Shown: positions 1-64,000 of the stretch, one piece after another
Numbering within the stretch: the stretch's first letter is position 1
Layout: every line of letters starts with the position of its first letter
NCBI GenBank assembly: GCA_038881635.1
Contig: JAVZPJ010000004.1
Span: 31,824-95,823, forward strand
Direction: 5' to 3'
DNA from: Sulfolobales archaeon
GTDB taxonomy: Archaea; Thermoproteota; Thermoprotei_A; Sulfolobales; AG1
DNA: 64,000 nucleotides
Program-made: the position numbers and the translations under genes
Notes under the pieces: model-generated
What the model was told of the DNA's origin: nothing
Databases searched by the model: none
Seen by the model: the letters and a program-made list of their open reading frames with translations, nothing else

Positions 1-53
1 TCTCTCGAGAGTTTCTATGTTTTAAACTTTCACGGAAATAGATAATTGAGATT

Positions 54-788
54 ATGAGTCTTTCAGTATCGCTTATAATACCCGCCAGGAATGAGGCTAG
101 ATCTATAGAGAGAGTTCTTAAGATATCTAGAAAGCTGAGAGAGGTCAGAGAGATCATAGTAGTTGATGGAGGTAGCAGTGATAGAACGCCTCAGATAGCT
201 GAGAAGCTCGGTGCCAGAGTTATATTTCAAAGTCTTTACAGGTATCCTGGCAAGGGTATTGCGATGAGAGATGGTTTCTATTATTCGACGGGGGAGATTG
301 TAGTATATGTTGATGCCGATATAAGGAATATATCTGAAGATTTTATAAAAAGCTTGTACCAGCCTATACTAGATGCAGAAGCAGACTTTGTTAAAGGATC
401 TTTCACTAGGAAATCTGATAGAATCACAGAACTCGTTGCAAAACCTCTTCTGAGAATACTCTATCCAGAGCTCATCAGATTCACCCACCCTCTAAGTGGA
501 GAGATTGCAGGACTTAGAAAATCTTTTGAAGTAGTCGAATGGGATCCTGGATGGGGTGTTGATATAGGGATACTTATAGACGTGTATAAAGCTGGTTTAA
601 AGATACTCGAGAAAAACCTAGGATTCAAAGATCATAAGATAAAAACTCCTGAAATGCTTACTGAGATGGCTTACGAAGTTGCAGAAGCTATCATAAGAAG
701 AGCTGTTAGAGATGGGAAGCTCACAGCTGTAGAAGCTGAGAAACTTCTGGAGAAATATCAGAATATAGATCTAGGTGGTGTGGATTGA
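54..788 (+). CDS. gpgS: GT81-family glucosyl-3-phosphoglycerate synthase-like glycosyltransferase
   Basis: A 244-residue cytosolic GT-A glycosyltransferase. The N-terminal nucleotide-sugar fold shows VDGGSSDRT (38-45 region), GKG at 66-68 and the metal-binding DAD at 87-89. The C-terminal half carries the block typical of GpgS enzymes: RITELVAKPLL, YPEL, HPLSGE (145-150), WGVDIGILID (167-176) and a His at 194 in the place of the usual metal-binding His. GpgS transfers glucose from a nucleotide sugar to 3-phosphoglycerate, the first step to the compatible solute glucosylglycerate. The sequence supports the GT81 family well; donor and acceptor are inferred. It starts a + strand cluster and overlaps the next gene by TTGA. 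A TATA-like gttttaaact lies near 18-27. Confidence 0.78.
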   Translation: MSLSVSLIIPARNEARSIERVLKISRKLREVREIIVVDGGSSDRTPQIAEKLGARVIFQSLYRYPGKGIAMRDGFYYSTGEIVVYVDADIRNISEDFIKSLYQPILDAEADFVKGSFTRKSDRITELVAKPLLRILYPELIRFTHPLSGEIAGLRKSFEVVEWDPGWGVDIGILIDVYKAGLKILEKNLGFKDHKIKTPEMLTEMAYEVAEAIIRRAVRDGKLTAVEAEKLLEKYQNIDLGGVD

Positions 789-1510
789 GATATGTAGTGG
801 TAGGATCCTCTCATAATACCTTTTTCATTTTGAAAGCTCTGAGAGAAGTAGATCCTGTGGGTGTAATATATGTTGTTGAAAGATCTCAGGAAGTCTCCAG
901 AGTTCTAGCATCTCAATTCAATCTAGTGCCACACTCTGGAAATCTCCTAGATCCATCTACATATGAGAAGATAGATGCTGGCAAAGCAGATGTTTTTATA
1001 GCTGCAACAGATTCTGATGCTCTGAATATTAGACTTATAGAGCTTATGAAGAGATCCTTTGGTATTCCAAAGGTTATAGGTGTTGTGAACAATCCAGCTA
1101 ACATAGATAAGTATAGAGAATCTGGAGCAGATCACATTATAAATCCTCTCGCAGGATTAGAAACAATGATCAAGGCATCTATAAGTAGCGATAAGTGGAT
1201 TAAGTCTCAGACTTCAGAATTCTTCGGAATAGATCTATATATAAATAGATTTGTTAAAAACACAGTATACGGGATCTCGATCTCAGTATTAAGAGATGCT
1301 GTTAGAAGATTAAATGATGTGCTTGTAGTGGTTATGAGCAGAGATGGAGAGATCATAAGAGATTCATCTTATGAGCTTTCAGAAGGCGACATAGTATTAG
1401 TAGTAGCTCCAATGGGATTAGGTGAGGAGGCTGTGAGAAGTATTGAAAGAACTATAGATCGTCTGAAGATCCTTAGAACAGGTGTTGAGAGTGGAGGTAC
1501 GAAGCTCTAG
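785..1510 (+). CDS. RCK (TrkA-N/TrkA-C) potassium channel regulatory protein
   Basis: A soluble 241-residue protein with an N-terminal Rossmann RCK domain (1 to about 120; the nucleotide loop is degenerate, VVVGSSHN) and a C-terminal TrkA-C domain (about 150-225, ending in ELSEGDIVLVVAP). Such proteins gate K+ channels or transporters in response to bound nucleotide or ions. No channel gene is adjacent, so the partner lies elsewhere or is the MscS-like channel two genes on. The start is TTG at 785, overlapping the stop of the upstream glycosyltransferase as TTGA, which implies translational coupling. The family call is firm; the physiological partner is unknown. Confidence 0.82.
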   Translation: MRYVVVGSSHNTFFILKALREVDPVGVIYVVERSQEVSRVLASQFNLVPHSGNLLDPSTYEKIDAGKADVFIAATDSDALNIRLIELMKRSFGIPKVIGVVNNPANIDKYRESGADHIINPLAGLETMIKASISSDKWIKSQTSEFFGIDLYINRFVKNTVYGISISVLRDAVRRLNDVLVVVMSRDGEIIRDSSYELSEGDIVLVVAPMGLGEEAVRSIERTIDRLKILRTGVESGGTKL

Positions 1511-2183
1511 TACTCATGCTAAAACTCTCTTCATAGATCTAGATCTCACGATCACGCGAGAGAGAGCTATAGATATTATAGCTAGAGAACTTGGCATAGA
1601 AGACATCGTTACACTCATACTGGATTCAAATGCTCCAGAATATGCTAAATCTAGTAAGATAGCTATGATGCTTAGAGGATATGACATAGACTATCTAAAA
1701 GACATAGTTTTTAGAAAAACTGAAATCAGAGATGGTGTGGAGAGACTTCTTAAAATAGCTCTAGATAAGGGTTATGAGGTTCATGTGATCTCTTTAACAT
1801 ACACACAATTCACTGAGGCTGTGATGAGAAAGATAGAAATTCTATATAAGATAGATTCTTCAATGATAAGGATTCACGGTCCTAAGCTAGAAGTTGGTCC
1901 AGATAATAGAGTGACGGGAAGAATTATAGTAGACCCTACTCAGAGGATTAAAACTAGTTTCTGCATCGAATGCACTGTGTGTAAGAGATTTCTAGTAAGA
2001 GTTTATGGTAATGGAAGGATTATATCGATCGGTGATGCAAGACCGGATGCATGCATGTTTCTAGAATCTCACTACTCAATAGGCGTTAGATCCAGATCTA
2101 CAAGAACCATAGTTAGAGTAAACGCAGATCTATTCATAGAAGATTTTAACAAGCATCTAGATAAGATATCTGAGGTTTTATAG
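1482..2183 (+). CDS. HAD-superfamily phosphatase (SerB-like, subfamily IB)
   Basis: A 233-residue haloacid dehalogenase-type hydrolase. Motif I is DLDLT (19-23, nucleophile Asp plus acid Asp), motif II is around HVISLT (101-106), and motif IV is GDARPD (184-189). It resembles phosphoserine phosphatases. A CxxCxxC cluster (Cys161, 164, 167) inside the core is unusual and may bind a metal. The ORF overlaps the RCK gene by 29 bases; GTG 1482, TTG 1485 and GTG 1491 are all possible starts. Lying in a GpgS-RCK-MscS cluster, it is a candidate glucosyl-3-phosphoglycerate phosphatase; that substrate is inference only. Confidence 0.72.
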   Translation: MLRVEVRSSSTHAKTLFIDLDLTITRERAIDIIARELGIEDIVTLILDSNAPEYAKSSKIAMMLRGYDIDYLKDIVFRKTEIRDGVERLLKIALDKGYEVHVISLTYTQFTEAVMRKIEILYKIDSSMIRIHGPKLEVGPDNRVTGRIIVDPTQRIKTSFCIECTVCKRFLVRVYGNGRIISIGDARPDACMFLESHYSIGVRSRSTRTIVRVNADLFIEDFNKHLDKISEVL

Positions 2184-2184
2184 G

Positions 2185-3009
2185 ATGCAAGAGCTTTCAT
2201 ACCTAGCAGTTCTTCATATACTCATAAGAGCTTTACTCGCCGTACAAGGTATCTCTCTAATACTTCCAAGCGATGTAATCCTAGGATATCTCTACAGAGT
2301 TATAGGTGCTTCAGTAGTTCTACTATTCGCATTTCTAATAGGAAGATACCTGGGAGTTCTGTTAGAGAGATTTCTAGTGAGAGTTGAAGAGGATATTAGG
2401 AGAAGAATAATCGATATAGGAAGGTTCTTAATATACTCGATAGGTATTCTCATAGCCATAGCAATACTCTCTCCAGAACCTTTCACATTCTCAGCACTTC
2501 TAATACTAGTAGGCTTAGGAGTAGTTATAGCTCTAAGCGATATACTGAGGAACTGGGGCTCTGAATTCTATATTAGAGTAACAAAACCATTCAAAGTAGG
2601 AGACTGGATAGAGATAGGAGGACGTGAAGGAAGAGTGCTTAAGATAGACTCTCTAGGAGTAGTTATTGAGAGTATTAGCAGAGAGAGGATCCACATACCT
2701 AATACTGTTATAGCTCGAGAGATCGTTGTCAACAGAACAACACCTTATGGAACAATATTTAACTTATACATAGAAGTTCCTTCAGATGTTGATGAAGTAT
2801 CAGCTCTGCAGTATCTAACCGATATAATGAATCGCGTGAGACCTGAGCTTGCTGACGAGCCTAGGATAAGTTATAAGGGTGTTCATGATGATAAATCAGT
2901 CTTCGAGATCTCTATAGTGCTGCTTAATGTGAGAAAGATAGGCGATATATATGCTCGTATAGCTAGAGATGTTGAGGAGAGATGGCCTAGAGCTAGGGTG
3001 AGGATGTAA
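2185..3009 (+). CDS. MscS-family mechanosensitive ion channel
   Basis: A 274-residue membrane protein with about four hydrophobic segments (about 8-27, 36-60, 78-95, 101-120). These are followed by the MscS beta domain, with the signature KPFKVGDWIEIGG and the IPNT turn, and an alpha/beta C-terminal domain. MscS channels open under membrane tension and release solutes on hypo-osmotic shock. The ATG sits one base after the stop of the HAD gene, so the two are almost certainly co-transcribed. This is the clearest osmotic-stress gene of the cluster. Confidence 0.88.
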   Translation: MQELSYLAVLHILIRALLAVQGISLILPSDVILGYLYRVIGASVVLLFAFLIGRYLGVLLERFLVRVEEDIRRRIIDIGRFLIYSIGILIAIAILSPEPFTFSALLILVGLGVVIALSDILRNWGSEFYIRVTKPFKVGDWIEIGGREGRVLKIDSLGVVIESISRERIHIPNTVIAREIVVNRTTPYGTIFNLYIEVPSDVDEVSALQYLTDIMNRVRPELADEPRISYKGVHDDKSVFEISIVLLNVRKIGDIYARIARDVEERWPRARVRM

Positions 3010-3032
3010 TCAGTTCTCCGGATGATCTATAG

Positions 3033-3644
3033 ATGCGTTTCGCGGTAGTTAGAGGGAGTACTTCTCTTAGAAGTATTTTAAAAGACCTCGAAGAATGGGA
3101 CTTACTAATACTCCTAGGACCTCTATCGAGAACACTATTGTTAGAGCAGAATCTTATATCGAGAATCTTTGATATATATAAAGATAGAGTTATTATAATT
3201 CCTTCATCATATGACGATCCTTCTGTGTATAGAATTATTGTAAAAGCATATAATGGAATAATATGCAGAAGAGAACTTAAGAGCAGTAGAATGATCATAA
3301 GATGCACAAGCTCTCTAAGTGATTTAGAGAGAATAATTAGAGATTCATGTCGGGAAGTGAGAGAGCTGGTGTTTATAGAGAGGTCTCTCAGAATAGATGA
3401 TAACCTAGGCGCAAGCTCCTGTGAAGATATTATGAAGAGAATCTTGATATATCATGGAACTTCTGGGAGTCCTGGAATAGTGGTTGATAGATTTCTAAAG
3501 ATATGGATTTCACATGGTGAAAGCGTGAGAATCCTAATAGATTATGATAGAAGATCTCTTAGGATAGAATTTCTTGAAAGAGAAGATTCTCATAGTAGAA
3601 GTATGAGACTTATAGCTCAAGTTCCTTCTATCTTAAAAGATTAA
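3033..3644 (+). CDS. Hypothetical protein, possibly a degenerate metallophosphoesterase fold
   Basis: A 203-residue soluble protein 23 bases after mscS, on the same strand and probably in the same operon. I do not recognise a family. DLLILLGPLS (23-32) followed by VIIIPSSYDDP loosely mimics the GDxx and PGNDD spacing of calcineurin-like phosphoesterases, but the metal ligands are missing. If related, it would be non-catalytic. No membrane segment or signal peptide is seen. Function unknown. Confidence 0.6.
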   Translation: MRFAVVRGSTSLRSILKDLEEWDLLILLGPLSRTLLLEQNLISRIFDIYKDRVIIIPSSYDDPSVYRIIVKAYNGIICRRELKSSRMIIRCTSSLSDLERIIRDSCREVRELVFIERSLRIDDNLGASSCEDIMKRILIYHGTSGSPGIVVDRFLKIWISHGESVRILIDYDRRSLRIEFLEREDSHSRSMRLIAQVPSILKD

Positions 3645-3711
3645 GCTATGAAAATCTCAGATACGATCATTTTGATCTGTTGTTTTAAAATAATTGTATT
3701 AAGCTAAAAAA

Positions 3712-5316
3712 TCAATGAACTTTGAACAATAGATCTACTTCTTCTGATGAATATCCTTTTAATATGGATCCTTTCAATCTACTCTGGTATTTTGGTATGA
3801 TCCATAGAATCATTAGAGGAGTGTATAGGATTCCTGATGCTATGAACGAGAAGATCCATGAGTTGTTGAATAAGATCTCATGCCAAGGATTCCAGGGTTC
3901 TGGTAAGTATATCAATAGTGATATCACTATAAATGTTATTACCGCCGCAGGGTTAACACCCTTCCAGTATCTGTAAATTCCATTACTCATGTATATATCA
4001 GGCAGATCTAGCTTGAATCTTCTTATCACGACATAGTCGAATATTATGATACCTTCAACACTCCCCAGAAGACCTCCATAAGTTAGAAGCCAGTTAGTCA
4101 GATAACTGTATGCATTTCCATAATATGTCCAAGCTCCTAGAAGTATTGAGATCATCACTACTATAAGAGATCCTTTGAACCAGCTTATCTTTCCAGGGTA
4201 TATATTGGCAATATCATATGCCGGTCCTACAGCATTTGCAAATACATTAACTAGGAATGTTGCTAGAGCGAATATAGCTAGAATTATAATGCTCTGAGGC
4301 TGCTGCATGTATAGTGATACGAGTATTATGGGATCCCATATAGGCTCTCCATATAATGTGAGAGAAGCAGAAGTAGTTAGAACAGACATGAATGCTACTC
4401 CAGCCATCATCAGAGGCATGGGCATTTGACCTATAGCCTGAGCCCACTGGCTTTTAGCAAATCTAGTGTAGTCAGGCATTGTTATAGCCATTGTAGCCCA
4501 GAAAGCTATGTTGCCATTCAGAAAAGCTGCTATAGCAAGCCAGTCTCTACCACCTGTTCCGATATCTAGAATTCTAATACTCCAACCAGTCTCAGATAGG
4601 AAGTATAATGTAGTGTATATGAAGCCCGCCATGACAATAGGTCCGCCGATTCTTGCAAGCCATTTTAGTAGAGGCTGAGCCTTTATAATTGGTGAGAGGT
4701 AGAATACTAGGATCTGAATAGTTATCACGAAAGCAAACGTACCCCAGAATATTTCTGGGAAGAACTTGCTAAACATAAAAGGATACTCGCTCGGGTACTT
4801 GGATACTAATTCTCTCAAAGCATTTATATTCCCAGAGTATATAGCATAGATCCCTACAGCAGCTTCTGTTATTATATAGGTCTCAATACCCCACCAGCCG
4901 GCTCCAATAATCGCTCTCAAGATCGAAGGAAAGTTAGCTCCATACACACCCCATCTAGTTCTAGTAAGCTGAGGTTCTGCAATTCCATATCTAGCTCCTC
5001 CATGAGATTGTATGAGCATTGGCACTAGAACTATAAGATTTCCTAGGAATACTATTATGACTGATTCAATAGGGTTCAGACCATACATGATACCGATACT
5101 CGCTAAAGTCCAGCTGGGTATTATAAACACCATTGAAACCCATATCCAGAAATATGTCAGGGCTCCCCAGCTTCTCTTCTCAATAGGTGTAGGATGTATG
5201 TCTTTATTCCAAAGAAGTTTCTCGTCTTCGAAGTTCTTTAGAAGTTCCACCTGACCTCTTTCAGGATCTAGTCGTACGAACCCGTTCTCTCTATACCTTT
5301 TCACAAAGCCTCTCAA
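3712..5316 (-). CDS. NCS1-family nucleobase/hydantoin:cation symporter
   Basis: A 534-residue integral membrane protein with about 12 hydrophobic segments. The NCS1 entry motif NKDIHPTPIEKRSWG precedes TM1 and GARYGIAEP lies after TM2, both typical of cytosine/purine/uracil/allantoin/hydantoin permeases. It imports a nucleobase or related heterocycle with H+ or Na+; the substrate cannot be read from sequence. The window also encodes HyuA/HyuB far downstream (60.3-63.8 kb), so a hydantoin or allantoin-like substrate is possible but unproven. A TATA-like ttataaat (read on the minus strand as atttataa) lies around 5331-5339. Confidence 0.85.
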   Translation of the reverse strand: MRGFVKRYRENGFVRLDPERGQVELLKNFEDEKLLWNKDIHPTPIEKRSWGALTYFWIWVSMVFIIPSWTLASIGIMYGLNPIESVIIVFLGNLIVLVPMLIQSHGGARYGIAEPQLTRTRWGVYGANFPSILRAIIGAGWWGIETYIITEAAVGIYAIYSGNINALRELVSKYPSEYPFMFSKFFPEIFWGTFAFVITIQILVFYLSPIIKAQPLLKWLARIGGPIVMAGFIYTTLYFLSETGWSIRILDIGTGGRDWLAIAAFLNGNIAFWATMAITMPDYTRFAKSQWAQAIGQMPMPLMMAGVAFMSVLTTSASLTLYGEPIWDPIILVSLYMQQPQSIIILAIFALATFLVNVFANAVGPAYDIANIYPGKISWFKGSLIVVMISILLGAWTYYGNAYSYLTNWLLTYGGLLGSVEGIIIFDYVVIRRFKLDLPDIYMSNGIYRYWKGVNPAAVITFIVISLLIYLPEPWNPWHEILFNNSWIFSFIASGILYTPLMILWIIPKYQSRLKGSILKGYSSEEVDLLFKVH

Positions 5317-5370
5317 AACTATTCTACGAAGCTTATAAATCTCAAGCTCTTTTTATACAGGTTCTTACCG

Positions 5371-5532
5371 ATGAAGATTGTACTACCATCTTGCAAGAGG
5401 TTTAAAGAAGCAAGAGAAGCAAGTGGTTTCAGACATTCTATGTATCCTACATTATCAGAGACAAAAGCCGGCAGCATTTTTAGGAGTTATGTTCTTAAGT
5501 GGAAGAGTGCTGGCAAACAAAGCAGATATTAG
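5371..5532 (+). other. Possible 53-residue ORF or gene remnant in the 5317-5627 intergenic stretch
   Basis: This 311-base gap holds an ATG-started 53-codon frame (5371-5532), basic in composition, ending GKQSRY. A TATA-like tttttatac lies at 5350-5358. Two further short open pieces follow in other frames up to the Pelota gene, one reading ...GKRLFLGFASYLALLYFCYLVE. Pieces spread over several frames look more like a decayed gene than a working one. I recognise no homologue. Confidence 0.2.
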
Positions 5533-5627
5533 ATGAAAGAGATGGAAAACGGCTTTTCTTAGGATTTGCTTCTTATCTAGCTCTCCTCTATTTCTGTTAC
5601 TTGGTAGAATGATGGAAGTGGTTTAGA

Positions 5628-6701
5628 TTGAAGATCGAGGAAGTGATCTATGAGAAGGGTTATGCAAGAGTTGTAATAGAATCTGAGGATGATCTATGGG
5701 TTTTAAGCATGCTTATAGAAGAAGGTGATCTAGTTGGCATGAGAACTACTAGAGATGTGAGTATTGATGGATCTAGTAAAAGAAGGATTCCGATGAACCT
5801 TGTTATCAGAGTTAAAGGTTTAGAGTTTCAGCCTTTCAGCGGTAGACTTAGAATCAGAGGAGTTATAGAGGAAGGTCCTGAGGAATATGGTTTGAAAGGA
5901 TCTCATCATACATTCTCGGTGGATATAGGATCCAGAGTTGAATTTATGAAGAAAGATGGGTATATAGATAGAAGTTTCTTCGATAAGCTCATAGAATCTA
6001 TAAGTAGAGGAAGAAGAGCTTTACTTCTAGCAATAGATTACGATTCGTATTGCATAGCACTTCTCCAAGGTCAAGGTCTTAGAATCCTCGTAGAAGGAGT
6101 TCTTCCAAGTCCTAGTAAGAGATCTGAGAAAGGCTATGAAGATTTTGAGAATTCTCTCTTGAGAATAGCTGAAGAGGTTAGATCATATGTAGAATCTCAA
6201 GACCCTGTATCTATTGTAATAGGCTCTCCAGGAGATCTCGCTGAGAGATTAATCTCTATCCTAGGAAGATCTCTTAAACAAAGGATTTACAGAGATCATA
6301 TTTCTATAGGAGGTTGTGAAGGAGTTGAAGAACTCATACGAAGAGGAGTTGCGCGAGATATATTAAGAGAATACTCGGAGGTTAGAGGAGAAGAGATCTT
6401 AGAAGAATATCTAGCTCTTCTAGCTAGAGAACCTGATAGAACCGTGAGCGGTCTTGAGAAAGTTCATAAAGCTTCCGAGCTAGGAGCTCTAGAGAAGATT
6501 GTTTTGATAGATCATCTTCTTAAATCTGATAACGAGACGAGGAGAATTATCTCTTCTATAATATCTAATACCTTCTCTAGAAGAGGAGAAATAGTTATCA
6601 TACCAAGTGAAACCTCTCTAGGGAGTAAAATAAGATCTATAGGCGGTATCATTGGAATTCTTAGATTCCCTATTCACATATCTGAGGATCTAAACTCTTG
6701 A
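5628..6701 (+). CDS. pelA: mRNA surveillance protein Pelota
   Basis: A 357-residue protein with the three Pelota domains. The N-terminal Sm-like domain (about 1-125) contains EDLWVLSMLIEEGDLV and the RIPMNLVIRVKG strand. The central eRF1-2-like domain runs from about 130 to 250 (ALLLAIDYDSYCIALLQGQGL). The C-terminal eRF1-3 domain follows (RIISSIISNTFSRRGEIVIIPSE). With the GTPase aEF1A it recognises stalled ribosomes and, through ABCE1, recycles them. The start is TTG at 5628 and the product begins MKIEEVIYEKGYARVV as expected. The 3' end overlaps the convergent DUF131 gene by 12 bases. Confidence 0.92.
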   Translation: MKIEEVIYEKGYARVVIESEDDLWVLSMLIEEGDLVGMRTTRDVSIDGSSKRRIPMNLVIRVKGLEFQPFSGRLRIRGVIEEGPEEYGLKGSHHTFSVDIGSRVEFMKKDGYIDRSFFDKLIESISRGRRALLLAIDYDSYCIALLQGQGLRILVEGVLPSPSKRSEKGYEDFENSLLRIAEEVRSYVESQDPVSIVIGSPGDLAERLISILGRSLKQRIYRDHISIGGCEGVEELIRRGVARDILREYSEVRGEEILEEYLALLAREPDRTVSGLEKVHKASELGALEKIVLIDHLLKSDNETRRIISSIISNTFSRRGEIVIIPSETSLGSKIRSIGGIIGILRFPIHISEDLNS

Positions 6702-6935
6702 ATAAGACTGTGCAGATGCTCTTCTAAGAATTATATATGCTAGCAGAAGAATCAGCATGAATAGCATGAGAGATATAAGTAGTATCTGAAGAGGATCTCC
6801 TCTTAGGATTATCGGTATAGGAAATATTATTATAAGTCCAAATCCCTCGACTCTAGCTCCTAGAAATATTAGAAGGCCTAAGATCAAGAGTATGAATCCT
6901 AAGAATAGTATTAGAATTGCCAGGAATTCTTTCAC
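6690..6935 (-). CDS. DUF131 (TIGR00304-like) small membrane protein
   Basis: An 81-residue protein with two hydrophobic segments (about 5-26 and 50-69) separated by a loop with the family hallmark, a Gly-rich strand followed by FPIPIILRG. DUF131 proteins are small conserved archaeal membrane proteins of unknown function. It lies downstream of the FAH-family gene on the same strand with 4 bases between them, so it is probably co-transcribed. The match rests on size, topology and this motif. Confidence 0.65.
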   Translation of the reverse strand: MKEFLAILILFLGFILLILGLLIFLGARVEGFGLIIIFPIPIILRGDPLQILLISLMLFMLILLLAYIILRRASAQSYSRV

Positions 6936-6939
6936 AAGA

Positions 6940-7869
6940 TCACACCTCAGAAGGTTCTCTAATAACAGGATTTACTAGAAGACCTAAACCTTTGATCTCG
7001 GCTTCAACAAGATCTCCTTCTTTCAGATACACACGTCTCGCATGGCCTACTCCTGCTGGAGTTCCTGTAGCGATGAGATCTCCTGGGCTTAGTCTTATTC
7101 CTTGAGATATGTTTTCTATAATCTCCTCGATGGTGAAGATCATATCGGATGTATATCCTCTCTGTCTGATCTCTCCATTAACTCTTAGGATCAATTCGAG
7201 GGAGTAGGGGTTTTCAATTTCATCTCTCGTCACTAGATAGGGGCCTACTGGAGTTGATGAATCCATGTTCTTTCCATGAAGCCAGTCTACTCCTAGTCTT
7301 TGTTGGATTCTCATCTGCCAGTCTCTAAAACTCACGTCATTGAATATAGTATACCCTGCTACATACTCTAAAGCATTCTCCCTGCTGATATACTTACCTC
7401 TTCTACCAATCACAACTCCGAGTTCTATCTCGTGGTCAGGGGCTGTTGAGATTCTAGGTATAATTATAGGGCTTCTATGACCTATCAAAGCTGTTCTAGA
7501 CTTCATAAATATATAAGGTCTCTCAGGAGGAGGTGTTCCAGTCTCTTCAGCATGAGATCTATAGTTTAAAGCAACACAAAAAACTCTCTGCTCTTTTGAT
7601 GTTATTGGATGGTATACTATTTCCGTGGGATCATAAGCTATACCTTCATTCTTAAGAGCTGATGCTGAGTATGTCGAGATCATCTCCTCAACTATTCTGA
7701 AACCATACCTCTCGTTAGCTAGAAAATCTCCTATATCATAGAACCAGTTGGGTGGTTCTGCTCTATAGAGTTTTCTATAACTCTCTACAAGGTCTACTAT
7801 TCTGCCCATGTAGTACAAGCCCAGCCTAGGATTTTCACGAGGTGTAGGCGAGAAGTATGCTATCTTCAT
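6940..7869 (-). CDS. Fumarylacetoacetate hydrolase (FAH) family protein
   Basis: A 309-residue soluble enzyme. After an N-terminal cap comes the FAH core with CVALNYRSHAEET, the metal-binding HEIELGVVIG and the conserved FNDVSFRDWQ. It ends with LSPGDLIATGTPAGVG. FAH-fold enzymes act on 2-oxo acids: acylpyruvate hydrolases, 2-hydroxyhepta-2,4-dienedioate isomerases, 2-keto-3-deoxy-sugar-acid dehydratases. Neighbours do not fix the substrate. The start is divergent from the SIS gene. Confidence 0.85.
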   Translation of the reverse strand: MKIAYFSPTPRENPRLGLYYMGRIVDLVESYRKLYRAEPPNWFYDIGDFLANERYGFRIVEEMISTYSASALKNEGIAYDPTEIVYHPITSKEQRVFCVALNYRSHAEETGTPPPERPYIFMKSRTALIGHRSPIIIPRISTAPDHEIELGVVIGRRGKYISRENALEYVAGYTIFNDVSFRDWQMRIQQRLGVDWLHGKNMDSSTPVGPYLVTRDEIENPYSLELILRVNGEIRQRGYTSDMIFTIEEIIENISQGIRLSPGDLIATGTPAGVGHARRVYLKEGDLVEAEIKGLGLLVNPVIREPSEV

Positions 7870-7967
7870 ACTTATACACCTTATTCAATCTCTCTTCTAT
7901 TAATAACTCTCGCACGCTATTATATTATTTGGTGAAGGAGTTCCTGCGCAGAGGCTCTCCATATATT

Positions 7968-9008
7968 ATGATCAGCGAGATCCACGAGCAGCCTGCGGTT
8001 GCTCATAGAGTGATATCTTCTGATGAGTGGATCTATAAGAGAGCGTCGGAGATGATCCTTGAAAGTGACAAGATTATTATAACAGGATCAGGTTCCTCAT
8101 ATCATGCAGGATTATTCCTTGACATGGCTCTCAAGAGAATTTCTCTGAACAGCTACCCGGTGGTTAGTAGCGAGCATGAGAGTATTATAGAGCATGTAGG
8201 AGAAGAGAGTGTGATAATAGCTATAAGTCAGAGTGGTTTCACCAAAGATACTCTTGAAGCTGTGAAGAAATTCAAAGAGAAAGGTGGTAGGATTATTGCT
8301 GTGACTAATGCTATTGAAAGCCCTCTATCCAAATCATCGGATCATGTGATATACGTTGAAGCGGGACGTGAGGAGGCTGTGACAGCTACTAAAAGCTTTA
8401 CAGGTCAGGTGGTTTCTCTCATGAGAGTATATAGCATATTGCTACATCAGCTGGGCAGAGATGATGAAAGCTTCGATGAAGAGCTTCGAAAACTTCCATC
8501 ACTTCTCAGAGAGCACATTAACAAAGCTGAGATTCAAGTGAGAGAGATAGTAGATCTGATCTATAGGAGAGAGAACGCGTATATACTTGGCAGAGGATTT
8601 AACTATGTTGCAGCATTAGAATCAGCTCTAAAGATCAAGGAAACATGTGGAGTACACGCGGAAGCGCTTCCTATGGCAGAGGTTAGGCATGGTCCTAAAT
8701 CTGCTATTAACGAGAGCTATATAGTCAGCGCGATGATAGGGTTGAAAGATGATATAGAGATACTCGGAAGAATAATTGAAGAGATAAGAGACAGCGGCTC
8801 TCACGTAATAATTGTATCACCTGAGCGGTATCTAGATCTTCTGCCTAGAGACGGATGGATTTCTCATATAACTCGTGTAGATACAAATTCGGAGATCATA
8901 GGAGCTCTGATGAATATCGTGGTATTCCAGTTATTCTCATACTACATAGCCGTATCAAGACTTCTAGATCCCGACTACCCACGCAGACTTGGTAAGATTG
9001 TATTCTAG
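7968..9008 (+). CDS. SIS-domain protein, GlmS-type isomerase without glutaminase domain
   Basis: The product from ATG 7968 is 346 residues and begins MISEIHEQP, the sequence found at the start of the isomerase half of glucosamine-6-phosphate synthase. Two SIS domains follow (ITGSGSSYHAG, ISQSGFTKDT, TATKSFTGQV, LGRGFNYVAALESALKIKE, ALPMAEVRHGPK). There is no N-terminal glutaminase, so it probably isomerises or deaminates a sugar phosphate rather than using glutamine. An upstream in-frame extension (GTG 7932, ATG 7857) would run into the divergent FAH gene and is not conserved-looking. A TATA-like tattatatta lies around 7919-7928, about 40 bases before 7968. Confidence 0.85.
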   Translation: MISEIHEQPAVAHRVISSDEWIYKRASEMILESDKIIITGSGSSYHAGLFLDMALKRISLNSYPVVSSEHESIIEHVGEESVIIAISQSGFTKDTLEAVKKFKEKGGRIIAVTNAIESPLSKSSDHVIYVEAGREEAVTATKSFTGQVVSLMRVYSILLHQLGRDDESFDEELRKLPSLLREHINKAEIQVREIVDLIYRRENAYILGRGFNYVAALESALKIKETCGVHAEALPMAEVRHGPKSAINESYIVSAMIGLKDDIEILGRIIEEIRDSGSHVIIVSPERYLDLLPRDGWISHITRVDTNSEIIGALMNIVVFQLFSYYIAVSRLLDPDYPRRLGKIVF

Positions 9009-9050
9009 ATCCTGGGAAAACCTTAATAAGGTAAAATATTTTCGAGGTCT

Positions 9051-11063
9051 CTACTGTTTTCTCATAGAATCCTTTAAGAGAAGTACCAGATCTACTACTT
9101 TGAGATCATATTCTTGAGATTCAGCTCTTAACATCATATTGCACATAGGGCATGCTGTCACAAGAACCTTAGCACCTGTCTTATGAGCTTCCTCAGCTCT
9201 TAATCTACTGATTCTAACACCTCTCTTAACTTCGAAGAATAAATGTCCTCCACCACCTCCACAGCAGAAGCTTCTCTCTCTGCTTCTAGGCATTTCAACA
9301 AGCTCCAGACCTCTAATACTCTTGATAACACTACGAGGCTGGTCGTAGACCTCATTCCATCTACCTAGATAACATGGATCGTGGTATGTCACTTTAACAC
9401 CTTCAAGAGCTCCAGGTTTTATTACTTGTTTTTCTATGAGTTCCGCGAGAACCTGGCTGTGATGCACAACCTCCGCATTGATCTTGAATCCTATTGAAGG
9501 ATAGTCTCTCTTAAATACTGTGAAGCCGTGCGGGCATGATAGAAGGAGCTTCTTAAATCTGTATCTAGATAGCTTCTCATAATTACTCTTGGCAATCTCT
9601 CTAAATGTAAGTTCATCTCCGATTCTTCTCACAGGCTCTCCACAACATATCTCATCCTTTAGAACACCTATCCTCAGTCCACTACTTCTGAGTATTTCTA
9701 GGAGGTTTTCTGCAACCATTCTAAGAGCCTGATCATAGCTTGTGTTACAACCTATCCAGTAGAGCATGTCATACTCAACTCCTTCTTCAGCGATCTCTAC
9801 AAGCCCTTTAGAAGCTAACTGGCTTATCCACTCTTCTCTGTCCACAGGATTATATCCATATGGATTACCGCTTCTCATCACATTATATGAGACGCTCAGA
9901 AGCTCATTTGGAGTGTCCTGTCCTGTTGAGAACAATCCCCTCCTCACATCTGCTATGGTCTCAACCTGGTTTATGAGAACAGGGCATGATGTAATACAAG
10001 CACCACATGTCACACAAGACCATATAGCTTCGCTATCTATCATCATAGGCACCACCTCACTATCCCACTTACCCTCTTCCATACCCTTTCTCATGTTCAT
10101 CATGATTCTCATAGGAGAGAGCACCTTACCACTCTCCGCAGCCGGGCATGAGTTATGACATCTAGCGCATTCTGTGCACGCCAGGTAGTTAAGTCTCTGA
10201 AGCCAGCTTGCTTCTTCTAGCTTCCTCATGCCTACATAGCCTTTCTCTTCTATGATCTTGTCGATATTCTCTACAGGTTTGAAGGTGGCTTCCGGAGCTG
10301 GCTTCTCTCTCGAATAGTATATGTTCAGTGCTGAAAACACTATGTGTGATAGTTTTGTAAAAGGTAGAATTGATATTGTTATTAGAGATATTGTGAGATG
10401 AAAGATCCAGACTCCCCTGTATATAAGTTCTACAGTCCAAGAGTCTAATCCGGAGAATATTAGAGAGAATACAAATCCCATGGGATTGAATACAGGAGAT
10501 AGAGAAGATCTGCAGACTTTATATGCGATCCCATCTAGTATAAAGCCTGTGGTAAGTATCACGAGCAGTACTAGGAGTATGGCTATATCCTCAGACGTAT
10601 TAGGAAGATTCCTTGTAATACCGGTAAAACGTCTATAGAGTGCTATAATTACTCCGGCAACAGCTATCAAACCTCCTAGATCAAATAAGAGCTTCCCCAC
10701 ATAGTATGGGTACCCGAATAGAATATGTTCTCCGACATACTCACTGTAGTAGAAATCTAGAGCTCTAACCAGGGTAGCTATGAAGAGTATTAGGAATCCA
10801 TAGAATATCCCCCCATGCATGATCCCTGGAAGAGATTCTCTAAGTACTCTCCTCTGAAGAATAGCATACCTGAGAAATCTAGAAATGCTGCCAAGATCTA
10901 TTTTGATAAAAGTCTTCAGAGGATAACCCTTGAAATAGCTATTGTATATATATAGAAATCCAGCTATGAGAATTACTAGAGATAGAAAGAGTTCTGTATA
11001 TACTAAAGGCTTTAGATCTTCTGTGAATAAATAGTGTGGAAAAGTCTGAGAAGAGCAACTCAC
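9051..11063 (-). CDS. Membrane-bound FeS oxidoreductase of the ETF:quinone oxidoreductase (EMO)/HdrD-like type
   Basis: A 670-residue fusion. Residues 20-250 form about six membrane segments of a NarI/HdrE-like cytochrome b domain with candidate haem histidines (His83, His223, His240). Two [4Fe4S] motifs follow (Cys296-299-302-306 and Cys350-353-356-360). Two CCG domains come last (Cys439, 473-474, 510; Cys564, 600-601, 638, 641). This architecture matches membrane EtfAB:quinone oxidoreductases. The window also encodes EtfAB and a beta-oxidation fusion enzyme, so electron transfer from acyl-CoA dehydrogenases to quinone is the likely role. The start is probably GTG 11063, with a TATA-like ctataaata about 35 bases upstream. 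It is a single gene with no adjacent partner. Confidence 0.8.
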   Translation of the reverse strand: MSCSSQTFPHYLFTEDLKPLVYTELFLSLVILIAGFLYIYNSYFKGYPLKTFIKIDLGSISRFLRYAILQRRVLRESLPGIMHGGIFYGFLILFIATLVRALDFYYSEYVGEHILFGYPYYVGKLLFDLGGLIAVAGVIIALYRRFTGITRNLPNTSEDIAILLVLLVILTTGFILDGIAYKVCRSSLSPVFNPMGFVFSLIFSGLDSWTVELIYRGVWIFHLTISLITISILPFTKLSHIVFSALNIYYSREKPAPEATFKPVENIDKIIEEKGYVGMRKLEEASWLQRLNYLACTECARCHNSCPAAESGKVLSPMRIMMNMRKGMEEGKWDSEVVPMMIDSEAIWSCVTCGACITSCPVLINQVETIADVRRGLFSTGQDTPNELLSVSYNVMRSGNPYGYNPVDREEWISQLASKGLVEIAEEGVEYDMLYWIGCNTSYDQALRMVAENLLEILRSSGLRIGVLKDEICCGEPVRRIGDELTFREIAKSNYEKLSRYRFKKLLLSCPHGFTVFKRDYPSIGFKINAEVVHHSQVLAELIEKQVIKPGALEGVKVTYHDPCYLGRWNEVYDQPRSVIKSIRGLELVEMPRSRERSFCCGGGGGHLFFEVKRGVRISRLRAEEAHKTGAKVLVTACPMCNMMLRAESQEYDLKVVDLVLLLKDSMRKQ

Positions 11064-11173
11064 GAATACAACACCTACTATAACTTCTAATCAGAATATT
11101 TATAGATTCTATATCTCTTCTAGTAATAGCTTAAATCCTGCATCTTACTCTACTTCTAGGGATCAAAAAGATT

Positions 11174-11509
11174 TTAAATATTAGCGATCTCTCTAATCTT
11201 ATATAATTTTATTCTCTCTGTTAACCCGCCAATGCAATAGGATCTCTCTCCTCCCCTCTTTAACATGCCCATGCTACAAAACCTTCTTAGAATACACTCG
11301 CTACATGTGGTTTTCAGATCTTGTTGTGAGATCTCTTCTATATAGCCTTTATCTATTAGAATAGATATAAGTATTCTAGTTCTAATAGGATCTCTTCCAG
11401 AGATCCTATAGATCTCATTAATGTTAAGAGTTCTATCTCCTCTCAGATTATCTCTGATCCTTCTAAGAAGCTCCAGAGCCTCCTGTAGAAGATAAGATTC
11501 CTCTCTCAA
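11174..11509 (-). CDS. FeoC-like winged-helix protein with cysteine cluster
   Basis: A 111-residue protein when started at TTG 11509, which overlaps the feoB stop as TTGA. A longer in-frame reading to 11599 would lie inside feoB and is unlikely. The N-terminal part reads as a winged helix (NINEIYRISGRDPIRTRILISILIDKGYI). It is followed by CxxCxxxxxC plus a further Cys (TTCSECILRRFC, SYCIGG). FeoC-type proteins are small winged-helix, FeS-binding regulators of the FeoB iron transporter. Position and Cys pattern support this; sequence similarity alone would not. Confidence 0.6.
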   Translation of the reverse strand: MREESYLLQEALELLRRIRDNLRGDRTLNINEIYRISGRDPIRTRILISILIDKGYIEEISQQDLKTTCSECILRRFCSMGMLKRGGERSYCIGGLTERIKLYKIREIANI

Positions 11510-13689
11510 GCAGAGCTCACCAACTCTAGCAAGAGAAATACAGATAAGGATACAATGAAAGCTATTATCATCATATAAGCTATAGAGAATAAAGTCCATT
11601 TAATACTTCTAGTCTCTTGATATATCATTGATAGTGTAGCCATGCATGGTACATAGAGCATCATGAATACCAGCATAGAGATCATTTGTAGAGTTGTAAG
11701 ACCTAGATGTGAAACAGCCTCCACAGGATCTTCATATCCCATGAGTATTGCTAGACTGCTTACAAGTCCTTCCTTAGCTACGAAACCTTGGATCAGTGTG
11801 AAACCTATTATAGGTCCTACACTAGAGTTAATACCGTAGATGCTTAGAAGAGGCTGTATAATAGATCCTATCGAGAAAGCATAGCTTTCAGAAAACTCGC
11901 TAGCAAGTCCTTGAGGTCCGAAACTGCTTAGAAACCATATGAATATGCTTAGTAGAAATATTATGAACCCTGCTTTAACAATAAACTCTCTAGTATAACT
12001 CCAGCTGATCCATCCTACAACTCTCAGATAAGGTCTGTGAAGTGGTGGTAGCTCTATAACTAGTTCGGGTGAATATGATTCTCTTACAATTGTTCTGCTC
12101 AGTATATATCCTGAGAGTAGTGTAAGCCCTACACCTATCACGTATAGTAGTAGGAGGAGTAGAGCCTGTTCAAATGGCTTTCCAGGAAATATAGCTTGAG
12201 AGAATATTATGGCTACTATAAGTCTGGCCTGGCATGGTATGAATGGTATTGAAAGTATTTGGACAATCCTCTCTCTAGAATCCATAGCAGTTCTAGAGAG
12301 CATGACACCAGGAACATTGCATCCGAGACTTACTATCAGAGGATACACAAATCTTCCTGAGAAGCCTAGTCTTGAAAACCCTCTATGAAGTCCTAGAGCT
12401 ATTCTAGTCGCTACACCACTGTCCTCAAGCATTGCAAAGCCAATGCTAACTAGAAATATAACTGGTATAAAGCTTAGCACAGCACCGACGCCAGGTATCA
12501 CACCATCTGCTAGTAGTGATACGAGAGGCTTGGGAAGGAATGCGAGGTTCTCTTTTATAGATTCTGATATCGAAGAGAATAGAAGAGACATTAAACCTGT
12601 TATACTATAGCTTTCTATTATCGACGCTACTTCTTCTAATCCCAATGCTGATAATATGATAGTGAGAGGGAATCCTGTGTTTATAGTGAATACTACTAGG
12701 AATAAGGTTAGCAGGAATCCTACTAGTAGGAGAAGACCTCCTCCAGGTTTTTCTATCATACGATCTATAAAGCTTCTTTTATAGATCTCTTGAGATATAT
12801 ATTCTTTCAGAGGAGAGTCTCTAACTATCCTCTCTATGAAGCTGTATCTAGAGTTTATAATCCTAAGATCTAGATCTTGATCTACCTCTCTTCTAGCTCT
12901 CTCTCTAATCTCTCTAATCTTCTTTAAAATCTCTTCTCCGAAGAATTCTCTAATATAATCTTCTACTTCCGGGTCTTCTGCGAGAAAACCTATGGCTAGA
13001 CCTCTCAAATTAATTCTACAATCTCTCCTCTCTCTTGATTCCTTAGAATCCTCTAACACTCTCTCTATATCCTCTATATATCTGTTCAGCTCTCCATAAT
13101 CTATGTAGAAAGATTTTGAATTCTCACATGAGATCTTACCCATCTCGCTAATCTCTTTGAGAAGTGTTTCTACTCCTATCTTCTTCAACGCTGATATACC
13201 TACTACAGGAACTCCTATCTTCTCTCTCAGGTATTCTACAAAACTTCTCGAAAGATCCTCCGGAAACAGATCTATCTTGTTAATAGCTATAATAGTTCTA
13301 GAAGTCATTTCAGCAATTACTATAGATACATATAGAGATCTTTCTAGAGAAGTAAGATCGCCTACCGAGATAATTACATTATATCCTCCTCTTAGAAGGT
13401 ATCTTCTAGAGATCTTCTCCTCAATAGAGTAAGCCTTATACCCTGAGATACCCGGAAGATCCACAAATATATAATGAGCACCATCATAAGACACATCGCC
13501 ACGCTTCATCTCGACAGTTGTACCAGGCCAGTTAGAAACCTTTGAAGAACCTCCCGTAAGTATGTTAAATAGTGTTGACTTCCCAACATTTGCAGATCCT
13601 ACAACCCCCACCTCGATATAAGGCTCTGTAGAAGTGCTAGTGATGGTATTAGAAGCTTTATATCGATTCATATAGTCTCTGCCAATCAA
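11506..13689 (-). CDS. feoB: Ferrous iron transport protein B (FeoB)
   Basis: A 727-residue membrane GTPase. The N-terminal G domain has the P-loop GSANVGKS, DLPGISGYKAYS (G3) and NKIDLFPEDL (G4). A helical spacer follows, then the FeoB gate domains with GLHRGFSRLGFSGRFVYPLI, LGCNVPGVM and IPFIPCQARL, the conserved Cys-containing motifs of the Fe2+ path. It takes up Fe(II). The annotated TTG 13689 or the internal ATG 13671 may be the start; TATA-like elements at 13691-13698 and 13708-13716 fit either. It is operonic with feoA upstream and the FeoC-like gene downstream. Confidence 0.95.
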   Translation of the reverse strand: MIGRDYMNRYKASNTITSTSTEPYIEVGVVGSANVGKSTLFNILTGGSSKVSNWPGTTVEMKRGDVSYDGAHYIFVDLPGISGYKAYSIEEKISRRYLLRGGYNVIISVGDLTSLERSLYVSIVIAEMTSRTIIAINKIDLFPEDLSRSFVEYLREKIGVPVVGISALKKIGVETLLKEISEMGKISCENSKSFYIDYGELNRYIEDIERVLEDSKESRERRDCRINLRGLAIGFLAEDPEVEDYIREFFGEEILKKIREIRERARREVDQDLDLRIINSRYSFIERIVRDSPLKEYISQEIYKRSFIDRMIEKPGGGLLLLVGFLLTLFLVVFTINTGFPLTIILSALGLEEVASIIESYSITGLMSLLFSSISESIKENLAFLPKPLVSLLADGVIPGVGAVLSFIPVIFLVSIGFAMLEDSGVATRIALGLHRGFSRLGFSGRFVYPLIVSLGCNVPGVMLSRTAMDSRERIVQILSIPFIPCQARLIVAIIFSQAIFPGKPFEQALLLLLLYVIGVGLTLLSGYILSRTIVRESYSPELVIELPPLHRPYLRVVGWISWSYTREFIVKAGFIIFLLSIFIWFLSSFGPQGLASEFSESYAFSIGSIIQPLLSIYGINSSVGPIIGFTLIQGFVAKEGLVSSLAILMGYEDPVEAVSHLGLTTLQMISMLVFMMLYVPCMATLSMIYQETRSIKWTLFSIAYMMIIAFIVSLSVFLLLELVSSA

Positions 13690-13780
13690 TAATATAAGGC
13701 TCTCCTGCTTATATGTTTTAGGAATGCCTAAAATACATTCTATTTAGCATATTATAGTGATATTATGTATCAAAAGAACT

Positions 13781-14026
13781 CTAGTTTTTTCTCATAGAGC
13801 ATTCCACATATATCTTTCTTGCAATACCTCTACTCAGAGCTACCGTGACACCTCTTACAAGAACTATGACATGACCTCTAGAGCTTCTCAAAATCCTAAC
13901 CTCTGTACCTGGTAGAAGACCTATCTCTAGTAATCTATCCCTAAGACCTCTACCCGCAATAATACTACGAATCCTACAAGTAACTCCAGATCCTATCTCA
14001 TCTAGAGATAGTATTCTCTCATTCAA
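13781..14026 (-). CDS. feoA: FeoA-domain protein
   Basis: An 81-residue SH3-like FeoA protein (LRDRLLEIGLLPGTEVRIL, then RGHVIVLVRGVTVALSRGIARKIYVE). FeoA stabilises or regulates FeoB at the cytoplasmic side. It is the first gene of the feoA-feoB-feoC-like operon, 91 bases before feoB. The shared intergenic region with ridA contains one A+T-rich TATA element usable in both directions. Confidence 0.92.
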   Translation of the reverse strand: MNERILSLDEIGSGVTCRIRSIIAGRGLRDRLLEIGLLPGTEVRILRSSRGHVIVLVRGVTVALSRGIARKIYVECSMRKN

Positions 14027-14054
14027 TCTAATCCAATTGGATATTTTATGCTTT

Positions 14055-14066
14055 GAAATATAATAG
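14055..14066. promoter_or_regulatory. TATA element shared by feoA and ridA
   Basis: The sequence gaaatataatag lies between the divergent genes. Its centre is about 22 bases before ATG 14082 of ridA, supporting that ATG and a leaderless transcript. It is about 33 bases before the feoA ATG (14026) on the other strand, giving a short leader. This is a pattern call without experimental support. Confidence 0.45.
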
Positions 14067-14081
14067 GCTGTGGTGTCATCT

Positions 14082-14462
14082 ATGAGAAGAGAGATTAAAA
14101 GTCTTAAAGCTCCAAAACCTGTAGGACCTTATTCACAGGCTATTGCCGCGGGCGGTTTTCTATTTATATCAGGTCAGATACCTCTAGATCCTGAAAGTGG
14201 AGAGATAATTCGAGAACCTTTCTCAAGAGCTGTAGAGATAGTGATGGTGAACATAGGCGAGATACTTAAAGCTGCCGGAGCTTCCTATGATAATATTGTG
14301 AGAGTAGTAGTCTATCTAAGAGATCTAAGTAAGTTTAACGAATTTAATGAGATCTATAAGAAGTTCTTCAGAGAGCCTTATCCCTCACGAACAGTAGTTG
14401 AGGTTAGAAATCTGCCGAGAGACTCTCCTATAGAGATTGAAGCTATAGCATTTCTAGGATAA
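14082..14462 (+). CDS. ridA: RidA family enamine/imine deaminase
   Basis: From ATG 14082 the protein is 126 residues, the usual RidA length; upstream GTG codons (14070, 14073) lie too near the TATA element. Signatures are KAPKPVGPYSQAI, FLFISGQIPLDPE, the catalytic Arg in VVVYLRDLSKF/PSRTVVEV, and SPIEIEAIAFLG. RidA hydrolyses reactive 2-aminoacrylate-type intermediates in the cytosol. Confidence 0.93.
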   Translation: MRREIKSLKAPKPVGPYSQAIAAGGFLFISGQIPLDPESGEIIREPFSRAVEIVMVNIGEILKAAGASYDNIVRVVVYLRDLSKFNEFNEIYKKFFREPYPSRTVVEVRNLPRDSPIEIEAIAFLG

Positions 14463-14600
14463 TGCTAGTCTAGATCTTCTCATAATTCTCTCTTTAAAAT
14501 CTTCTAAACCTAGAGAGTTCCTAGCACAAGAGATTCTATTGTAAAGATCAGGATTAGCAGATAAGATGAAAGTCTTTAAACCAAGAAAATCTCTGAGATC
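14454..14600 (-). other. Open 48-codon frame without a start codon, downstream of the phoU-like gene
   Basis: The 183-base gap between ridA and the AbrB-PhoU gene contains, on the minus strand, an uninterrupted frame whose translation looks protein-like: FLGLKTFILSANPDLYNRIS followed by CARNSLGLEDFKERIMRRSR. It has no ATG, GTG or TTG near its start, and its last bases overlap the end of ridA. It may be the tail of a lost gene. I do not recognise a family. Confidence 0.22.
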
Positions 14601-14645
14601 TCATAGAAAGATACTTTGAAGACTAGGATCTTTGGAGTATGAAAA

Positions 14646-15641
14646 TTATGAGGAAAGTTTCTGTGAATCTCCTTTAGAAAGCATAGAGATCTTCTCTCTC
14701 GCATAGGAACTTGCCGTAAGCTCTCCTATTTCTGCTGATATAGCTATTATGTTAAGAGCTTCATGAAGAACTCCTGAAAGCTCGTTGGAGCATGTTGTTC
14801 TTATAACACTCTCTATAAGATTATCCATGGTTCTAGCTCTATTGCTTAGGAGATTTAATGCTGTGGTTATATCTTTCGAGATATAAGCCTCCAGGCTTTT
14901 CTCGTAGTATTCTCTAGCGATTCTAAAGATCTCGGAAGCTGTTTTAACACATCTCTCGTCTAATTTGATTCTCTGCATAAACCTGGCTGTTCTATCTAGC
15001 GAATCTCCAACATGTTCTAGAGATTTTATCAGTACTATAAGATCTCCTGCTTCAGCGATAGACATGCCGGGAGATTTCTTGATAAGTCTTATACCCATGA
15101 AATGAAGTCTATCCAGATCATCATCTAAAGCAAAAAGCTGGTCTAGGTGTGATAGATCTCCTGTGCTGAGATACTTATCAAGAAGATCGAACATCATTAG
15201 AGAGCTACTCGACAGAGTTTTTATTATAGCCATGAGACTCATAACATTCTCATCAACCGTGATCCTGAACTCAGATCTCTCACCGCTTTCAAATAATACT
15301 ATCCCTGGTAGTTTTGTGAAGACATCATTGAAAGCTTTTCTAATAGCTATTCTATCTCCCGACACTACGATCCTGTCAAGTCCTTCGAGATATGAGGCTA
15401 TCAATATTCTTGAGAAAGCTTCAGGACTTGAAAACTCTCTGGTGTCTAGAGGGATTTCGCTTACCGAAGTTTCTTTCTCCTCCATGGGAGAGACAATTAT
15501 ACTTCTTCCGGATATGCTAACTCTAACAAGAGAGCCGAGATCTGCTCCTATAGAATTTAACCACTCTCTAGGAATCGTAATTCCTGTACTCTTCTCTCCA
15601 ATTCTGATAATTCTTCTCATAATAACACTACCTTCGCTCAT
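14646..15641 (-). CDS. AbrB/SpoVT DNA-binding plus PhoU domain regulator
   Basis: A 331-residue protein from ATG 15641 (a GGTGA element lies 5-7 bases upstream; another in-frame start is one codon earlier). The N-terminal 45 residues form a swapped-hairpin AbrB domain (RRIIRIGEKSTGITIPREWLN). The rest is helical with two PhoU-like units (DLIVLIKSLEHVGDSLDRTARFM; EIGELTASSYAREK). Archaeal AbrB-PhoU proteins are linked to phosphate homeostasis. No phosphate transporter is adjacent. A TATA-like tttttaaa lies around 15677-15684. Confidence 0.8.
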   Translation of the reverse strand: MSEGSVIMRRIIRIGEKSTGITIPREWLNSIGADLGSLVRVSISGRSIIVSPMEEKETSVSEIPLDTREFSSPEAFSRILIASYLEGLDRIVVSGDRIAIRKAFNDVFTKLPGIVLFESGERSEFRITVDENVMSLMAIIKTLSSSSLMMFDLLDKYLSTGDLSHLDQLFALDDDLDRLHFMGIRLIKKSPGMSIAEAGDLIVLIKSLEHVGDSLDRTARFMQRIKLDERCVKTASEIFRIAREYYEKSLEAYISKDITTALNLLSNRARTMDNLIESVIRTTCSNELSGVLHEALNIIAISAEIGELTASSYAREKISMLSKGDSQKLSS

Positions 15642-15660
15642 CAAGTCACCCTGATTAATA

Positions 15661-15873
15661 TTAGGTATTCATAGGTTTAAAAATATAATGAGATCTGATT
15701 AAATCAATAAACGTGTTAACACAGGTGTAATCAGGTTCTATAAGTATCTGATCCAAGATTCTCGCACTCTCTAGATTCAATCTTACAACAAGTGTTCTGA
15801 GAATACCGTCGACGTTTATAATGAGATGAAAATATGTTAATCTACTAGAATATCTTCTCCTGTCATTATGTAT
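15661..15873 (-). other. Open 70-codon frame downstream of the inositol-phosphate synthase gene
   Basis: A stop-free minus-strand frame begins inside the end of the upstream synthase gene and fills most of the 15642-15836 gap. Its translation looks coding: INVDGILRTLVVRLNLESAR, then ILDQILIEPDYTCVNTFIDL. The only usual start is TTG 15780, giving 39 residues; the more protein-like upstream part has no ATG, GTG or TTG. It may be a small gene using an unusual start, or a gene fragment. A distant resemblance to KEOPS Pcc1-type proteins is conceivable but not claimed. Confidence 0.28.
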
Positions 15874-16934
15874 CTAATAAACCAGAGATATGCTGTCTCA
15901 TCATCAGGAGCCTGGCGTGGAGGATGTTTAAATAGAAATGAGCTCGGTCCTGCTATAACTCCTCCATGTCCTCTATCTAGAGCTAGCTTAGCGATTCTTA
16001 TAGCATCTACTAGAACTGCTGAAGCCATTGATTTATCGTCTACTGTGAGCTTCGCCTCTAGATATACAGGCAGATCTCCAAAGGATCTTCCTTTGATATA
16101 TATGTATGCTATCTTCGTATTCCCGAGAAACTCTATATAATCACTAGGGCCGATCCTGATCTTCTTGCTCTCCTCAAGATCTCTTCCGTATGGCAGTATA
16201 GATGTAACAGCTTCAGTCTTACTTATTCTCTTAGAGTACAGTCTTTCCTCAACCATCATATTGAGGAAATCCGTGTTACCTCCTACATTAACTTGATAAC
16301 TCTCATCAATTCTAACTCCTCTCATATGAAATAATCTCACAAGTGTTCTATGAAGTATGGTAGCTCCGATCTGACCTTTAACATCGTCTCCTAAAAGAGG
16401 TAGCATAGCTTCTTTAAACATCTTCTGCCATCTACCTTCTGGATCGCTGGCAATGAAAACTGGGATAGCATTAACAAAAGCAACACCGGCTTTAAGACAG
16501 GCCTCTGCATAAAATCTCGAAGCTTTCTCAGCACCTACAGGCAGGAGATTCACGGCAATCTCAGCACCGCTATCCCTTAGAACTTTCACCACATCTTCCA
16601 TCTCTACATGTTTTCCATGAGGTTTGAAAACATCTCTCATATGCGGTGCTACACCGTCTAGAACAGGACCTGGAGAAACCTTAACACCTAATCTGTCTAA
16701 CTCTACGATCTTTGGGAAAATATTAGGAGGTTCTAATATAGCTTCGGAAAGATCTTTACCTATCTTGTTCTCAGACACATCGAATGCAGCTACAAAATCT
16801 ATATCTGTAATAGTGTATCTTCCGATATACTCGCTCATCAGACCATTAATCCTACCCTCTCTCCTAGCCTTATGAACAAATTGTATGAGGGCAGACGCTA
16901 TGTTTCCTACTCCTATTAAAGCAGTCCTGATCAT
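15837..16934 (-). CDS. ino1: Myo-inositol-1-phosphate synthase (archaeal type)
   Basis: A 365-residue enzyme from ATG 16934, which sits 7 bases after the upstream stop and puts the Rossmann strand [18 protein letters not shown] at the N-terminus. The longer frame to 16973 would overlap the upstream gene by 32 bases. Family signatures: [37 protein letters not shown], the catalytic-domain Lys/Asp region [20 protein letters not shown], and [12 protein letters not shown]. It converts glucose-6-phosphate to inositol-1-phosphate with internal NAD redox cycling. The product feeds archaeal inositol phospholipids and di-inositol-phosphate solutes. Confidence 0.9.
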
Positions 16935-16941
16935 CCTACCC

Positions 16942-17958
16942 TCAACTCTCAGCATTGATAAATCTCTTCTCAAAAAGATTTAAAGCTTCCTCAAACACCA
17001 CGAGCTTTGGAGGTGCTTTAAACCCGTATGCCGATATTATGAGCGCATCTTCCTCAAGCACTTCTCTACTGCTCCCATGCTCTCTCACAGAATACATCAC
17101 AGCTCTCACCACATCTAGGAGAGTGTTAAGAGCGTTCACTCCGTCATAGCTCCAGTACTTAGCTTCAAGCCTGAAGATCTTATTCATAGGTGCTATTGCT
17201 TCTAAATATATGTGACTTATCCTCTGATCCTCTAGAAATGGAACGTAATCAGTAGTACCAGCTGAAACTCTCTCACCGCCTTCTATTCTTATAACCTCAC
17301 TCTTAATATTTCTCTTCTCGATTCTAACACTCTCATCAGTTGTTACAAGAGTTTCGAGAGTTCCGGCAACATCAAGCTGGTAGCTTCTTAAAACTCTCAA
17401 ACCTCTCTCCGTGAAGAACCTTACGAGATATTTATGAAGTATAGTTCCTCCAGCTTGGCTCATTAGATCATCTCCTACAACAATTAATCCTCTGCCTAGA
17501 AACTCTCTACGAAGATACTCATCTCTGGCAATTCTCTCAGGTGTCATATTAATCACTGGAATACCTAGTTCCAGCATTATCTCGGCATATCTTCTCACGG
17601 TATTAGGCTGACCACTATTTACAGCTATCAAACCTATGTCAGGTTTTAACTCCTTAATCTTGTTTCTCACATCATCTTCTGAACCTAGACAGAGGCTGGG
17701 GAGAGCCTCTCTAAGAATTTTAGATTCGTCGATAAGGAATCCTTTGAAGACAGGGATCTTAAACTCTATGTTATTGATCTTTCTACAGTCAATATCTATA
17801 GAACCTACTAGCTCTAGATCTCCAGCTTTAAAGCCTCCTACTATTCTATGCCACACCCACTCCTCAGCACCTGCATCTCTTGAGAGAAGATCTAGGAATC
17901 TAGCGAGGTTAGAGATAGAATTTCCAAAACCTATTGAGATGATTCTTATCTTCTTCAA
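16942..17958 (-). CDS. Divergent second myo-inositol-1-phosphate synthase paralogue
   Basis: A 338-residue paralogue directly upstream of the previous gene and in the same operon. It keeps the order of blocks: [19 protein letters not shown] (Rossmann), [52 protein letters not shown]. It is shorter and lacks the VNVGGNTDF and GPSDYIEF wording of the partner (here [10 protein letters not shown] and GTTDYVPF). The changes near the catalytic region suggest an altered substrate or a regulatory subunit. Family membership is clear; activity is not. Confidence 0.72.
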
Positions 17959-18083
17959 ATCAAACCCTATTAAAGCATTCTGGAAGAAATATAAATCAGA
18001 TTTCTAGAGAAGTATCTGAAGAAGTATCTGACTCCTCATAATTAAAATATTATGTTTGGAGCATCACATTATGTAGGATATCT

Positions 18084-19814
18084 ATGGCAAGCGATATAAG
18101 AAGAACTGATGAGGATAAATATGATAAGATAATGGATCTAGCTCTTAGAAGAGGCTTTTTCTGGCCTTCATATGAGATATATGGAGGTTCCTCAGGATTC
18201 TATGATCTAGGACCTTTAGGTATGAATCTTAAGAGAAGAATTATAGAGTTATGGAGAAGATACTTTATACAGAGACACCAAGAATATGTAGTTGAGATCG
18301 AGACACCTATTATAACCCCTTATAAGGTTTTAGAAGCTTCAGGACACGTAGAACATTTCACAGATCCTATTGTTGAATGTCTTAAATGTGGTAGAAAGTA
18401 TAGAGCTGATTATCTCATAAGAGATCTTCTGGATATAAATGTTGAAGGAATACCCATAGAAGAGCTCACCAGGATCATCCGCGATAAGAATTTAAGATGT
18501 CCTTCATGCGGGGGAGAACTTAGCGAGGTTAGAAAATTCAATCTTCTCTTCAGAACAACCATAGGTCCTTACTCTGATAGCATAGGATTCATAAGACCTG
18601 AAGCAGCTCAAGGCATGTTCACATCTTTTAAGAGAGTTCTCGAGGCTATGAGAAATAGGTTTCCCATAGGAATTGCCCAGATAGGTAGAGTAGGTAGAAA
18701 CGAGATCTCACCTAGGCAGGGTATGATAAGACTTAGGGAGTTCACTATAATGGAGATAGAATTCTTCTTCAACCCCGATGAACCTGAATGCCCTCTACTA
18801 CCTAGAGTTGCTGATAAAAGAATTAGAATACTCAGAGCTGATGATAGATTGAAAGGTGAGGAGAAGCCTACAGCATATAAAGTTGAAGAAGCTGTTAGAG
18901 AGAAGATTATAAAACAACCCTGGCAGGCTTACTGGATGGCTATATCAACTGAATTTGTTGGAGAACTTGGAGTAGGCAGTGATGATACATACTTCGAAGA
19001 GAAGCTACCCCATGAGAGAGCTCATTATGCTGAGCAGGTTTTCGACCAGCTTGTGAGAGTATCTAGATGGGGATGGATCGAGGTTTCAGGGCATGCATAT
19101 AGAACTGACTATGATCTATCTAGACATCAAATGTTCAGTGGAGTAGATCTGACGGTTTTCAGAAGATTTAACGAGCCTGTGACGATTAAGAAGAGAAGAG
19201 TCTCGTTAGACAAGAAAGCTGTTCTAGAAATCTACGGATCTAAGGCTAGAGAAGTATTCAGAGAATTAGAAGGTAAAGATCTTGCTAAGCTTTTAGAGAG
19301 CGCTATCTTAGATGGAGATTACTACGTGATTAATGAGAAGAGGTATAGAAGAGAGATATTCAAAATCGAAGAAACCGAAGAGAAGATCTATGGGAAGAGA
19401 TTTATACCACATGTTGTAGAACCTTCCTTTGGATCTGAAAGACTTCTATATGTCGTGCTAGATCACGCGTATTCTGAAGAGAGCGATAGAATTGTTCTTA
19501 GAATACCTAAGAAAATATCTCCAGTACAGGTCGCCGTATATCCTCTCGTGGAGGATGAGAGGCTTATAAACATTGCTAGAAGTATCAGGGATATGCTAGT
19601 GGATCTAGGTTTTTACGTGATCTATGATGAGAGTGGTAGTATAGGGAGGAGATATGCTAGAGCAGATGAGATCGGAGTTCCTTATTCTGTGACCGTAGAT
19701 TTCACAACCCTAGATGATAAAACAGTCACACTGAGAGATAGAGATACTAGAGCACAGGTGAGAGTTAAAATAGAAGATCTGGGAGAGATCCTTAAAAAAG
19801 AATTCTTTATATGA
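18084..19814 (+). CDS. glyS: Glycyl-tRNA synthetase (class II, alpha2 type)
   Basis: A 576-residue enzyme charging tRNA-Gly. It has the N-terminal RGFFWPSYEIYGGSSGFYDL, a zinc-binding pair CxxC...CxxC (about residues 93-150), motif 2 in EFTIMEIEFFF, HARAHYAEQVFD-type conserved text (HERAHYAEQ) and motif 3 (VVEPSFGSERLL). The C-terminal anticodon-binding domain contains VQVAVYPLV, GSIGRRYARADEIGVPYSVT and VTLRDRDTRAQ. Full length for the archaeal/eukaryotic type. It is convergent with the aIF1 gene. Confidence 0.95.
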   Translation: MASDIRRTDEDKYDKIMDLALRRGFFWPSYEIYGGSSGFYDLGPLGMNLKRRIIELWRRYFIQRHQEYVVEIETPIITPYKVLEASGHVEHFTDPIVECLKCGRKYRADYLIRDLLDINVEGIPIEELTRIIRDKNLRCPSCGGELSEVRKFNLLFRTTIGPYSDSIGFIRPEAAQGMFTSFKRVLEAMRNRFPIGIAQIGRVGRNEISPRQGMIRLREFTIMEIEFFFNPDEPECPLLPRVADKRIRILRADDRLKGEEKPTAYKVEEAVREKIIKQPWQAYWMAISTEFVGELGVGSDDTYFEEKLPHERAHYAEQVFDQLVRVSRWGWIEVSGHAYRTDYDLSRHQMFSGVDLTVFRRFNEPVTIKKRRVSLDKKAVLEIYGSKAREVFRELEGKDLAKLLESAILDGDYYVINEKRYRREIFKIEETEEKIYGKRFIPHVVEPSFGSERLLYVVLDHAYSEESDRIVLRIPKKISPVQVAVYPLVEDERLINIARSIRDMLVDLGFYVIYDESGSIGRRYARADEIGVPYSVTVDFTTLDDKTVTLRDRDTRAQVRVKIEDLGEILKKEFFI

Positions 19815-19820
19815 GGAATT

Positions 19821-20150
19821 CTAAGATTTCTGAGGTTCTTCAACAATCATTATAATATTCTCCGGAGGTATTCCAAGCTCGTTAATAAGTATCTGCCTCA
19901 CCTTAGCCCTGTGATCTCCTTGAAGTTCTATTCTCCCCTCCTTAGTAGTTCCTCCCGTAGCAAGTTTTGACTTAAGCATTGAAGCAAGTTTTCTAAGATC
20001 CTCATAATCACTTAAACCCTCTATAATTGTGACCTCCTTATTATATCTCCTTCTCTCAAGTCTTATCTTGATAACCTGTTGCTCAGCTATAAGTTGCTTG
20101 CAGATCTCGGGTGGAAGACCTCCGCAGAGGCTCTCGATATCTTCACTCAT
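19821..20150 (-). CDS. Translation initiation factor aIF1 (SUI1)
   Basis: A 109-residue SUI1/eIF1 homologue. After a short acidic N-terminus with [11 protein letters not shown] comes the SUI1 fold ([57 protein letters not shown]). aIF1 binds the 30S P-site region and secures start-codon selection. It is monocistronic; a TATA-like cttatatatatcc (minus strand) lies around 20188-20200. Confidence 0.94.
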
Positions 20151-20601
20151 ATCTTTGTGAATACACCCATATTAGTATTCTAAAGAGGGATATATATAAG
20201 AATTTCTCTTTAACAAGGAAAAACCTCTTAAAAGAGATAGGGGCCTCATAGAGCTAGGTGCAGCCTCTGTCTCACAGCATTTGTTTCAGTCTTCACATAG
20301 GTTTGTGTATAATGCTCTTGTTACTCCACTAAGATTCTTTCTTTATATCTTTATATAGGTGCTTTATATTTCATAGAGCATATGTGCTTCTAGTCATTCT
20401 TTTACAAATTTTTATCAGAACCGAATCCTAGGAAGTAAGAAGATCAAGCACATAATAGTGCTTCTTTAAATAATCTTTCCCAGAATTCTAATATTGATGA
20501 TGAACGCTCTATCCTATGAGAGATGATTAGGCTAGAACCCCGTCTGATCCGAGATTTTTCTTTATTATTATGCTATAATTACTCTTTCATGGTGTGATAT
20601 A
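20151..20601. other. Non-coding divergent intergenic region between aIF1 and rfcS
   Basis: About 450 A+T-rich bases with no convincing ORF. The 5' edge holds the aIF1 promoter. Near 20497-20547 is a C/D box-like RNA candidate (listed separately), and the rfcS promoter must lie close to 20560-20590 (ttattattatgctataatt). I found no ORB-type origin repeats here or near the orc1 gene. Confidence 0.5.
20497..20547 (+). ncRNA. Candidate C/D box guide sRNA
   Basis: A perfect C box ATGATGA at 20497-20503 and a D box CTGA at 20544-20547 are 51 bases apart end to end, the usual archaeal size. A near-C' box GAGATGA sits at 20520-20526. The D' box is degenerate (CTAT or ATGA). The twelve bases before the D box are CTAGAACCCCGT, the putative guide. 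It lies in otherwise empty DNA upstream of rfcS. The poor D' box lowers certainty; the target was not determined. Confidence 0.42.
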
Positions 20602-21603
20602 GTGAGTTCAGAAACTTTGTCACAGCTTCTTTGGACCGAGAAGTATAGGCCTAGGTCTCTTAAGGAAGTTGTTAATCAGAGAGAGGTTGTGTCTAGGCTT
20701 ATGAAGTTTGTAGAGGAGAGAAACATGCCTCATCTGCTTTTTGCAGGTCCTCCAGGTGTTGGTAAGACTACTGTTGCTCTAGCTCTAGCAAGAGATATAT
20801 ATGGTGATAACTATCAAAGATACGTTCTTGAGACTAACGCTTCTGATGAGAGAGGTATAGAGGTTATTAGAACAAAGATCAAGGAGTTCGCTAGAACAGC
20901 TGTAGCTCCTGGAATACCTTTTAAGATAGTAATACTGGACGAGGCTGATAACATGACGGCAGATGCTCAGCAAGCTCTTCGAAGACTTATGGAGATGTAT
21001 GTTGACACAACAAGGTTCATTCTTCTAGCGAATTACCCCTCTAAAATTATAGAGCCTATTCAGAGCAGATGTGCTGTCTTCAGATTCATGCCTCTTAGAA
21101 GAGAGGATGTTGTAGAGAGGCTTAAATATATTGCGGATAGAGAGGGGGTTTCCTACGAGAGTAATGCTCTCGATACCATATATGAGATCTCCGAGGGTGA
21201 CATGAGGAAAGCTATAAATATTCTCCAAGCATCAGCTGCTCTAGGAAAAGTCACTGTAGAAGTAGTGTACAAGGTTGTAGGACTGGCACATCCTAAAGAG
21301 ATTAGAGAAATGCTCCAGCTAGCACTCTCAGGTAGATTTATAGATGCCAGAAATAGGTTGAGGAAGCTTATGATAGAGTATGGTCTTTCAGGGATTGATG
21401 TAGTTAAACAGCTTCATAGAGAGATCTTCTCAAGCGATATATCTATACCAGAGGATTTGAGAGTATCTATAGCAGATTACATAGGAGAAGTAAATTACAG
21501 GCTTGCAGAAGGAGCTGATGAAGAAATCCAGCTCAATGCTCTACTAGCAAGATTATCTCTTCTGGGAAGTAAGGCTGGCGGGGTGGCACAACGTAAGCAG
21601 TAA
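20602..21603 (+). CDS. rfcS: Replication factor C small subunit
   Basis: A 333-residue AAA+ clamp-loader subunit with WTEKYRPRSLKEVVNQ, Walker A GPPGVGKTT, Walker B VILDEADNM and the RFC box SRCAVFRF including the arginine finger motif. The C-terminal collar domain follows. With RFC-L it loads the sliding clamp PCNA. The start is GTG 20602. The end overlaps the reading frame of the large-subunit gene by about 11 bases. Confidence 0.96.
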   Translation: MSSETLSQLLWTEKYRPRSLKEVVNQREVVSRLMKFVEERNMPHLLFAGPPGVGKTTVALALARDIYGDNYQRYVLETNASDERGIEVIRTKIKEFARTAVAPGIPFKIVILDEADNMTADAQQALRRLMEMYVDTTRFILLANYPSKIIEPIQSRCAVFRFMPLRREDVVERLKYIADREGVSYESNALDTIYEISEGDMRKAINILQASAALGKVTVEVVYKVVGLAHPKEIREMLQLALSGRFIDARNRLRKLMIEYGLSGIDVVKQLHREIFSSDISIPEDLRVSIADYIGEVNYRLAEGADEEIQLNALLARLSLLGSKAGGVAQRKQ

Positions 21604-22990
21604 ACTTCCATGGGTTATAAAATACAGACCTAGAACTCTAAGAGACTACCTGGATCAAGACGAAGCTAAGGAAGCCCTACTTAAGTGGATTAAGAATTTT
21701 GCAAATGAGAAGAAAAAAGCGGTACTACTCTACGGACCTCCTGGTGTTGGTAAGACTACGCTTGTTGAGTGTCTGGCGAGAGATATGGGTTTTGAACTTA
21801 TTGAGATGAATGCCAGTGATTTTAGAAGAGGTAGAGATATAGATAGAATCGCTTTGAAGGCTTCAGATAAGCTGAGCTTAGTAGGTAGGGGGAAGATGAT
21901 TCTTTTGGACGAGGTTGATGGAATATATGAGAGAGTTGATTCAGGGGCTATAGAAACTATTCTCGAGCTTATTAAAAACACTAGATACCCTGTAATAATG
22001 ACTGCAAACGATCCATGGGCTCCTCAGCTGAGAAGCTTGAGAGATAACGTGCTTATGATCGAATTGAAGAGACTTGGCAAGAGAGTTGTAATAGATCTTA
22101 TGAAGAGAATATGTTCTAACGAGAAGATAGAGTGCAGTGATGATGCTCTAGATTTCATATACGAGCTCTCTCAAGGAGATCTTAGATCTGCTATAAATGA
22201 TCTTCAGTCTGTAGCAGAAGGTTTCGGGAAAGTAGATCTGGATCTCGCAAAGAATCTTCTCAGAAGAAGAGATAGAGAGCTAGATCCATTTGAAACACTG
22301 AGAAGTATTTTTAGAGCTAAGTATGCTTGGCAAGCTAGAAGTGCTATCACGCAAACTAATCTAGATAGAGATATGCTTATTGAATGGCTTAATGAAAATC
22401 TACCTAATCAAATACAAGATCCTGAGGATCTATGGAGAGCTTATGAGAGTCTCTCAAAAGCTACTGTATATCTCTCTAGAATCATAAGAAGCGGGGATTG
22501 GGATCTCCTCTCCTATGCCTTAGATCTCATGGGACCGGGAGTAGCATTTTCTATAAAGAATAATGAGAAAGATAGATGGAGATGGGTTAAATATGATTTC
22601 CCAGAAAGGATCAGAGAACTGAGTAGAACTAAAGAAAGTAGAGAGATTCTCAATTCAATAGCATCATTAATAGCATCAAGAGAACATGTATCGAGAGCAA
22701 GAGCTAAGACTGAGATAATACCCTACCTGAGAGTGATCTTTCGTAACAACCCAGATCATGCAGCAAAACTTGTTCTAGGTCTAGGTTTAACAGATTCAAT
22801 GGTTAAATTCCTAGCCGGCGACAAGAGTAGTGAGATCCTGAGAAAAGTTAAAGAGATTCAAAAGAAGATCTCTGAAAGCGTAGAAGGAGAGAAGAAGGTA
22901 GAGAAGACTGAAGAACCTAGGAAAGAGAAGGCTGAGAAAAAACCTTCTACAACACAACCTTCAGGTTTGGATAGATGGTGGAAGAAGTAG
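21593..22990 (+). CDS. rfcL: Replication factor C large subunit (start codon not canonical)
   Basis: The Walker A motif GPPGVGKTT and the family N-terminus KLPWVIKYRPRTLRDYLDQD are encoded before the first in-frame ATG (21785), so translation must start earlier. The frame is open from 21548 but has no ATG, GTG or TTG before 21785. The best-placed codon is GTA 21593, which would give V-S-S-K-L-P-W-V, 465 residues; CTG 21575 is another option. Downstream are MNASDFRRGRDID, Walker B ILLDEVDGI, sensor 1 TANDPW and a Lys/Glu-rich tail ending in LDRWWKK, a PIP-like clamp-binding end. The end overlaps the THUMP gene by 16 bases. Confidence 0.85.
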   Translation, partial: VSSKLPWVIKYRPRTLRDYLDQDEAKEALLKWIKNFANEKKKAVLLYGPPGVGKTTLVECLARDMGFELIEMNASDFRRGRDIDRIALKASDKLSLVGRGKMILLDEVDGIYERVDSGAIETILELIKNTRYPVIMTANDPWAPQLRSLRDNVLMIELKRLGKRVVIDLMKRICSNEKIECSDDALDFIYELSQGDLRSAINDLQSVAEGFGKVDLDLAKNLLRRRDRELDPFETLRSIFRAKYAWQARSAITQTNLDRDMLIEWLNENLPNQIQDPEDLWRAYESLSKATVYLSRIIRSGDWDLLSYALDLMGPGVAFSIKNNEKDRWRWVKYDFPERIRELSRTKESREILNSIASLIASREHVSRARAKTEIIPYLRVIFRNNPDHAAKLVLGLGLTDSMVKFLAGDKSSEILRKVKEIQKKISESVEGEKKVEKTEEPRKEKAEKKPSTTQPSGLDRWWKK

Positions 22991-23535
22991 AAGTAGAATT
23001 GAAAGAATGTCCTCAGGCTCTTGCCACAACCTATGTAGGAAAAGAAGATAGAGGAGTTAGAGAGCTTAAGGATATTTTATTCCCTTTAGATCCTGCTGTC
23101 AAGGTTGAGAAATCAGGATTCAGAGATGTTATTCTTATATATACAAAGATCTCTTCAAAAGATCTGAAGGATCTGATCTTTAGAAGAAAACCATCCTCCG
23201 TAGCACGTCTGGTAGTAGTAGATCTGTGTATTCATCTTAGAAGTAAAGATGATATTATAAGAGTTATTGAAGAAAGTATCAAGCTATTTAGCCAGAAGTG
23301 TAGAGGTTCTAGATTCTATGTGGATTGTATTAGAAGAGGAAGGTTTGTAGAAAGCTGTCATAGTATCGAGTCTAGTATAGGTAGAGAGGTAGCTTTGAGA
23401 GGTCTTGGCTCTGTAAACTATAAGAATCCTGAGTGTGTTATCAAGATCGAGGTCGTGGAAAGAATTGTTATGATAGCATTGATGAAGCCTTACGAGGATC
23501 GTTTGAGAAGAAACATGATTCTATTTTTATTATAA
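22975..23535 (+). CDS. THUMP-domain protein
   Basis: A 186-residue protein. The sequence from about 30 to 180 fits a THUMP RNA-binding domain: SSVARLVVVDLCIHLRSKDD, then GSRFYVDCIRRGRF and IGREVALRGLGSVNYKNPEC VIKIEV-type strands. Stand-alone archaeal THUMP proteins resemble Tan1, the partner for tRNA acetylation, but no acetyltransferase is adjacent. The start ATG 22975 overlaps the rfcL end; the two are probably translated from one mRNA. Confidence 0.68.
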   Translation: MVEEVEVELKECPQALATTYVGKEDRGVRELKDILFPLDPAVKVEKSGFRDVILIYTKISSKDLKDLIFRRKPSSVARLVVVDLCIHLRSKDDIIRVIEESIKLFSQKCRGSRFYVDCIRRGRFVESCHSIESSIGREVALRGLGSVNYKNPECVIKIEVVERIVMIALMKPYEDRLRRNMILFLL

Positions 23536-23605
23536 AGGAGATCTTTGTGACAAGAACTCTGGTTCTATTTTAAATTTCTGGGTAGATATTTTATGGGAAG
23601 TATTC

Positions 23606-24868
23606 GTGTCAGAAGATCCTAAGAGGATTATTGAGGAGATCCTGTCAAGACCTAGTGTGTTCTTGAGAAAAGAAGTTCTCTATCCCGAGTACATCCCTCG
23701 AATGCTTCCTCATAGAGAGAAGCAGATAAAACAATTAGCAGAGTATTTTCGCGAAATGTTATCAAGTCCTGGTGTTTCGAGTATTAAAGTTCTGGTAATA
23801 GGAGGTGTTGGAACTGGAAAGACTGTGACAACAAGGGTTTTCGGGAAAGAGTTTAGAGAACTAGCTTCTAGAAAAGGTATTGATCTCAGATATGTGCATA
23901 TCAATTGTCATAGAAGCAGAACTCTATACGAGATACTCACAGAAATTATTAAAGAACTGAATGCTCCAATACCTACTAGAGGATTCTCTTCTAGAGAACT
24001 TCTTAAGTATCTTCATGAATATCTAGAGAGATTCGGCCTATACGTTCTGATCGCGCTAGATGAGTTTAATTACTTTGTTGAGACATCAGGATCTGATGCT
24101 GTATATTTTCTCATGAGAATCTACGATGAATTTCCTCAGTGGTCTAAAAGACTCAGCTATATACTTATATCTAGAGACTACTCAGTTTTATACAAGCTAG
24201 ATTCCGCCACCTATGGATATGTGATAAAGAACATAGTAAAATTCACACCTTATAAGGCTTTAGAGCTTAGAGATATACTTGCTAATAGAAGAGATGAAGC
24301 TTTTCATAGAGGTACGGTTAGTGATGATATTATAAGATACATAGCTGAGCTTGAAGGTTTTGATACCGGTGGAAGTGGTAATGCTAGAGCTGCTATAGAA
24401 ACTCTACTACTAGCTGGTGAAGCTGCTGATCAGGAGAATTCATCCACTGTTAACATAGATCATGTGAGAAAAGCTAGAAGCTATGTCAGCCATGATATAG
24501 TGATGGTTTCTGAAGCTCTTCAATATCTCAATCTTCACGAATTACTTATTCTAAAAGCTGTGATCGAGGTTTTAAATAGAGAGAGTTCTCCCTATGTTCC
24601 TATAAGCAGAGTAGAAGATGAATATAGAAGAATATCAATCCTATACTCTCAGGAGCCTCGGAAGCATACTCAGGTATATGAGTATATTCTCAATCTAAAG
24701 AGAATGGGAGTTATCGATACAAAACCTAGTGGGAGAGGTAGAAGAGGTAGAACTACAATGATAGGTATTGGAACAGCTCCTCTAAAACCTCTCTCGGATA
24801 AGGTAGATGAGCTTCTTGACAAGCTTCTCGCATCAGAAGCTAGAGGAAGTTCTAATCAAGTGAGCTGA
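23606..24868 (+). CDS. cdc6: Orc1/Cdc6 replication initiator
   Basis: A 420-residue AAA+ initiator. It has Walker A GGVGTGKTV, HINCHRSRTLYEI after the first strand, Walker B LIALDEF, sensor text SYILISRDYS and a C-terminal winged helix (about 310-400) with a basic GRGRRGRTT wing. It binds origins and recruits MCM. The start is GTG 23606, with a TATA-like ttttaaat about 35 bases upstream. Walker B reads LDEFNYF rather than the more common LDEID. No origin repeats were recognised nearby, so whether the gene is linked to an origin is open. Confidence 0.9.
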   Translation: MSEDPKRIIEEILSRPSVFLRKEVLYPEYIPRMLPHREKQIKQLAEYFREMLSSPGVSSIKVLVIGGVGTGKTVTTRVFGKEFRELASRKGIDLRYVHINCHRSRTLYEILTEIIKELNAPIPTRGFSSRELLKYLHEYLERFGLYVLIALDEFNYFVETSGSDAVYFLMRIYDEFPQWSKRLSYILISRDYSVLYKLDSATYGYVIKNIVKFTPYKALELRDILANRRDEAFHRGTVSDDIIRYIAELEGFDTGGSGNARAAIETLLLAGEAADQENSSTVNIDHVRKARSYVSHDIVMVSEALQYLNLHELLILKAVIEVLNRESSPYVPISRVEDEYRRISILYSQEPRKHTQVYEYILNLKRMGVIDTKPSGRGRRGRTTMIGIGTAPLKPLSDKVDELLDKLLASEARGSSNQVS

Positions 24869-24875
24869 TGATAGA

Positions 24876-25157
24876 ATGAAATCTAAAGACTCATTGGATC
24901 ACATATTCAGATCTCCTGGAAGATATAGAGTGCTACGTTATCTTCTAATAAAGGGTGGAAGTAATATCACTAGAATCTCTAGAGAGCTCAACATGCCTCA
25001 TACACTGGTCAGAAGATATCTTGAGGAAATGAAAGAAATAGGAGTCGTGGAGGAGGTGAGGCTGGGAAGGTCTAGATATTTTATGCCTGTATGGAGTGAT
25101 GTGAGGGTGAGACTTATAAAAGAACTTATAGACACAGAAAGAGGAGACATGTCATGA
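24876..25157 (+). CDS. Winged-helix (ArsR-like) DNA-binding protein
   Basis: A 93-residue protein, essentially one winged helix: YRVLRYLLIKGGSNITRISR, ELNMPHTLVRRYLEEMKEIG, then a wing with EVRLGRSRYFMPV. It starts 7 bases after cdc6 and overlaps moaC by ATGA, so it sits in a cdc6-wHTH-moaC transcription unit. Target genes cannot be inferred. Confidence 0.75.
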   Translation: MKSKDSLDHIFRSPGRYRVLRYLLIKGGSNITRISRELNMPHTLVRRYLEEMKEIGVVEEVRLGRSRYFMPVWSDVRVRLIKELIDTERGDMS

Positions 25158-25597
25158 GCATGATCGATGTAACTTTCAAGGATTACACCTATAGAGAAGC
25201 TATAGCGTCTGGCAGGATCAGGCTTAGAAGAGAAACTATTAAAAAGATCCTTGAGAGATCAATCGAGAAAGGAGATGTGATCGAGATAGCTAGAGTTGCA
25301 GGGGTTCTAGCCGCGAAGAAAACACCAGATATAATACCCCTCACCCATCCAATACCGCTTACATCAGTCTCGCTTGACTTCACCATAGGCGAGGATTATA
25401 TAGAAGTTAGAAGTAGAGTGACAGCCCTCTACAAGACAGGTGTTGAGATAGAAGCTCTAGTCGCGGTAGCGACAGCACTTATAACTATATGGGATATGGT
25501 TAAGAAGTATGAGAAAGATTCTACTGGAAATTATCCTGAGACTTATATAGAGCTTCTCAGAGTCGAAGAAAAGATTAAGAGAGATATAGATATGTGA
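25154..25597 (+). CDS. moaC: Cyclic pyranopterin monophosphate synthase MoaC
   Basis: A 147-residue enzyme of molybdopterin (here likely tungsto/molybdopterin) synthesis, acting after the radical SAM MoaA. Signatures: AARVAGVLAAKKTPDIIPL-type text (VAGVLAAKKTPDIIPLTHP), IPLTSV and the C-terminal GVEIEALVAVATALITIWDM. Full length for archaeal MoaC. ATGA overlap with the upstream regulator; a second ATG two codons in is also possible. No other mo-cofactor gene is near. Confidence 0.94.
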   Translation: MSMIDVTFKDYTYREAIASGRIRLRRETIKKILERSIEKGDVIEIARVAGVLAAKKTPDIIPLTHPIPLTSVSLDFTIGEDYIEVRSRVTALYKTGVEIEALVAVATALITIWDMVKKYEKDSTGNYPETYIELLRVEEKIKRDIDM

Positions 25598-25649
25598 ATT
25601 AGCATGTGAATTAAAGTATTATCTCTATGATCTTCCTCTGCAAAAGTAT

Positions 25650-26207
25650 TTAGCGAGCGAGATCCTCTGCTGTCTTTATTTTTCCTAGAAACTCTCCTAA
25701 TATTCTTCCTGTCAGACCCCAGACTATTTTTCCGAAATAAGATGTTCTAAAACATCTCGGCTTATAACCAGAAGGGCATTCTATCTCTCTTATATCCTCT
25801 ATAGGAACCCATCTCGCCGTTTTAACCTCGTTCGAACTCCACTCAATATTCTCATCGTTAGATGTGTATATGTATATGTGAGGAGCTACTCTTACAGAAC
25901 CTCGTGTAACGTGTATTTTCATACTTCCTAAATGTATAAGCTTGCTTCTATCGATCTTAATCTCTTCTTCTAATTCTCGAAGACTTGTTAGAAAGCTACT
26001 TCTATCATGAGATTCTCTTCTTCCTCCGGGAAAAGCTATATGTCCTGACCAAGGATCTCCTTCTATTTCCCTTCTCTCTATAAGAAGGATCTTCTTACTA
26101 GTTGGATTATATATTAGGGCTACAGCAGCATCGTAATCTCTATCGCCACAAGAGTTTTCGTCTAAAAGCTCGTAGATTTCTAAGAGAATCCTAGGATCTA
26201 TTATCAT
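25650..26207 (-). CDS. Nudix hydrolase (CoA pyrophosphatase NudL-like)
   Basis: A 185-residue hydrolase. The Nudix box runs GGRRESHDRSSFLTSLRELE plus EEI, preceded by LLIERREIEGDPWSGHIAFP, the arrangement of the CoA/ADP-ribose-cleaving branch. It cleaves a nucleoside diphosphate derivative; the precise substrate is unknown. Convergent with moaC. Confidence 0.85.
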   Translation of the reverse strand: MIIDPRILLEIYELLDENSCGDRDYDAAVALIYNPTSKKILLIERREIEGDPWSGHIAFPGGRRESHDRSSFLTSLRELEEEIKIDRSKLIHLGSMKIHVTRGSVRVAPHIYIYTSNDENIEWSSNEVKTARWVPIEDIREIECPSGYKPRCFRTSYFGKIVWGLTGRILGEFLGKIKTAEDLAR

Positions 26208-26400
26208 GAAACTCTATCTCCAGTTACTCTAAATACAGAAAAGAAAAAATTCTAAATTCTCAGGTCTTATATATTCTTCTCAGGATATAGTTATTCTAGG
26301 CTCTGATCGCTTGTCTTCTTTTCTCTAAATTCTATGAGACCATAGGCTACCTATATAATATTTATAAGTTAATTATCAGTATATCCTTAGGAGATCTATT

Positions 26401-27210
26401 ATGATTGATCTTGATCTTTTTCTAAAAGATCTTGAGAAAATAAGAGAGAGAAAGCCTATGATTCATCATATAATGAATTTCGTGATAATGAATGATGCAG
26501 CAAACGTGACCTTAGCCATAGGAGCTGCACCTATAATGGCTCATGCAATAGAGGAATTGGAAGATCTGGTGTCTGTAGCTGATTCTATATATATCAATAT
26601 AGGAACTCTCGATTCTATATGGATCGAATCCATGATTCATCTTGCAAGACTTGCAGGAAAGTATAACAAGCCTCTGCTACTAGATCCTGTGGGTGCTGGT
26701 GCTACGAGGCTTAGGACAGAGACAGCTTTAAAAATACTTCAAACAGGCTATGTATCTATACTCAAGGGTAATGCAGGTGAAATGCTCTCTCTAGCAGGTT
26801 TAGGAGGCATGGTTAAAGGCGTTGAATCTATTGCAGAAAGCGGTTTAGAAGCTGTAGAGATACTATCATCGAGATATGGTGTTACAGCTGTTGCAACAGG
26901 CAGGATAGACTATGTTTCTAATGGGAAAAATATTTTAGAGGTCAGAGGAGGTTCTGAGATGTTCAGACATATATCAGGTTCTGGATGTATGGTTGGTTCT
27001 GTCATATCATCTTTCTCCGCTGTCGAGAAAGACCATCTCTTAGCATCATTAGAAGGCTTGGTAGCATTTAAAAGAGCTGGAGAGATTGCTGAGATGAGAA
27101 GCGGGAGGAATCCAGCGTCTTTCAAGGTGGAGCTTATAAACTCTCTGTATAGCATACAGAATTTTATCTCGGAAGAAATTATGAGAAGAATGATCAATAG
27201 AATTAGATAG
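26401..27210 (+). CDS. thiM: Hydroxyethylthiazole kinase ThiM
   Basis: A 269-residue ribokinase-fold enzyme phosphorylating the thiazole moiety for thiamine salvage. Hallmarks: HHIMNFVIMNDAANVTLAIG, MAHAIEE, LLLDPVGAGATRLRTETA, SILKGNAGEML and the anion-hole motif GSGCMVGSVISSF. An AGGAGA Shine-Dalgarno element precedes ATG 26401, and a TATA-like tttataag lies near 26361-26368. I see no THI-box/TPP riboswitch in the 190-base leader region. Confidence 0.93.
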   Translation: MIDLDLFLKDLEKIRERKPMIHHIMNFVIMNDAANVTLAIGAAPIMAHAIEELEDLVSVADSIYINIGTLDSIWIESMIHLARLAGKYNKPLLLDPVGAGATRLRTETALKILQTGYVSILKGNAGEMLSLAGLGGMVKGVESIAESGLEAVEILSSRYGVTAVATGRIDYVSNGKNILEVRGGSEMFRHISGSGCMVGSVISSFSAVEKDHLLASLEGLVAFKRAGEIAEMRSGRNPASFKVELINSLYSIQNFISEEIMRRMINRIR

Positions 27211-27253
27211 ATATTTTAAACCCTGGTTACTCATCTAGTTAGAGGTATATCTT

Positions 27254-28573
27254 GTGAGAGGTATAAAGGATATTCTAAAGGATCTTATAAAACTTAAATG
27301 TATAAACGATCCTGAGACTGGTTTAAAACCTTCTAAAGAATGTGTAGAAGGTTTTAGAGAGATCCTTCATGAGAACAATTTTGACTATGAAGAGATAGTT
27401 TCTAACGGATTTCACAGCTTCCTGCTTGTGAGAAGAAGAGGAAATCCTGTGATAATGCTTATGGCTCACTACGATGTGGTACCTCCAGGTCCTTCGTGGA
27501 GCAGAGATCCTTTTGAACCGGTTGAGGAAAGTGGAAGACTTTATGGAAGAGGTTCTATAGATGATCTGTCTAATGTAGCTGCTATGATAAGAATCGGTGG
27601 TAGGATTGATGATCTAATTGATGGGAGTAGTGGTAGCGTTATAATATGTTTGACAGGAGATGAGGAAATAGGAGGATCTAATGGAGCTCTTGTTGTGAGA
27701 GATAAGCTGATTAGAGAAGGACTTAAACCAGATTACCTTATAAACGGCGATGGAGGAGGGCTGGCCGTGATCAATAAAAGAAGAAGTAGCTTCAGAATTA
27801 TTATTAGAGTCAGATCTTTGAGAACAAAGATTAGAGGTAGGAAGTTCCTGGCAAGATATGAGCTGAGAAGTATGTATAGACATTCAGCATACTTCTTACC
27901 AGGAGCTGACGTTCATCCTCTAATAGCTCTAGCTAGAGATATAGATTCAAGAGGTTTCTATATTTCAAGTCTTAGAGGCTCCTTCGTAAAAAGTAATATA
28001 CTTCCAGAGTACGTTGAGATAGAAGCGGTATCGGAGGAGGGATCTGAAGAAATCGAAGTGGATATTAATCTTACAAAACTTCTACTCTCGCTAATACCAC
28101 TGACCAGAGGCTTGGTGGAGCCTGATTTCCCAAGTCTCTATGGAGTTACAGTGACTCCCAATATCTATAGATTTGATGGAGAGTATCACGTGATTGAAAT
28201 AGATCTGAGGGCACCTCTGAAGGATGCTGGGAGAGAGAAGATAAGCAGATATCTATCAGAGATCCTTAGAGAATACCTGCCAGAAGCTTCATACGAGATC
28301 TATGGAGGAGGAGGTTATCTCTATACTCCTATGAGTTCTAGAATCATAGAGAAATCTATTAAGATCCTGAGGAGATTAGGGATCAAACCTTCTATCGTTG
28401 AAAGAGCTGGAGCTAGTGATTCAAGATATTTCTCTCCATTAGGAGTAGAGGCGATTGACTTCGGTCCCGTAGGAGGAAACGTTCATGGCCCTGATGAGTA
28501 TGTGGAGGTGTGGAGTTTAGAACCTCTTGAAAGATTCTATGAAGAGCTTTTAAAAGAGCTTCTAAGCTCTTAA
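27254..28573 (+). CDS. M20-family metallopeptidase (ArgE/DapE/carboxypeptidase-like)
   Basis: A 439-residue cytosolic zinc hydrolase. Metal ligands and catalytic residues are visible in order: HYDVVPPG (His, Asp), GRGSIDD (bridging Asp), DEEIGG (Glu-Glu), later GASDSRYF and the final His in GGNVHGPDE. The lid domain is between. Family members release amino acids from N-acyl or dipeptide substrates. Start GTG 27254. It lies 43 bases after thiM but need not be functionally linked. Confidence 0.88.
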   Translation: MRGIKDILKDLIKLKCINDPETGLKPSKECVEGFREILHENNFDYEEIVSNGFHSFLLVRRRGNPVIMLMAHYDVVPPGPSWSRDPFEPVEESGRLYGRGSIDDLSNVAAMIRIGGRIDDLIDGSSGSVIICLTGDEEIGGSNGALVVRDKLIREGLKPDYLINGDGGGLAVINKRRSSFRIIIRVRSLRTKIRGRKFLARYELRSMYRHSAYFLPGADVHPLIALARDIDSRGFYISSLRGSFVKSNILPEYVEIEAVSEEGSEEIEVDINLTKLLLSLIPLTRGLVEPDFPSLYGVTVTPNIYRFDGEYHVIEIDLRAPLKDAGREKISRYLSEILREYLPEASYEIYGGGGYLYTPMSSRIIEKSIKILRRLGIKPSIVERAGASDSRYFSPLGVEAIDFGPVGGNVHGPDEYVEVWSLEPLERFYEELLKELLSS

Positions 28574-28602
28574 AATCTTAAGAGTAGATAGGAGCTACCT
28601 CT

Positions 28603-29937
28603 ATGAAATGTTCAGATCTCTGTGAGAGGTTTTCTGGAAAGAGTATTCTAGAAATAGAGCAGGCAGATGATTCATGTCTAGAACTTGCTACAGCACCTTC
28701 AATAGCAGAGTTTCTAGGGATTAAGGCTTTGAAAGCAGATCTTAGGGCTCGTGGATTTGATAGTAGATGTATTAAGATCTATGATGATGCAGGTGGCTGT
28801 ATAACAGTTCAAGACATACATGTGGAAGATCTAGAGACAAACGAATGCGTGATAGAAGATCATATGGATATAGTGAGGAGAGAATGCCATCCCTCGGTAG
28901 AACCTATAACACATGATAAGGCTATGAAACTATTAGAATTCTTTGGCGTGTTAGATGATGGTGGGAGCGGGGTTCTAAATCCTTATCCTATAGAAACGTT
29001 ATACATTGAGAATGAAGAGATTCTTATAACACCTCCTCATACATTCATACCTGAGGATTCTATTGATAGAATGAGAAAGGATCTTTCGAAAGCATTGAGA
29101 TTAGGTAGAGTAAGAGATAAGATTTGGAAAGCTGGAGATAATACTATAGGTTTTAAAATTCGGGATCTAAGGATTCTTCTAGAAGATTTAAATAAAGATA
29201 TGCGATGCTCTGATCTAGAGGATCGCATACTATGTCTTGGAGGTGGAGGCGTGATATATATAGATCCTAGAGATAGGATCTTTATAAGAGATCTGGAGGT
29301 GAAAGAACTTTCTATTAGAATGAATATAGAGCTGAGCAGAGTATTCTGGTCTCATCCAGCAGGATATGCAGAAGCATTCTTAGAACATGATCTCAGGCTT
29401 AGGAGCTGGTGGATTTCCGCATCCGGGATCTACCACATGATAAGCATGGCATCTCACCCACATATAGATGTAGAGGTTTCGAGGAGAGGCTTTATAAGAG
29501 CGAGGTCCGAGAAGAAGAAAATAGATCTAGCTTTAGACTTCGGTAGCTCTCTCAATGATACAACGCCATGGCTCTTATCTCTAGGAGTTCTCAATCCTCT
29601 AAAGACCTCCTTCGGATCTAAGGTGAGCTCCTATAATATTGCTGTAAATCCCTCACATATTCTCGTTCATGATCTGTGGTTCGATGAATTCGGCAGGCTG
29701 AATATGCTGCTAGTAAATCATCTGGATAGAGGTTTCGGAACTATTGTGAGAAGTAGTGGATATGTTACTCGTGCTTATATTTCTTTCAGAAGAAATCTAT
29801 GGGATGAAATCATCTCTCATCATAATATGTTGAGGATCTCTATGCCTCCACACTCGATAGCTATTTTAAGAATTGAGAGAGAAGCCGGAGGAAAAATAAC
29901 TTTTAGAAGGCTTAGCAAACTTTCGAACCAGGTTTAA
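28603..29937 (+). CDS. Conserved-looking hypothetical protein, 444 residues
   Basis: I do not recognise the family. The N-terminal third is acidic with several cysteines (CSDLCERF, CLELATAP, RCIKIYDDAGGCITVQ). The middle has GGGGVIYIDPRDRIFIRD and WSHPAGYAEAFLEHDLRLRS, with HMISMASHPHIDV. The last 90 residues read as a beta sandwich ending in MPPHSIAILRIERE, a closing strand seen in some glycoside hydrolases, which is only suggestive. No signal peptide. It follows the M20 peptidase by 29 bases and its end overlaps the convergent tRNA-binding gene by 26 bases. Confidence 0.75.
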   Translation: MKCSDLCERFSGKSILEIEQADDSCLELATAPSIAEFLGIKALKADLRARGFDSRCIKIYDDAGGCITVQDIHVEDLETNECVIEDHMDIVRRECHPSVEPITHDKAMKLLEFFGVLDDGGSGVLNPYPIETLYIENEEILITPPHTFIPEDSIDRMRKDLSKALRLGRVRDKIWKAGDNTIGFKIRDLRILLEDLNKDMRCSDLEDRILCLGGGGVIYIDPRDRIFIRDLEVKELSIRMNIELSRVFWSHPAGYAEAFLEHDLRLRSWWISASGIYHMISMASHPHIDVEVSRRGFIRARSEKKKIDLALDFGSSLNDTTPWLLSLGVLNPLKTSFGSKVSSYNIAVNPSHILVHDLWFDEFGRLNMLLVNHLDRGFGTIVRSSGYVTRAYISFRRNLWDEIISHHNMLRISMPPHSIAILRIEREAGGKITFRRLSKLSNQV

Positions 29938-30259
29938 CCTCTACAAGAGGATCTGGAGATAGAAGAGATGGTTTAGCCCCTTCTTCACATCCTGCAGCAA
30001 GGATCATACCCTGACTCATGAATCCCCTGATCTTTTTAGGTTTTAGATTTGCCACGACAACAACTTTTCTACCTATAAGTTTCTCAGGCTGATAGATCTC
30101 AGCTATTCCTGCTATAATTTGTCTCTCTCCTAGATCTCCTAGATCTACTATCAATCTAAGAAGTCCTGTTCCCTGGATCCTCTCAGCTTGCTTAACAACG
30201 CCTATCCTAAGATCTAATTTCCTGAAGAATTCTATATCGATCTCAGACTCTCCAGACAT
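29912..30259 (-). CDS. tRNA-binding (EMAPII/MetRS-beta-like) OB-fold protein
   Basis: A 115-residue OB-fold protein from ATG 30259 (GTG 30271 would lie against the TATA-like agatataatg at 30275-30284). Signatures: FRKLDLRIGVVKQAERI, RQIIAGIAEIYQPEKLIGRK, VVVVANLKPKKIRGFMSQGM, LAAG. Stand-alone copies serve as the beta subunit of archaeal methionyl-tRNA synthetase or as tRNA chaperones. The MetRS catalytic gene is not here. Confidence 0.87.
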   Translation of the reverse strand: MSGESEIDIEFFRKLDLRIGVVKQAERIQGTGLLRLIVDLGDLGERQIIAGIAEIYQPEKLIGRKVVVVANLKPKKIRGFMSQGMILAAGCEEGAKPSLLSPDPLVEVKPGSKVC

Positions 30260-30402
30260 TATACACACCACAAGAGATATAATGCCTAAACAATTTAACT
30301 ATTCTATCATCTAGTAGCCCGAGACAAATGCAGGAGAAAGGATGAGGTTGTGAAGCCAATTGATGTAAACTAAACCTATGGATTCTATAATGAAAACTCT
30401 AC

Positions 30403-31290
30403 CTATTGAGATGTTGAGATAGATCCTCTCTCCTCTTTTCCTGCTACCTCTAGCAATTCTTTTAATCTTGTGAAGTACCTCTCCGAAAGTCTTCTAGCCT
30501 GAGTTATGATTCTTCCTATGTCATCCTGATGAATAGACTGAATACCGTTTTTCTGCATTCCTACAATTCTTCCGTCTTCAGAATAAGCTATGGTCACTAG
30601 AGTGTCTGAGATCATCTCCTCTTCAAGGGAGGGATCTGAGAGATAGTATCTCGCACCTGTATTCTCATCTGTTATCTTAGCTATTGTAGATGTCACAACT
30701 CTTCTCTGTATTGGGAGAGGTTCGAACTCCTTCTTAGAATATGAGATCTCTCCGGTTGACTGGTCTACACTCACCTTAGGCACACCTGCTGTCATCAGAG
30801 CTAGTAGTGTTGCTAGAGATGATGCGTCTACTACATTTCCGTCGTAGTCTACGATGTAGATGTCTATGAAGAGATTCCAAACCTTTCTTCCAGGAATGAT
30901 AACCAGTTTACTCAGATCAATAGCCCTCCCATCTCTAAGAGATCTATCTATGACCCTTGCTAGCTCTACAGCTCTCTCATCAGGAGGTCCTGGCTCAAAT
31001 ACTGGTGATGCTAGAGGTAGAAACTCCGCGTTTACTATAAGATTACCCTCCTCAGGCGTGTCTGGAAAAGGTGAGCCTATCTCTATTTTCACTCCTACAA
31101 GCACCTTGGTTTCTCCAAGCTCTAGATAAGCTGATCCGTTAGCGTTGGGTATTAAACCTGTTCTAAAACTTATGTTCCTATGATCTTCAAAACCTCTCTC
31201 ATCTATTCTGGTACCCTTACTAAGTAGCGTGAGTATAGCGTTCTTCCTAATCTTAGGAATTATAGGCAGATTAGTAGGAGTCATAGACAT
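30403..31290 (-). CDS. rrp42: Exosome complex RNase PH-fold subunit Rrp42
   Basis: A 295-residue RNase PH-like, non-catalytic subunit that pairs with Rrp41 in the hexameric exosome ring. Signatures: KGTRIDERGFEDHRNISFRT, LGETKVLVGVKIEIGSPFPD, LVIIPGRKVWNLFIDIYIVD. It ends with a long helix. ATG 31290 is 3 bases after rrp41, with a GGAGGTGG Shine-Dalgarno inside the end of rrp41. Confidence 0.96.
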   Translation of the reverse strand: MSMTPTNLPIIPKIRKNAILTLLSKGTRIDERGFEDHRNISFRTGLIPNANGSAYLELGETKVLVGVKIEIGSPFPDTPEEGNLIVNAEFLPLASPVFEPGPPDERAVELARVIDRSLRDGRAIDLSKLVIIPGRKVWNLFIDIYIVDYDGNVVDASSLATLLALMTAGVPKVSVDQSTGEISYSKKEFEPLPIQRRVVTSTIAKITDENTGARYYLSDPSLEEEMISDTLVTIAYSEDGRIVGMQKNGIQSIHQDDIGRIITQARRLSERYFTRLKELLEVAGKEERGSISTSQ

Positions 31291-31293
31291 TAT

Positions 31294-32031
31294 CTACTCC
31301 ACCTCCACGCTTTCTAGATACTTCTTCTTCAAAGCTTCTTTCTGCATTCTATAGATCTGATTAATACCTTCTATAGCCATTTCCAGAGCCTTATAAAACT
31401 CCTCCTCGGTAAGCACACCGTTAAGCTGGAGTAGTGTAATCTCTCTGAGTGTAGGCATCATAGCAACAGGCATATCAGCTTCTCCATACATATCTTCTAA
31501 TTCATTCTCATCTAGAACAAGAACTCCCTGAACCTTCCCCACAGCAACACCAGCCACGAGATCTCTCATAGGAATCCCCGCATCAGCTAGTGCTAATGCT
31601 GCAGCAGTCACTCCTGCAGTCCTCGTCCCCCCATCAGCATTTATAACCTCTATAAAGATATCGATCACTGTTCTCGGAAAACTCTCAACTATTACAGCAG
31701 GTTCTAAAGCTTCTCTTATAACTTTAGAAAGCTCGATCTCTCTTCTAGTAGGAGCAGGACTTTTCCTATCATGAGTTGAGAATGGAGCCATATGATATCT
31801 GCATCTTATAGCAGCTCTATTAGGGAGAAGTATATGCTTTGTACCAGGATCTCTAGGGCCGTATACTGCTGCAATAATCTTGGTATTGCCATACTCAACA
31901 TATGCGGAGCCATCAGCATTCTTAAGAACTCCAACCTCCATTCTAATTGGTCTAAGCTGGTTGGGTTTTCTTCCATCTGTTCTGATTCCTTCTTCACTTA
32001 TCAGTTTGAGATCCGCCTTGAGAGTACCCAC
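31294..32031 (-). CDS. rrp41: Exosome complex exonuclease Rrp41
   Basis: A 245-residue catalytic phosphorolytic 3'-5' exonuclease. It has [34 protein letters not shown], the RNA-binding arginine region ([14 protein letters not shown]) and the catalytic Asp in [10 protein letters not shown]. Start GTG 32031 lies inside the end of rrp4 (38-base overlap), and the N-terminal length agrees with other archaeal Rrp41 proteins. It degrades or tails RNA together with Rrp42 and the Rrp4 cap. Confidence 0.96.
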
Positions 32032-32770
32032 CTATGAGACCCCTCCTAACCTTCTCTACTACAATATACTCTCTAATCTTATTTGTTAAACCTTTTACAT
32101 AGGGTTGCATCTCTATTATCTTCAGAGCTTTTATAAGTATTTCTTCATGCTCTTGGGTAGCGCATCTTCTTATGAGAATCCTCCCATTATTAGCGATTAC
32201 AACATCACATCCTGTCTCTTTAGTAAGTATCTCTAACATGGAGCTCCTCCTCCCGATAACCCTTGGAACTCTTGTAGGTATGATCTCGATCAGAGATCCC
32301 TCCACGATTCTTCCAAGACCTTTCTCTTTTCTTATAGAGAGAAGAGGATCTCTAAGCAGGTCAAATCTCTCTACACGTGCTAGAAACACGTCTCCGATAG
32401 ATACATAATCGGTGAGAACATCTTTAGAAGGATTAAGAGGTCTTCCAAGAATTTCTGTTGCAGGTAGGATACCTTTATAAGGTGCTCTTATATCTAGATA
32501 GGCATAAGTAGGGTTCACCTCTTCCACTACTCCGATCACTATATCACCTTCAGAAGGTATGTAAACACCTTCTAGAGGAGTTATCTTGAGAGTATTATCA
32601 GATCTTACTTCTGCAACTCCTAATACTGTTGATATAATCTTATTTCTAAATCTATATGCATAAGGATACTTCTCAAAGCTTATTCCTCCCTCACCTATAA
32701 CATCTCCAGGTCCTACGATCTCTCTGTGAGAAACTCTTATAATTCCCTGAGATTTATTCCTACTACTCAT
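31994..32770 (-). CDS. rrp4: Exosome RNA-binding cap subunit Rrp4
   Basis: A 258-residue cap protein with an N-terminal domain ([15 protein letters not shown]), an S1 domain ([20 protein letters not shown]) and a C-terminal KH domain ([31 protein letters not shown]-type strand). It guides RNA into the Rrp41/42 chamber. ATG 32770 is one base after the SDO1 stop. Confidence 0.95.
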
Positions 32771-32771
32771 G

Positions 32772-33470
32772 CTATCGTACCTCTGTTATAGTTACTGAGG
32801 CATTACCTTTAGTAGCCTTCGCGATCTTATCTATGATCTCTCCCTGCATCCCTGCCGGTATCTCGATCTCTATCTCTGCAGAACCATCTTGAAAGAACTG
32901 CCTCTTCTTAACCTCCCCCAACCTACTTATTACACCTATACTAGAGCTCGCATACTCACGAGGAATCTTAACTCTTATAATAGCTCTCGCTATTTTAATA
33001 GGTATTATTCTTGATATTGCCTTCACCACGTCCAGGGCTTGTTCTTCAACTCTCTTATAGAGATCTATTGACACCTTAGCCTGCTCCATTGCAGCCTCGA
33101 TCCTCGATGGTGGTATAGGCTTCTGAGTCTGAGGATCTATAGCACTTCTAGCTATATAATTTATAATCATTCTCTTCTTTGACTCTATTAATCTTCTTCT
33201 CTGCTCTGTAGTGAGCTGAAGCTCGCCTTTTCTAAGTATCTCCTCCGCGATCTTCTTCCACTCATCAGTATTAAAAACAGATCTAATTTCTTCGGGAGAG
33301 GCTTTCAAACCCTTTCTAGCATCTCTGTATATAAACTCTCCTTGAACTACTTCTTCCAAGGGTATGTTCTTACCTTCTCTGAACTCGAGTGCTTTCTCAG
33401 GGTCTACTAGTATCTCAAACTTCTTTCCATGGCTCTCATATTTTGCTATTACATATTCTTTAGAACTCAT
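32772..33470 (-). CDS. sdo1: SBDS/SDO1 ribosome maturation protein
   Basis: A 232-residue protein with the three SBDS domains: FYSH N-terminus (VIAKYESHGKKFEILVDPEK, LQTEEVFsDAkKG-type text here EVVQGEFIYRDARKGLKAS), a central helical domain and a ferredoxin-like C-terminus. In archaea and eukaryotes it releases aIF6/eIF6 with an EF-2-like GTPase during 60S/50S maturation. ATGA overlap with psmA upstream. Confidence 0.95.
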   Translation of the reverse strand: MSSKEYVIAKYESHGKKFEILVDPEKALEFREGKNIPLEEVVQGEFIYRDARKGLKASPEEIRSVFNTDEWKKIAEEILRKGELQLTTEQRRRLIESKKRMIINYIARSAIDPQTQKPIPPSRIEAAMEQAKVSIDLYKRVEEQALDVVKAISRIIPIKIARAIIRVKIPREYASSSIGVISRLGEVKKRQFFQDGSAEIEIEIPAGMQGEIIDKIAKATKGNASVTITEVR

Positions 33471-34198
33471 TTATCTACCCCGGCCTCTGAAATGAATTTC
33501 TTAACTTCATCAATATTCATTTTTCTAAAGATTCTATCTTTCAGAGAGGCATAGCCTATCTCAACTCTCTCAGGTGAGAGCGGTGTTTCAACAGATGATC
33601 TAAGAGCTTTCAAACCTAGCACGACAACTTCTTCAAGACTCATATTCTCCTTATAATTCTTCTCGAGATACTCAATAACGCTCTGTTCTCCAGATCCAGC
33701 AGCTGTGGCAAAATATCTGAAGTATAGACCGTTAGGTTCTGTCTTATACACGTGAACTCCTCTTGAATCAACTCCTGCGAATATTAGAGATACTCCGAAA
33801 GGTCTTACACCAGCTTGCTGGGTGAAGATCTGCTTCAGATCTCCTATACTCCTCACAAGACTTTCAATATCCATAGGCTCATCATAGATAAATCTATGCC
33901 TTATAGCGGTTATCCTAGCATAATCTATTAGAACTCTTCCATCAGCTCCTAAACCTGCAAATGTAGCGCCTACATGAGTATCTATAATGAATATCTTCTC
34001 TAGATCCGATAGATCTATTAGTGGTGCATGTTTTCTCTTTTCAGAGATGATCACAGCAGAATCCCTGCCTTGAATACCTATTATAGTCCATCCCTGTCTA
34101 ACAGCTACCGCGGCATACTCAACCTGATAAAGCTTTCCATCAGGTGAGAATATAGTTATACCTCTATCATACCCCGCACTTGCAGGACCGAACGCCAT
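33467..34198 (-). CDS. psmA: Proteasome alpha subunit
   Basis: From ATG 34198 the product is 243 residues and begins MAFGPASAGYDRGITIFSPD, the normal archaeal N-terminus including the gate YDR motif. An in-frame extension to 34228 is non-conserved. GKLYQVEYAAVAVRQG is the alpha-type signature. It forms the outer heptameric rings of the 20S core. A GAGGATG Shine-Dalgarno-like element precedes the ATG and a TATA box (tatataaaaat, minus strand) lies near 34233-34243. It is the first gene of the psmA-sdo1-rrp4-rrp41-rrp42 superoperon. Confidence 0.95.
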   Translation of the reverse strand: MAFGPASAGYDRGITIFSPDGKLYQVEYAAVAVRQGWTIIGIQGRDSAVIISEKRKHAPLIDLSDLEKIFIIDTHVGATFAGLGADGRVLIDYARITAIRHRFIYDEPMDIESLVRSIGDLKQIFTQQAGVRPFGVSLIFAGVDSRGVHVYKTEPNGLYFRYFATAAGSGEQSVIEYLEKNYKENMSLEEVVVLGLKALRSSVETPLSPERVEIGYASLKDRIFRKMNIDEVKKFISEAGVDK

Positions 34199-34311
34199 TA
34201 TGCTCTCATCCTCAAAAATAATTATCAAAAGAGATTTTTATATAGAAGACATCCGAAGACCTCTCAATCTATCATGTTTAAAACCCTGAACAGTATTTAA
34301 TAGTGGAGCAA

Positions 34312-34385
34312 GGGCCCGTGGCTCAGCCTGGTAGAGCACCCGGCTGATAACCGGGGGGTCCGGGGTTCAAATCCCCGCGGGCCCA
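34312..34385 (+). tRNA. tRNA-Ile (anticodon GAT)
   Basis: A 74-base cloverleaf: acceptor GGGCCCG pairs with CGGGCCC (34378-34384), D arm GCTC-AGCCTGGTA-GAGC, anticodon stem CCCGG/CCGGG with loop CTGATAA, so anticodon GAT reads ATC/ATT isoleucine codons. T arm CGGGG-TTCAAAT-CCCCG. Discriminator A at 34385; CCA is not encoded. No intron. Confidence 0.97.
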
Positions 34386-34452
34386 TTCTTTGTAAGATAT
34401 TTATTAGCTTTGGAAGAGATTATTAATCAACCACGTATATGAGATGTGAAGA

Positions 34453-34899
34453 ATGGAAATAAAAGAAGAATCGTCTGGGTCTCGAAGAAGTCTAAAGATA
34501 ATGGAGTTAAAAGATAATGAAAGTAATATATCCGTTATCGCAAGGGTTCTCTCAACTACAAAACCTAGAGTCATACAGACTAAGAAGGGTTCTAGAACTA
34601 TTAGCGAAGCAATTATAGGAGATGATACTGGAAGAATCAAGTTAACACTGTGGGGGCCTCGCGCTGGGAGTGTTAGAGAGAATGATGTGATTAGAATCGA
34701 TAATGCTTGGACTACATCTTATAAAGGTGAGGTTCAGCTTAACGCAGGATCTAGATCTAATATAGAGGTTGTAGATATAGAAGGCTTTCCAGAATCAGAT
34801 CAGGTTCCCGAGAGTACCCCTAGATCTACTAGCAGTAGAAGCTTTGAGAGAAGAAGCTTCAGAGGAGGCTTTAGAAGAGGAAGAGGTGAGGAAGAGTGA
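34453..34899 (+). CDS. ssb: Crenarchaeal-type single-stranded DNA-binding protein (SSB)
   Basis: A 148-residue protein with one OB fold (about 13-115: MELKDNESNISVIARVLSTT, ISEAIIGDDTGRIKLTLWGP, VIRIDNAWTTSYKGEVQLNA). A flexible C-terminal tail follows that is rich in Ser, Arg and Gly, with FRGGFRRGRGEEE at its end. It matches SSB proteins known from Sulfolobales and relatives, which protect ssDNA in replication and repair. Its stop overlaps the start of the next gene as GTGA. Confidence 0.92.
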   Translation: MEIKEESSGSRRSLKIMELKDNESNISVIARVLSTTKPRVIQTKKGSRTISEAIIGDDTGRIKLTLWGPRAGSVRENDVIRIDNAWTTSYKGEVQLNAGSRSNIEVVDIEGFPESDQVPESTPRSTSSRSFERRSFRGGFRRGRGEEE

Positions 34900-35165
34900 T
34901 AGATGAAGCTAAAAAACTTATCAAGAAAGGAGATCTCGTAGGTAGCGATGGAAACAACTTTGTAGTAGCCTTATCAGATGAAGAGGTATACTCTCTAGAT
35001 CCTGCAGCCTACTACATATGGAGTCTCTGCGATGGCTCTAGAACTGTTGGCGATATAATACAGAAAGCCTCAGAAGATCTGAGCCTTAACAAGGAAGAAA
35101 TCAGAGAACCTATAATTAACATACTTGAGGTACTTCTGAAGGCAAATCTTCTAGCAGAAGCCTAG
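34896..35165 (+). CDS. PqqD-like (RRE-fold) small protein
   Basis: An 89-residue protein with the PqqD-family pattern: a short beta hairpin (NNFVVALSDEEVYSLDPAAY), YIWSLCDGSRTVGDII, and three helices ending in LLKANLLAEA. PqqD-type domains are peptide-recognition elements for radical SAM or other modifying enzymes, but stand-alone archaeal copies have unknown roles. GTG 34896 overlaps the ssb stop (GTGA), implying co-translation. No radical SAM gene is adjacent. Confidence 0.72.
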   Translation: MIDEAKKLIKKGDLVGSDGNNFVVALSDEEVYSLDPAAYYIWSLCDGSRTVGDIIQKASEDLSLNKEEIREPIINILEVLLKANLLAEA

Positions 35166-35197
35166 GATCTCGTATAGATTAAATTCGTACAGAACTC

Positions 35198-35203
35198 TTT
35201 TTT
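35198..35203 (+). terminator. T-tract terminator after the ssb operon
   Basis: Six consecutive T residues occur 33 bases after the stop of the PqqD-like gene. Archaeal RNA polymerase terminates at such tracts on the non-template strand. A GC-rich hairpin follows at 35213-35236. Confidence 0.4.
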
Positions 35204-35212
35204 ATAGAACCA

Positions 35213-35236
35213 AACCCCGCATTCTCTGGCGGGGTT
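35213..35236. repeat. Perfect inverted repeat (8-bp stem, 8-base loop)
   Basis: AACCCCGC at 35213-35220 pairs exactly with GCGGGGTT at 35229-35236 around ATTCTCTG. It is strikingly GC-rich for this A+T-rich intergenic DNA. It lies between the ssb-pqqD unit and the epimerase gene, 130 bases before the latter. Terminator, structured RNA or protein site are all possible. Confidence 0.6.
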
Positions 35237-35376
35237 ATCTCTTTAAAGCTCTAGAACATGCGAACTTCTAAAGCATTGAAGAGATTTTGAACCTAGAATT
35301 TTTCTGGTAGGCATTTTAATATTTGGAAAGTAAGAGAGAAGATGGAAGATGAAGAGCTTTGTAGAGTGTGTCAGCT

Positions 35377-36351
35377 ATGAATATCCTGGTCACAGGTGGT
35401 GCAGGTTTTATAGGAAGTCACTTAGTGGATAGTCTTATTAATGATGGTTATAAAGTGTTTGTCATTGATAATCTCTCCTCAGGAAGAATGGAGTATCTTA
35501 GGAAATGTATTGAGAATCCTAGTATGTGTAGATATAAAATATGTGATATAAAGGATCCCGGGTGTTTGGATAACATAGATCTCAGATTTGATCTTATATA
35601 TCATCTGGCGGCAAATCCAGATGTAAGAGCTTCATCTATGAATCCTGAGAGTAATTTCAATGAGAATCTAGTTGCAACATTTAGAGTGCTTGAGTTCATG
35701 CGGAAGAGAGATGTGAGTAAGATCATTTTTACTAGTAGTAGCACTGTGTATGGAGATGCTGAGAAGATACCAACTCCAGAGGATCATCCTATAAAACCTG
35801 TGAGTATTTATGGGGCTTGTAAAGCTAGTGGAGAGATTATGATCCAGACCTACTCTAGGTTATACAACTTCAGCTCAGTTATTCTAAGACTTGCAAATAT
35901 TATAGGCCCTAGATCAACTCACGGGGTTGTGTATGATTTCATAAGAAAACTCATGAGAAATCCTAGAGAGCTAGAGATTTTAGGAGATGGAAGTCAGAGA
36001 AAGAGCTATCTCTATATAGATGATACTATTAAGGCTTTGAAGCTATCAGCAGAGATATTAGAGAGAAGAGATCCGGCGAAGAATTCTGTCTACGTGTTGA
36101 ATGTAGGTAATGAAGATTGGATTAGTGTGAGAGACATAGCTGATATAGTGATCAATGAGATGGGATTAGAAAATGTGAAGATTAACTATAAACCTGCAAC
36201 AAGCGACGGAAGAGGATGGCCTGGAGATGTTAAGCTAATGCTTCTAGATATATCACGCATAAAAAGTCTGGGATGGAGTCCTAGGCTATCGAGTTATGAT
36301 GCGGTAAGACTTACAGCTAGATCTCTGATCAGAGAGCTAGCCAGCCTTTAA
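35377..36351 (+). CDS. NAD-dependent sugar-nucleotide epimerase (GalE-like)
   Basis: A 324-residue extended-SDR enzyme from ATG 35377 (GTG 35368 also in frame). MNILVTGGAGFIGSHLVDSL is the NAD-binding site, followed by YHLAANPDVRASS, the catalytic TSSSTVYG and YGACK (YxxxK) motifs, and GDGSQRKSYLYIDD. It interconverts UDP-sugars, probably glucose/galactose, for glycan or solute synthesis. The end overlaps the convergent etfA by 15 bases. Confidence 0.9.
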   Translation: MNILVTGGAGFIGSHLVDSLINDGYKVFVIDNLSSGRMEYLRKCIENPSMCRYKICDIKDPGCLDNIDLRFDLIYHLAANPDVRASSMNPESNFNENLVATFRVLEFMRKRDVSKIIFTSSSTVYGDAEKIPTPEDHPIKPVSIYGACKASGEIMIQTYSRLYNFSSVILRLANIIGPRSTHGVVYDFIRKLMRNPRELEILGDGSQRKSYLYIDDTIKALKLSAEILERRDPAKNSVYVLNVGNEDWISVRDIADIVINEMGLENVKINYKPATSDGRGWPGDVKLMLLDISRIKSLGWSPRLSSYDAVRLTARSLIRELASL

Positions 36352-37296
36352 ACTTTTGATCATATCTTTGAATAATGGTATGAACTCATATAGATCTCCT
36401 ACGATTCCATAGTCAGAGTTCTTAAATATGGGAGCATTAGGATCCTTGTTCACGGCAACTATGATCCTCGAATCAAGTATTCCTGCTATGTGCTGAGGCT
36501 GTCCAGAGATCCCTAGAGCTATGTAGAGCTTGGGCTTAACCTTCTTACCGGAAAGTCCTACCCAATGTTCCTCGGGTAGCCATTTGAGATCTGCTGCTAT
36601 AGGTCTTGAGCATCCTACTTGACCTCCTAAAGCTTCTGCTAGTTCGAATGCTATCTTAAGATCTTCTTTACTTCTGAAGCCTCTTCCCACGGATACGATG
36701 ATTTCTGCTTCTTCTAATCTTACAGTTGCGGCCGCTTTAGGTTTTCTCTCTAGTATATTCAGCTTTCTTTCAAGATCTATCTTAAGAGGCTTTATCATAG
36801 TCTTTCTATCAGATATCTTAGCAGGCTTGGACCTGCCCACTCCAACTATTATAAAAGCTTTCTCAGGAACTCTTTCTCTAGATCTAACTCTGCCAGCCAT
36901 CACACTTCTCACAGCAACTAGACCTTTTTCATCTCTTTCTATGGATGCTATATCTACCATTAGAACTCTCTCAAGTTTCTGAGAAGCTATTGCAAAAGCT
37001 TCTTTCAAAATCTTCGAAGATACTCCTATTATATATCTATAATCATGTGACTTGATCATCTGAATCAGTGCGCTAGAGATCTCCTCTGGTGTTTCTAAAG
37101 ATCTCTCTTCAATATAGTATACATTCTCTAGGCCGAAGCTTTCGAGCTCGCTTACAAATCTGAGATCTGTGTAAGAGATCAGGAGAGCATCTACGCCTAC
37201 ATCTCCCAAGTTGGATGATATGAATCCTGCGACACCTGTTAGATCTCTTATATCTCCCAAAGATCCTATAACAAGGATCTCTCCTATACCCCTCAC
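36337..37296 (-). CDS. etfA: Electron transfer flavoprotein alpha subunit
   Basis: A 319-residue EtfA/FixB. The C-terminal FAD domain is clear: EIIVSVGRGFRSKEDLKIAF, GCSRPIAADLKWLPEEHWVG, SGKKVKPKLYIALGISGQPQ, HIAGILDSRIIVAVNKDP. It accepts electrons from acyl-CoA and related dehydrogenases. It is downstream of etfB with ATGA overlap. The likely electron acceptor in this window is the membrane protein at 9051-11063. Confidence 0.94.
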   Translation of the reverse strand: MRGIGEILVIGSLGDIRDLTGVAGFISSNLGDVGVDALLISYTDLRFVSELESFGLENVYYIEERSLETPEEISSALIQMIKSHDYRYIIGVSSKILKEAFAIASQKLERVLMVDIASIERDEKGLVAVRSVMAGRVRSRERVPEKAFIIVGVGRSKPAKISDRKTMIKPLKIDLERKLNILERKPKAAATVRLEEAEIIVSVGRGFRSKEDLKIAFELAEALGGQVGCSRPIAADLKWLPEEHWVGLSGKKVKPKLYIALGISGQPQHIAGILDSRIIVAVNKDPNAPIFKNSDYGIVGDLYEFIPLFKDMIKSLKAG

Positions 37297-38096
37297 CTCT
37301 TAGGAGTTATAACACCTTCAGAAATAAGATATTCAACTAGTTTCGAGACTTTCTCCTTCATATCCTTACCCTCTATAATGATATTCTTCCTCGTAACTCT
37401 AACACCTTCATAAGAGACTGCAGGTGTTTTCACAGGGCTTGTAACACCTAGATCTGACGACTTGTATATTGTTATAGGTTTCTTCATAGCACTTCTGATC
37501 TGAAGAAGCGTAGGAAGTCTAGGAGTATTAATCTCCCTAGTTACTGCAATAACAGCTGGCATTCTAACCTCGGCAACCTCTACAAAATTCTCTAAATCAC
37601 GCTCCACGATAAGTCTGTCGCCTTTAAAATCAATCTTTCTCACAAAGCCTGCATATGAGTAACCTAGTTCAGCTGATACTCTCGCGGGTATCTGAGAAGT
37701 GAATCTATCAATGGAAGCTTCTCCAGCTAGAACAAGACTTACATCTCCAATCTTTTTAATAGCAGTTGATATGAGTCTCGCTACATAAGTGCTGTCAGCT
37801 CCGACAGTGGTTTCATCAGCTATGAGAATAGATTCGTCAGCTCCAAGAGCTAGAATTTCTCTGAGAATACTCTGAGCCTCTTGAACCCTCTTAGTAATAG
37901 GACCCCATGTCAGTACTGTGACAGAATATATCTTTGAAAATCCAAAGCTTTTAAGTCTTTGAGCTTCTTCGAGAGCGTTTCTATCTATATCACTTATCTT
38001 AAGAGGTATATCATCTAAAAGAGGTCTATATGTTGAGGGATCAAATCTAAGCTGTCCTGTATCTATTGCCAGCTTAACGAGAACAGCTATATTCAT
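37293..38096 (-). CDS. etfB: Electron transfer flavoprotein beta subunit
   Basis: A 267-residue EtfB/FixA. It starts MNIAVLVKLAIDTGQLRFDP and has DRNALEEAQRLK, the AMP/FAD-site loop ADETTVGADSTYVARLIS, LVLAGEASIDRFTSQIPARV and LPTLLQIRSAMKKPI. First gene of the etfBA operon; a TATA-like cttatattct (minus strand) lies near 38123-38132, and a GGGGT element 8 bases before the ATG. Confidence 0.94.
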   Translation of the reverse strand: MNIAVLVKLAIDTGQLRFDPSTYRPLLDDIPLKISDIDRNALEEAQRLKSFGFSKIYSVTVLTWGPITKRVQEAQSILREILALGADESILIADETTVGADSTYVARLISTAIKKIGDVSLVLAGEASIDRFTSQIPARVSAELGYSYAGFVRKIDFKGDRLIVERDLENFVEVAEVRMPAVIAVTREINTPRLPTLLQIRSAMKKPITIYKSSDLGVTSPVKTPAVSYEGVRVTRKNIIIEGKDMKEKVSKLVEYLISEGVITPKR

Positions 38097-38157
38097 CTAA
38101 ACCCCTTCTAACATTTCTTTCATAGAATATAAGATTGATTATACTTATTTTATTAGG

Positions 38158-38167
38158 TTTTATACAT
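38158..38167 (+). promoter_or_regulatory. TATA box for the HBD/ECH fusion gene
   Basis: TTTATACATA is centred 27 bases before ATG 38190, the spacing expected for a leaderless archaeal transcript, and it favours 38190 over the upstream GTG 38181 as start. Confidence 0.5.
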
Positions 38168-38189
38168 AATACTTTATCGAGTGAGTATA

Positions 38190-40184
38190 ATGAGTTCTTC
38201 TCAAAAAATTAAAAAAGTAGCTGTTATAGGCGCGGGAACCATGGGACATGGTATTGCAGAGCTCTCAGCTATAGCAGGCTATGAGGTTGTTATGGTAGAT
38301 GTATCTAATGAGATTCTCCAGAAAGCTCTTAATAGTATCAGATGGAGTCTTGGAAAACTCAAGGAACGAGGTACTCTGAGAGAAGATATAGAAACTGTGA
38401 TGAGTAGGATCAAAACAAGTCTCTCAATAGCTGAAGCAGTGAAGGAATCTGATCTTGTTATAGAAGCTGTGCCTGAGAATCTTGATCTTAAGAAGAAGGT
38501 TTTCATGGAAATGGATCTAAATGCTCCGCCTCATGCTATTCTAGCTACTAACACCTCTTCTCTACCCATAACAGAGATCTCTGAGGCAACAAGAAGACCT
38601 GAGAAGGTTGTAGGAATACATTTCTTCAATCCACCTGTTCTAATGCCTCTTGTAGAGGTTATAGCAGGAGAGAAGACAGCTAGAGAAACTATTGATCTAT
38701 CTGTTGAGTATGCTAAAAGTCTCGGCAAGGAGGTTGTCATAGTTAAGAAAGATGTGCCGGGGTTCATAGTTAATAGAATTCTAGGAAGAATAATATCTCA
38801 AGCATGTTATATGGTTGATTCTGGTGAGGCAGATTTTATATCTATTGATAGTGCTGTTAGATACAAGCTAGGACTCCCCATGGGAGTATTCGAACTCCTA
38901 GATTTCTCAGGTATTGATGTGTTTGTATTCATAATGAATGAGATGAGTAGAAGAGGCTACAAGCTGAAACCATGTAGAGCTATAGAAGACAAGTTTAGAG
39001 CAGGCGAGTATGGTATGAAGACAGGCAGAGGATTCTACGTCTATCCAGAGCCTGGTAAGTATAGCAGACCTAGCATACCTAGAGAAGCTGGTGAGAAGAT
39101 CGATGTTGTTAGAATATTCGCGCCAGCGGTTAATGAGGCAGCTAATCTTATATATGGAGGTATTGTAGACTCAGCTGAGGTTATAGACAAGGCCGTCAGA
39201 CTAGGACTAGGATATCCTAGAGGATTGCTTGAGATGGCAGATGAATGGGGTTTAGATGTTGTAGTGAGCACCTTAAGAGATCTCAAGTCTAGATATGGGA
39301 TCGAGGACTACGAGCCAAGTCCTCTACTGATGAAGATGATCTCTGAGAATAAGCTTGGAAGAAAAAGTGGTGCGGGATTCTATGTATATGGTGTTGTTGA
39401 AGAGAAGAAGCTCTCAACACTACTCGTTAGAAAGGAGAATAGAGTTGCATGGATAGTATTGAACAGACCTGAGAGGCTTAACGCGATCAATATAGAGATG
39501 CTTCAAGAACTCTCCAGGGTTCTAGACGAGCTTGAAGCTGATGACAGTGTGAGGGTTATAGTGATCACAGGAAGTGGCAGAGCTTTCTCTGCAGGAGCTG
39601 ATGTGACAGGATTTGCAGGAGTTAACCCTGTTAAAGCATATATATTCTCAAGAAGATTCCAGGAAGTTCTAAGCAAGATAGAGAAACTAGCCAAGCCTGT
39701 AATCGCCGCTATCAACGGATACGCTCTAGGAGGAGGTCTTGAGATAGCTCTTGCATGCGATATAAGGATAGCATCTGAAGGCGCCATGTTGGGACAGCCT
39801 GAGATAAATCTAGGTCTCATACCCGGTGCCGGAGGAACTCAGAGGCTTAGTAGATTAATAGGTTTAGGCAGAGCACTCGAGATAATATTTACAGGAGACA
39901 TGATCCCTGCTAGAGAGGCTGAGAGAATAGGCCTTGTAAATAGAGTAGTTCCTTCGGAGAATTTTGAAAGAGAAGTGAGAAGTATTGCTGTGAAAATCTC
40001 GGAGAAAGCACCTATAGCTCTAATGGCTGCAAAACATGCCGCCAGATACGGTGTTGAAGCTCCTCTAGAAGCAGGTTTAACCCTCGAATCCGCAGAATTC
40101 GGGATTCTATTCAGCACCGAGGATCTTATAGAAGGTGTTTCAGCATTTCTACAGAAGAGAAAGCCCGAGTTTAAAGGCAGATAG
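38190..40184 (+). CDS. 3-hydroxyacyl-CoA dehydrogenase / enoyl-CoA hydratase fusion
   Basis: A 664-residue bifunctional enzyme. Residues about 5-190 are the NAD domain (AVIGAGTMGHGIAEL; catalytic His in GIHFFNPP), and about 190-395 are two dehydrogenase C-terminal units (VNRILGRI; YPRGLLEMADEWG). Residues about 410-664 are crotonase-fold hydratase (FSAGADVTGF, ALGGGLEIALACDIR, PEINLGLIPGAGGTQRLSRL with the catalytic Glu). Such fusions act in beta-oxidation and, in autotrophic Sulfolobales, convert crotonyl-CoA to acetoacetyl-CoA. The etfBA neighbours favour acyl-CoA oxidation. A T6 tract follows the stop. Confidence 0.94.
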   Translation: MSSSQKIKKVAVIGAGTMGHGIAELSAIAGYEVVMVDVSNEILQKALNSIRWSLGKLKERGTLREDIETVMSRIKTSLSIAEAVKESDLVIEAVPENLDLKKKVFMEMDLNAPPHAILATNTSSLPITEISEATRRPEKVVGIHFFNPPVLMPLVEVIAGEKTARETIDLSVEYAKSLGKEVVIVKKDVPGFIVNRILGRIISQACYMVDSGEADFISIDSAVRYKLGLPMGVFELLDFSGIDVFVFIMNEMSRRGYKLKPCRAIEDKFRAGEYGMKTGRGFYVYPEPGKYSRPSIPREAGEKIDVVRIFAPAVNEAANLIYGGIVDSAEVIDKAVRLGLGYPRGLLEMADEWGLDVVVSTLRDLKSRYGIEDYEPSPLLMKMISENKLGRKSGAGFYVYGVVEEKKLSTLLVRKENRVAWIVLNRPERLNAINIEMLQELSRVLDELEADDSVRVIVITGSGRAFSAGADVTGFAGVNPVKAYIFSRRFQEVLSKIEKLAKPVIAAINGYALGGGLEIALACDIRIASEGAMLGQPEINLGLIPGAGGTQRLSRLIGLGRALEIIFTGDMIPAREAERIGLVNRVVPSENFEREVRSIAVKISEKAPIALMAAKHAARYGVEAPLEAGLTLESAEFGILFSTEDLIEGVSAFLQKRKPEFKGR

Positions 40185-40187
40185 ATC

Positions 40188-40193
40188 TTTTTT
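40188..40193 (+). terminator. T-tract terminator after the HBD/ECH gene
   Basis: Six T residues four bases after the stop codon fit archaeal intrinsic termination. The following 229 bases (40194-40422) contain no ORF I can support; an A+T-rich promoter region precedes the MetE-like gene. Confidence 0.4.
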
Positions 40194-40422
40194 CTCAAGC
40201 TTTTATTTACCCTATCCACAGACTTTCAAGTGATACTTCATGTAGCAATATTAATGATACCTATAGAAGAAGAATAACATAAAGCAATATAAACCTATAC
40301 CAGAGCTGAACCCCTATTATTAGATCTGAAGCAGTTGTGTTAAGATCTTCCAGGCTACGGATTTTAAGCAGTTCTCAAAATATAATCTTTTAAACATTAT
40401 GTCTCTATAGAGGTATGCTCTG

Positions 40423-41436
40423 ATGAAAAGTGAGATCGTTCTTCCAATACTTCCTACGAGTGTTATTGGTAGCTATCCTAGGCCTAGATGGCTTAGGAGA
40501 ATTATAAGATCATATAATGCTGGCAGAATCGATGAGAAGGTTCTTGAAGAAGCTTTTAACGATGCTGTAGTAGCGGTTGTGAGAGATCAGGAGGCGGCGG
40601 GGGTTGATATACCGAGCGATGGCGAGATGAGGCGGGATGAGATGGTTGAGTATTTTGCCAAGAGAATTAAAGGTTTTAAGTTCTATGGACCTGTAAGAGT
40701 TTGGGGTAACAACTTCTTCAATAAGCCTGCCGTAGTCTCGAAGCTATCCTATGAAGAAGCTATCACTGTTAAAGAATACGAATTCTTACGCAGAGTAAGT
40801 TCTAGAGAGATTGTTAAGATGACTATAACAGGTCCTTACACGATAGCTGACTGGAGTTATAACGAGTACTACTCTTCAAAGGAGGAGCTAGCACACGAGC
40901 TTGCAAAGATCATTAATAGAGAGATATTAGAGCTTGAGAGAGCTGGAGCAAGATTTGTTCAGATCGATGAACCAGCTCTTACAACTCATCCAGAGGAAAT
41001 GGAGTGGGCTGTAGAGGTTGTTAACGAGGCTACCAGGGGTGTGAGTATAAAATTAGGGCTTCATGTATGTTATAGTAATTATGAGCTTCTTTCAAGATAC
41101 TTTGATAGACTTAATGTAAGTCAGTTTGCATTGGAATTCGCCAATAGAGGTTTTAGAGATCTCGAGATTCTTAGAAGACTAGGTGATAAGGAGATAGGGT
41201 TCGGAGTTGTGGATGTGCATTCTAGGAGAGTTGAGAGTGTGGATGAGGTTGTGAAAGCTCTTAGAAAGGTTATGGATATAGTTTCGCCTGATAAGATCTA
41301 TGTGAATCCTGATTGCGGTCTCAAGCTACTCCCCCGAGAGATTGCGAAAGCTAAGCTCGAGGTGATGGTTGAAGGAGTTAGAATTCTCAGGAGAGAACTC
41401 GAGAAAAGAGGATTAACAAGTATTGTACTGAGGTGA
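40423..41436 (+). CDS. Methionine synthase core protein (MetE C-terminal type)
   Basis: A 337-residue zinc methyltransferase of the MetE/UROD barrel type without the MetE N-terminal half. It begins with TSVIGSYPRPRWLRR, has TITGPYTIADWSYNEYY and the QIDEPALTTHPEE substrate loop. Zinc ligands appear as His and Cys in LGLHVCYSN, a Glu in FALEFANRG and Cys in NPDCGLKLLPR. It makes methionine from homocysteine, probably with a methyl donor other than polyglutamyl folate, as in archaeal folate-independent core enzymes (Mes types). It is coupled with the next gene. Confidence 0.87.
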   Translation: MKSEIVLPILPTSVIGSYPRPRWLRRIIRSYNAGRIDEKVLEEAFNDAVVAVVRDQEAAGVDIPSDGEMRRDEMVEYFAKRIKGFKFYGPVRVWGNNFFNKPAVVSKLSYEEAITVKEYEFLRRVSSREIVKMTITGPYTIADWSYNEYYSSKEELAHELAKIINREILELERAGARFVQIDEPALTTHPEEMEWAVEVVNEATRGVSIKLGLHVCYSNYELLSRYFDRLNVSQFALEFANRGFRDLEILRRLGDKEIGFGVVDVHSRRVESVDEVVKALRKVMDIVSPDKIYVNPDCGLKLLPREIAKAKLEVMVEGVRILRRELEKRGLTSIVLR

Positions 41437-41440
41437 TCTA

Positions 41441-42415
41441 ATGCCTTCTATAGGTAAGATCCTCTTCGGCTCAATGCCTAGAACCAGGAGTATTGCAAGA
41501 GCTATCTCAAGATATGAGTCTGGGAAAGTGCCTAAGGAGATTCTTGATGAGAGCTATAGATCTTCTCTAAAAAGATTTCTAGATCTTGCCTTCTCATATG
41601 ATTTTGCTAGAGTTAGCGATGGGATGTACAGGTGGGATGATCTATTTAATCCTCTAGCATCATATCTAGGAGCTGAAGTGAATGGTCTGAGAAGGTTTTA
41701 TGATAATAACTTCTTCTACAGACAACCAGTCTTCAGGAAGAAAATCGAGTATGACAAGGCTCATATTTCAACAACTCTCATCGAGGATCTTAAAATACTA
41801 AAACAGGAACACAGAATCCAAAGGCTTTCAATATCTCTCCCAGGACCTCTGACACTGGCTCGCAACTCTATCATAGAAAAATCAGTATACTCCTCACACT
41901 TAGACCTTGCAAGAGACTATGTTGAGAAAGTTGTTCTTAGAGAACTTGAGACAGCTCTTAGAGAGGGTGTGAGGAATCTAGACCTTCACGAGCCTGAGCT
42001 CGGTTTTGAAGATCTCTCAGAAGAATACGTGAATCTATATAGGAGAATCACCGACCATATGCCAGGACATATTTGGATCATAGTATACTTCGGATATAAT
42101 CCTGGCAATGTGAGAAGACTTGCTGAAATATCTTCAGAGAAAAATATGATACCGGTAATAGACCTTATATCAAGTTCTGTTTCAGTAGAAACCTTTGCAG
42201 AAGATGCGAGAAAAAGTAGAGAGGTGGGAGTAGGTATAATAGATAGTAGGAATACAAAGATAGAGAAATTAGAGAATCTGAGAGATCTTATATCAAATAT
42301 TGAGAAGAATCTAAGAGATACCGAGAGGATTTATGTAACTCATAATACTAATCTAGAGTTCCTACCTGAGAGGATTGCAATGAGAAAGATAAGGTTGCTA
42401 GGTAGAGTAGTCTGA
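41441..42415 (+). CDS. MetE-like partner protein lacking zinc ligands
   Basis: A 324-residue paralogue 4 bases after the previous gene. It keeps the barrel landmarks (GSMPRTRSIARAISRYESGK, SLPGPLTLARNSI, DLHEPEL). The zinc sites are lost: where the partner has HVCYSN it reads IIVYFGYNP, and where the partner has NPDCGLKLLP it reads THNTNLEFLPE. It is therefore probably a non-catalytic or substrate-binding partner, comparable to the N-terminal half of full-length MetE. Confidence 0.78.
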   Translation: MPSIGKILFGSMPRTRSIARAISRYESGKVPKEILDESYRSSLKRFLDLAFSYDFARVSDGMYRWDDLFNPLASYLGAEVNGLRRFYDNNFFYRQPVFRKKIEYDKAHISTTLIEDLKILKQEHRIQRLSISLPGPLTLARNSIIEKSVYSSHLDLARDYVEKVVLRELETALREGVRNLDLHEPELGFEDLSEEYVNLYRRITDHMPGHIWIIVYFGYNPGNVRRLAEISSEKNMIPVIDLISSSVSVETFAEDARKSREVGVGIIDSRNTKIEKLENLRDLISNIEKNLRDTERIYVTHNTNLEFLPERIAMRKIRLLGRVV

Positions 42416-42456
42416 GAATCATCTGATTAGCTAAAATCTCTTGGATTAAGAAGAGA

Positions 42457-42909
42457 TCATGTGTGCATAGAGGTTTTTAATGAAGATCTTCTGATCAATT
42501 CTTTTGGGATCTTGAGAATTTGAATAGCTGTTTGGATCTGTACCATGTACTGAGGTACACCCATAGGATCGAAACCTACTCTCATTACATAAACTATGCT
42601 GGGTTTAACCTTGAGAATGCTTCCATCTTCTATTTTCACCTCAAGCCACTGGCATTCTCCTCTAGATTTGAATCCTATGAACTCAGGCTGGGTCTGAGGT
42701 TTCTTATGTGGTGATACAGATAGATATCTGATCTGAAAGCTAGCTCCTACAGCGTATACAGGAGCTCCTGTATTAGGATCACTCCCTATCCTAGCTATCT
42801 GTGCTATATAAGGTTTCACAGAAATATTGCTGCCATCAGCTAGCTCAAGATCTATCCATTCACATTCACCGGAAACTTCAAATCCTAATATCTCAGCTTC
42901 AAAACTCAT
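42457..42909 (-). CDS. Hypothetical protein built of two tandem homologous units
   Basis: A 150-residue protein from ATG 42909 (a GAGGAT element lies about 6 bases upstream; an in-frame extension to 42936 is possible). Two repeats of about 57 residues align: EILGFEVSGECEWIDLELAD with EFIGFKSRGECQWLEVKIED, then SVKPYIAQIARIG with KVKPSIVYVMRVG, and VYAVGASFQIRYL with QYMVQIQTAIQIL. GEC-W and VKP are conserved in both. Linker SVSPHKKPQTQP. It reads as a small beta-rich pseudo-dimer. No family recognised. Confidence 0.75.
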   Translation of the reverse strand: MSFEAEILGFEVSGECEWIDLELADGSNISVKPYIAQIARIGSDPNTGAPVYAVGASFQIRYLSVSPHKKPQTQPEFIGFKSRGECQWLEVKIEDGSILKVKPSIVYVMRVGFDPMGVPQYMVQIQTAIQILKIPKELIRRSSLKTSMHT

Positions 42910-42963
42910 CTTAATCCTCGATAATATCCTTAGCAAGGCTAATTAATTTGAGGCTTTCACTTA

Positions 42964-43010
42964 TCAGAGCTTTGGCCCTTCATCATGTTCAGGTTGTTCT
43001 AACTCATCAT
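42964..43010 (-). ncRNA. C/D box guide sRNA with all four boxes perfect
   Basis: On the minus strand: C box ATGATGA (43010-43004), guide GTTAGAACAAC, D' box CTGA (42992-42989), two-base spacer, C' box ATGATGA (42986-42980), guide AGGGCCAAAGCT, D box CTGA (42967-42964). The length is 47 bases. Box sequences, spacing and two guides of 11-12 bases match archaeal box C/D sRNAs that direct 2'-O-methylation with L7Ae, Nop5 and fibrillarin. Predicted targets read GTTGTTCTAAC (D') and AGCTTTGGCCCT (D); I could not assign them to rRNA positions. It lies upstream of the gene at 42457-42909 on the same strand. Confidence 0.88.
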
Positions 43011-43074
43011 CTTCTACCTTCTACATATATTTCTCACTGAAATCTTTTAATAATATTCTATTAATTATTTTGCT

Positions 43075-43977
43075 CTATTTTATCTCGAGAATCATGTCAG
43101 TCAGATCCTTTACAGCTGCTTCAAATTCTTCTTCAAACATCTTATGAGGAAGCTCAATGGAGTACAGAGGTTTTAGAAATCTGATCAGGTCTCTTGTGGT
43201 AGGCCATGAAATCATTTTATTCTTACTATACATCTCTGAGGGGTAGTGGATGTTGAAGACCTTTCTATATTCGTCTCCTCTATACATAAGTACTCTGCCT
43301 GGGGTAGTTATGAGAATTACATCTGATTCTAGAGAGTGCAGATTAGGTGCTGATGAATCATTAAAGCTTTCGACAACTACAATATCATGTCTCCTGAAGA
43401 TCTCTTCCAGACATCTATCACTATGTATAACACCTTCCCAGAGTATTTCCTCCAGATCTGCTGCTGAAATCTCTTCAGGTCTGGAATTAAGTCTTTCGAT
43501 CAGAAGATCTACTTCTTTTTTTAATGCTCCGCTAAGAAGTCTATAGTTATCCTTAACAATATAATGTTTTGAAGGATATCTCTGCGAGGAATTATCGCAG
43601 AAGCTGATTCTTATCATAATAGATGACTCGATAGAGGATGAGAAAAGCATTTTATAGAGCAACATTTGATCTATCCTACCATCACGAGCTACATCGTATG
43701 GCATTGTAGCTATGTCCAGAGGATTTATAATTTCATAGGGATCATCAGAACCAGCATTTCTCCTAAGCTCCACAACATCATGCCCCAGTAGAATTCCTTC
43801 ATCTATAGAGTAGTAGAAGGTATCAGCCTGATACCAAAGACTATGACCGGCTATAGGCTTTGAAACACCTATATCAAACCCTTTCTCGCGTAAAAATCTT
43901 GCAATCTCTTTAGCTACTGTAGTCTTCCCAGAATCATGTGGTAGAAGCCCTGAGATAAGGATCCTAATGCTTTTCAA
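43075..43977 (-). CDS. P-loop ATPase, dethiobiotin-synthetase-like fold
   Basis: A 300-residue protein opening with RILISGLLPHDSGKTTVAKE, a P-loop of the BioD/MinD type (xxxDSGKTT), followed by IGVSKPIAGHSLWYQAD. A later strand HDIVVVESFNDSSAPN resembles a Walker B region, then ITTPGRVLMY. Conserved in archaea as predicted P-loop ATPases/GTPases of unknown role. No biotin gene is near, so BioD itself is unlikely. It precedes the LysE-type gene region only by position. Confidence 0.65.
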   Translation of the reverse strand: MKSIRILISGLLPHDSGKTTVAKEIARFLREKGFDIGVSKPIAGHSLWYQADTFYYSIDEGILLGHDVVELRRNAGSDDPYEIINPLDIATMPYDVARDGRIDQMLLYKMLFSSSIESSIMIRISFCDNSSQRYPSKHYIVKDNYRLLSGALKKEVDLLIERLNSRPEEISAADLEEILWEGVIHSDRCLEEIFRRHDIVVVESFNDSSAPNLHSLESDVILITTPGRVLMYRGDEYRKVFNIHYPSEMYSKNKMISWPTTRDLIRFLKPLYSIELPHKMFEEEFEAAVKDLTDMILEIK

Positions 43978-44065
43978 GGACCTCTCCTCAGATATTAACG
44001 AGGGCTTCAGAATTTTAAAATTAGTTTAACTTGTTAAGAGCTCTATGCAAGAAGATCTTATTATA

Positions 44066-44692
44066 CTATCTAGAGAAAATAATTCTTATGATCCCATTAT
44101 AGAGTATTATTGCTGAGAAAACTAGAAGTGTTGTGAACGAGAAGATTTTTACTATGAGAATCGTAGCTCTACTACTCTTGTAGTAGCCTTTTCTTACAGC
44201 TAGAGGAAATAATATGATCCAGAGTAGTATGGCTATAAACAATCCTAAAACTGCTGAGAATCCAAATATAGAAATGAAAGAGAGACCTGCTGTAAGCCAC
44301 CAGAGGATCTGGTATGGATTTGTAACTCCGAGAACCAGAGACGTGACATATGCCATCAGAATCCTAGAGCTGTTATCAGGGTTAGAGTTTCCTCTCTGAC
44401 TCTCCTCACTACTTCTCAGAATAGTTATAGCTAGAATCAGCATGTATAAACCTCCTGAGATATAGAAGATCTCGATAGGAAGGCTTCTCACCAGCTCGTA
44501 GGTTTTATATGTAAGAATCATAAAAAGAAGATCTGCTGTAAGAGCTCCAGCACCTGTTGAAAAACCTAAAGAGAAAGATCTGATAGATCTTGCAGCTATG
44601 AGAGCGTTCATAGGACCTGGAGGAACAGCTAGTGAGAGTCCGTAAAAGAATCCATAGATAAAACTTTTTACGATCTCTGAGAAGATTGACAC
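44066..44692 (-). CDS. LysE/RhtB-family amino acid exporter
   Basis: A 208-residue membrane protein with six hydrophobic segments. The N-terminal signature SLAVPPGPMNALIAARSIRS and the second-half LGVTNPYQILWWLTAG (NP.. motif) are typical of LysE-type exporters, which expel basic or small neutral amino acids. The substrate is unknown. An APC-type permease lies divergently 283 bases away. Confidence 0.85.
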   Translation of the reverse strand: MSIFSEIVKSFIYGFFYGLSLAVPPGPMNALIAARSIRSFSLGFSTGAGALTADLLFMILTYKTYELVRSLPIEIFYISGGLYMLILAITILRSSEESQRGNSNPDNSSRILMAYVTSLVLGVTNPYQILWWLTAGLSFISIFGFSAVLGLFIAILLWIILFPLAVRKGYYKSSRATILIVKIFSFTTLLVFSAIILYNGIIRIIFSR

Positions 44693-44913
44693 CTCTCACA
44701 TCTTTAATTTCTTGATATCTCTACAAGAAATTAAATACCTAGTCATCTAAATCTAGGAAGACAACCAACTTTTTGATCTCGATTAATACCTAAAACTTAT
44801 TTAAAATAATATGATCTTTACCCACGAGATTATCTTTTAATTTCTAATATTTTATTGATAAGAAATACCTCTACTCAAAATATTTTTATTGAACTTTTCT
44901 CGCATATTCTAAA

Positions 44914-44970
44914 CCCTTTAAAAAGGGGTATAGGTTTTTAAGCATTGAAAATTTTAAATATAGAGGTGCG
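44914..44970 (+). promoter_or_regulatory. Promoter region of the APC permease with an operator-like palindrome
   Basis: CCCTTT (44914-44919) and AAAGGG (44922-44927) form a perfect inverted repeat with a two-base centre. A TATA-like ggtttttaag lies next to it (44933-44942), and a GAGGTG Shine-Dalgarno (44964-44969 region) precedes ATG 44976. A palindrome just upstream of the TATA/BRE site is where an archaeal regulator could act. Confidence 0.4.
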
Positions 44971-44975
44971 GTTAT

Positions 44976-46595
44976 ATGGGTGAAGAAATTGTTTTTGTTA
45001 GGAGAGCTTCAGGACTTATCAGAGAACTCGGCTGGTTTGACATAGCTATATGGGCTCTTGCAACACCTGCAGCTTCTGGCATGACATACTATACTGTTAA
45101 GATTCTTGGAGACCCCAGTGCTTATGGAGGTAATATAGCTCTTGCATTCTTCATAGCTGGATTAATGTTTCTACCCCTGGTGATAGGTTTTGCTCTCATA
45201 GTTGCTTCATACCCTAGATCCGGAAGTCTCTATGTATTTGTATCGAGAACAATACACCCGGTTCTAGGCTTTCTACCATTCTGGTACTTTATTGTGGGTG
45301 GAGGTTCTGCTATTGCGTCAGGCTTCCTGCTATTCATAGGGGTGAAAGCTCTGAGCGGTCCTCTCGTGGTAGCGGGTTTGTCTAGTGGTAGAGAGGATCT
45401 TATAAGTCTGGGAGAAGCTTTCACGAATCCTATTAATCAAATGATTATAGCAATGATCCTTGTTGCAGTGATCTGGGCTATAAATTACATGGGGATGAAG
45501 ATCATCAAGTGGGTTATGAGAATAATGACACTACTACCTCTAACAGTCACAGTAGTAGTGCTGATAGCATTATTAACACTAGGTCCTGGAGGAGGTGTCT
45601 CCAGATTTGATTATATATTCGGAGCTGGAGTTTCTGATAAGATCATGCAGGCAGCATATAATGAAACTATTGCTAAATCCTACGGCATATCAATACTCAC
45701 ACCAAATGATGTGCTTACAGGAACATACGGAATGCTACTATGGACCTTATGGGCGTGGACAGGTCTTGAGATCGTGACTTTCGTAGGCAGCGAGGTTAAA
45801 GATCCTTCGAGAAGTTATTTAAGAGGATATGCCGTAGGATTTATAATGGTTATGATTCTATATCTTGCTAATGCAGCGATCCTTCCATGGGTTTTCAATT
45901 ATAATTTCCTTGCTGCATACTCCTACCTTAAGTATGAGCACGAGGATGTTCTAAAAAGCATTCTCCAAGGCAAGCCAGCTCCAGATGCTTCAGTACCATT
46001 CTATGCCGCCATAGCTTTTCCAAATCCTATTATTGCAATAGTAATAGGTCTGGCATACTTCTTATGGTATTTCAACACGGTAATACCCATATGGGTTGGT
46101 GGTGTGAGAGGATTTTTTGCAATGGCTTTCGACAGAGCTCTGCCCGAGAAAATAGCTGAGGTGTCTCCGAGATGGGCTGCACCTACGTGGGCTAATCATG
46201 TCACAGCTCTGCTAGCTCTCTTCGGAGCATTCATGACGCTTCTAGAGAACATGGGCTACGGGCTTGCAACAGCTTTGATCTCTTTCCTAGACTTCAGCGT
46301 CTTTCTATTCGTATGGCCTGTAGGTCTTGCTCTCATGCTAGTCCCATGGTGGAGACCTGAGCTTTTCGAGAGAATGGTGTTTCCATCAAAAATTCTAGCT
46401 ACAGCTGTTGGAACCATTATATTTGGCTTAGGCTGGTTCTTCATGATACTGACATCATATACAGAACCTATGATTGTTCTCATAAACATTCTCGTAGGAG
46501 TTATAGGCTTGCTAATCTTCACCTACATGGCTGCTAGAAACAGAGCTAGAGGAATAGATCCTTCTAAGATCTATGCTCAAATACCTCCAGCATAA
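44976..46595 (+). CDS. APC-superfamily amino acid permease
   Basis: A 539-residue transporter with about 12 hydrophobic segments. The N-terminal RELGWFDIAIWALATPAASG and SYPRSGSLYVFVSRTIHPVL (the conserved G-Y/L-E/V-x region after TM2) and GMLLWTLWAWTGLEIVTFVG match amino acid/polyamine antiporters of the APC group. Substrate unknown. Strong Shine-Dalgarno and a candidate operator upstream suggest regulated expression. A T6 tract follows. Confidence 0.88.
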   Translation: MGEEIVFVRRASGLIRELGWFDIAIWALATPAASGMTYYTVKILGDPSAYGGNIALAFFIAGLMFLPLVIGFALIVASYPRSGSLYVFVSRTIHPVLGFLPFWYFIVGGGSAIASGFLLFIGVKALSGPLVVAGLSSGREDLISLGEAFTNPINQMIIAMILVAVIWAINYMGMKIIKWVMRIMTLLPLTVTVVVLIALLTLGPGGGVSRFDYIFGAGVSDKIMQAAYNETIAKSYGISILTPNDVLTGTYGMLLWTLWAWTGLEIVTFVGSEVKDPSRSYLRGYAVGFIMVMILYLANAAILPWVFNYNFLAAYSYLKYEHEDVLKSILQGKPAPDASVPFYAAIAFPNPIIAIVIGLAYFLWYFNTVIPIWVGGVRGFFAMAFDRALPEKIAEVSPRWAAPTWANHVTALLALFGAFMTLLENMGYGLATALISFLDFSVFLFVWPVGLALMLVPWWRPELFERMVFPSKILATAVGTIIFGLGWFFMILTSYTEPMIVLINILVGVIGLLIFTYMAARNRARGIDPSKIYAQIPPA

Positions 46596-46615
46596 GGTTT
46601 TAAAAATGTAAAGAC

Positions 46616-46621
46616 TTTTTT
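46616..46621 (+). terminator. T-tract terminator after the APC permease gene
   Basis: Six T residues about 20 bases beyond the stop codon fit archaeal intrinsic termination before the next promoter. Confidence 0.35.
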
Positions 46622-46662
46622 AAGTATCCTCGTATAATTAATATTCAGAAGATGGTGATCAG

Positions 46663-47613
46663 ATGATTAGAATATTCTTCTCGGTAGACGTCCACGGATC
46701 AACTCTTGTATGGAGAAAATGGCTTAAAGCCTTCGAACTCTATAAGGTGAACACTCTAATCTTATCAGGAGATCTTACCGGAAAGGTTTTGGTACCTATA
46801 ATCAGGAGATCTAGTGGAATTCACACTGCAAGGTACTTTGGAAGAGTGTGGGAGCTTAAGAATGAGGAAGAGATCAGAGCATTCGAAGAAAGGCTTGAAG
46901 GTGCTGGAGCATATTATGTGAGAGTTGATGAGAAAGAACTTGAAGATCTAAAAGCCTCACCGGAGAAAGTGAATAAACTGATCATTGAGAAGATGATTGA
47001 AAGACTTAGAAAATGGCTTGACATGCTTGTTGAGAAGATTGATACTAGGAAGGTCACGACTATTGTAATGCCTGGAAACGATGATGAGTATGTAATCGAT
47101 GATGTGATTAAAGAGTATAGTGATAGAGGTGTTATATATCCTGTTGATAGAGTTGTAGAGCTAGGTGATGCTGAGATGATCTCATGTCCATATGTGAATC
47201 CTACCCCGTGGAACACTCCTCGAGAGATGAAAGAAGGAGATTTGGAGAAGTATCTTGAAAGGCAGATCTCAAAGCTTAGGAAGCCTTCAGAAGCGGTTTT
47301 CAATATACATCCTCCACCATATAACACGCATCTAGATCTAGCTCCTATGCTTGGTAAGGATCTGAAGCCTGTAACAATAGCTGGAGTAGTTCAATATGAG
47401 CATGTAGGAAGTAAAGCTGTGAGAAAGATCATAGAGAAATACCAGCCTTTAATAGGATTGCATGGTCATATACATGAATCTGGTGGTATGGATAGAATTA
47501 AGAAAACAATTGTTGTCAACCCAGGCAGTGAGTATAGTGAGGGTGTTTTAAAAGGGTTCATAGTAGAAATCGATGGAGGAAAACTTATAAATTATTGGAA
47601 GGTTGAGGGTTGA
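46663..47613 (+). CDS. Calcineurin-like metallophosphoesterase
   Basis: A 316-residue enzyme with the full set of metal motifs: DVHG (residues 9-12), LSGDLTG, MPGNDDEY, NIHPPPYNT and LHGHIHES. A helical insertion of about 90 residues lies between the second and third motifs (EEIRAFEERLEGAG onward). Substrate unknown; nucleotides, nucleic acids and phosphosugars are all possible. It overlaps the next gene, a nucleotidyltransferase-like protein, by one base. Confidence 0.85.
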   Translation: MIRIFFSVDVHGSTLVWRKWLKAFELYKVNTLILSGDLTGKVLVPIIRRSSGIHTARYFGRVWELKNEEEIRAFEERLEGAGAYYVRVDEKELEDLKASPEKVNKLIIEKMIERLRKWLDMLVEKIDTRKVTTIVMPGNDDEYVIDDVIKEYSDRGVIYPVDRVVELGDAEMISCPYVNPTPWNTPREMKEGDLEKYLERQISKLRKPSEAVFNIHPPPYNTHLDLAPMLGKDLKPVTIAGVVQYEHVGSKAVRKIIEKYQPLIGLHGHIHESGGMDRIKKTIVVNPGSEYSEGVLKGFIVEIDGGKLINYWKVEG

Positions 47614-48452
47614 TGAGTCTAGGTAGAAAAGTTTCTCTTCCAGCAGATGAGTTCGTTAGAGAAGCTATTAATATAATAGATCGTGCTAGGGATAGAGGTG
47701 TTATTCTAAGAGTATTAGGAGCAGTAGCGATATATATACACTCTCTAGATAAACCAGATACTCTTAAAATCTATAATGTTATGAGAAGATTCGAGGGAGA
47801 AGAAGCTGTTTTCACAGACCTAGATCTAATAGGATATAGTAAGCAGAGGAAGAATGTAATCGAATTCTTCGAAAAAGATCTCAGGTTTAAAACAGATCCT
47901 TACGTTAAAGCTTTATTTGGAGCTAAAAGACTTGTATACTATCATCCTCAGGATTTATATCATGTTGATATATTCTTCGACAAACTAGAGTTCAGCCATG
48001 ATGTAGAATTCGGTAGCACTCCTGGAAGGGGGAGACTTGAGCTGGATTATCCTACGATATCACTGGCAGATATAGTTCTCGAGAAACTTCAGATCCATGA
48101 GATAAACAGAAAAGATCTTGTGGATCTCATAGTATTATTTCACGGACATCAACTCTGTAGAGAGAGGGGTGTTATTGATAGAGATTGTATAGATGATGAT
48201 TATATAGCAGATATACTATCCAGAGACTGGGGGTTCTGGTATGATGCAACTACTAATCTGAGAAAACTTGCGTATATTGTGTCATCAGAGTTCTCAAGCA
48301 TAGATCCTGAATCTTCTAGGATTGTACTTCAGAGAGTGGATCTTCTTCTTAGCTCAATAGATCAGAAGCCTAAGTCTAGAGATTGGATCAAAAGATCTAA
48401 GATAGGGACATCAAAACCCTGGTATAGAACGGTAGAAGAGCTAGAGAGATAA
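47613..48452 (+). CDS. Nucleotidyltransferase-fold-like protein
   Basis: A 279-residue protein from ATG 47613 (TTG 47610 is the codon before). The N-terminal part reads like a MNT/AbiEii-type fold: ILRVLGAVAIYIHS where a GS motif would be, then EAVFTDLDLIGYS with a DxD pair, and later DLYHVDIFFDKLEF giving a third acidic residue. The C-terminal half is helical. The family fit is by pattern only. It is translationally coupled to the phosphoesterase gene. Confidence 0.58.
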   Translation: MSLGRKVSLPADEFVREAINIIDRARDRGVILRVLGAVAIYIHSLDKPDTLKIYNVMRRFEGEEAVFTDLDLIGYSKQRKNVIEFFEKDLRFKTDPYVKALFGAKRLVYYHPQDLYHVDIFFDKLEFSHDVEFGSTPGRGRLELDYPTISLADIVLEKLQIHEINRKDLVDLIVLFHGHQLCRERGVIDRDCIDDDYIADILSRDWGFWYDATTNLRKLAYIVSSEFSSIDPESSRIVLQRVDLLLSSIDQKPKSRDWIKRSKIGTSKPWYRTVEELER

Positions 48453-48606
48453 ACCAAGTCTGGTATAATGGTTTTAGTGACATCTTAAGACATAATCTAT
48501 ATTTTATATACTTCTCTTCTCCTAAATATCCTCTTCAAAGACTTTTTTACCTGCCTTAGCGTCTTTACTTTCGTGATATTATAAAGATTGAACATATTAT
48601 TTTTAC

Positions 48607-49575
48607 ATGGTGAGCTCTATATCACTTCCACTAGATACCGTGTTCAAGCTTATTCTCGAGAATATGAAGAGATCTGGAAATCCTATAGGAGTTGGTTCTG
48701 ATATATGTGTTGAATGGTCTCGAGGGCTTGATCTTCCGAGAGGTGGTAGGAGTGTTATATATACCTCATGTATGTATCAGATGGCTCCTTACATTAAGCG
48801 TTTTGTGGATCAAATCGAGAGATTAGAAGGTTTAAAAGGTTCTAGCGTGGTGCTCAGGCTTGGAAGTATCTTGGGAAGATTCATAGATCTCTCAGCGATT
48901 CTGAGGATTCCTGAAGATGAGATCAAGAGATCCTCAAATATAATAAGAAACATAGTATCCGCTCTTAGAAGAGTAGATAGAGATCTTGGATATCTTTATG
49001 AAGACGAACCATACAGCGGTGCTCTTCTATATGAGCTAGGTCTTGAAGAAGCTTTTGAAGAGCATATTAAGAAGGTTCTAGAAATTTTCAGAAGATATAA
49101 GGTTGAAAGAGTTTACACTATAGATCCTCATACACATCATGTTCTGAAGCATGTGTATCCCTCATATGTGGAGAAGCTCGATCTAGAGGTTGTACACTAT
49201 CTTGAGGTTCTCTCTCGAGAAAATCTTGATCTCAAGAGAGAAGGTTCTTCGGAAGAGAATTCTTACGTTATTCACGATCCATGTCTTCTGGTTAGATATT
49301 CAAATATAATAGATCCTCAGAGAATTGTTCTGAACAAGCTTAACGTGAGATTTCAAGAACCTCTGAGAAGTCGCGTGAGAACAAGATGTTGTGGAGGTCC
49401 TATAGAATCTATAGCTCCTAGAGTTTCAGGTTCTGTAGCACGTGTGAGACTTGAAGAGCTTACGAAATACTCTAACAAGATCATTGTTATGTGTCCTATA
49501 TGCTATGTTAGTCTTAGCAGGTATTCTAAAGATTATAATGCCATGATACACGATCTCGCTGAATTCCTAGGGTGA
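48607..49575 (+). CDS. LutA/GlcF-type CCG-domain FeS oxidoreductase subunit
   Basis: A 322-residue protein with a degenerate first CCG region (YTSCMYQMAPYIKRF) and a complete second one (VIHDPCLLVRYSN, TRCCGGPIES, VMCPICYVSL). No [4Fe4S] ferredoxin motifs are present. LutA-type subunits work with LutB/LutC in lactate oxidation, and GlcF/HdrB-type subunits in glycolate oxidation. It starts a unit with the LutB-like gene 6 bases downstream; a TATA-like tattataaag is about 27 bases before ATG 48607. Confidence 0.83.
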   Translation: MVSSISLPLDTVFKLILENMKRSGNPIGVGSDICVEWSRGLDLPRGGRSVIYTSCMYQMAPYIKRFVDQIERLEGLKGSSVVLRLGSILGRFIDLSAILRIPEDEIKRSSNIIRNIVSALRRVDRDLGYLYEDEPYSGALLYELGLEEAFEEHIKKVLEIFRRYKVERVYTIDPHTHHVLKHVYPSYVEKLDLEVVHYLEVLSRENLDLKREGSSEENSYVIHDPCLLVRYSNIIDPQRIVLNKLNVRFQEPLRSRVRTRCCGGPIESIAPRVSGSVARVRLEELTKYSNKIIVMCPICYVSLSRYSKDYNAMIHDLAEFLG

Positions 49576-49581
49576 GCCTGC

Positions 49582-50793
49582 TTGAGAGAAGTTTATGAAA
49601 AACTGAGAAAAACTCTTGATGATAAGGAGATGAGAGATCAGATTACAAGGATTACTACAGAGTCTTCTGATAAGATATGGAGACTACTAGAAGAGTATCC
49701 TCACATAGTTGCATGGGCTGAGGAGGTTAGAAAGATTAAGGAGATGGTGTTAAGAGATCTCGAAAATTATATTGAGAAAGCTATGAGAAGTATTGAGAAG
49801 ATGGGTGGCAGAGCATACCTCGCCAGAGATGGTGAGGAGGCGAGGAGGATTATAAGAGATATAATAGGATCTAGCAAGATCGTTATTAAAGCTAAGAGCA
49901 TGGCTACTGAGGAGATCGAGTTAAACAAATTTTTAGAGGATTTAGGTGTGGAAGTAGTGGAAACAGATCTAGGCATGTTCCTCGTACAGATACTTGGAGA
50001 AGAACCTTCTCATCCTGTAGCTCCTGCAATCCACATAACCAGAGATAGAATCATAAAAGGACTTAAGAAGATCCGTATTAGAATACCTGACACAGCCTCT
50101 CCAGAGGAGATAGCGTCTGCTGTGAGAGATTATCTAAGGAAGAAGATATTCTCAGCTAGTGTAGGGATCTCGGGCGCGAATTCTCTTGCTGCAGATACAG
50201 GAGCTATAGTGCTTGTAGAGAATGAGAGTAATATAAGACTTGTCACATCAATACCAGAAAAACACATAGCACTAATCCCTGTAGATAAGATCATGCCATC
50301 ACTTGAGGATGCTATAAAAGCTGCTCTGGTTCAAGCCGCTTATGACGGGCTCTATCCACCTACGTATCTTAGTATTATAACAGGTCCTAGCTCTACAGCC
50401 GATATAGAGCATAAGAGAGTTATAGGAGCTCAAGGACCTAGAGAACTTCACATAGTGCTTCTCGATAACGGAAGGCTTAGAATCTCTAGAGATCCTATTT
50501 TCCACGAGATTCTTAAATGTATTAGATGTGGTAGATGCGTGTTCGAATGCCCGATCTACCAGTCTATAGGACCTGGATTCGGGTTTAAAGGTTTTAATGG
50601 TCCTATGGGTGTTGTATGGCTTTATGTACTAGGAGAATTCGAGGCAGCAGGATATCTGAGCATGTTATGCGCCCACGCTGGGATTTGTCGCGAGGTATGT
50701 CCTATGAAAATAGATCTGCCTAAACTTATTACAAGAATAAAATCTATGCATGTTAGGAAAATCCTCTCAGAATCTCAGGATAAGGCCTCATAG
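49582..50793 (+). CDS. LutB-like protein (LUD domain plus [4Fe4S] ferredoxin)
   Basis: A 403-residue protein. The LUD domain covers about 60-300 (KAKSMATEEIELNKFLEDLG, VETDLGMFLVQILGE, HPVAPAIHITRD, SGANSLAADTGAIVLVENES). The C-terminus has two [4Fe4S] clusters: CIRCGRCVFECPI and CAHAGICREVCPM. It is the electron-transfer subunit of a lactate/2-hydroxyacid utilisation system. The start is TTG 49582. It converges with the ferredoxin gene at 50802, eight bases away. Confidence 0.9.
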   Translation: MREVYEKLRKTLDDKEMRDQITRITTESSDKIWRLLEEYPHIVAWAEEVRKIKEMVLRDLENYIEKAMRSIEKMGGRAYLARDGEEARRIIRDIIGSSKIVIKAKSMATEEIELNKFLEDLGVEVVETDLGMFLVQILGEEPSHPVAPAIHITRDRIIKGLKKIRIRIPDTASPEEIASAVRDYLRKKIFSASVGISGANSLAADTGAIVLVENESNIRLVTSIPEKHIALIPVDKIMPSLEDAIKAALVQAAYDGLYPPTYLSIITGPSSTADIEHKRVIGAQGPRELHIVLLDNGRLRISRDPIFHEILKCIRCGRCVFECPIYQSIGPGFGFKGFNGPMGVVWLYVLGEFEAAGYLSMLCAHAGICREVCPMKIDLPKLITRIKSMHVRKILSESQDKAS

Positions 50794-50801
50794 AATTCAG
50801 A

Positions 50802-51098
50802 TTATTTTCTAGAGTTAAGCAACCTTCTCATAGCCACAACCACGCCGGGTATATCTATTCTGGCAGGACATGCAGGCACACATGCTGCGCAGAGAAGGCA
50901 TGTGTATATGTACTCGTATGTAGCCTTAGAATATATCCCTTCGAGGTAGAGTAGAGATACTCTAATTCTCCCCCTAGGACCGTAGCCTCTCAAGCCATTG
51001 ATATCTATGGTGGGGCATTCAAACTCGCAGAATCCGCAGAAAACACACTTTGACACTTCTCTCCTTATAAACTCTATATCTTTTTCTTCACTTCTCAA
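50802..51098 (-). CDS. Two-cluster [4Fe4S] ferredoxin-like protein (GlcF N-terminal half)
   Basis: A 98-residue protein with CVFCGFCEFECPT and CLLCAACVPACPA, each followed by proline. It corresponds to the ferredoxin half of GlcF without its CCG domains. It overlaps the 3' end of the upstream glcD-like gene by 11 bases and is surely co-translated. The missing CCG part may be supplied by the protein at 48607-49575. Confidence 0.9.
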   Translation of the reverse strand: MRSEEKDIEFIRREVSKCVFCGFCEFECPTIDINGLRGYGPRGRIRVSLLYLEGIYSKATYEYIYTCLLCAACVPACPARIDIPGVVVAMRRLLNSRK

Positions 51099-52548
51099 TA
51101 GGTATCACTCTACCTGGATTTAGAATCCCTCCCGGATCGAATGTCTTTTTAATTTCTCTCATTAGGTTCAAGGTATGCTCTGATTCTCTGTATCTGAACT
51201 CTTCTCTGAGAAGCTCTATCTTCATAGTACCTATACCATGTTCAGCGCTGACACTTCCTCCTAATCTGACTGCTTCTAAGGCTATTTCTCTCCCCATTTT
51301 CAAGACTAGATCTCTGTCCTTAGGATCCTCAAGATCTCCTTCGAACTTGGGATGTAGATTCCCGTCTCCTATATGACCTCCTACATAGATCTCTCTAGCA
51401 TATCTAGTGCTTATACTCTCTAGAGTGTTCAGATAATCTTGGATCCTTGATATCGGGACTACCACATCTTCTATAATTATATATTTCATCTTTCTAGCTC
51501 TAACAGTTGCAGGATACATAGATCTTCTTAACTGATATATCTTATCAAAATCAGGATCTCTATCTGTAGCCATGTAATAACTTTTTATACCATGTCTGGA
51601 GAGTATCTCTACGGCTCTTCTGAAGATCTCGTCAGCTTGTGAGGATCTTTCTAACTCGAAATCTGTTATAATAGCATGTCCTTCTCCGAAGTATATTCCT
51701 GTAACCTCTTTAACTTTTTCTACAATCTTATCCGACATATACTCTGAGATCAGAGGAACTCCAAACTCTTCTCTGAGATCTAGAAATGCTCTAAATGCCT
51801 TCTCAAAAGAATCCGAGTAATACAACAACCTCGCAATACTCCTCGGCTTAGGCCATAGCTTTAGAATTGCACTTGATATAATCCCTAGCGTGCCTTCAGA
51901 TCCTACTAGAAGCCTTACCATGTCATATCCTTGCCTGCATTTTACAGTTCTACAGCCAATCCTATGAATCCTTCCTAGACCATCTACGAACTCGAGTCCT
52001 AAAACCCAATCTCTCATAGTACCATATCTAGCTCCTCTAAGACCTCCGGCTCCTGAGGCTATGGCGCCGCCAAGTGTAGCAGCTTTAGAGGAAGCTGGAT
52101 CTACGGGGAAGAAAAGTCCTGATCTATTCATCTCTAGATATTCGTTTAATTCTTCAATTCTTATACCAGCTTCTGCGATTATATATCTATCAGTTCTAGA
52201 GAACTCTATAACTCTTCTCATACGCCCAGTGTATATTATTACACCATACTCAAGCTGTGTAAATTGATTCAGAGATGTAATACTTATAACAGAAGATCCT
52301 AGGGCTAGACTTGTTGCAGCTCCTTGAGGTATCACAGGAATCTTCTCCTTATAACATAGTTTAACAATCTCGCTAATCTCTCTCGAACTCTCCGGAGACA
52401 CTATAATAAATCTTCTAGAGAGATCCTTAGGTAAGAGAGGAAAAGAAACTGCATCAACACTGTGAAGACCTAGCACAACAGGATCCTGAGAAACCTTATC
52501 GGAGCCTACAAGCTTCTTAATTTTACCATATATCTCTTCAATCTTCAT
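51088..52548 (-). CDS. FAD-binding 2-hydroxyacid dehydrogenase (GlcD/D-lactate dehydrogenase type)
   Basis: A 486-residue flavoprotein. The PCMH-type FAD domain has IPVIPQGAATSLALGSSV, PVDPASSKAATLGGAIASGA and GSEGTLGIISSAILKLWPKP. The C-terminal catalytic domain has YVGGHIGDGNLHPKF (metal/substrate His) and SVSAEHGIGTMK. It oxidises glycolate, D-lactate or another 2-hydroxyacid and passes electrons to the FeS partner encoded directly downstream. Confidence 0.92.
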   Translation of the reverse strand: MKIEEIYGKIKKLVGSDKVSQDPVVLGLHSVDAVSFPLLPKDLSRRFIIVSPESSREISEIVKLCYKEKIPVIPQGAATSLALGSSVISITSLNQFTQLEYGVIIYTGRMRRVIEFSRTDRYIIAEAGIRIEELNEYLEMNRSGLFFPVDPASSKAATLGGAIASGAGGLRGARYGTMRDWVLGLEFVDGLGRIHRIGCRTVKCRQGYDMVRLLVGSEGTLGIISSAILKLWPKPRSIARLLYYSDSFEKAFRAFLDLREEFGVPLISEYMSDKIVEKVKEVTGIYFGEGHAIITDFELERSSQADEIFRRAVEILSRHGIKSYYMATDRDPDFDKIYQLRRSMYPATVRARKMKYIIIEDVVVPISRIQDYLNTLESISTRYAREIYVGGHIGDGNLHPKFEGDLEDPKDRDLVLKMGREIALEAVRLGGSVSAEHGIGTMKIELLREEFRYRESEHTLNLMREIKKTFDPGGILNPGRVIPIEK

Positions 52549-52910
52549 AGGAGTAGGCCTTCTAACTAATATAGTGGAGAAGTAGTTAAAATTAGTTATT
52601 AAAAGGAGATCTTCGGGATATTTATATTGTTCTCCTAAGACTAGAATTCCCAGAATCTAGATTAGATCTTCGCATTATTCTTCGAAAACATGAATCTGAG
52701 GATTAAATCACCATCAAAAAACTCCTCTCATCGCAAGATCATTCTCACAAACCTTCTAACTCTTCTGCATAATTCAAATCACTTAATGATCACTTAATAG
52801 GGATCAAGTAGATCTAGTATAAGAAGATCGGAAAAGATCGAAGCTTTCTATAGAGTTGAATTCTTTTAAGTTCTCATAATAATTCTCTATATGACGAGTG
52901 GTGGATGAGG
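52549..52910. other. Divergent intergenic region with two helically phased direct repeats
   Basis: About 360 bases between glcD and rpl7ae with no convincing gene. It contains ATCACTTAAT at 52778-52787 and again at 52789-52798 (period 11), and AAGATCG at 52824-52830 and 52834-52840 (period 10). The spacing of about one helix turn suggests protein-binding sites. A 35-codon ATG frame at 52690-52797 has no supporting evidence. Confidence 0.35.
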
Positions 52911-53291
52911 ATGAGCAAGGCATCTCATATAAGATTTAAAACACCTCCTGAGATCGCTGAGAAAGCATATGAGCTAGTTTCTAAGGCTAGAACTAGTGGT
53001 GGGAAGATCAAGAAAGGTGTTAATGAAACCACCAAGGCTGTTGAAAGAGGCGAGGCTAAGCTTGTTGTAATAGCTGAGGATGTTAATCCTCCAGAAGTTG
53101 TTCTTCATCTACCATATCTCTGCGAGGAGAAGAAGGTTCCATACATCTATGTTCCTAGCAAGGCTAGACTTGGTCAGGCAGCTGGAATACAAGTTGCGGC
53201 TTCATCGGTGGCTATCATAGATCCTGGAGATGCTAAGGATCTTTTAAACGAGCTTGTTAAAGCTTATAACGAGCTTAGAGTAAAAGGCTGA
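52911..53291 (+). CDS. rpl7ae: Ribosomal protein L7Ae / C/D sRNP core protein
   Basis: A 126-residue kink-turn-binding protein from ATG 52911 (GGTG core 7 bases upstream; ATG 52905 is also in frame). Signatures: [60 protein letters not shown]. It binds 23S rRNA, C/D and H/ACA sRNAs and RNase P RNA. A T6 tract at 53295-53300 follows the stop. Confidence 0.97.
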
Positions 53292-53343
53292 TGATTTTTT
53301 CCTTATAAATTCTTGCTCGAATAACTTTTTAGAGGGCTTAGAG

Positions 53344-54105
53344 TTGAGCTTAGCTCAGATACTTAAAGGACTTGCCTTTTCACAGGTAATGATACTAGCA
53401 TACTCTCTCGTACTCACCTTCTTCCCACAATACTACCAGTATATTATAATCCTTGTGTTCATAACATTTCTTTCCTACTCATTTTTAGTATCTTTTAGAA
53501 GAATGAGATCTAGTACTAGAAGTAGTGATGCTGAGTATGTGAGAAGTGGTAGAGTATTTGTTAAAGCCCAGCCTAGTAAGGTTATAGAGTTGATAAATAA
53601 AGATGATAAACTGATCCATGATATGAGACCTCAGATGAGATTTATGGCTTCCTCACTCATAGCTCTTCCGATAGTATTCATCATATACTATCCATATATA
53701 GAGTTTGTGATGCCTTACTTCAGATCTTTTGATGGTATTATATACTCCTTCATAGGTTATCTAATATTATTCGAATTGTTATTCATGACACCATGGATCA
53801 TAAACAGATTTTTTATAATGAAAGGAGATATAAGAATGATCCAACCTCTGAGAGATTACATAATAACCTCCAGAGGAATTCAAGCTACTGGTCTGCTACT
53901 GAAGTTTCCCGCAGATTCTTCCGGGTATAAGGTTTATTGTAATAAAAAGAGAAGATTCATAGATATAGAAGTACCTCCTCAAACCCAATCTCTTACAGGA
54001 GCTAGAATAGTTCCTATCTACAGACTCTATATGAGTGAAAGCGATCTTTTGAAAGCTATAGAGTGCTTGGAAAAATTCGGAGGTTTTTCTGTGAGATGTG
54101 AGTGA
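53344..54105 (+). CDS. DUF2208-type archaeal membrane protein
   Basis: A 253-residue protein with four hydrophobic segments (about 15-28, 33-50, 98-120, 128-155) and a C-terminal soluble region (QTQSLTGARIVPIYRLYMSE). Topology and text fit the archaeal DUF2208 family, whose function is unknown. Start TTG 53344; a TATA-like ccttataaat is at 53301-53310. It overlaps the RIO1 gene (GTGA), a pairing that suggests a link to ribosome biogenesis, but that is inference. Confidence 0.6.
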   Translation: MSLAQILKGLAFSQVMILAYSLVLTFFPQYYQYIIILVFITFLSYSFLVSFRRMRSSTRSSDAEYVRSGRVFVKAQPSKVIELINKDDKLIHDMRPQMRFMASSLIALPIVFIIYYPYIEFVMPYFRSFDGIIYSFIGYLILFELLFMTPWIINRFFIMKGDIRMIQPLRDYIITSRGIQATGLLLKFPADSSGYKVYCNKKRRFIDIEVPPQTQSLTGARIVPIYRLYMSESDLLKAIECLEKFGGFSVRCE

Positions 54106-54908
54106 CTAGCATGAGTGACAGAGATCATGAACTTTTCAAAGGAAGGAAAGAAGAGAAGAGATACTTCGACTCAGATCTTCTAGAGACAGTTGAAGAAGTC
54201 TTCGACAGTGCCACTATAGCTACCATATTAAATCTCATTAGATCCAAATGTCTGAAAAGAATTAAAGGAGTTATATCAGCTGGTAAGGAGGCTCGAGTGT
54301 ACTGGGGCGAGAGTTTTGAAGGTAGAGACATAGCTCTTAAGATCTATTATGTGACAACCTCAGAATTCAGAAGATCTATATGGAAGTATCTTGCAGGAGA
54401 TCCAAGGTTCGAGGATTATAAAGGTATGAATTGGAGGAGACTTATATATCTCTGGGCTTCCAAGGAGTATTCTAATCTAATTAGACTGAGTAAAGCTGGT
54501 GTGAGAGTGCCTAAGCCCTTGTGCAAGAAGAATAATGTCATAGTTTTAGAGTTCATAGGTAAGGAGGGTGTTAGAGCTCCACTACTTAAAGAAGCCTATG
54601 AAGAGAAACTTCTCTCTGAAGAGGATCTCAGGAGAATATATGAGGACTTAATAGAGCAGATTCATAAGATGGTTGTAGATGCCGGGATAGTTCATGCTGA
54701 TCTAAGTGAGTATAATATTATGATATATGAGGGGAAGCCTTATATAATAGACGTCTCTCAGGCAGTATCCGTAAAAAGTGCAAATGCTCTCGAATTTCTA
54801 AGACATGATATATATACTATAGTGAATTTCTTTAGAAGAGCTGGAGTTGAGACAGAAGATCCTGAGCATATTATGAGAAAACTTCTTGATGAACTTGATA
54901 TTGCATAA
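54102..54908 (+). CDS. rio1: RIO1-type serine/threonine protein kinase/ATPase
   Basis: A 268-residue atypical kinase. ISAGKEARVYWG is the RIO1 nucleotide loop, IALKIYYVTTSEFR carries the catalytic Lys, HADLSEYNIM is the catalytic loop and IDVSQAV the metal loop (Asp). Between lie YLWASKEYSNLIRL and VLEFIGKEG. It acts late in small-subunit maturation. GTG 54102 overlaps the upstream stop; ATG 54111 is an alternative start. Confidence 0.95.
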   Translation: MTSMSDRDHELFKGRKEEKRYFDSDLLETVEEVFDSATIATILNLIRSKCLKRIKGVISAGKEARVYWGESFEGRDIALKIYYVTTSEFRRSIWKYLAGDPRFEDYKGMNWRRLIYLWASKEYSNLIRLSKAGVRVPKPLCKKNNVIVLEFIGKEGVRAPLLKEAYEEKLLSEEDLRRIYEDLIEQIHKMVVDAGIVHADLSEYNIMIYEGKPYIIDVSQAVSVKSANALEFLRHDIYTIVNFFRRAGVETEDPEHIMRKLLDELDIA

Positions 54909-55013
54909 TCCGAGAAATTGAAATTATTCATATTAAGTTCTGGAGTATCTCTATACTATTCTTTGAATCTCTCCTAATTTTTAGTTTTAATAATAGATAT
55001 TGATAGATATTCT

Positions 55014-56066
55014 ATGAGAATGAAGAATAAGTATGAAAATTCTTATCTCGAGAGTAGCGAGAGGAGAATTCTAGTGAGAATATCAGATCCTCTACCGCTT
55101 ATAGGTCATATAGCTTTTGGGATTATTGACAGAGGTAGTAATATTCTCCAGGTCAGACCTTTCTCCGCATGTCCTTTCTCATGTGTTTTCTGCTCGGTTG
55201 ATGCAGGTCCTCTGAGTAGGAGTAGAATTGCTGAATTCATCGTAGATCTGGATCACCTGATCGAATGGGTTATGTATGCTCTCAGACACAAGATCTCTAA
55301 GAAGATTCATATTCTAATCGATGGAGTTGGAGAACCCATACTCTATCCCAGGATCGTGGATCTTGTAGCAAGACTTAGAGAGATAGAGAGAATCGATGAG
55401 ATAGCGATCGAGACTAGAGGTTCTATAAGAAACCCAAGACTTTATAGAAGACTATGGGAGGCGGGTTTGAATAGAATTAACATCTCTATAGATACTCTAG
55501 ATCCTCAGAAAGCCTCTAGACTTACTAATACAAATTGGTACTCTCTAGACCAGGTTTTGGAAGTAATCACTGAAGCCAATTCTATAGGACTTGATATAAC
55601 GCTTACACCTCTATGGATACCAGGGGTTAATGATGAAGATCTGATTTCTTTAATAGAGTGGGTTAAGAAGAATATTAGAAACAAAAGATCTCCTTCTATA
55701 GCTATTCAGAAGTATATAGCCCATAAGAGAGGGAGAAAGATACCTGGAGTGAGAGAAGTTGGATGGAATTACTTCTATGAATTCCTAGAGAAACTTGAGA
55801 AGAAAACAGGTGTTAGATTGATTCTAAGACCTGAAGATTTCAACATAAAACCTGACATGCCTGTTCCGAAGACTATGAGAACTGGTGAGAGTATTAGGAT
55901 GAAGCTTTACTCGGTAGGATGGTTGAGAGGAGAGTACATAGCTTATGCGAGGGAGAGAGTTGTAACACTAGTATCGGAAGAGAAACTTGAGAATATAAGA
56001 GATATAGAGATCATAGGAAGAGTGATTCATGATAAAGATAACATATATATTGCAAGATTAGATTAG
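55014..56066 (+). CDS. Radical SAM protein with C-terminal TRAM-like domain
   Basis: A 350-residue enzyme. The cluster motif is CPFSCVFC (CxxxCxxC) near residue 55, followed by IDGVGEPILYPRI (GGEP-type SAM site) and INISIDTLDP. The last 60 residues (KLYSVGWLRGEYIAYARERV, IGRVIHDKDNIYIARL) look like a TRAM RNA-binding domain. This matches a conserved archaeal Fe-S oxidoreductase family of unknown reaction; the TRAM domain suggests RNA modification. A TATA-like ttttaataat lies about 30 bases before the ATG. Confidence 0.85.
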   Translation: MRMKNKYENSYLESSERRILVRISDPLPLIGHIAFGIIDRGSNILQVRPFSACPFSCVFCSVDAGPLSRSRIAEFIVDLDHLIEWVMYALRHKISKKIHILIDGVGEPILYPRIVDLVARLREIERIDEIAIETRGSIRNPRLYRRLWEAGLNRINISIDTLDPQKASRLTNTNWYSLDQVLEVITEANSIGLDITLTPLWIPGVNDEDLISLIEWVKKNIRNKRSPSIAIQKYIAHKRGRKIPGVREVGWNYFYEFLEKLEKKTGVRLILRPEDFNIKPDMPVPKTMRTGESIRMKLYSVGWLRGEYIAYARERVVTLVSEEKLENIRDIEIIGRVIHDKDNIYIARLD

Positions 56067-56126
56067 AGAAGGATTGAAGAAGATTTTTAATACTCACGTG
56101 TGTATTGAACTTGGTGAATATATAGA

Positions 56127-56585
56127 ATGAGCAGAACAACAGAAAAATCTATGTGCAGAGAAGAAGTGAGACTGGCTATAATAGTCTCTGAATTTAATTT
56201 TGATATAACCAGGATAATGCTTGAGAAAGCTCAGGATCACGCTCAATTCCTAGGAGCTAAGATCTCTCACGTGCTCAGAAGTCCTGGAACATTTGATATA
56301 CCTCTTCTGGTTAGAAAAGTGATAGAGAGAGAAGAAGTTGATGCGGTAGTAACACTAGGAGCCGTTATAGAAGGTGAGACAGAACACGATGAAGTTGTAG
56401 CACATCAAGCTGCTAGAAAGATACTAGATCTATCTGTTGAATTTGGCAAGCCTGTCACTCTAGGTATCATAGGTCCTGGAGCTACAAGACTTCAAGCACT
56501 AGAAAGAGCTGAAGAGTATTCTAGAAGAGCTGTTGAAGCCGCTGTAAAGCTTGTGAGAAGAATCAGAGAACTCGAGTGTAGATGA
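56127..56585 (+). CDS. ribH: 6,7-dimethyl-8-ribityllumazine synthase
   Basis: A 152-residue enzyme of riboflavin synthesis, condensing the ribityl-diaminouracil with dihydroxybutanone phosphate. Signatures: [53 protein letters not shown] (catalytic His in EHD), [13 protein letters not shown]. It overlaps a possible small downstream ORF by ATGA. Confidence 0.95.
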
Positions 56586-56788
56586 GAAAAGCATGTGGTT
56601 GCCCCTGCTGTTTATACGGGTTTGTTAAGATGTTTTTGATTATCTTGGGTATCGTAGCTGTGGGCTTCCTCCTCAGCACATGCTCACCATTCGCAGGATC
56701 TTCGGAGGCTACATTGACGGGGCACAAGCTTAATCTTCAAAGTCTTCCTAATGATCTCGGCCTCCGCTCCCCACCACCCCTTCTATGA
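56582..56788 (+). CDS. Possible small membrane protein coupled to ribH
   Basis: A 68-codon frame beginning ATGA over the ribH stop. It starts [14 protein letters not shown], then a 20-residue hydrophobic stretch ([20 protein letters not shown]), then a low-complexity end inside IS-derived DNA. The coupling and membrane segment speak for a gene. Against it, the opposite strand carries IS607-type tnpB remnants over the same bases and the codon use is G+C richer than the neighbours. It may be a real gene truncated by the insertion or chance. Confidence 0.3.
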
Positions 56789-57460
56789 TGTTTTCATCTT
56801 CCTGAACTTCTGGGATCGTTCACAGTATATCCTGGCGGCGAAAGATGTTACTATAGAGACGAAGTCCTCCACCAGCTCATCTGTATATCCCTTCTCACTC
56901 TCTTCTACAAACTCTACTCTAACGCCGTGCGACTCGAAGAAGCGGGTGAGGTATTCGAATCCGAATCTAGCCAGCCTGTCGCGGAACTCCACCACCACAT
57001 CCATCTCATGCTTAACTTAACTGCCATGTTGAGAAGCTTCTGAAAGCCTTCACACCTCTCATTCAGACCTCTCGAGACATCTGTTACCACATCAACAACT
57101 CTATACCCCTTAGCTGAGCAGCAGCTTCTCAGTCTTTCAACTTGTCGTTCTAAGTTGCTATCTGTTTTCTGTTTATGCGATGAAACTCTAGCATATATAA
57201 CGGCTCTAATCTCTCTTCTCACCACCGCTCAGAATCCTCATGAACTCGCTCTAAGGAACCATCCACAGCTTCCCGATCCTGAGAGTGCAGAGCTTTCCCT
57301 GCTTCATCCAGTTTTTAACAGTAGAAACACTAATATTCAGCAGCTCAGCAGCCTCACCAGTTCTATAGAGCTTCTCGGGCACCGCCTAGCATCTCTCATG
57401 ATTCCAAACACCTATGACAGCTAAAACAGCTTGAAAACTTCTACGATAGACACAGTCTAT
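56585..57460 (-). mobile_element. Decayed IS607-type insertion sequence
   Basis: The segment is richer in G+C than its surroundings and encodes on the minus strand a broken serine-recombinase transposase (tnpA, 57382-56783) followed by short tnpB remnants. The tnpB start-like text [15 protein letters not shown] is read at about 56755-56713, and a second open stretch ([20 protein letters not shown]) continues towards ribH. The nuclease core of TnpB is missing. Exact ends could not be set; a 15-base palindrome ATAGAC-ACA-GTCTAT at 57446-57460 lies just beyond the transposase start. Confidence 0.75.
56783..57382 (-). pseudogene. tnpA: IS607-family transposase tnpA (serine resolvase), inactivated
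   Basis: Starting at GTG 57382 the reading is MPEKLYRTGEAAELLNISVS, a MerR-like helix-turn-helix, then a TAG stop at 57253-57251 in the place of a Glu codon. A frameshift near 57220 leads to IRAVIYARVSSHKQKTDSNL with the catalytic Ser in ARVSS. A second frameshift near 57000 leads to VVVEFRDRLARFGFEYLTRF. One more base is missing near 56787, truncating the end after FRKMKTS. At least four lesions make it non-functional. It would have mediated insertion by a serine-recombinase mechanism. Confidence 0.85.
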
Positions 57461-57494
57461 AGATGCTTCTGAAAGCTTCTGGAGTGATGTAAAT

Positions 57495-57508
57495 CTGTAT
57501 AAGGGTTG
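57495..57508 (+). promoter_or_regulatory. CTGTATAAGGGTTG element upstream of the ABC ATPase gene
   Basis: This 14-base string occurs identically at 60181-60194 before hyuA. Here it is 53 bases before ATG 57561. It may be a shared promoter or operator element containing a TATA-like TGTATAAG core. Two copies are weak evidence. Confidence 0.25.
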
Positions 57509-57560
57509 GACCTTGTGTTAAGATTAATACTTAGAGCTGGATAGTGTTATATGGATATAG

Positions 57561-58286
57561 ATGAGCGAGAAAACAGTAATAGAGCTACGCAATGTATCTA
57601 AATACTATCAGATGGGATCTGTTCTTGTAAGAGCACTTGATAATGTGAATCTAAAGATTCTTCAGAAAGATCTGATAGCTATTATGGGGCCCTCGGGATC
57701 TGGTAAGACAACACTGTTAAATATAATGGGGCTTCTAGACAGACCTACCTCTGGTAAGGTTTATTTTAAAGGTTTCGATGTCACCAGGTTAAGCGATTCC
57801 GAGATAGCTCTTCTGAGAAATAGAGGCATAGGATTTGTATTTCAATCATTCAACCTGGTTAACAGACTTACAGTATATGAGAATATAGAGCTACCTCTGA
57901 TACCTAGAAGAATTCTCAAGAGTGAGAGGTATAAGATGGTTGTAGAAGCTCTTAGAATGTCCTCAGGAGATATCTCATGGCTCTATAAGAAACCCCTACA
58001 ACTTTCAGGAGGTCAGCAACAGAGGGTTGCCATTGCAAGAGCTATTGTAGGAAGACCTGATGTAATACTAGCCGATGAGCCTACAGGAAATCTTGATAGA
58101 GTTTCTGCGAGAGAGGTTATGAGGACTTTTTTAGAGCTTAATAAACTAGGTCATACCATAGTGATCGTAACGCACGACCCCGAGGTAGGAAATTGTGCCG
58201 AGATCATCTATGAGATCAGAGATGGGAAGATTACTAGCAGTAAGAAAGGTGATAAGAGCATGTGTATAGCGTATAAAAACCTATAG
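57561..58286 (+). CDS. ABC transporter ATP-binding protein (LolD/MacB-like)
   Basis: A 241-residue ATPase: IELRNVSKYYQMGSVLVRAL, Walker A MGPSGSGKTTL, Q-loop FVFQSFNLVNRLTVYEN, signature LSGGQQQR, Walker B VILADEPTGNLD, H-loop VTHDPE. The motif set and length are typical of MacB/LolD/FtsE-type exporters. No permease gene lies next to it, so the partner is elsewhere or was lost when the nearby IS element inserted. Confidence 0.93.
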   Translation: MSEKTVIELRNVSKYYQMGSVLVRALDNVNLKILQKDLIAIMGPSGSGKTTLLNIMGLLDRPTSGKVYFKGFDVTRLSDSEIALLRNRGIGFVFQSFNLVNRLTVYENIELPLIPRRILKSERYKMVVEALRMSSGDISWLYKKPLQLSGGQQQRVAIARAIVGRPDVILADEPTGNLDRVSAREVMRTFLELNKLGHTIVIVTHDPEVGNCAEIIYEIRDGKITSSKKGDKSMCIAYKNL

Positions 58287-58368
58287 ATGGAACTCTACTA
58301 TTATCTCATCTGAATATTCGTACTTATTAAATCAGACTTAGGATATTATTTTAGAAAAGGGTTGTAAG

Positions 58369-58902
58369 ATGATCCTGTCAGACTTCGATTTGAAAGCCTA
58401 TCTGAGTTCTGGAAGACTTAGAGTAGAACCTCTCGAACCTCTTATAATAAGAGAGAATGGACTTGATCTGAGACTTGGGAGAAGTTACTGTGAGTTAAAA
58501 GAGACTGAAGAGGTTTTAGATCCCTATACCGAGTGGGATCCTCTTAAGTTTTATGAGTGTAGAGAGAGTGATGATTACATCTTGAAACCTGGGAGAAAGT
58601 ATCTTCTTCACACTCTAGAATACATAGCACTTCCTCCAGAACTTGTAGGAATAGTAGAACTCAGATCAACACTAGCTAGACTAGGACTTCTAATACCTCC
58701 CACGGTAGTGGATGGCGGTTTCGAAGGACAGCTCACTATAGAGGTTCACTCATCTTCTTTCCCTGTAAGACTGAGATCAGGATCGAGATTTCTCCATCTC
58801 ATACTCATGAAAACAACAACACCCATTGAAAAGCCTTATAAAGGAAGGTATCAAGGGCAGAGAGATGTGATGCTTCCAAAGAGACCTCTAGAATATCCTT
58901 GA
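58369..58902 (+). CDS. dcd: dCTP deaminase
   Basis: A 177-residue trimeric pyrimidine nucleotide deaminase: MILSDFDLKAYLSSGRLRVE, ENGLDLRLG, then the core VELRSTLARLGLLIPPTVVD and GGFEGQLTIEV with the catalytic Glu. It makes dUTP for dTMP synthesis. The string aaaagggttgtaag lies directly before the ATG. Confidence 0.92.
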   Translation: MILSDFDLKAYLSSGRLRVEPLEPLIIRENGLDLRLGRSYCELKETEEVLDPYTEWDPLKFYECRESDDYILKPGRKYLLHTLEYIALPPELVGIVELRSTLARLGLLIPPTVVDGGFEGQLTIEVHSSSFPVRLRSGSRFLHLILMKTTTPIEKPYKGRYQGQRDVMLPKRPLEYP

Positions 58903-58920
58903 AGATAGGTAGAAAGCCTT

Positions 58921-59772
58921 ATGGAGCTTATAAACATTATAACTCTTCTGATCATATCTTTTTTCGCAGGAGTAATAGGAAGTCTCACAGGCTTGGGAGG
59001 AGCATCTATCATAACACCAATCCTAGTAGGTCTGGGAATGCCTCTCAAGTACTCTATAGCGAATGCTATGATATCTGTTATAGCAACATCATCAGGTTCC
59101 TCCGCGGCATATGTTAGAGATAGACTTACCAATCCTAGGGCGGCGATGTATCTTGAGGTATTCACAGTATTAGGAGGGCTGATAGGCGCGTATATAACGC
59201 TAATCACTCCAGCTGTATATCTCTATTTCTTCTTCGCATTATTTCTTCTAACAATGCTTCTATTCTCTCAAAGAGTTTCATTGAATGAGAGTAGCCAGGA
59301 TTCTGATGATGAGGATCTAGACAGGTTTTCAAGATGGCTTAACATAGGAGGAGAATTATACGAACCTTCTAAACGTAGCTTCATAAGATATAGAATGAGG
59401 AGAGCTCTTGTAGGAGGTCCTATGATGATGATCGCAGGAGTAGCAGCAGGATCCTTAGGCATCGGAGCTGGAGCTTTTAAAACAGCGATTCAAGAAACCA
59501 TTCTAGGACTGCCTTCAAGAGTTGCAAGTGCTACGTCTAATTTTATAGTAGGAATGACAGGACTTGCAGCTGTATCTGTCTATATAGCTTCAGGTTATGT
59601 GAATCCATTTATAGGAGGACCTCTTACTCTGGGTACTGCTCTGGGAAGTATTCTGGGCTCTAGAATGCTTCCTCATATTAGTACGAAAATTCTGAGAATT
59701 CTCTCGATAGCCGTGGTTTTGTACCTGATTACTCAGATGTTCTATAAGGGTGTCACATCTCTATGGATCTAG
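58921..59772 (+). CDS. TauE/SafE-family membrane transporter
   Basis: A 283-residue protein with about eight hydrophobic segments in two homologous halves: FFAGVIGSLTGLGGASIITP near the N-terminus and GVAAGSLGIGAGAFKTAIQ in the second half, both the TauE/SafE glycine-rich repeat. Family members export sulfoacetate, sulfite or related anions. The second gene of the pair (DUF1634) overlaps its end by 10 bases, an arrangement common in archaea. Confidence 0.9.
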   Translation: MELINIITLLIISFFAGVIGSLTGLGGASIITPILVGLGMPLKYSIANAMISVIATSSGSSAAYVRDRLTNPRAAMYLEVFTVLGGLIGAYITLITPAVYLYFFFALFLLTMLLFSQRVSLNESSQDSDDEDLDRFSRWLNIGGELYEPSKRSFIRYRMRRALVGGPMMMIAGVAAGSLGIGAGAFKTAIQETILGLPSRVASATSNFIVGMTGLAAVSVYIASGYVNPFIGGPLTLGTALGSILGSRMLPHISTKILRILSIAVVLYLITQMFYKGVTSLWI

Positions 59773-60116
59773 AGGTAATGCTCGGATACATACTGATCAT
59801 AGGCGTTATAATAGGGCTTATATTTCTAACACTAGGTCTAGCTCTATACTGCTACTCTCATGGTTTCTCAATAGATTTCTCTCAAAGCATAAAATATAGA
59901 GATCTTATCGGATGGATCCTGGCCTTACCCTCGCTACCTCTGCTCCAAAAGATCATATCCATAGGTCTTATAGCAATTATTATCACTCCATATATCAGAG
60001 TTCTAGCTTCTCTCGCATGGTTTACATATTTCAGAGATCTGAAGTTCATAGCATTCACTTCATTTGTTGCAGTGATGCTCACTCTATCAATATTAGGAAT
60101 CTTAAGAACCCTATAG
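59763..60116 (+). CDS. DUF1634 membrane protein
   Basis: A 117-residue protein with three hydrophobic segments (about 7-32, 61-80, 92-115). It includes IKYRDLIGWILALPSLPLLQ and SIGLIAIIITPYIRVLASL, the core of the DUF1634 family, which is regularly found next to TauE/SafE genes and may be an accessory subunit. It overlaps the transporter gene by 10 bases. Confidence 0.85.
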   Translation: MDLEVMLGYILIIGVIIGLIFLTLGLALYCYSHGFSIDFSQSIKYRDLIGWILALPSLPLLQKIISIGLIAIIITPYIRVLASLAWFTYFRDLKFIAFTSFVAVMLTLSILGILRTL

Positions 60117-60176
60117 CCTAAGCTTAATGAAGATGAAAGAGGTATGGAAACCAGAATGAATCAATGAAAAACTATA

Positions 60177-60194
60177 AACCCTGTATAAGGGTTG
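60177..60194 (+). promoter_or_regulatory. Inverted repeat and shared 14-mer upstream of hyuA
   Basis: AACCCT (60177-60182) and AGGGTT (60188-60193) form a perfect inverted repeat around GTATA. The right part is the CTGTATAAGGGTTG string also found at 57495-57508. It is about 90 bases before the hyuA start; a nearer TATA-like taaatatata lies at about 60259-60268. Confidence 0.35.
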
Positions 60195-60281
60195 AATCTC
60201 TTATCTCATCGAGTTAGTGATTAATATCTGATCTTCTCTTAACTAATTTTTTATTCTTCGTAAATATATACGGTAATACTC

Positions 60282-62252
60282 TTGAGACTAGCGGTAGACA
60301 TAGGAGGAACTTTTACTGATGCTGTTGCAATAGACTCGAATGGTTTCATAAGATTTTATAAGACTCACACCACTCCTCGAAATCCAGAGATCGGATTTAG
60401 AAATGCTTTGATTGGAGGAGGATTTAAAGAAATTGAAGAAGTGATTCATGCGACTACAATAGCTACGAATACACTACTAGGTCAGATAGGTCTTGAGATA
60501 CCTAAAGTCGCGCTTTTCACGACCGAAGGCTTTAGAGATATTATAGAGATCGGGAGACAGAACAGACCTGAGCTTTATAACATATACTTTAGAAAGCCTA
60601 GAACCCTGGTATCTAGAGAGATGAGATTCGAGGTGAAAGAGAGAATTAATGCGAGGGGTGAGGTCGTTAGAGAGCTTGATGAAAGAGATCTTGAGGAGAA
60701 ACTATTGAGAGCAAGAGATCTAGGTGCTACTTCTATAGCTATATCATTCTTACACTCATATATAAATCCATCGCATGAGATGAGAGCTAGAGAAAAAGCT
60801 CTGAAATACTTTAAATACGTCACAGCATCATACGAAGTAGCTCCCGAACCTAGAGAGTATGAGAGAACTTCGACAACGGTAGTGAACGCTCTTCTAATGC
60901 CTATTGTCTCGAGATATGTAGAAGCTTTAAAAAGCATATTAGAAGAATTTAGAAATCCCTCACTATATATAATGACAAGCTCGGGAGGCTTTGTAGATCC
61001 GGAGGAAAGCATTAGAAGACCTGTTCAGATAATAGAATCAGGACCTGCTGCAGGAGTTATAGGATCTCAGGCTATTGCAGAAGCTCTGAAAATTGATAAG
61101 GTTATAAGCTTTGACATGGGTGGGACAACAGCTAAAGCCGGAACAATAGTGGGTGGAGAGATCGAGATAGTAACAGAATACGAAGTAGGAGGAAGATCTC
61201 ATCATGGGAGGATTGTAAAAGGATCAGGCTATCCCGTGAGATACCCCTTCATAGATCTTGCCGAGGTATCTGCTGGAGGTGGTAGCATTATATGGAGAGA
61301 TGAAGGAGGAGCTCTAAGGGTAGGACCTCTGAGTGCAGGCTCCGATCCAGGTCCTATGTGCTATGGTAGAGGAGGTAGCATGCCAACATTAACAGATGCA
61401 AATCTAGTTCTTGGAAGAATTGGCGAGACTCTTCTCGGAGGAGAGTTTAGAGTGAGCAGAGAACTAGCATTAAAAGGATTGAAATCTTTGGGGGATCCCA
61501 TTGATATAGCTAGTGAAGCTCTTGAGATAGCGAATCTAGAGATGGCTAGAGCTATAAGAATCGTGACTGTAGAGAGAGGCTTCAATCCTCAAGACTTCAC
61601 ACTGGTAGCATTCGGAGGAGCCGGACCTCAGCACTCTCTAGATATTGCTGAGGAGCTCGGGATCAAAAGAGTATTAATACCACCACATCCAGGATTATTC
61701 AGCGCTCTAGGAATGCTATTCGCTGACGAAAGAATGGAGATTAGAAGTTCTTATCCGAGAGATCTTGAGGAGGAGTTCAGAAGACTTGAGGAGATTCTGA
61801 GAAGTAGAATGAGGAAGATAGATTTCTTCGTGAGATATGCTGATGTTAGATATGTAGGGCAGGGGTGGGAGCTCACCATACAGCTACCAGGTCAGGGATT
61901 GAGCATGGATCTCGTGTCAAAACTTTTTAACGAGAAACACAAGAGCGTGTATGGTTTCACCATGGACAGACCCATCGAGATTGTCACGATAAGACTTTTT
62001 GGTGTGGCTAGATATACGAAGCCAAGACTTCCAGATCCTTCGAGAGATCTTAATCCTGTGATAAGAGAGTATAGACATGTGTATATAGATGGTGAATGGG
62101 TTAGAGCTCCTGTATATGTTAGAGAAAGTCTTCCCATGAATTTCAAGATCGAAGGACCTGCAATTATTGAGGAGTATAGTTCAACCATCCTGATCAAGCC
62201 TGGATGGAGTGGTTATGTAGAGAAGTTCGGATCTATCATTCTAGAGAGGTGA
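60282..62252 (+). CDS. hyuA: Hydantoinase/oxoprolinase subunit A (HyuA)
   Basis: A 656-residue ATPase-type subunit: [16 protein letters not shown] at the N-terminus (actin-like ATP site), [39 protein letters not shown] and the C-terminal [18 protein letters not shown]. With HyuB it hydrolyses N-methylhydantoin, 5-oxoproline or similar cyclic amides using ATP; related enzymes carboxylate ketones. Start TTG 60282. The pair is separated by 4 bases. Confidence 0.93.
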
Positions 62253-62256
62253 TGAG

Positions 62257-63813
62257 ATGGTCTCGTGGGAGATTATATACAGAGCTACTGTTTTTATAGC
62301 TGAGGAGATGGGTGTTGCTCTCAAGAGATCTGCTTTCTCTCCTAATATTAGAGAGAGAATGGATCACAGTTGTGCGATATTAGATGAGTATGGTAGGATA
62401 GTCTCTCAAGCTGAGCATATACCAGTACATCTAGGGTCTTTTAGAATCGGCGTTATAAATACTCTGAAATGGATCGAGAGAGAAGGTTTGAAGCTAGATG
62501 AAGGAGACATGATTCTTACAAACGATCCTTACATAGCTGGAACTCATCTTAACGATCTAATGGTGTTAGCTCCCATATTCTATGAGGGAAGAGTAGTAGG
62601 CTATGTAGTTAATAAAGCTCACCATGTTGACGTAGGAGGACCTATGCCAGCTAGTCTGAATCCACATGCTAGAACGATTTATGAAGAAGGTCTTATAATA
62701 CCTCCTACAAAGATTCTTAGAAGAGGCGAGATTAATAGAGAGATCCTGAGTTTCGCGCTTGAGAATATAAAGACTCCCGATGTATTTCTAGGAGATCTAA
62801 ATGCTCAGATCGCGGCTAATAGAACAGGTATCTCAAGAGTTCTACAGCTCATCGATAGATACGGTCTCGAGAATGTTATCAGAGGATGGTCTTCATCTAT
62901 TGAGTATGGTGAGAAAACCTCTAGAGCAGAACTTATCAAATGGCCTCAAGGAGTTTTCGAGGCAGAAGACTATCTCGAGTGGAATGATGATCTGGTGAAT
63001 ATAAGAGTTAGATTAAGGATAGAGGGAGAGGGTGTCACAGCCGATTTCACGGGAACGCATAAACAGATCGAGGCACCTCTCAATGCTGTTCTAGGAGTCA
63101 CCTATGCTGCAACATCTTTCGCAATAAGATCTCTCATGGGTTCTGAGATACCTGTTAATGAAGGCTTCTATAGAGTGGTGAGAGTAATAGCTCCTGAGGG
63201 AAGTATAGTGAATCCTGTTAAACCAGCTCCTGTAGGAGGAGGAAATCTAGAGACATCTGATAGGATCGTCGATGTGGTGTACCTAGCTCTGTCAAAAGCC
63301 ATGCCTGGAAAAATTCCTGCAGCAAGCTCAGGAACTATGATGAATATAATGCTAGGAGGATTTCATGAGGGGAGGTACTGGTCTTATTACGAGACTATTG
63401 GAGGAGGAAGTGGAGGAAGACCTATGGAGGATGGTGTGTCGGGTGTTCATGTTTACATGACTAATACTCTGAATACTCCTATAGAAACTGCTGAGAGAGA
63501 GTATCCGATAATATTCACTAGATACATGATTAGAGAAGGTAGCGGAGGTAGAGGGAGGTTTAGAGGAGGAGATGGGATTGTAAGATCGTTTAAAGTTCTC
63601 GCTCCAGCAAGATTCTCGGTTCTCGCGGATCGATTTAGAATAGGTCCTTGGGGTCTTGAGGGAGGAGAGAGAGGTTCTCCAGGTTCTGTGAGAATTATAA
63701 CCAGAGGATCTGTTATAACGCTGAAGAGTAAAGCTTCAGCAGAGCTAGCTCCAGGAGATGAGGTTATAATAGAGACACCTGGTGGTGGTGGGTATGGGTT
63801 ATCAGTTCAATGA
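62257..63813 (+). CDS. hyuB: Hydantoinase/oxoprolinase subunit B (HyuB)
   Basis: A 518-residue metal-dependent subunit: [76 protein letters not shown] and a C-terminal [20 protein letters not shown] and TPGGGGYG. It forms the hydrolytic half of the HyuAB complex. The substrate is not determined by sequence; the NCS1 transporter elsewhere in the window may import it. Confidence 0.94.
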
Positions 63814-63818
63814 TATTT

Positions 63819-64000
63819 TTACAATGCTCTTTTAATAGAAACCACATACTTATCCTCTGAAGGTATGGCGTAGGCGAGTACTATCATGCGACCTCTCTCT
63901 ATAAGCTCTCTCTCTAGAGCTATCTTAAGAGTTTTATCCAGACCATCCTCATGATTCTTGGCATCAACATATACAGGTTCTACACCCCAGAGTATCTTTA
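63819..64000 (-). CDS. pyk: Probable pyruvate kinase, C-terminal fragment (runs off the window)
   Basis: The last 182 bases encode on the minus strand about 59 residues before a TAA at 63821-63819: ILWGVEPVYVDAKNHEDGLD, then ALERELIERGRMIVLAYAIP and DKYVVSIKRAL. WGVEP followed by a hydrophobic strand and an RGxxI-VLAY-type strand fits the C-terminal allosteric domain of pyruvate kinases. The rest of the gene lies beyond 64000. Convergent with hyuB, five bases apart. Confidence 0.6.
   Translation of the reverse strand, partial: KILWGVEPVYVDAKNHEDGLDKTLKIALERELIERGRMIVLAYAIPSEDKYVVSIKRAL

Follow-up and report, generated by a model that had tools for sequence, protein, structure and literature searches.

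A conserved glycosyltransferase–RCK–MscS gene core in Thermoproteota and its possible role in channel regulation

Genes for a GT81-like glycosyltransferase (GT), a single-RCK protein (RCK) and an MscS-family mechanosensitive channel (MscS) form a conserved core, variably accompanied by a HAD phosphatase gene (HAD), in an operon found at the start of a 64,000-nucleotide stretch of DNA (referred to below as the window) from a Sulfolobales archaeon. The genome analysed (G000; 18 contigs, 1.4 Mb, 97% complete) carries this operon on contig C4. We tentatively propose, with confidence a little below even, that the operon couples a solute-synthesis pair to an RCK-regulated MscS channel, with the GT also present in the channel assembly. 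With GDP-mannose or GDP-glucose as the probable donor, the GT would glycosylate 3-phosphoglycerate; removal of the phosphate by the HAD would then yield the anionic compatible solute mannosylglycerate or glucosylglycerate. Rather than serving a K+ transporter, the RCK would be the cytoplasmic control subunit of the MscS encoded by the adjacent gene. With the GT as a further member of this RCK–MscS assembly, the status of the solute (or of donor and acceptor) and channel opening would be linked. The substrate, the RCK–MscS contact, GT membership of the complex and the ligand sensed were inferred, not computed. Such a module would link osmolyte synthesis with osmolyte release at the gene level.

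Operon layout and conservation

The GT, RCK, HAD and MscS genes constitute one compact operon without real gaps (Table 1); open reading frames and profile searches confirmed the preliminary description of four overlapping or abutting genes with GT81, RCK, HAD-IB and MscS signatures. The small ORF is also found 3' of MscS in the congener G001 only (29% identity). The window start directly abuts the 3' end of a 503-base N run (L002:8498-9000), leaving the operon promoter region only partly readable (window 1-53). Beyond the N run, the opposite strand bears truncated glycosyltransferase-like reading frames.

Table 1. Features of the operon region in the window.
Feature	Position	Strand	Remarks
GT: GT81-like (GpgS/MpgS-type) glycosyltransferase	54..788	+	244 aa; profile, fold, tree
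RCK: single-RCK protein, TrkA_N and weak TrkA_C	785..1510	+	241 aa; TTG start; 4-bp overlap with GT
HAD: HAD-IB phosphatase	1482..2183	+	233 aa; GTG start; HAD motifs
MscS: MscS-family mechanosensitive channel	2185..3009	+	274 aa; MS_channel_2nd
Small ORF	3033..3644	+	203 aa; without family match; perhaps the operon's fifth gene in the genus

The GT–RCK–MscS order was found in 19 genomes of five families (18 besides G000); the genomes compared were mostly MAGs, and family labels (f3, f9, f21, f40 etc.) denote kinship. Neighbouring operon genes mostly overlap by 4 bp across the carriers, suggesting translational coupling, and the recurrence of the arrangement in 18 other genomes, mostly with such overlaps, indicates that the gene order is not due to chance. 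An absence of conserved linkage in relatives, which the preliminary description had named as one of two findings that would count against it, therefore does not apply. The GT was carried by just seven of the 214 genomes of the taxonomic order, with RCK and MscS directly downstream in all seven. Within an even draw of about 398 genomes of the phylum, a full-length GT of this clade was present in 16, plus one fragment, and most of these 16 carriers belong to families outside the window's class. All carriers in the draw displayed the GT–RCK–MscS order as far as their contigs extend; in G408, the contig stops inside RCK, and the remaining part of an RCK lies with an MscS on a second contig. A search of the same draw with the RCK profile recovered the same 16 genomes as the GT, each above 197 bits, with a drop to 101 bits for the next RCK. 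The conserved core is GT–RCK–MscS, and the HAD is variable.

A scan of named genomes with the GT yielded mostly ordinary GT2 matches and one true relative, Desulfurococcales archaeon EvPrim.Bin15 (G001), and no match was obtained in a scan of viral contigs with the RCK. Weaker GT81-like matches in G480, G491, G452, G535 and G506 lie outside such an operon. In G491 (L165:7707-10742), a different GpgS-like gene lies ahead of an asparagine-synthase-like gene and one for a HAD-IB phosphatase, forming an independent GT81 and HAD-IB neighbourhood. Neither RCK–MscS coupling nor this gene set was found described in the open literature searched, in keeping with the earlier statement that the four-gene set was not known to be described in Thermoproteota.

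The RCK protein and its pairing with MscS

The RCK matched TrkA_N (2.3e-17, 63.8 bits, cut-off 23.8) and, weakly, TrkA_C (17.4 bits, cut-off 27). It resembles TrkA/KtrA-type RCK subunits in its RCK N-terminal fold and TrkA_N match, but differs from them in the lack of TrkH in the genome, in having MscS as the partner gene and in the replacement of GxGxxG by GxxH. This loop reads GSSH in the window RCK, and GxxH was present in all the operon RCKs shown and GxGxxG in none, which suggests that the ligand may be something other than NAD(H). No TrkH, Ion_trans_2 channel or Kup was found in G000, the only TrkA_N protein of which is the operon RCK, and TrkH was absent from 15 of the 19 operon carriers; the search for K+ partners covered these three families.

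The MscS matched MS_channel_2nd (2.9e-11, 43.7 bits, cut-off 20.2). It shares the beta domain and pore-helix region of the small-conductance mechanosensitive channel MscS, but differs from known MscS in that its gene is paired with RCK in much of the phylum. Outside the GT clade, an MscS gene adjoins RCK in 55 of the 76 RCK loci examined across the phylum, a count that includes the protein X operons described below and refers to RCKs scoring against the operon profile, not to all RCKs. The chance expectation for this adjacency is about 1%, an estimate that assumes roughly three MscS genes in each genome. Given this excess and the lack of a tested K+ partner in G000, MscS is likely to be the partner of the RCK. 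The control of K+ flux initially assigned to the RCK was not borne out: G000 offers no partner from the K+ families tested, and the evidence favours MscS instead. The RCK–MscS pair looks like a general unit in Thermoproteota and, as most pairs have no GT, the GT is dispensable for RCK–MscS function in general. MscS is usually described as tension-gated; the presence of an RCK gene beside MscS in much of the phylum suggests chemical control besides membrane tension. No regulatory RCK-like subunit of MscS was found described in the open literature searched.

Two further arrangements were observed. At loci without a GT (L191-L195, L197-L263, L170, L171), RCK and MscS are oppositely oriented in some families, such as f31. 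G302 and G322 (L170, L171) contain TrkH–RCK–MscS clusters, in which the RCK has a canonical glycine loop, apart from the GT operon of the same genomes.

Degenerate glycosyltransferases and protein X

Two genomes of the same family as G000 (G002 and G004) have a GT–RCK–MscS operon without HAD. Their GTs have lost the equivalents of R185, T187 and H258 of Mtb GpgS, and that of G004 has also lost the metal Asp; in the tree, both are nested beside the window GT on a long branch. Comparison of G000 with the distant G303 gave 55% identity for the GT and 25% for RCK and MscS, whereas the GTs of G000 and G002 were only 42% identical, a value similar to those for RCK and MscS. Constraint on the GT has therefore changed in the G002 lineage.

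In 14 more genomes of the order (f3, f9), the GT is replaced by a protein of about 235 aa (protein X) that has no convincing match in Pfam, and the order X–RCK–MscS was found in 13 of 13 complete loci. Profile comparison of X with the GT gave a probability of 94% (E 1e-7), versus 0.1% for two control families, which were compared with a smaller X alignment. The best PDB matches of the X model (pLDDT 88) were GpgS, MpgS and MgS. X lacks the equivalents of the first DxD Asp, His258, Arg185 and Thr187, together with the Ser81 segment, and the RCK of X operons has lost the glycine loop. Purifying selection nevertheless acts on X (dN/dS 0.12-0.15, NG86), about as strongly as on the RCK and MscS genes with which it shares an operon. 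X is a relative of the GT and can be classed as a putative GpgS-fold pseudoenzyme. In quick trees of RCK and of MscS, both with long branches, the GT operons cluster with the X operons, and nearly all remaining RCK–MscS pairs fall outside this grouping. X sequences (L265-L277) also contain three or four conserved Cys/Asn positions (NxDSxC, NNxCxD). A same-clade RCK–MscS pair in G125 (f9; L242:2459-3939) has neither GT nor X upstream, perhaps through later loss of X.

These observations bear on a reading close to the preliminary description, a plain osmotic-response operon in which synthesis, RCK ion control and emergency release are co-expressed without contact between GT, RCK and MscS. Each part has a plausible separate osmotic role, and co-expression would fully explain the intact operons, but we consider this reading rather unlikely: the RCK has no known K+ partner among the families tested, RCK–MscS pairing occurs without any GT, and a plain synthesis-plus-release operon is insufficient because a GT without its active site and an RCK without its nucleotide loop stay with MscS. 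The single operon for solute synthesis, K+ control and release envisaged in the preliminary description thus stands as regards linkage, but not as regards K+; the HAD proved variable rather than part of the core, and the persistence of the GT beyond its active site is left unexplained by it.

The main rival explanation for this retention is that the eroded GTs of G002 and G004 and protein X continue to catalyse a reaction or bind ligands, but with a changed chemistry that dispenses with the metal or uses a different donor and acceptor. Some GT-A enzymes are active without a DxD motif, and both the purifying selection on X and the retention of Trp167 and of an acidic residue at position 170 in nearly all X sequences are consistent with such a change. 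We nonetheless regard it as quite unlikely, as X has lost the metal and acceptor residues and the Ser81 segment listed above, no new conserved acidic cluster was found in X, and the HAD has been lost too.

Under the channel-coupled module that we favour, solute synthesis explains the intact operons, and the simplest account of pseudo-GT retention would be an additional action of GT and RCK on the channel; we infer a non-catalytic role of the GT there. It is conceivable, if doubtful, that MscS is ligand-regulated across Thermoproteota, with a single-RCK protein as its standing subunit, and that a GpgS-type GT was added as a sensor or scaffold in one ancient branch, later becoming a pure pseudoenzyme. 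If true, RCK control would reach beyond K+ transporters and channels, and a glycosyltransferase would become part of a channel complex. The natural series of active GT, eroded GT and pseudo-GT offers a route to testing regulation of the channel by the enzyme.

The glycosyltransferase and the phosphatase

The GT matched Glycos_transf_2 (3.6e-21) and the NCBIfam glucosyl-3-phosphoglycerate synthase family NF010496 (3.5e-54, 184 bits), the latter below the 262-bit equivalog cut-off, as were the f21 GTs (208 bits). It scored far better against GpgS than against any DPM-type enzyme. Foldseek with the AlphaFold model (pLDDT 90) returned GpgS first (E 1.9e-20), with a TMq of 0.84-0.85 for Rubrobacter xylanophilus MpgS, and the C-terminus of the GT forms a SHOCT-like helical hairpin (residues 215-236). 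In the tree (midpoint root, long branches), the GT and mycobacterial GpgS were joined with 100/100 support, apart from other GT2 proteins. The GT shares with GpgS and MpgS the fold (TM up to 0.85 to MpgS), the DxD, the metal His and the Arg185/Thr187 acceptor residues, thus retaining the metal and 3-phosphoglycerate residues (D136, H258, R185 and T187 of Mtb GpgS), but identity is about 36% or less, the GT is shorter and its operon contains RCK and MscS. The equivalent of Asn260 of Mtb GpgS is not retained, and f21/f40 GTs have Arg aligned with the ribose-binding Glu54. The GT is a GpgS/MpgS-type enzyme, not a dolichol-phosphate enzyme, and the grouping with dolichol-phosphate mannosyltransferases named at the outset as the alternative placement was contradicted by the tree. 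A role in cell-surface glycosylation, with the GT transferring sugar to polyprenyl or dolichol phosphate and merely resembling GpgS, is very improbable. In its favour, such enzymes share the GT-A fold and appear among the secondary matches (AglJ, 8.5e-19; DPM synthase structure, 5e-10). Tree and profile reject the dolichol-phosphate reading, and both the 3-phosphoglycerate residues and an operon phosphatase of two unrelated types argue against such a role.

Certain GpgS residues have been linked to base choice, S81 being said to block guanine, and the guanine-binding MgS has Gln, Trp and Asp at its donor-site positions (PMC2581804). The GT has Gly, Gln, Trp and Asp at the positions of S81, R101, Y229 and E232 of Mtb GpgS, where GpgS has Ser, Arg, Tyr and Glu; the last three states match MgS, and the residues are identical in all 17 intact GTs. 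The Ser81/Arg101/Tyr229 pattern of UDP-glucose-specific GpgS is absent. From these residues, the donor is predicted to be a GDP-sugar, UDP-glucose not being the likeliest. The GT differs from the GT78 mannosylglycerate synthase MgS of Rhodothermus in overall sequence (22% identity), and MgS takes D-glycerate directly and needs no phosphatase. Profile, fold and tree thus upheld the GT81-type identity originally suggested, whereas the donor-site residues make a glucosyl product an unsafe assumption. The GT is probably a GDP-type member of GT81 from thermophilic archaea.

The HAD matched HAD-SF-IB (3e-10) and serB (8e-14), both below cut-off, and is not SerB by TIGR00338 (51.7 bits, cut-off 144). 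It has DLDLT, S104, K168 and GDxxxD, and the four HAD motifs (DLD.T, S/T, K168, GD...D) are invariant in the alignment. The unusual CxxCxxC reported earlier is present at residues 161/164/167; it is invariant in five HAD orthologs and directly precedes an invariant Lys (CxxCxxCK), probably the motif-III Lys. This segment may resemble the Cys–Lys motif found in HADs of the PHOSPHO1/MtnX type, the match to Put_Phosphatase being weak.

The HAD-IB family occurred in the operon location only, in five of the 22 genomes searched. In f21 and f40 operons, a HAD-IIB protein related to phosphoglycolate and sucrose- or mannosyl-phosphoglycerate phosphatases stands in its place, its gene overlapping the end of MscS. 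HAD and these MpgP/GpgP-type phosphatases have the same presumed reaction and operon place, but subclass IB with CxxCxxCK is a different HAD branch. That two unrelated HAD types fill one role argues for a phosphatase step accompanying the GT. This exchange, and the absence of HAD where the GT has degenerated, favour the proposal that HAD is the missing phosphatase; it is probably the cognate phosphatase of the GT and provides a named candidate HAD-IB sugar-phosphoglycerate phosphatase. Against this pairing, an intact GT occurs in G031, although neither its operon nor the rest of its genome yielded a HAD. This high-GC carrier (L036) also has a very divergent RCK and MscS.
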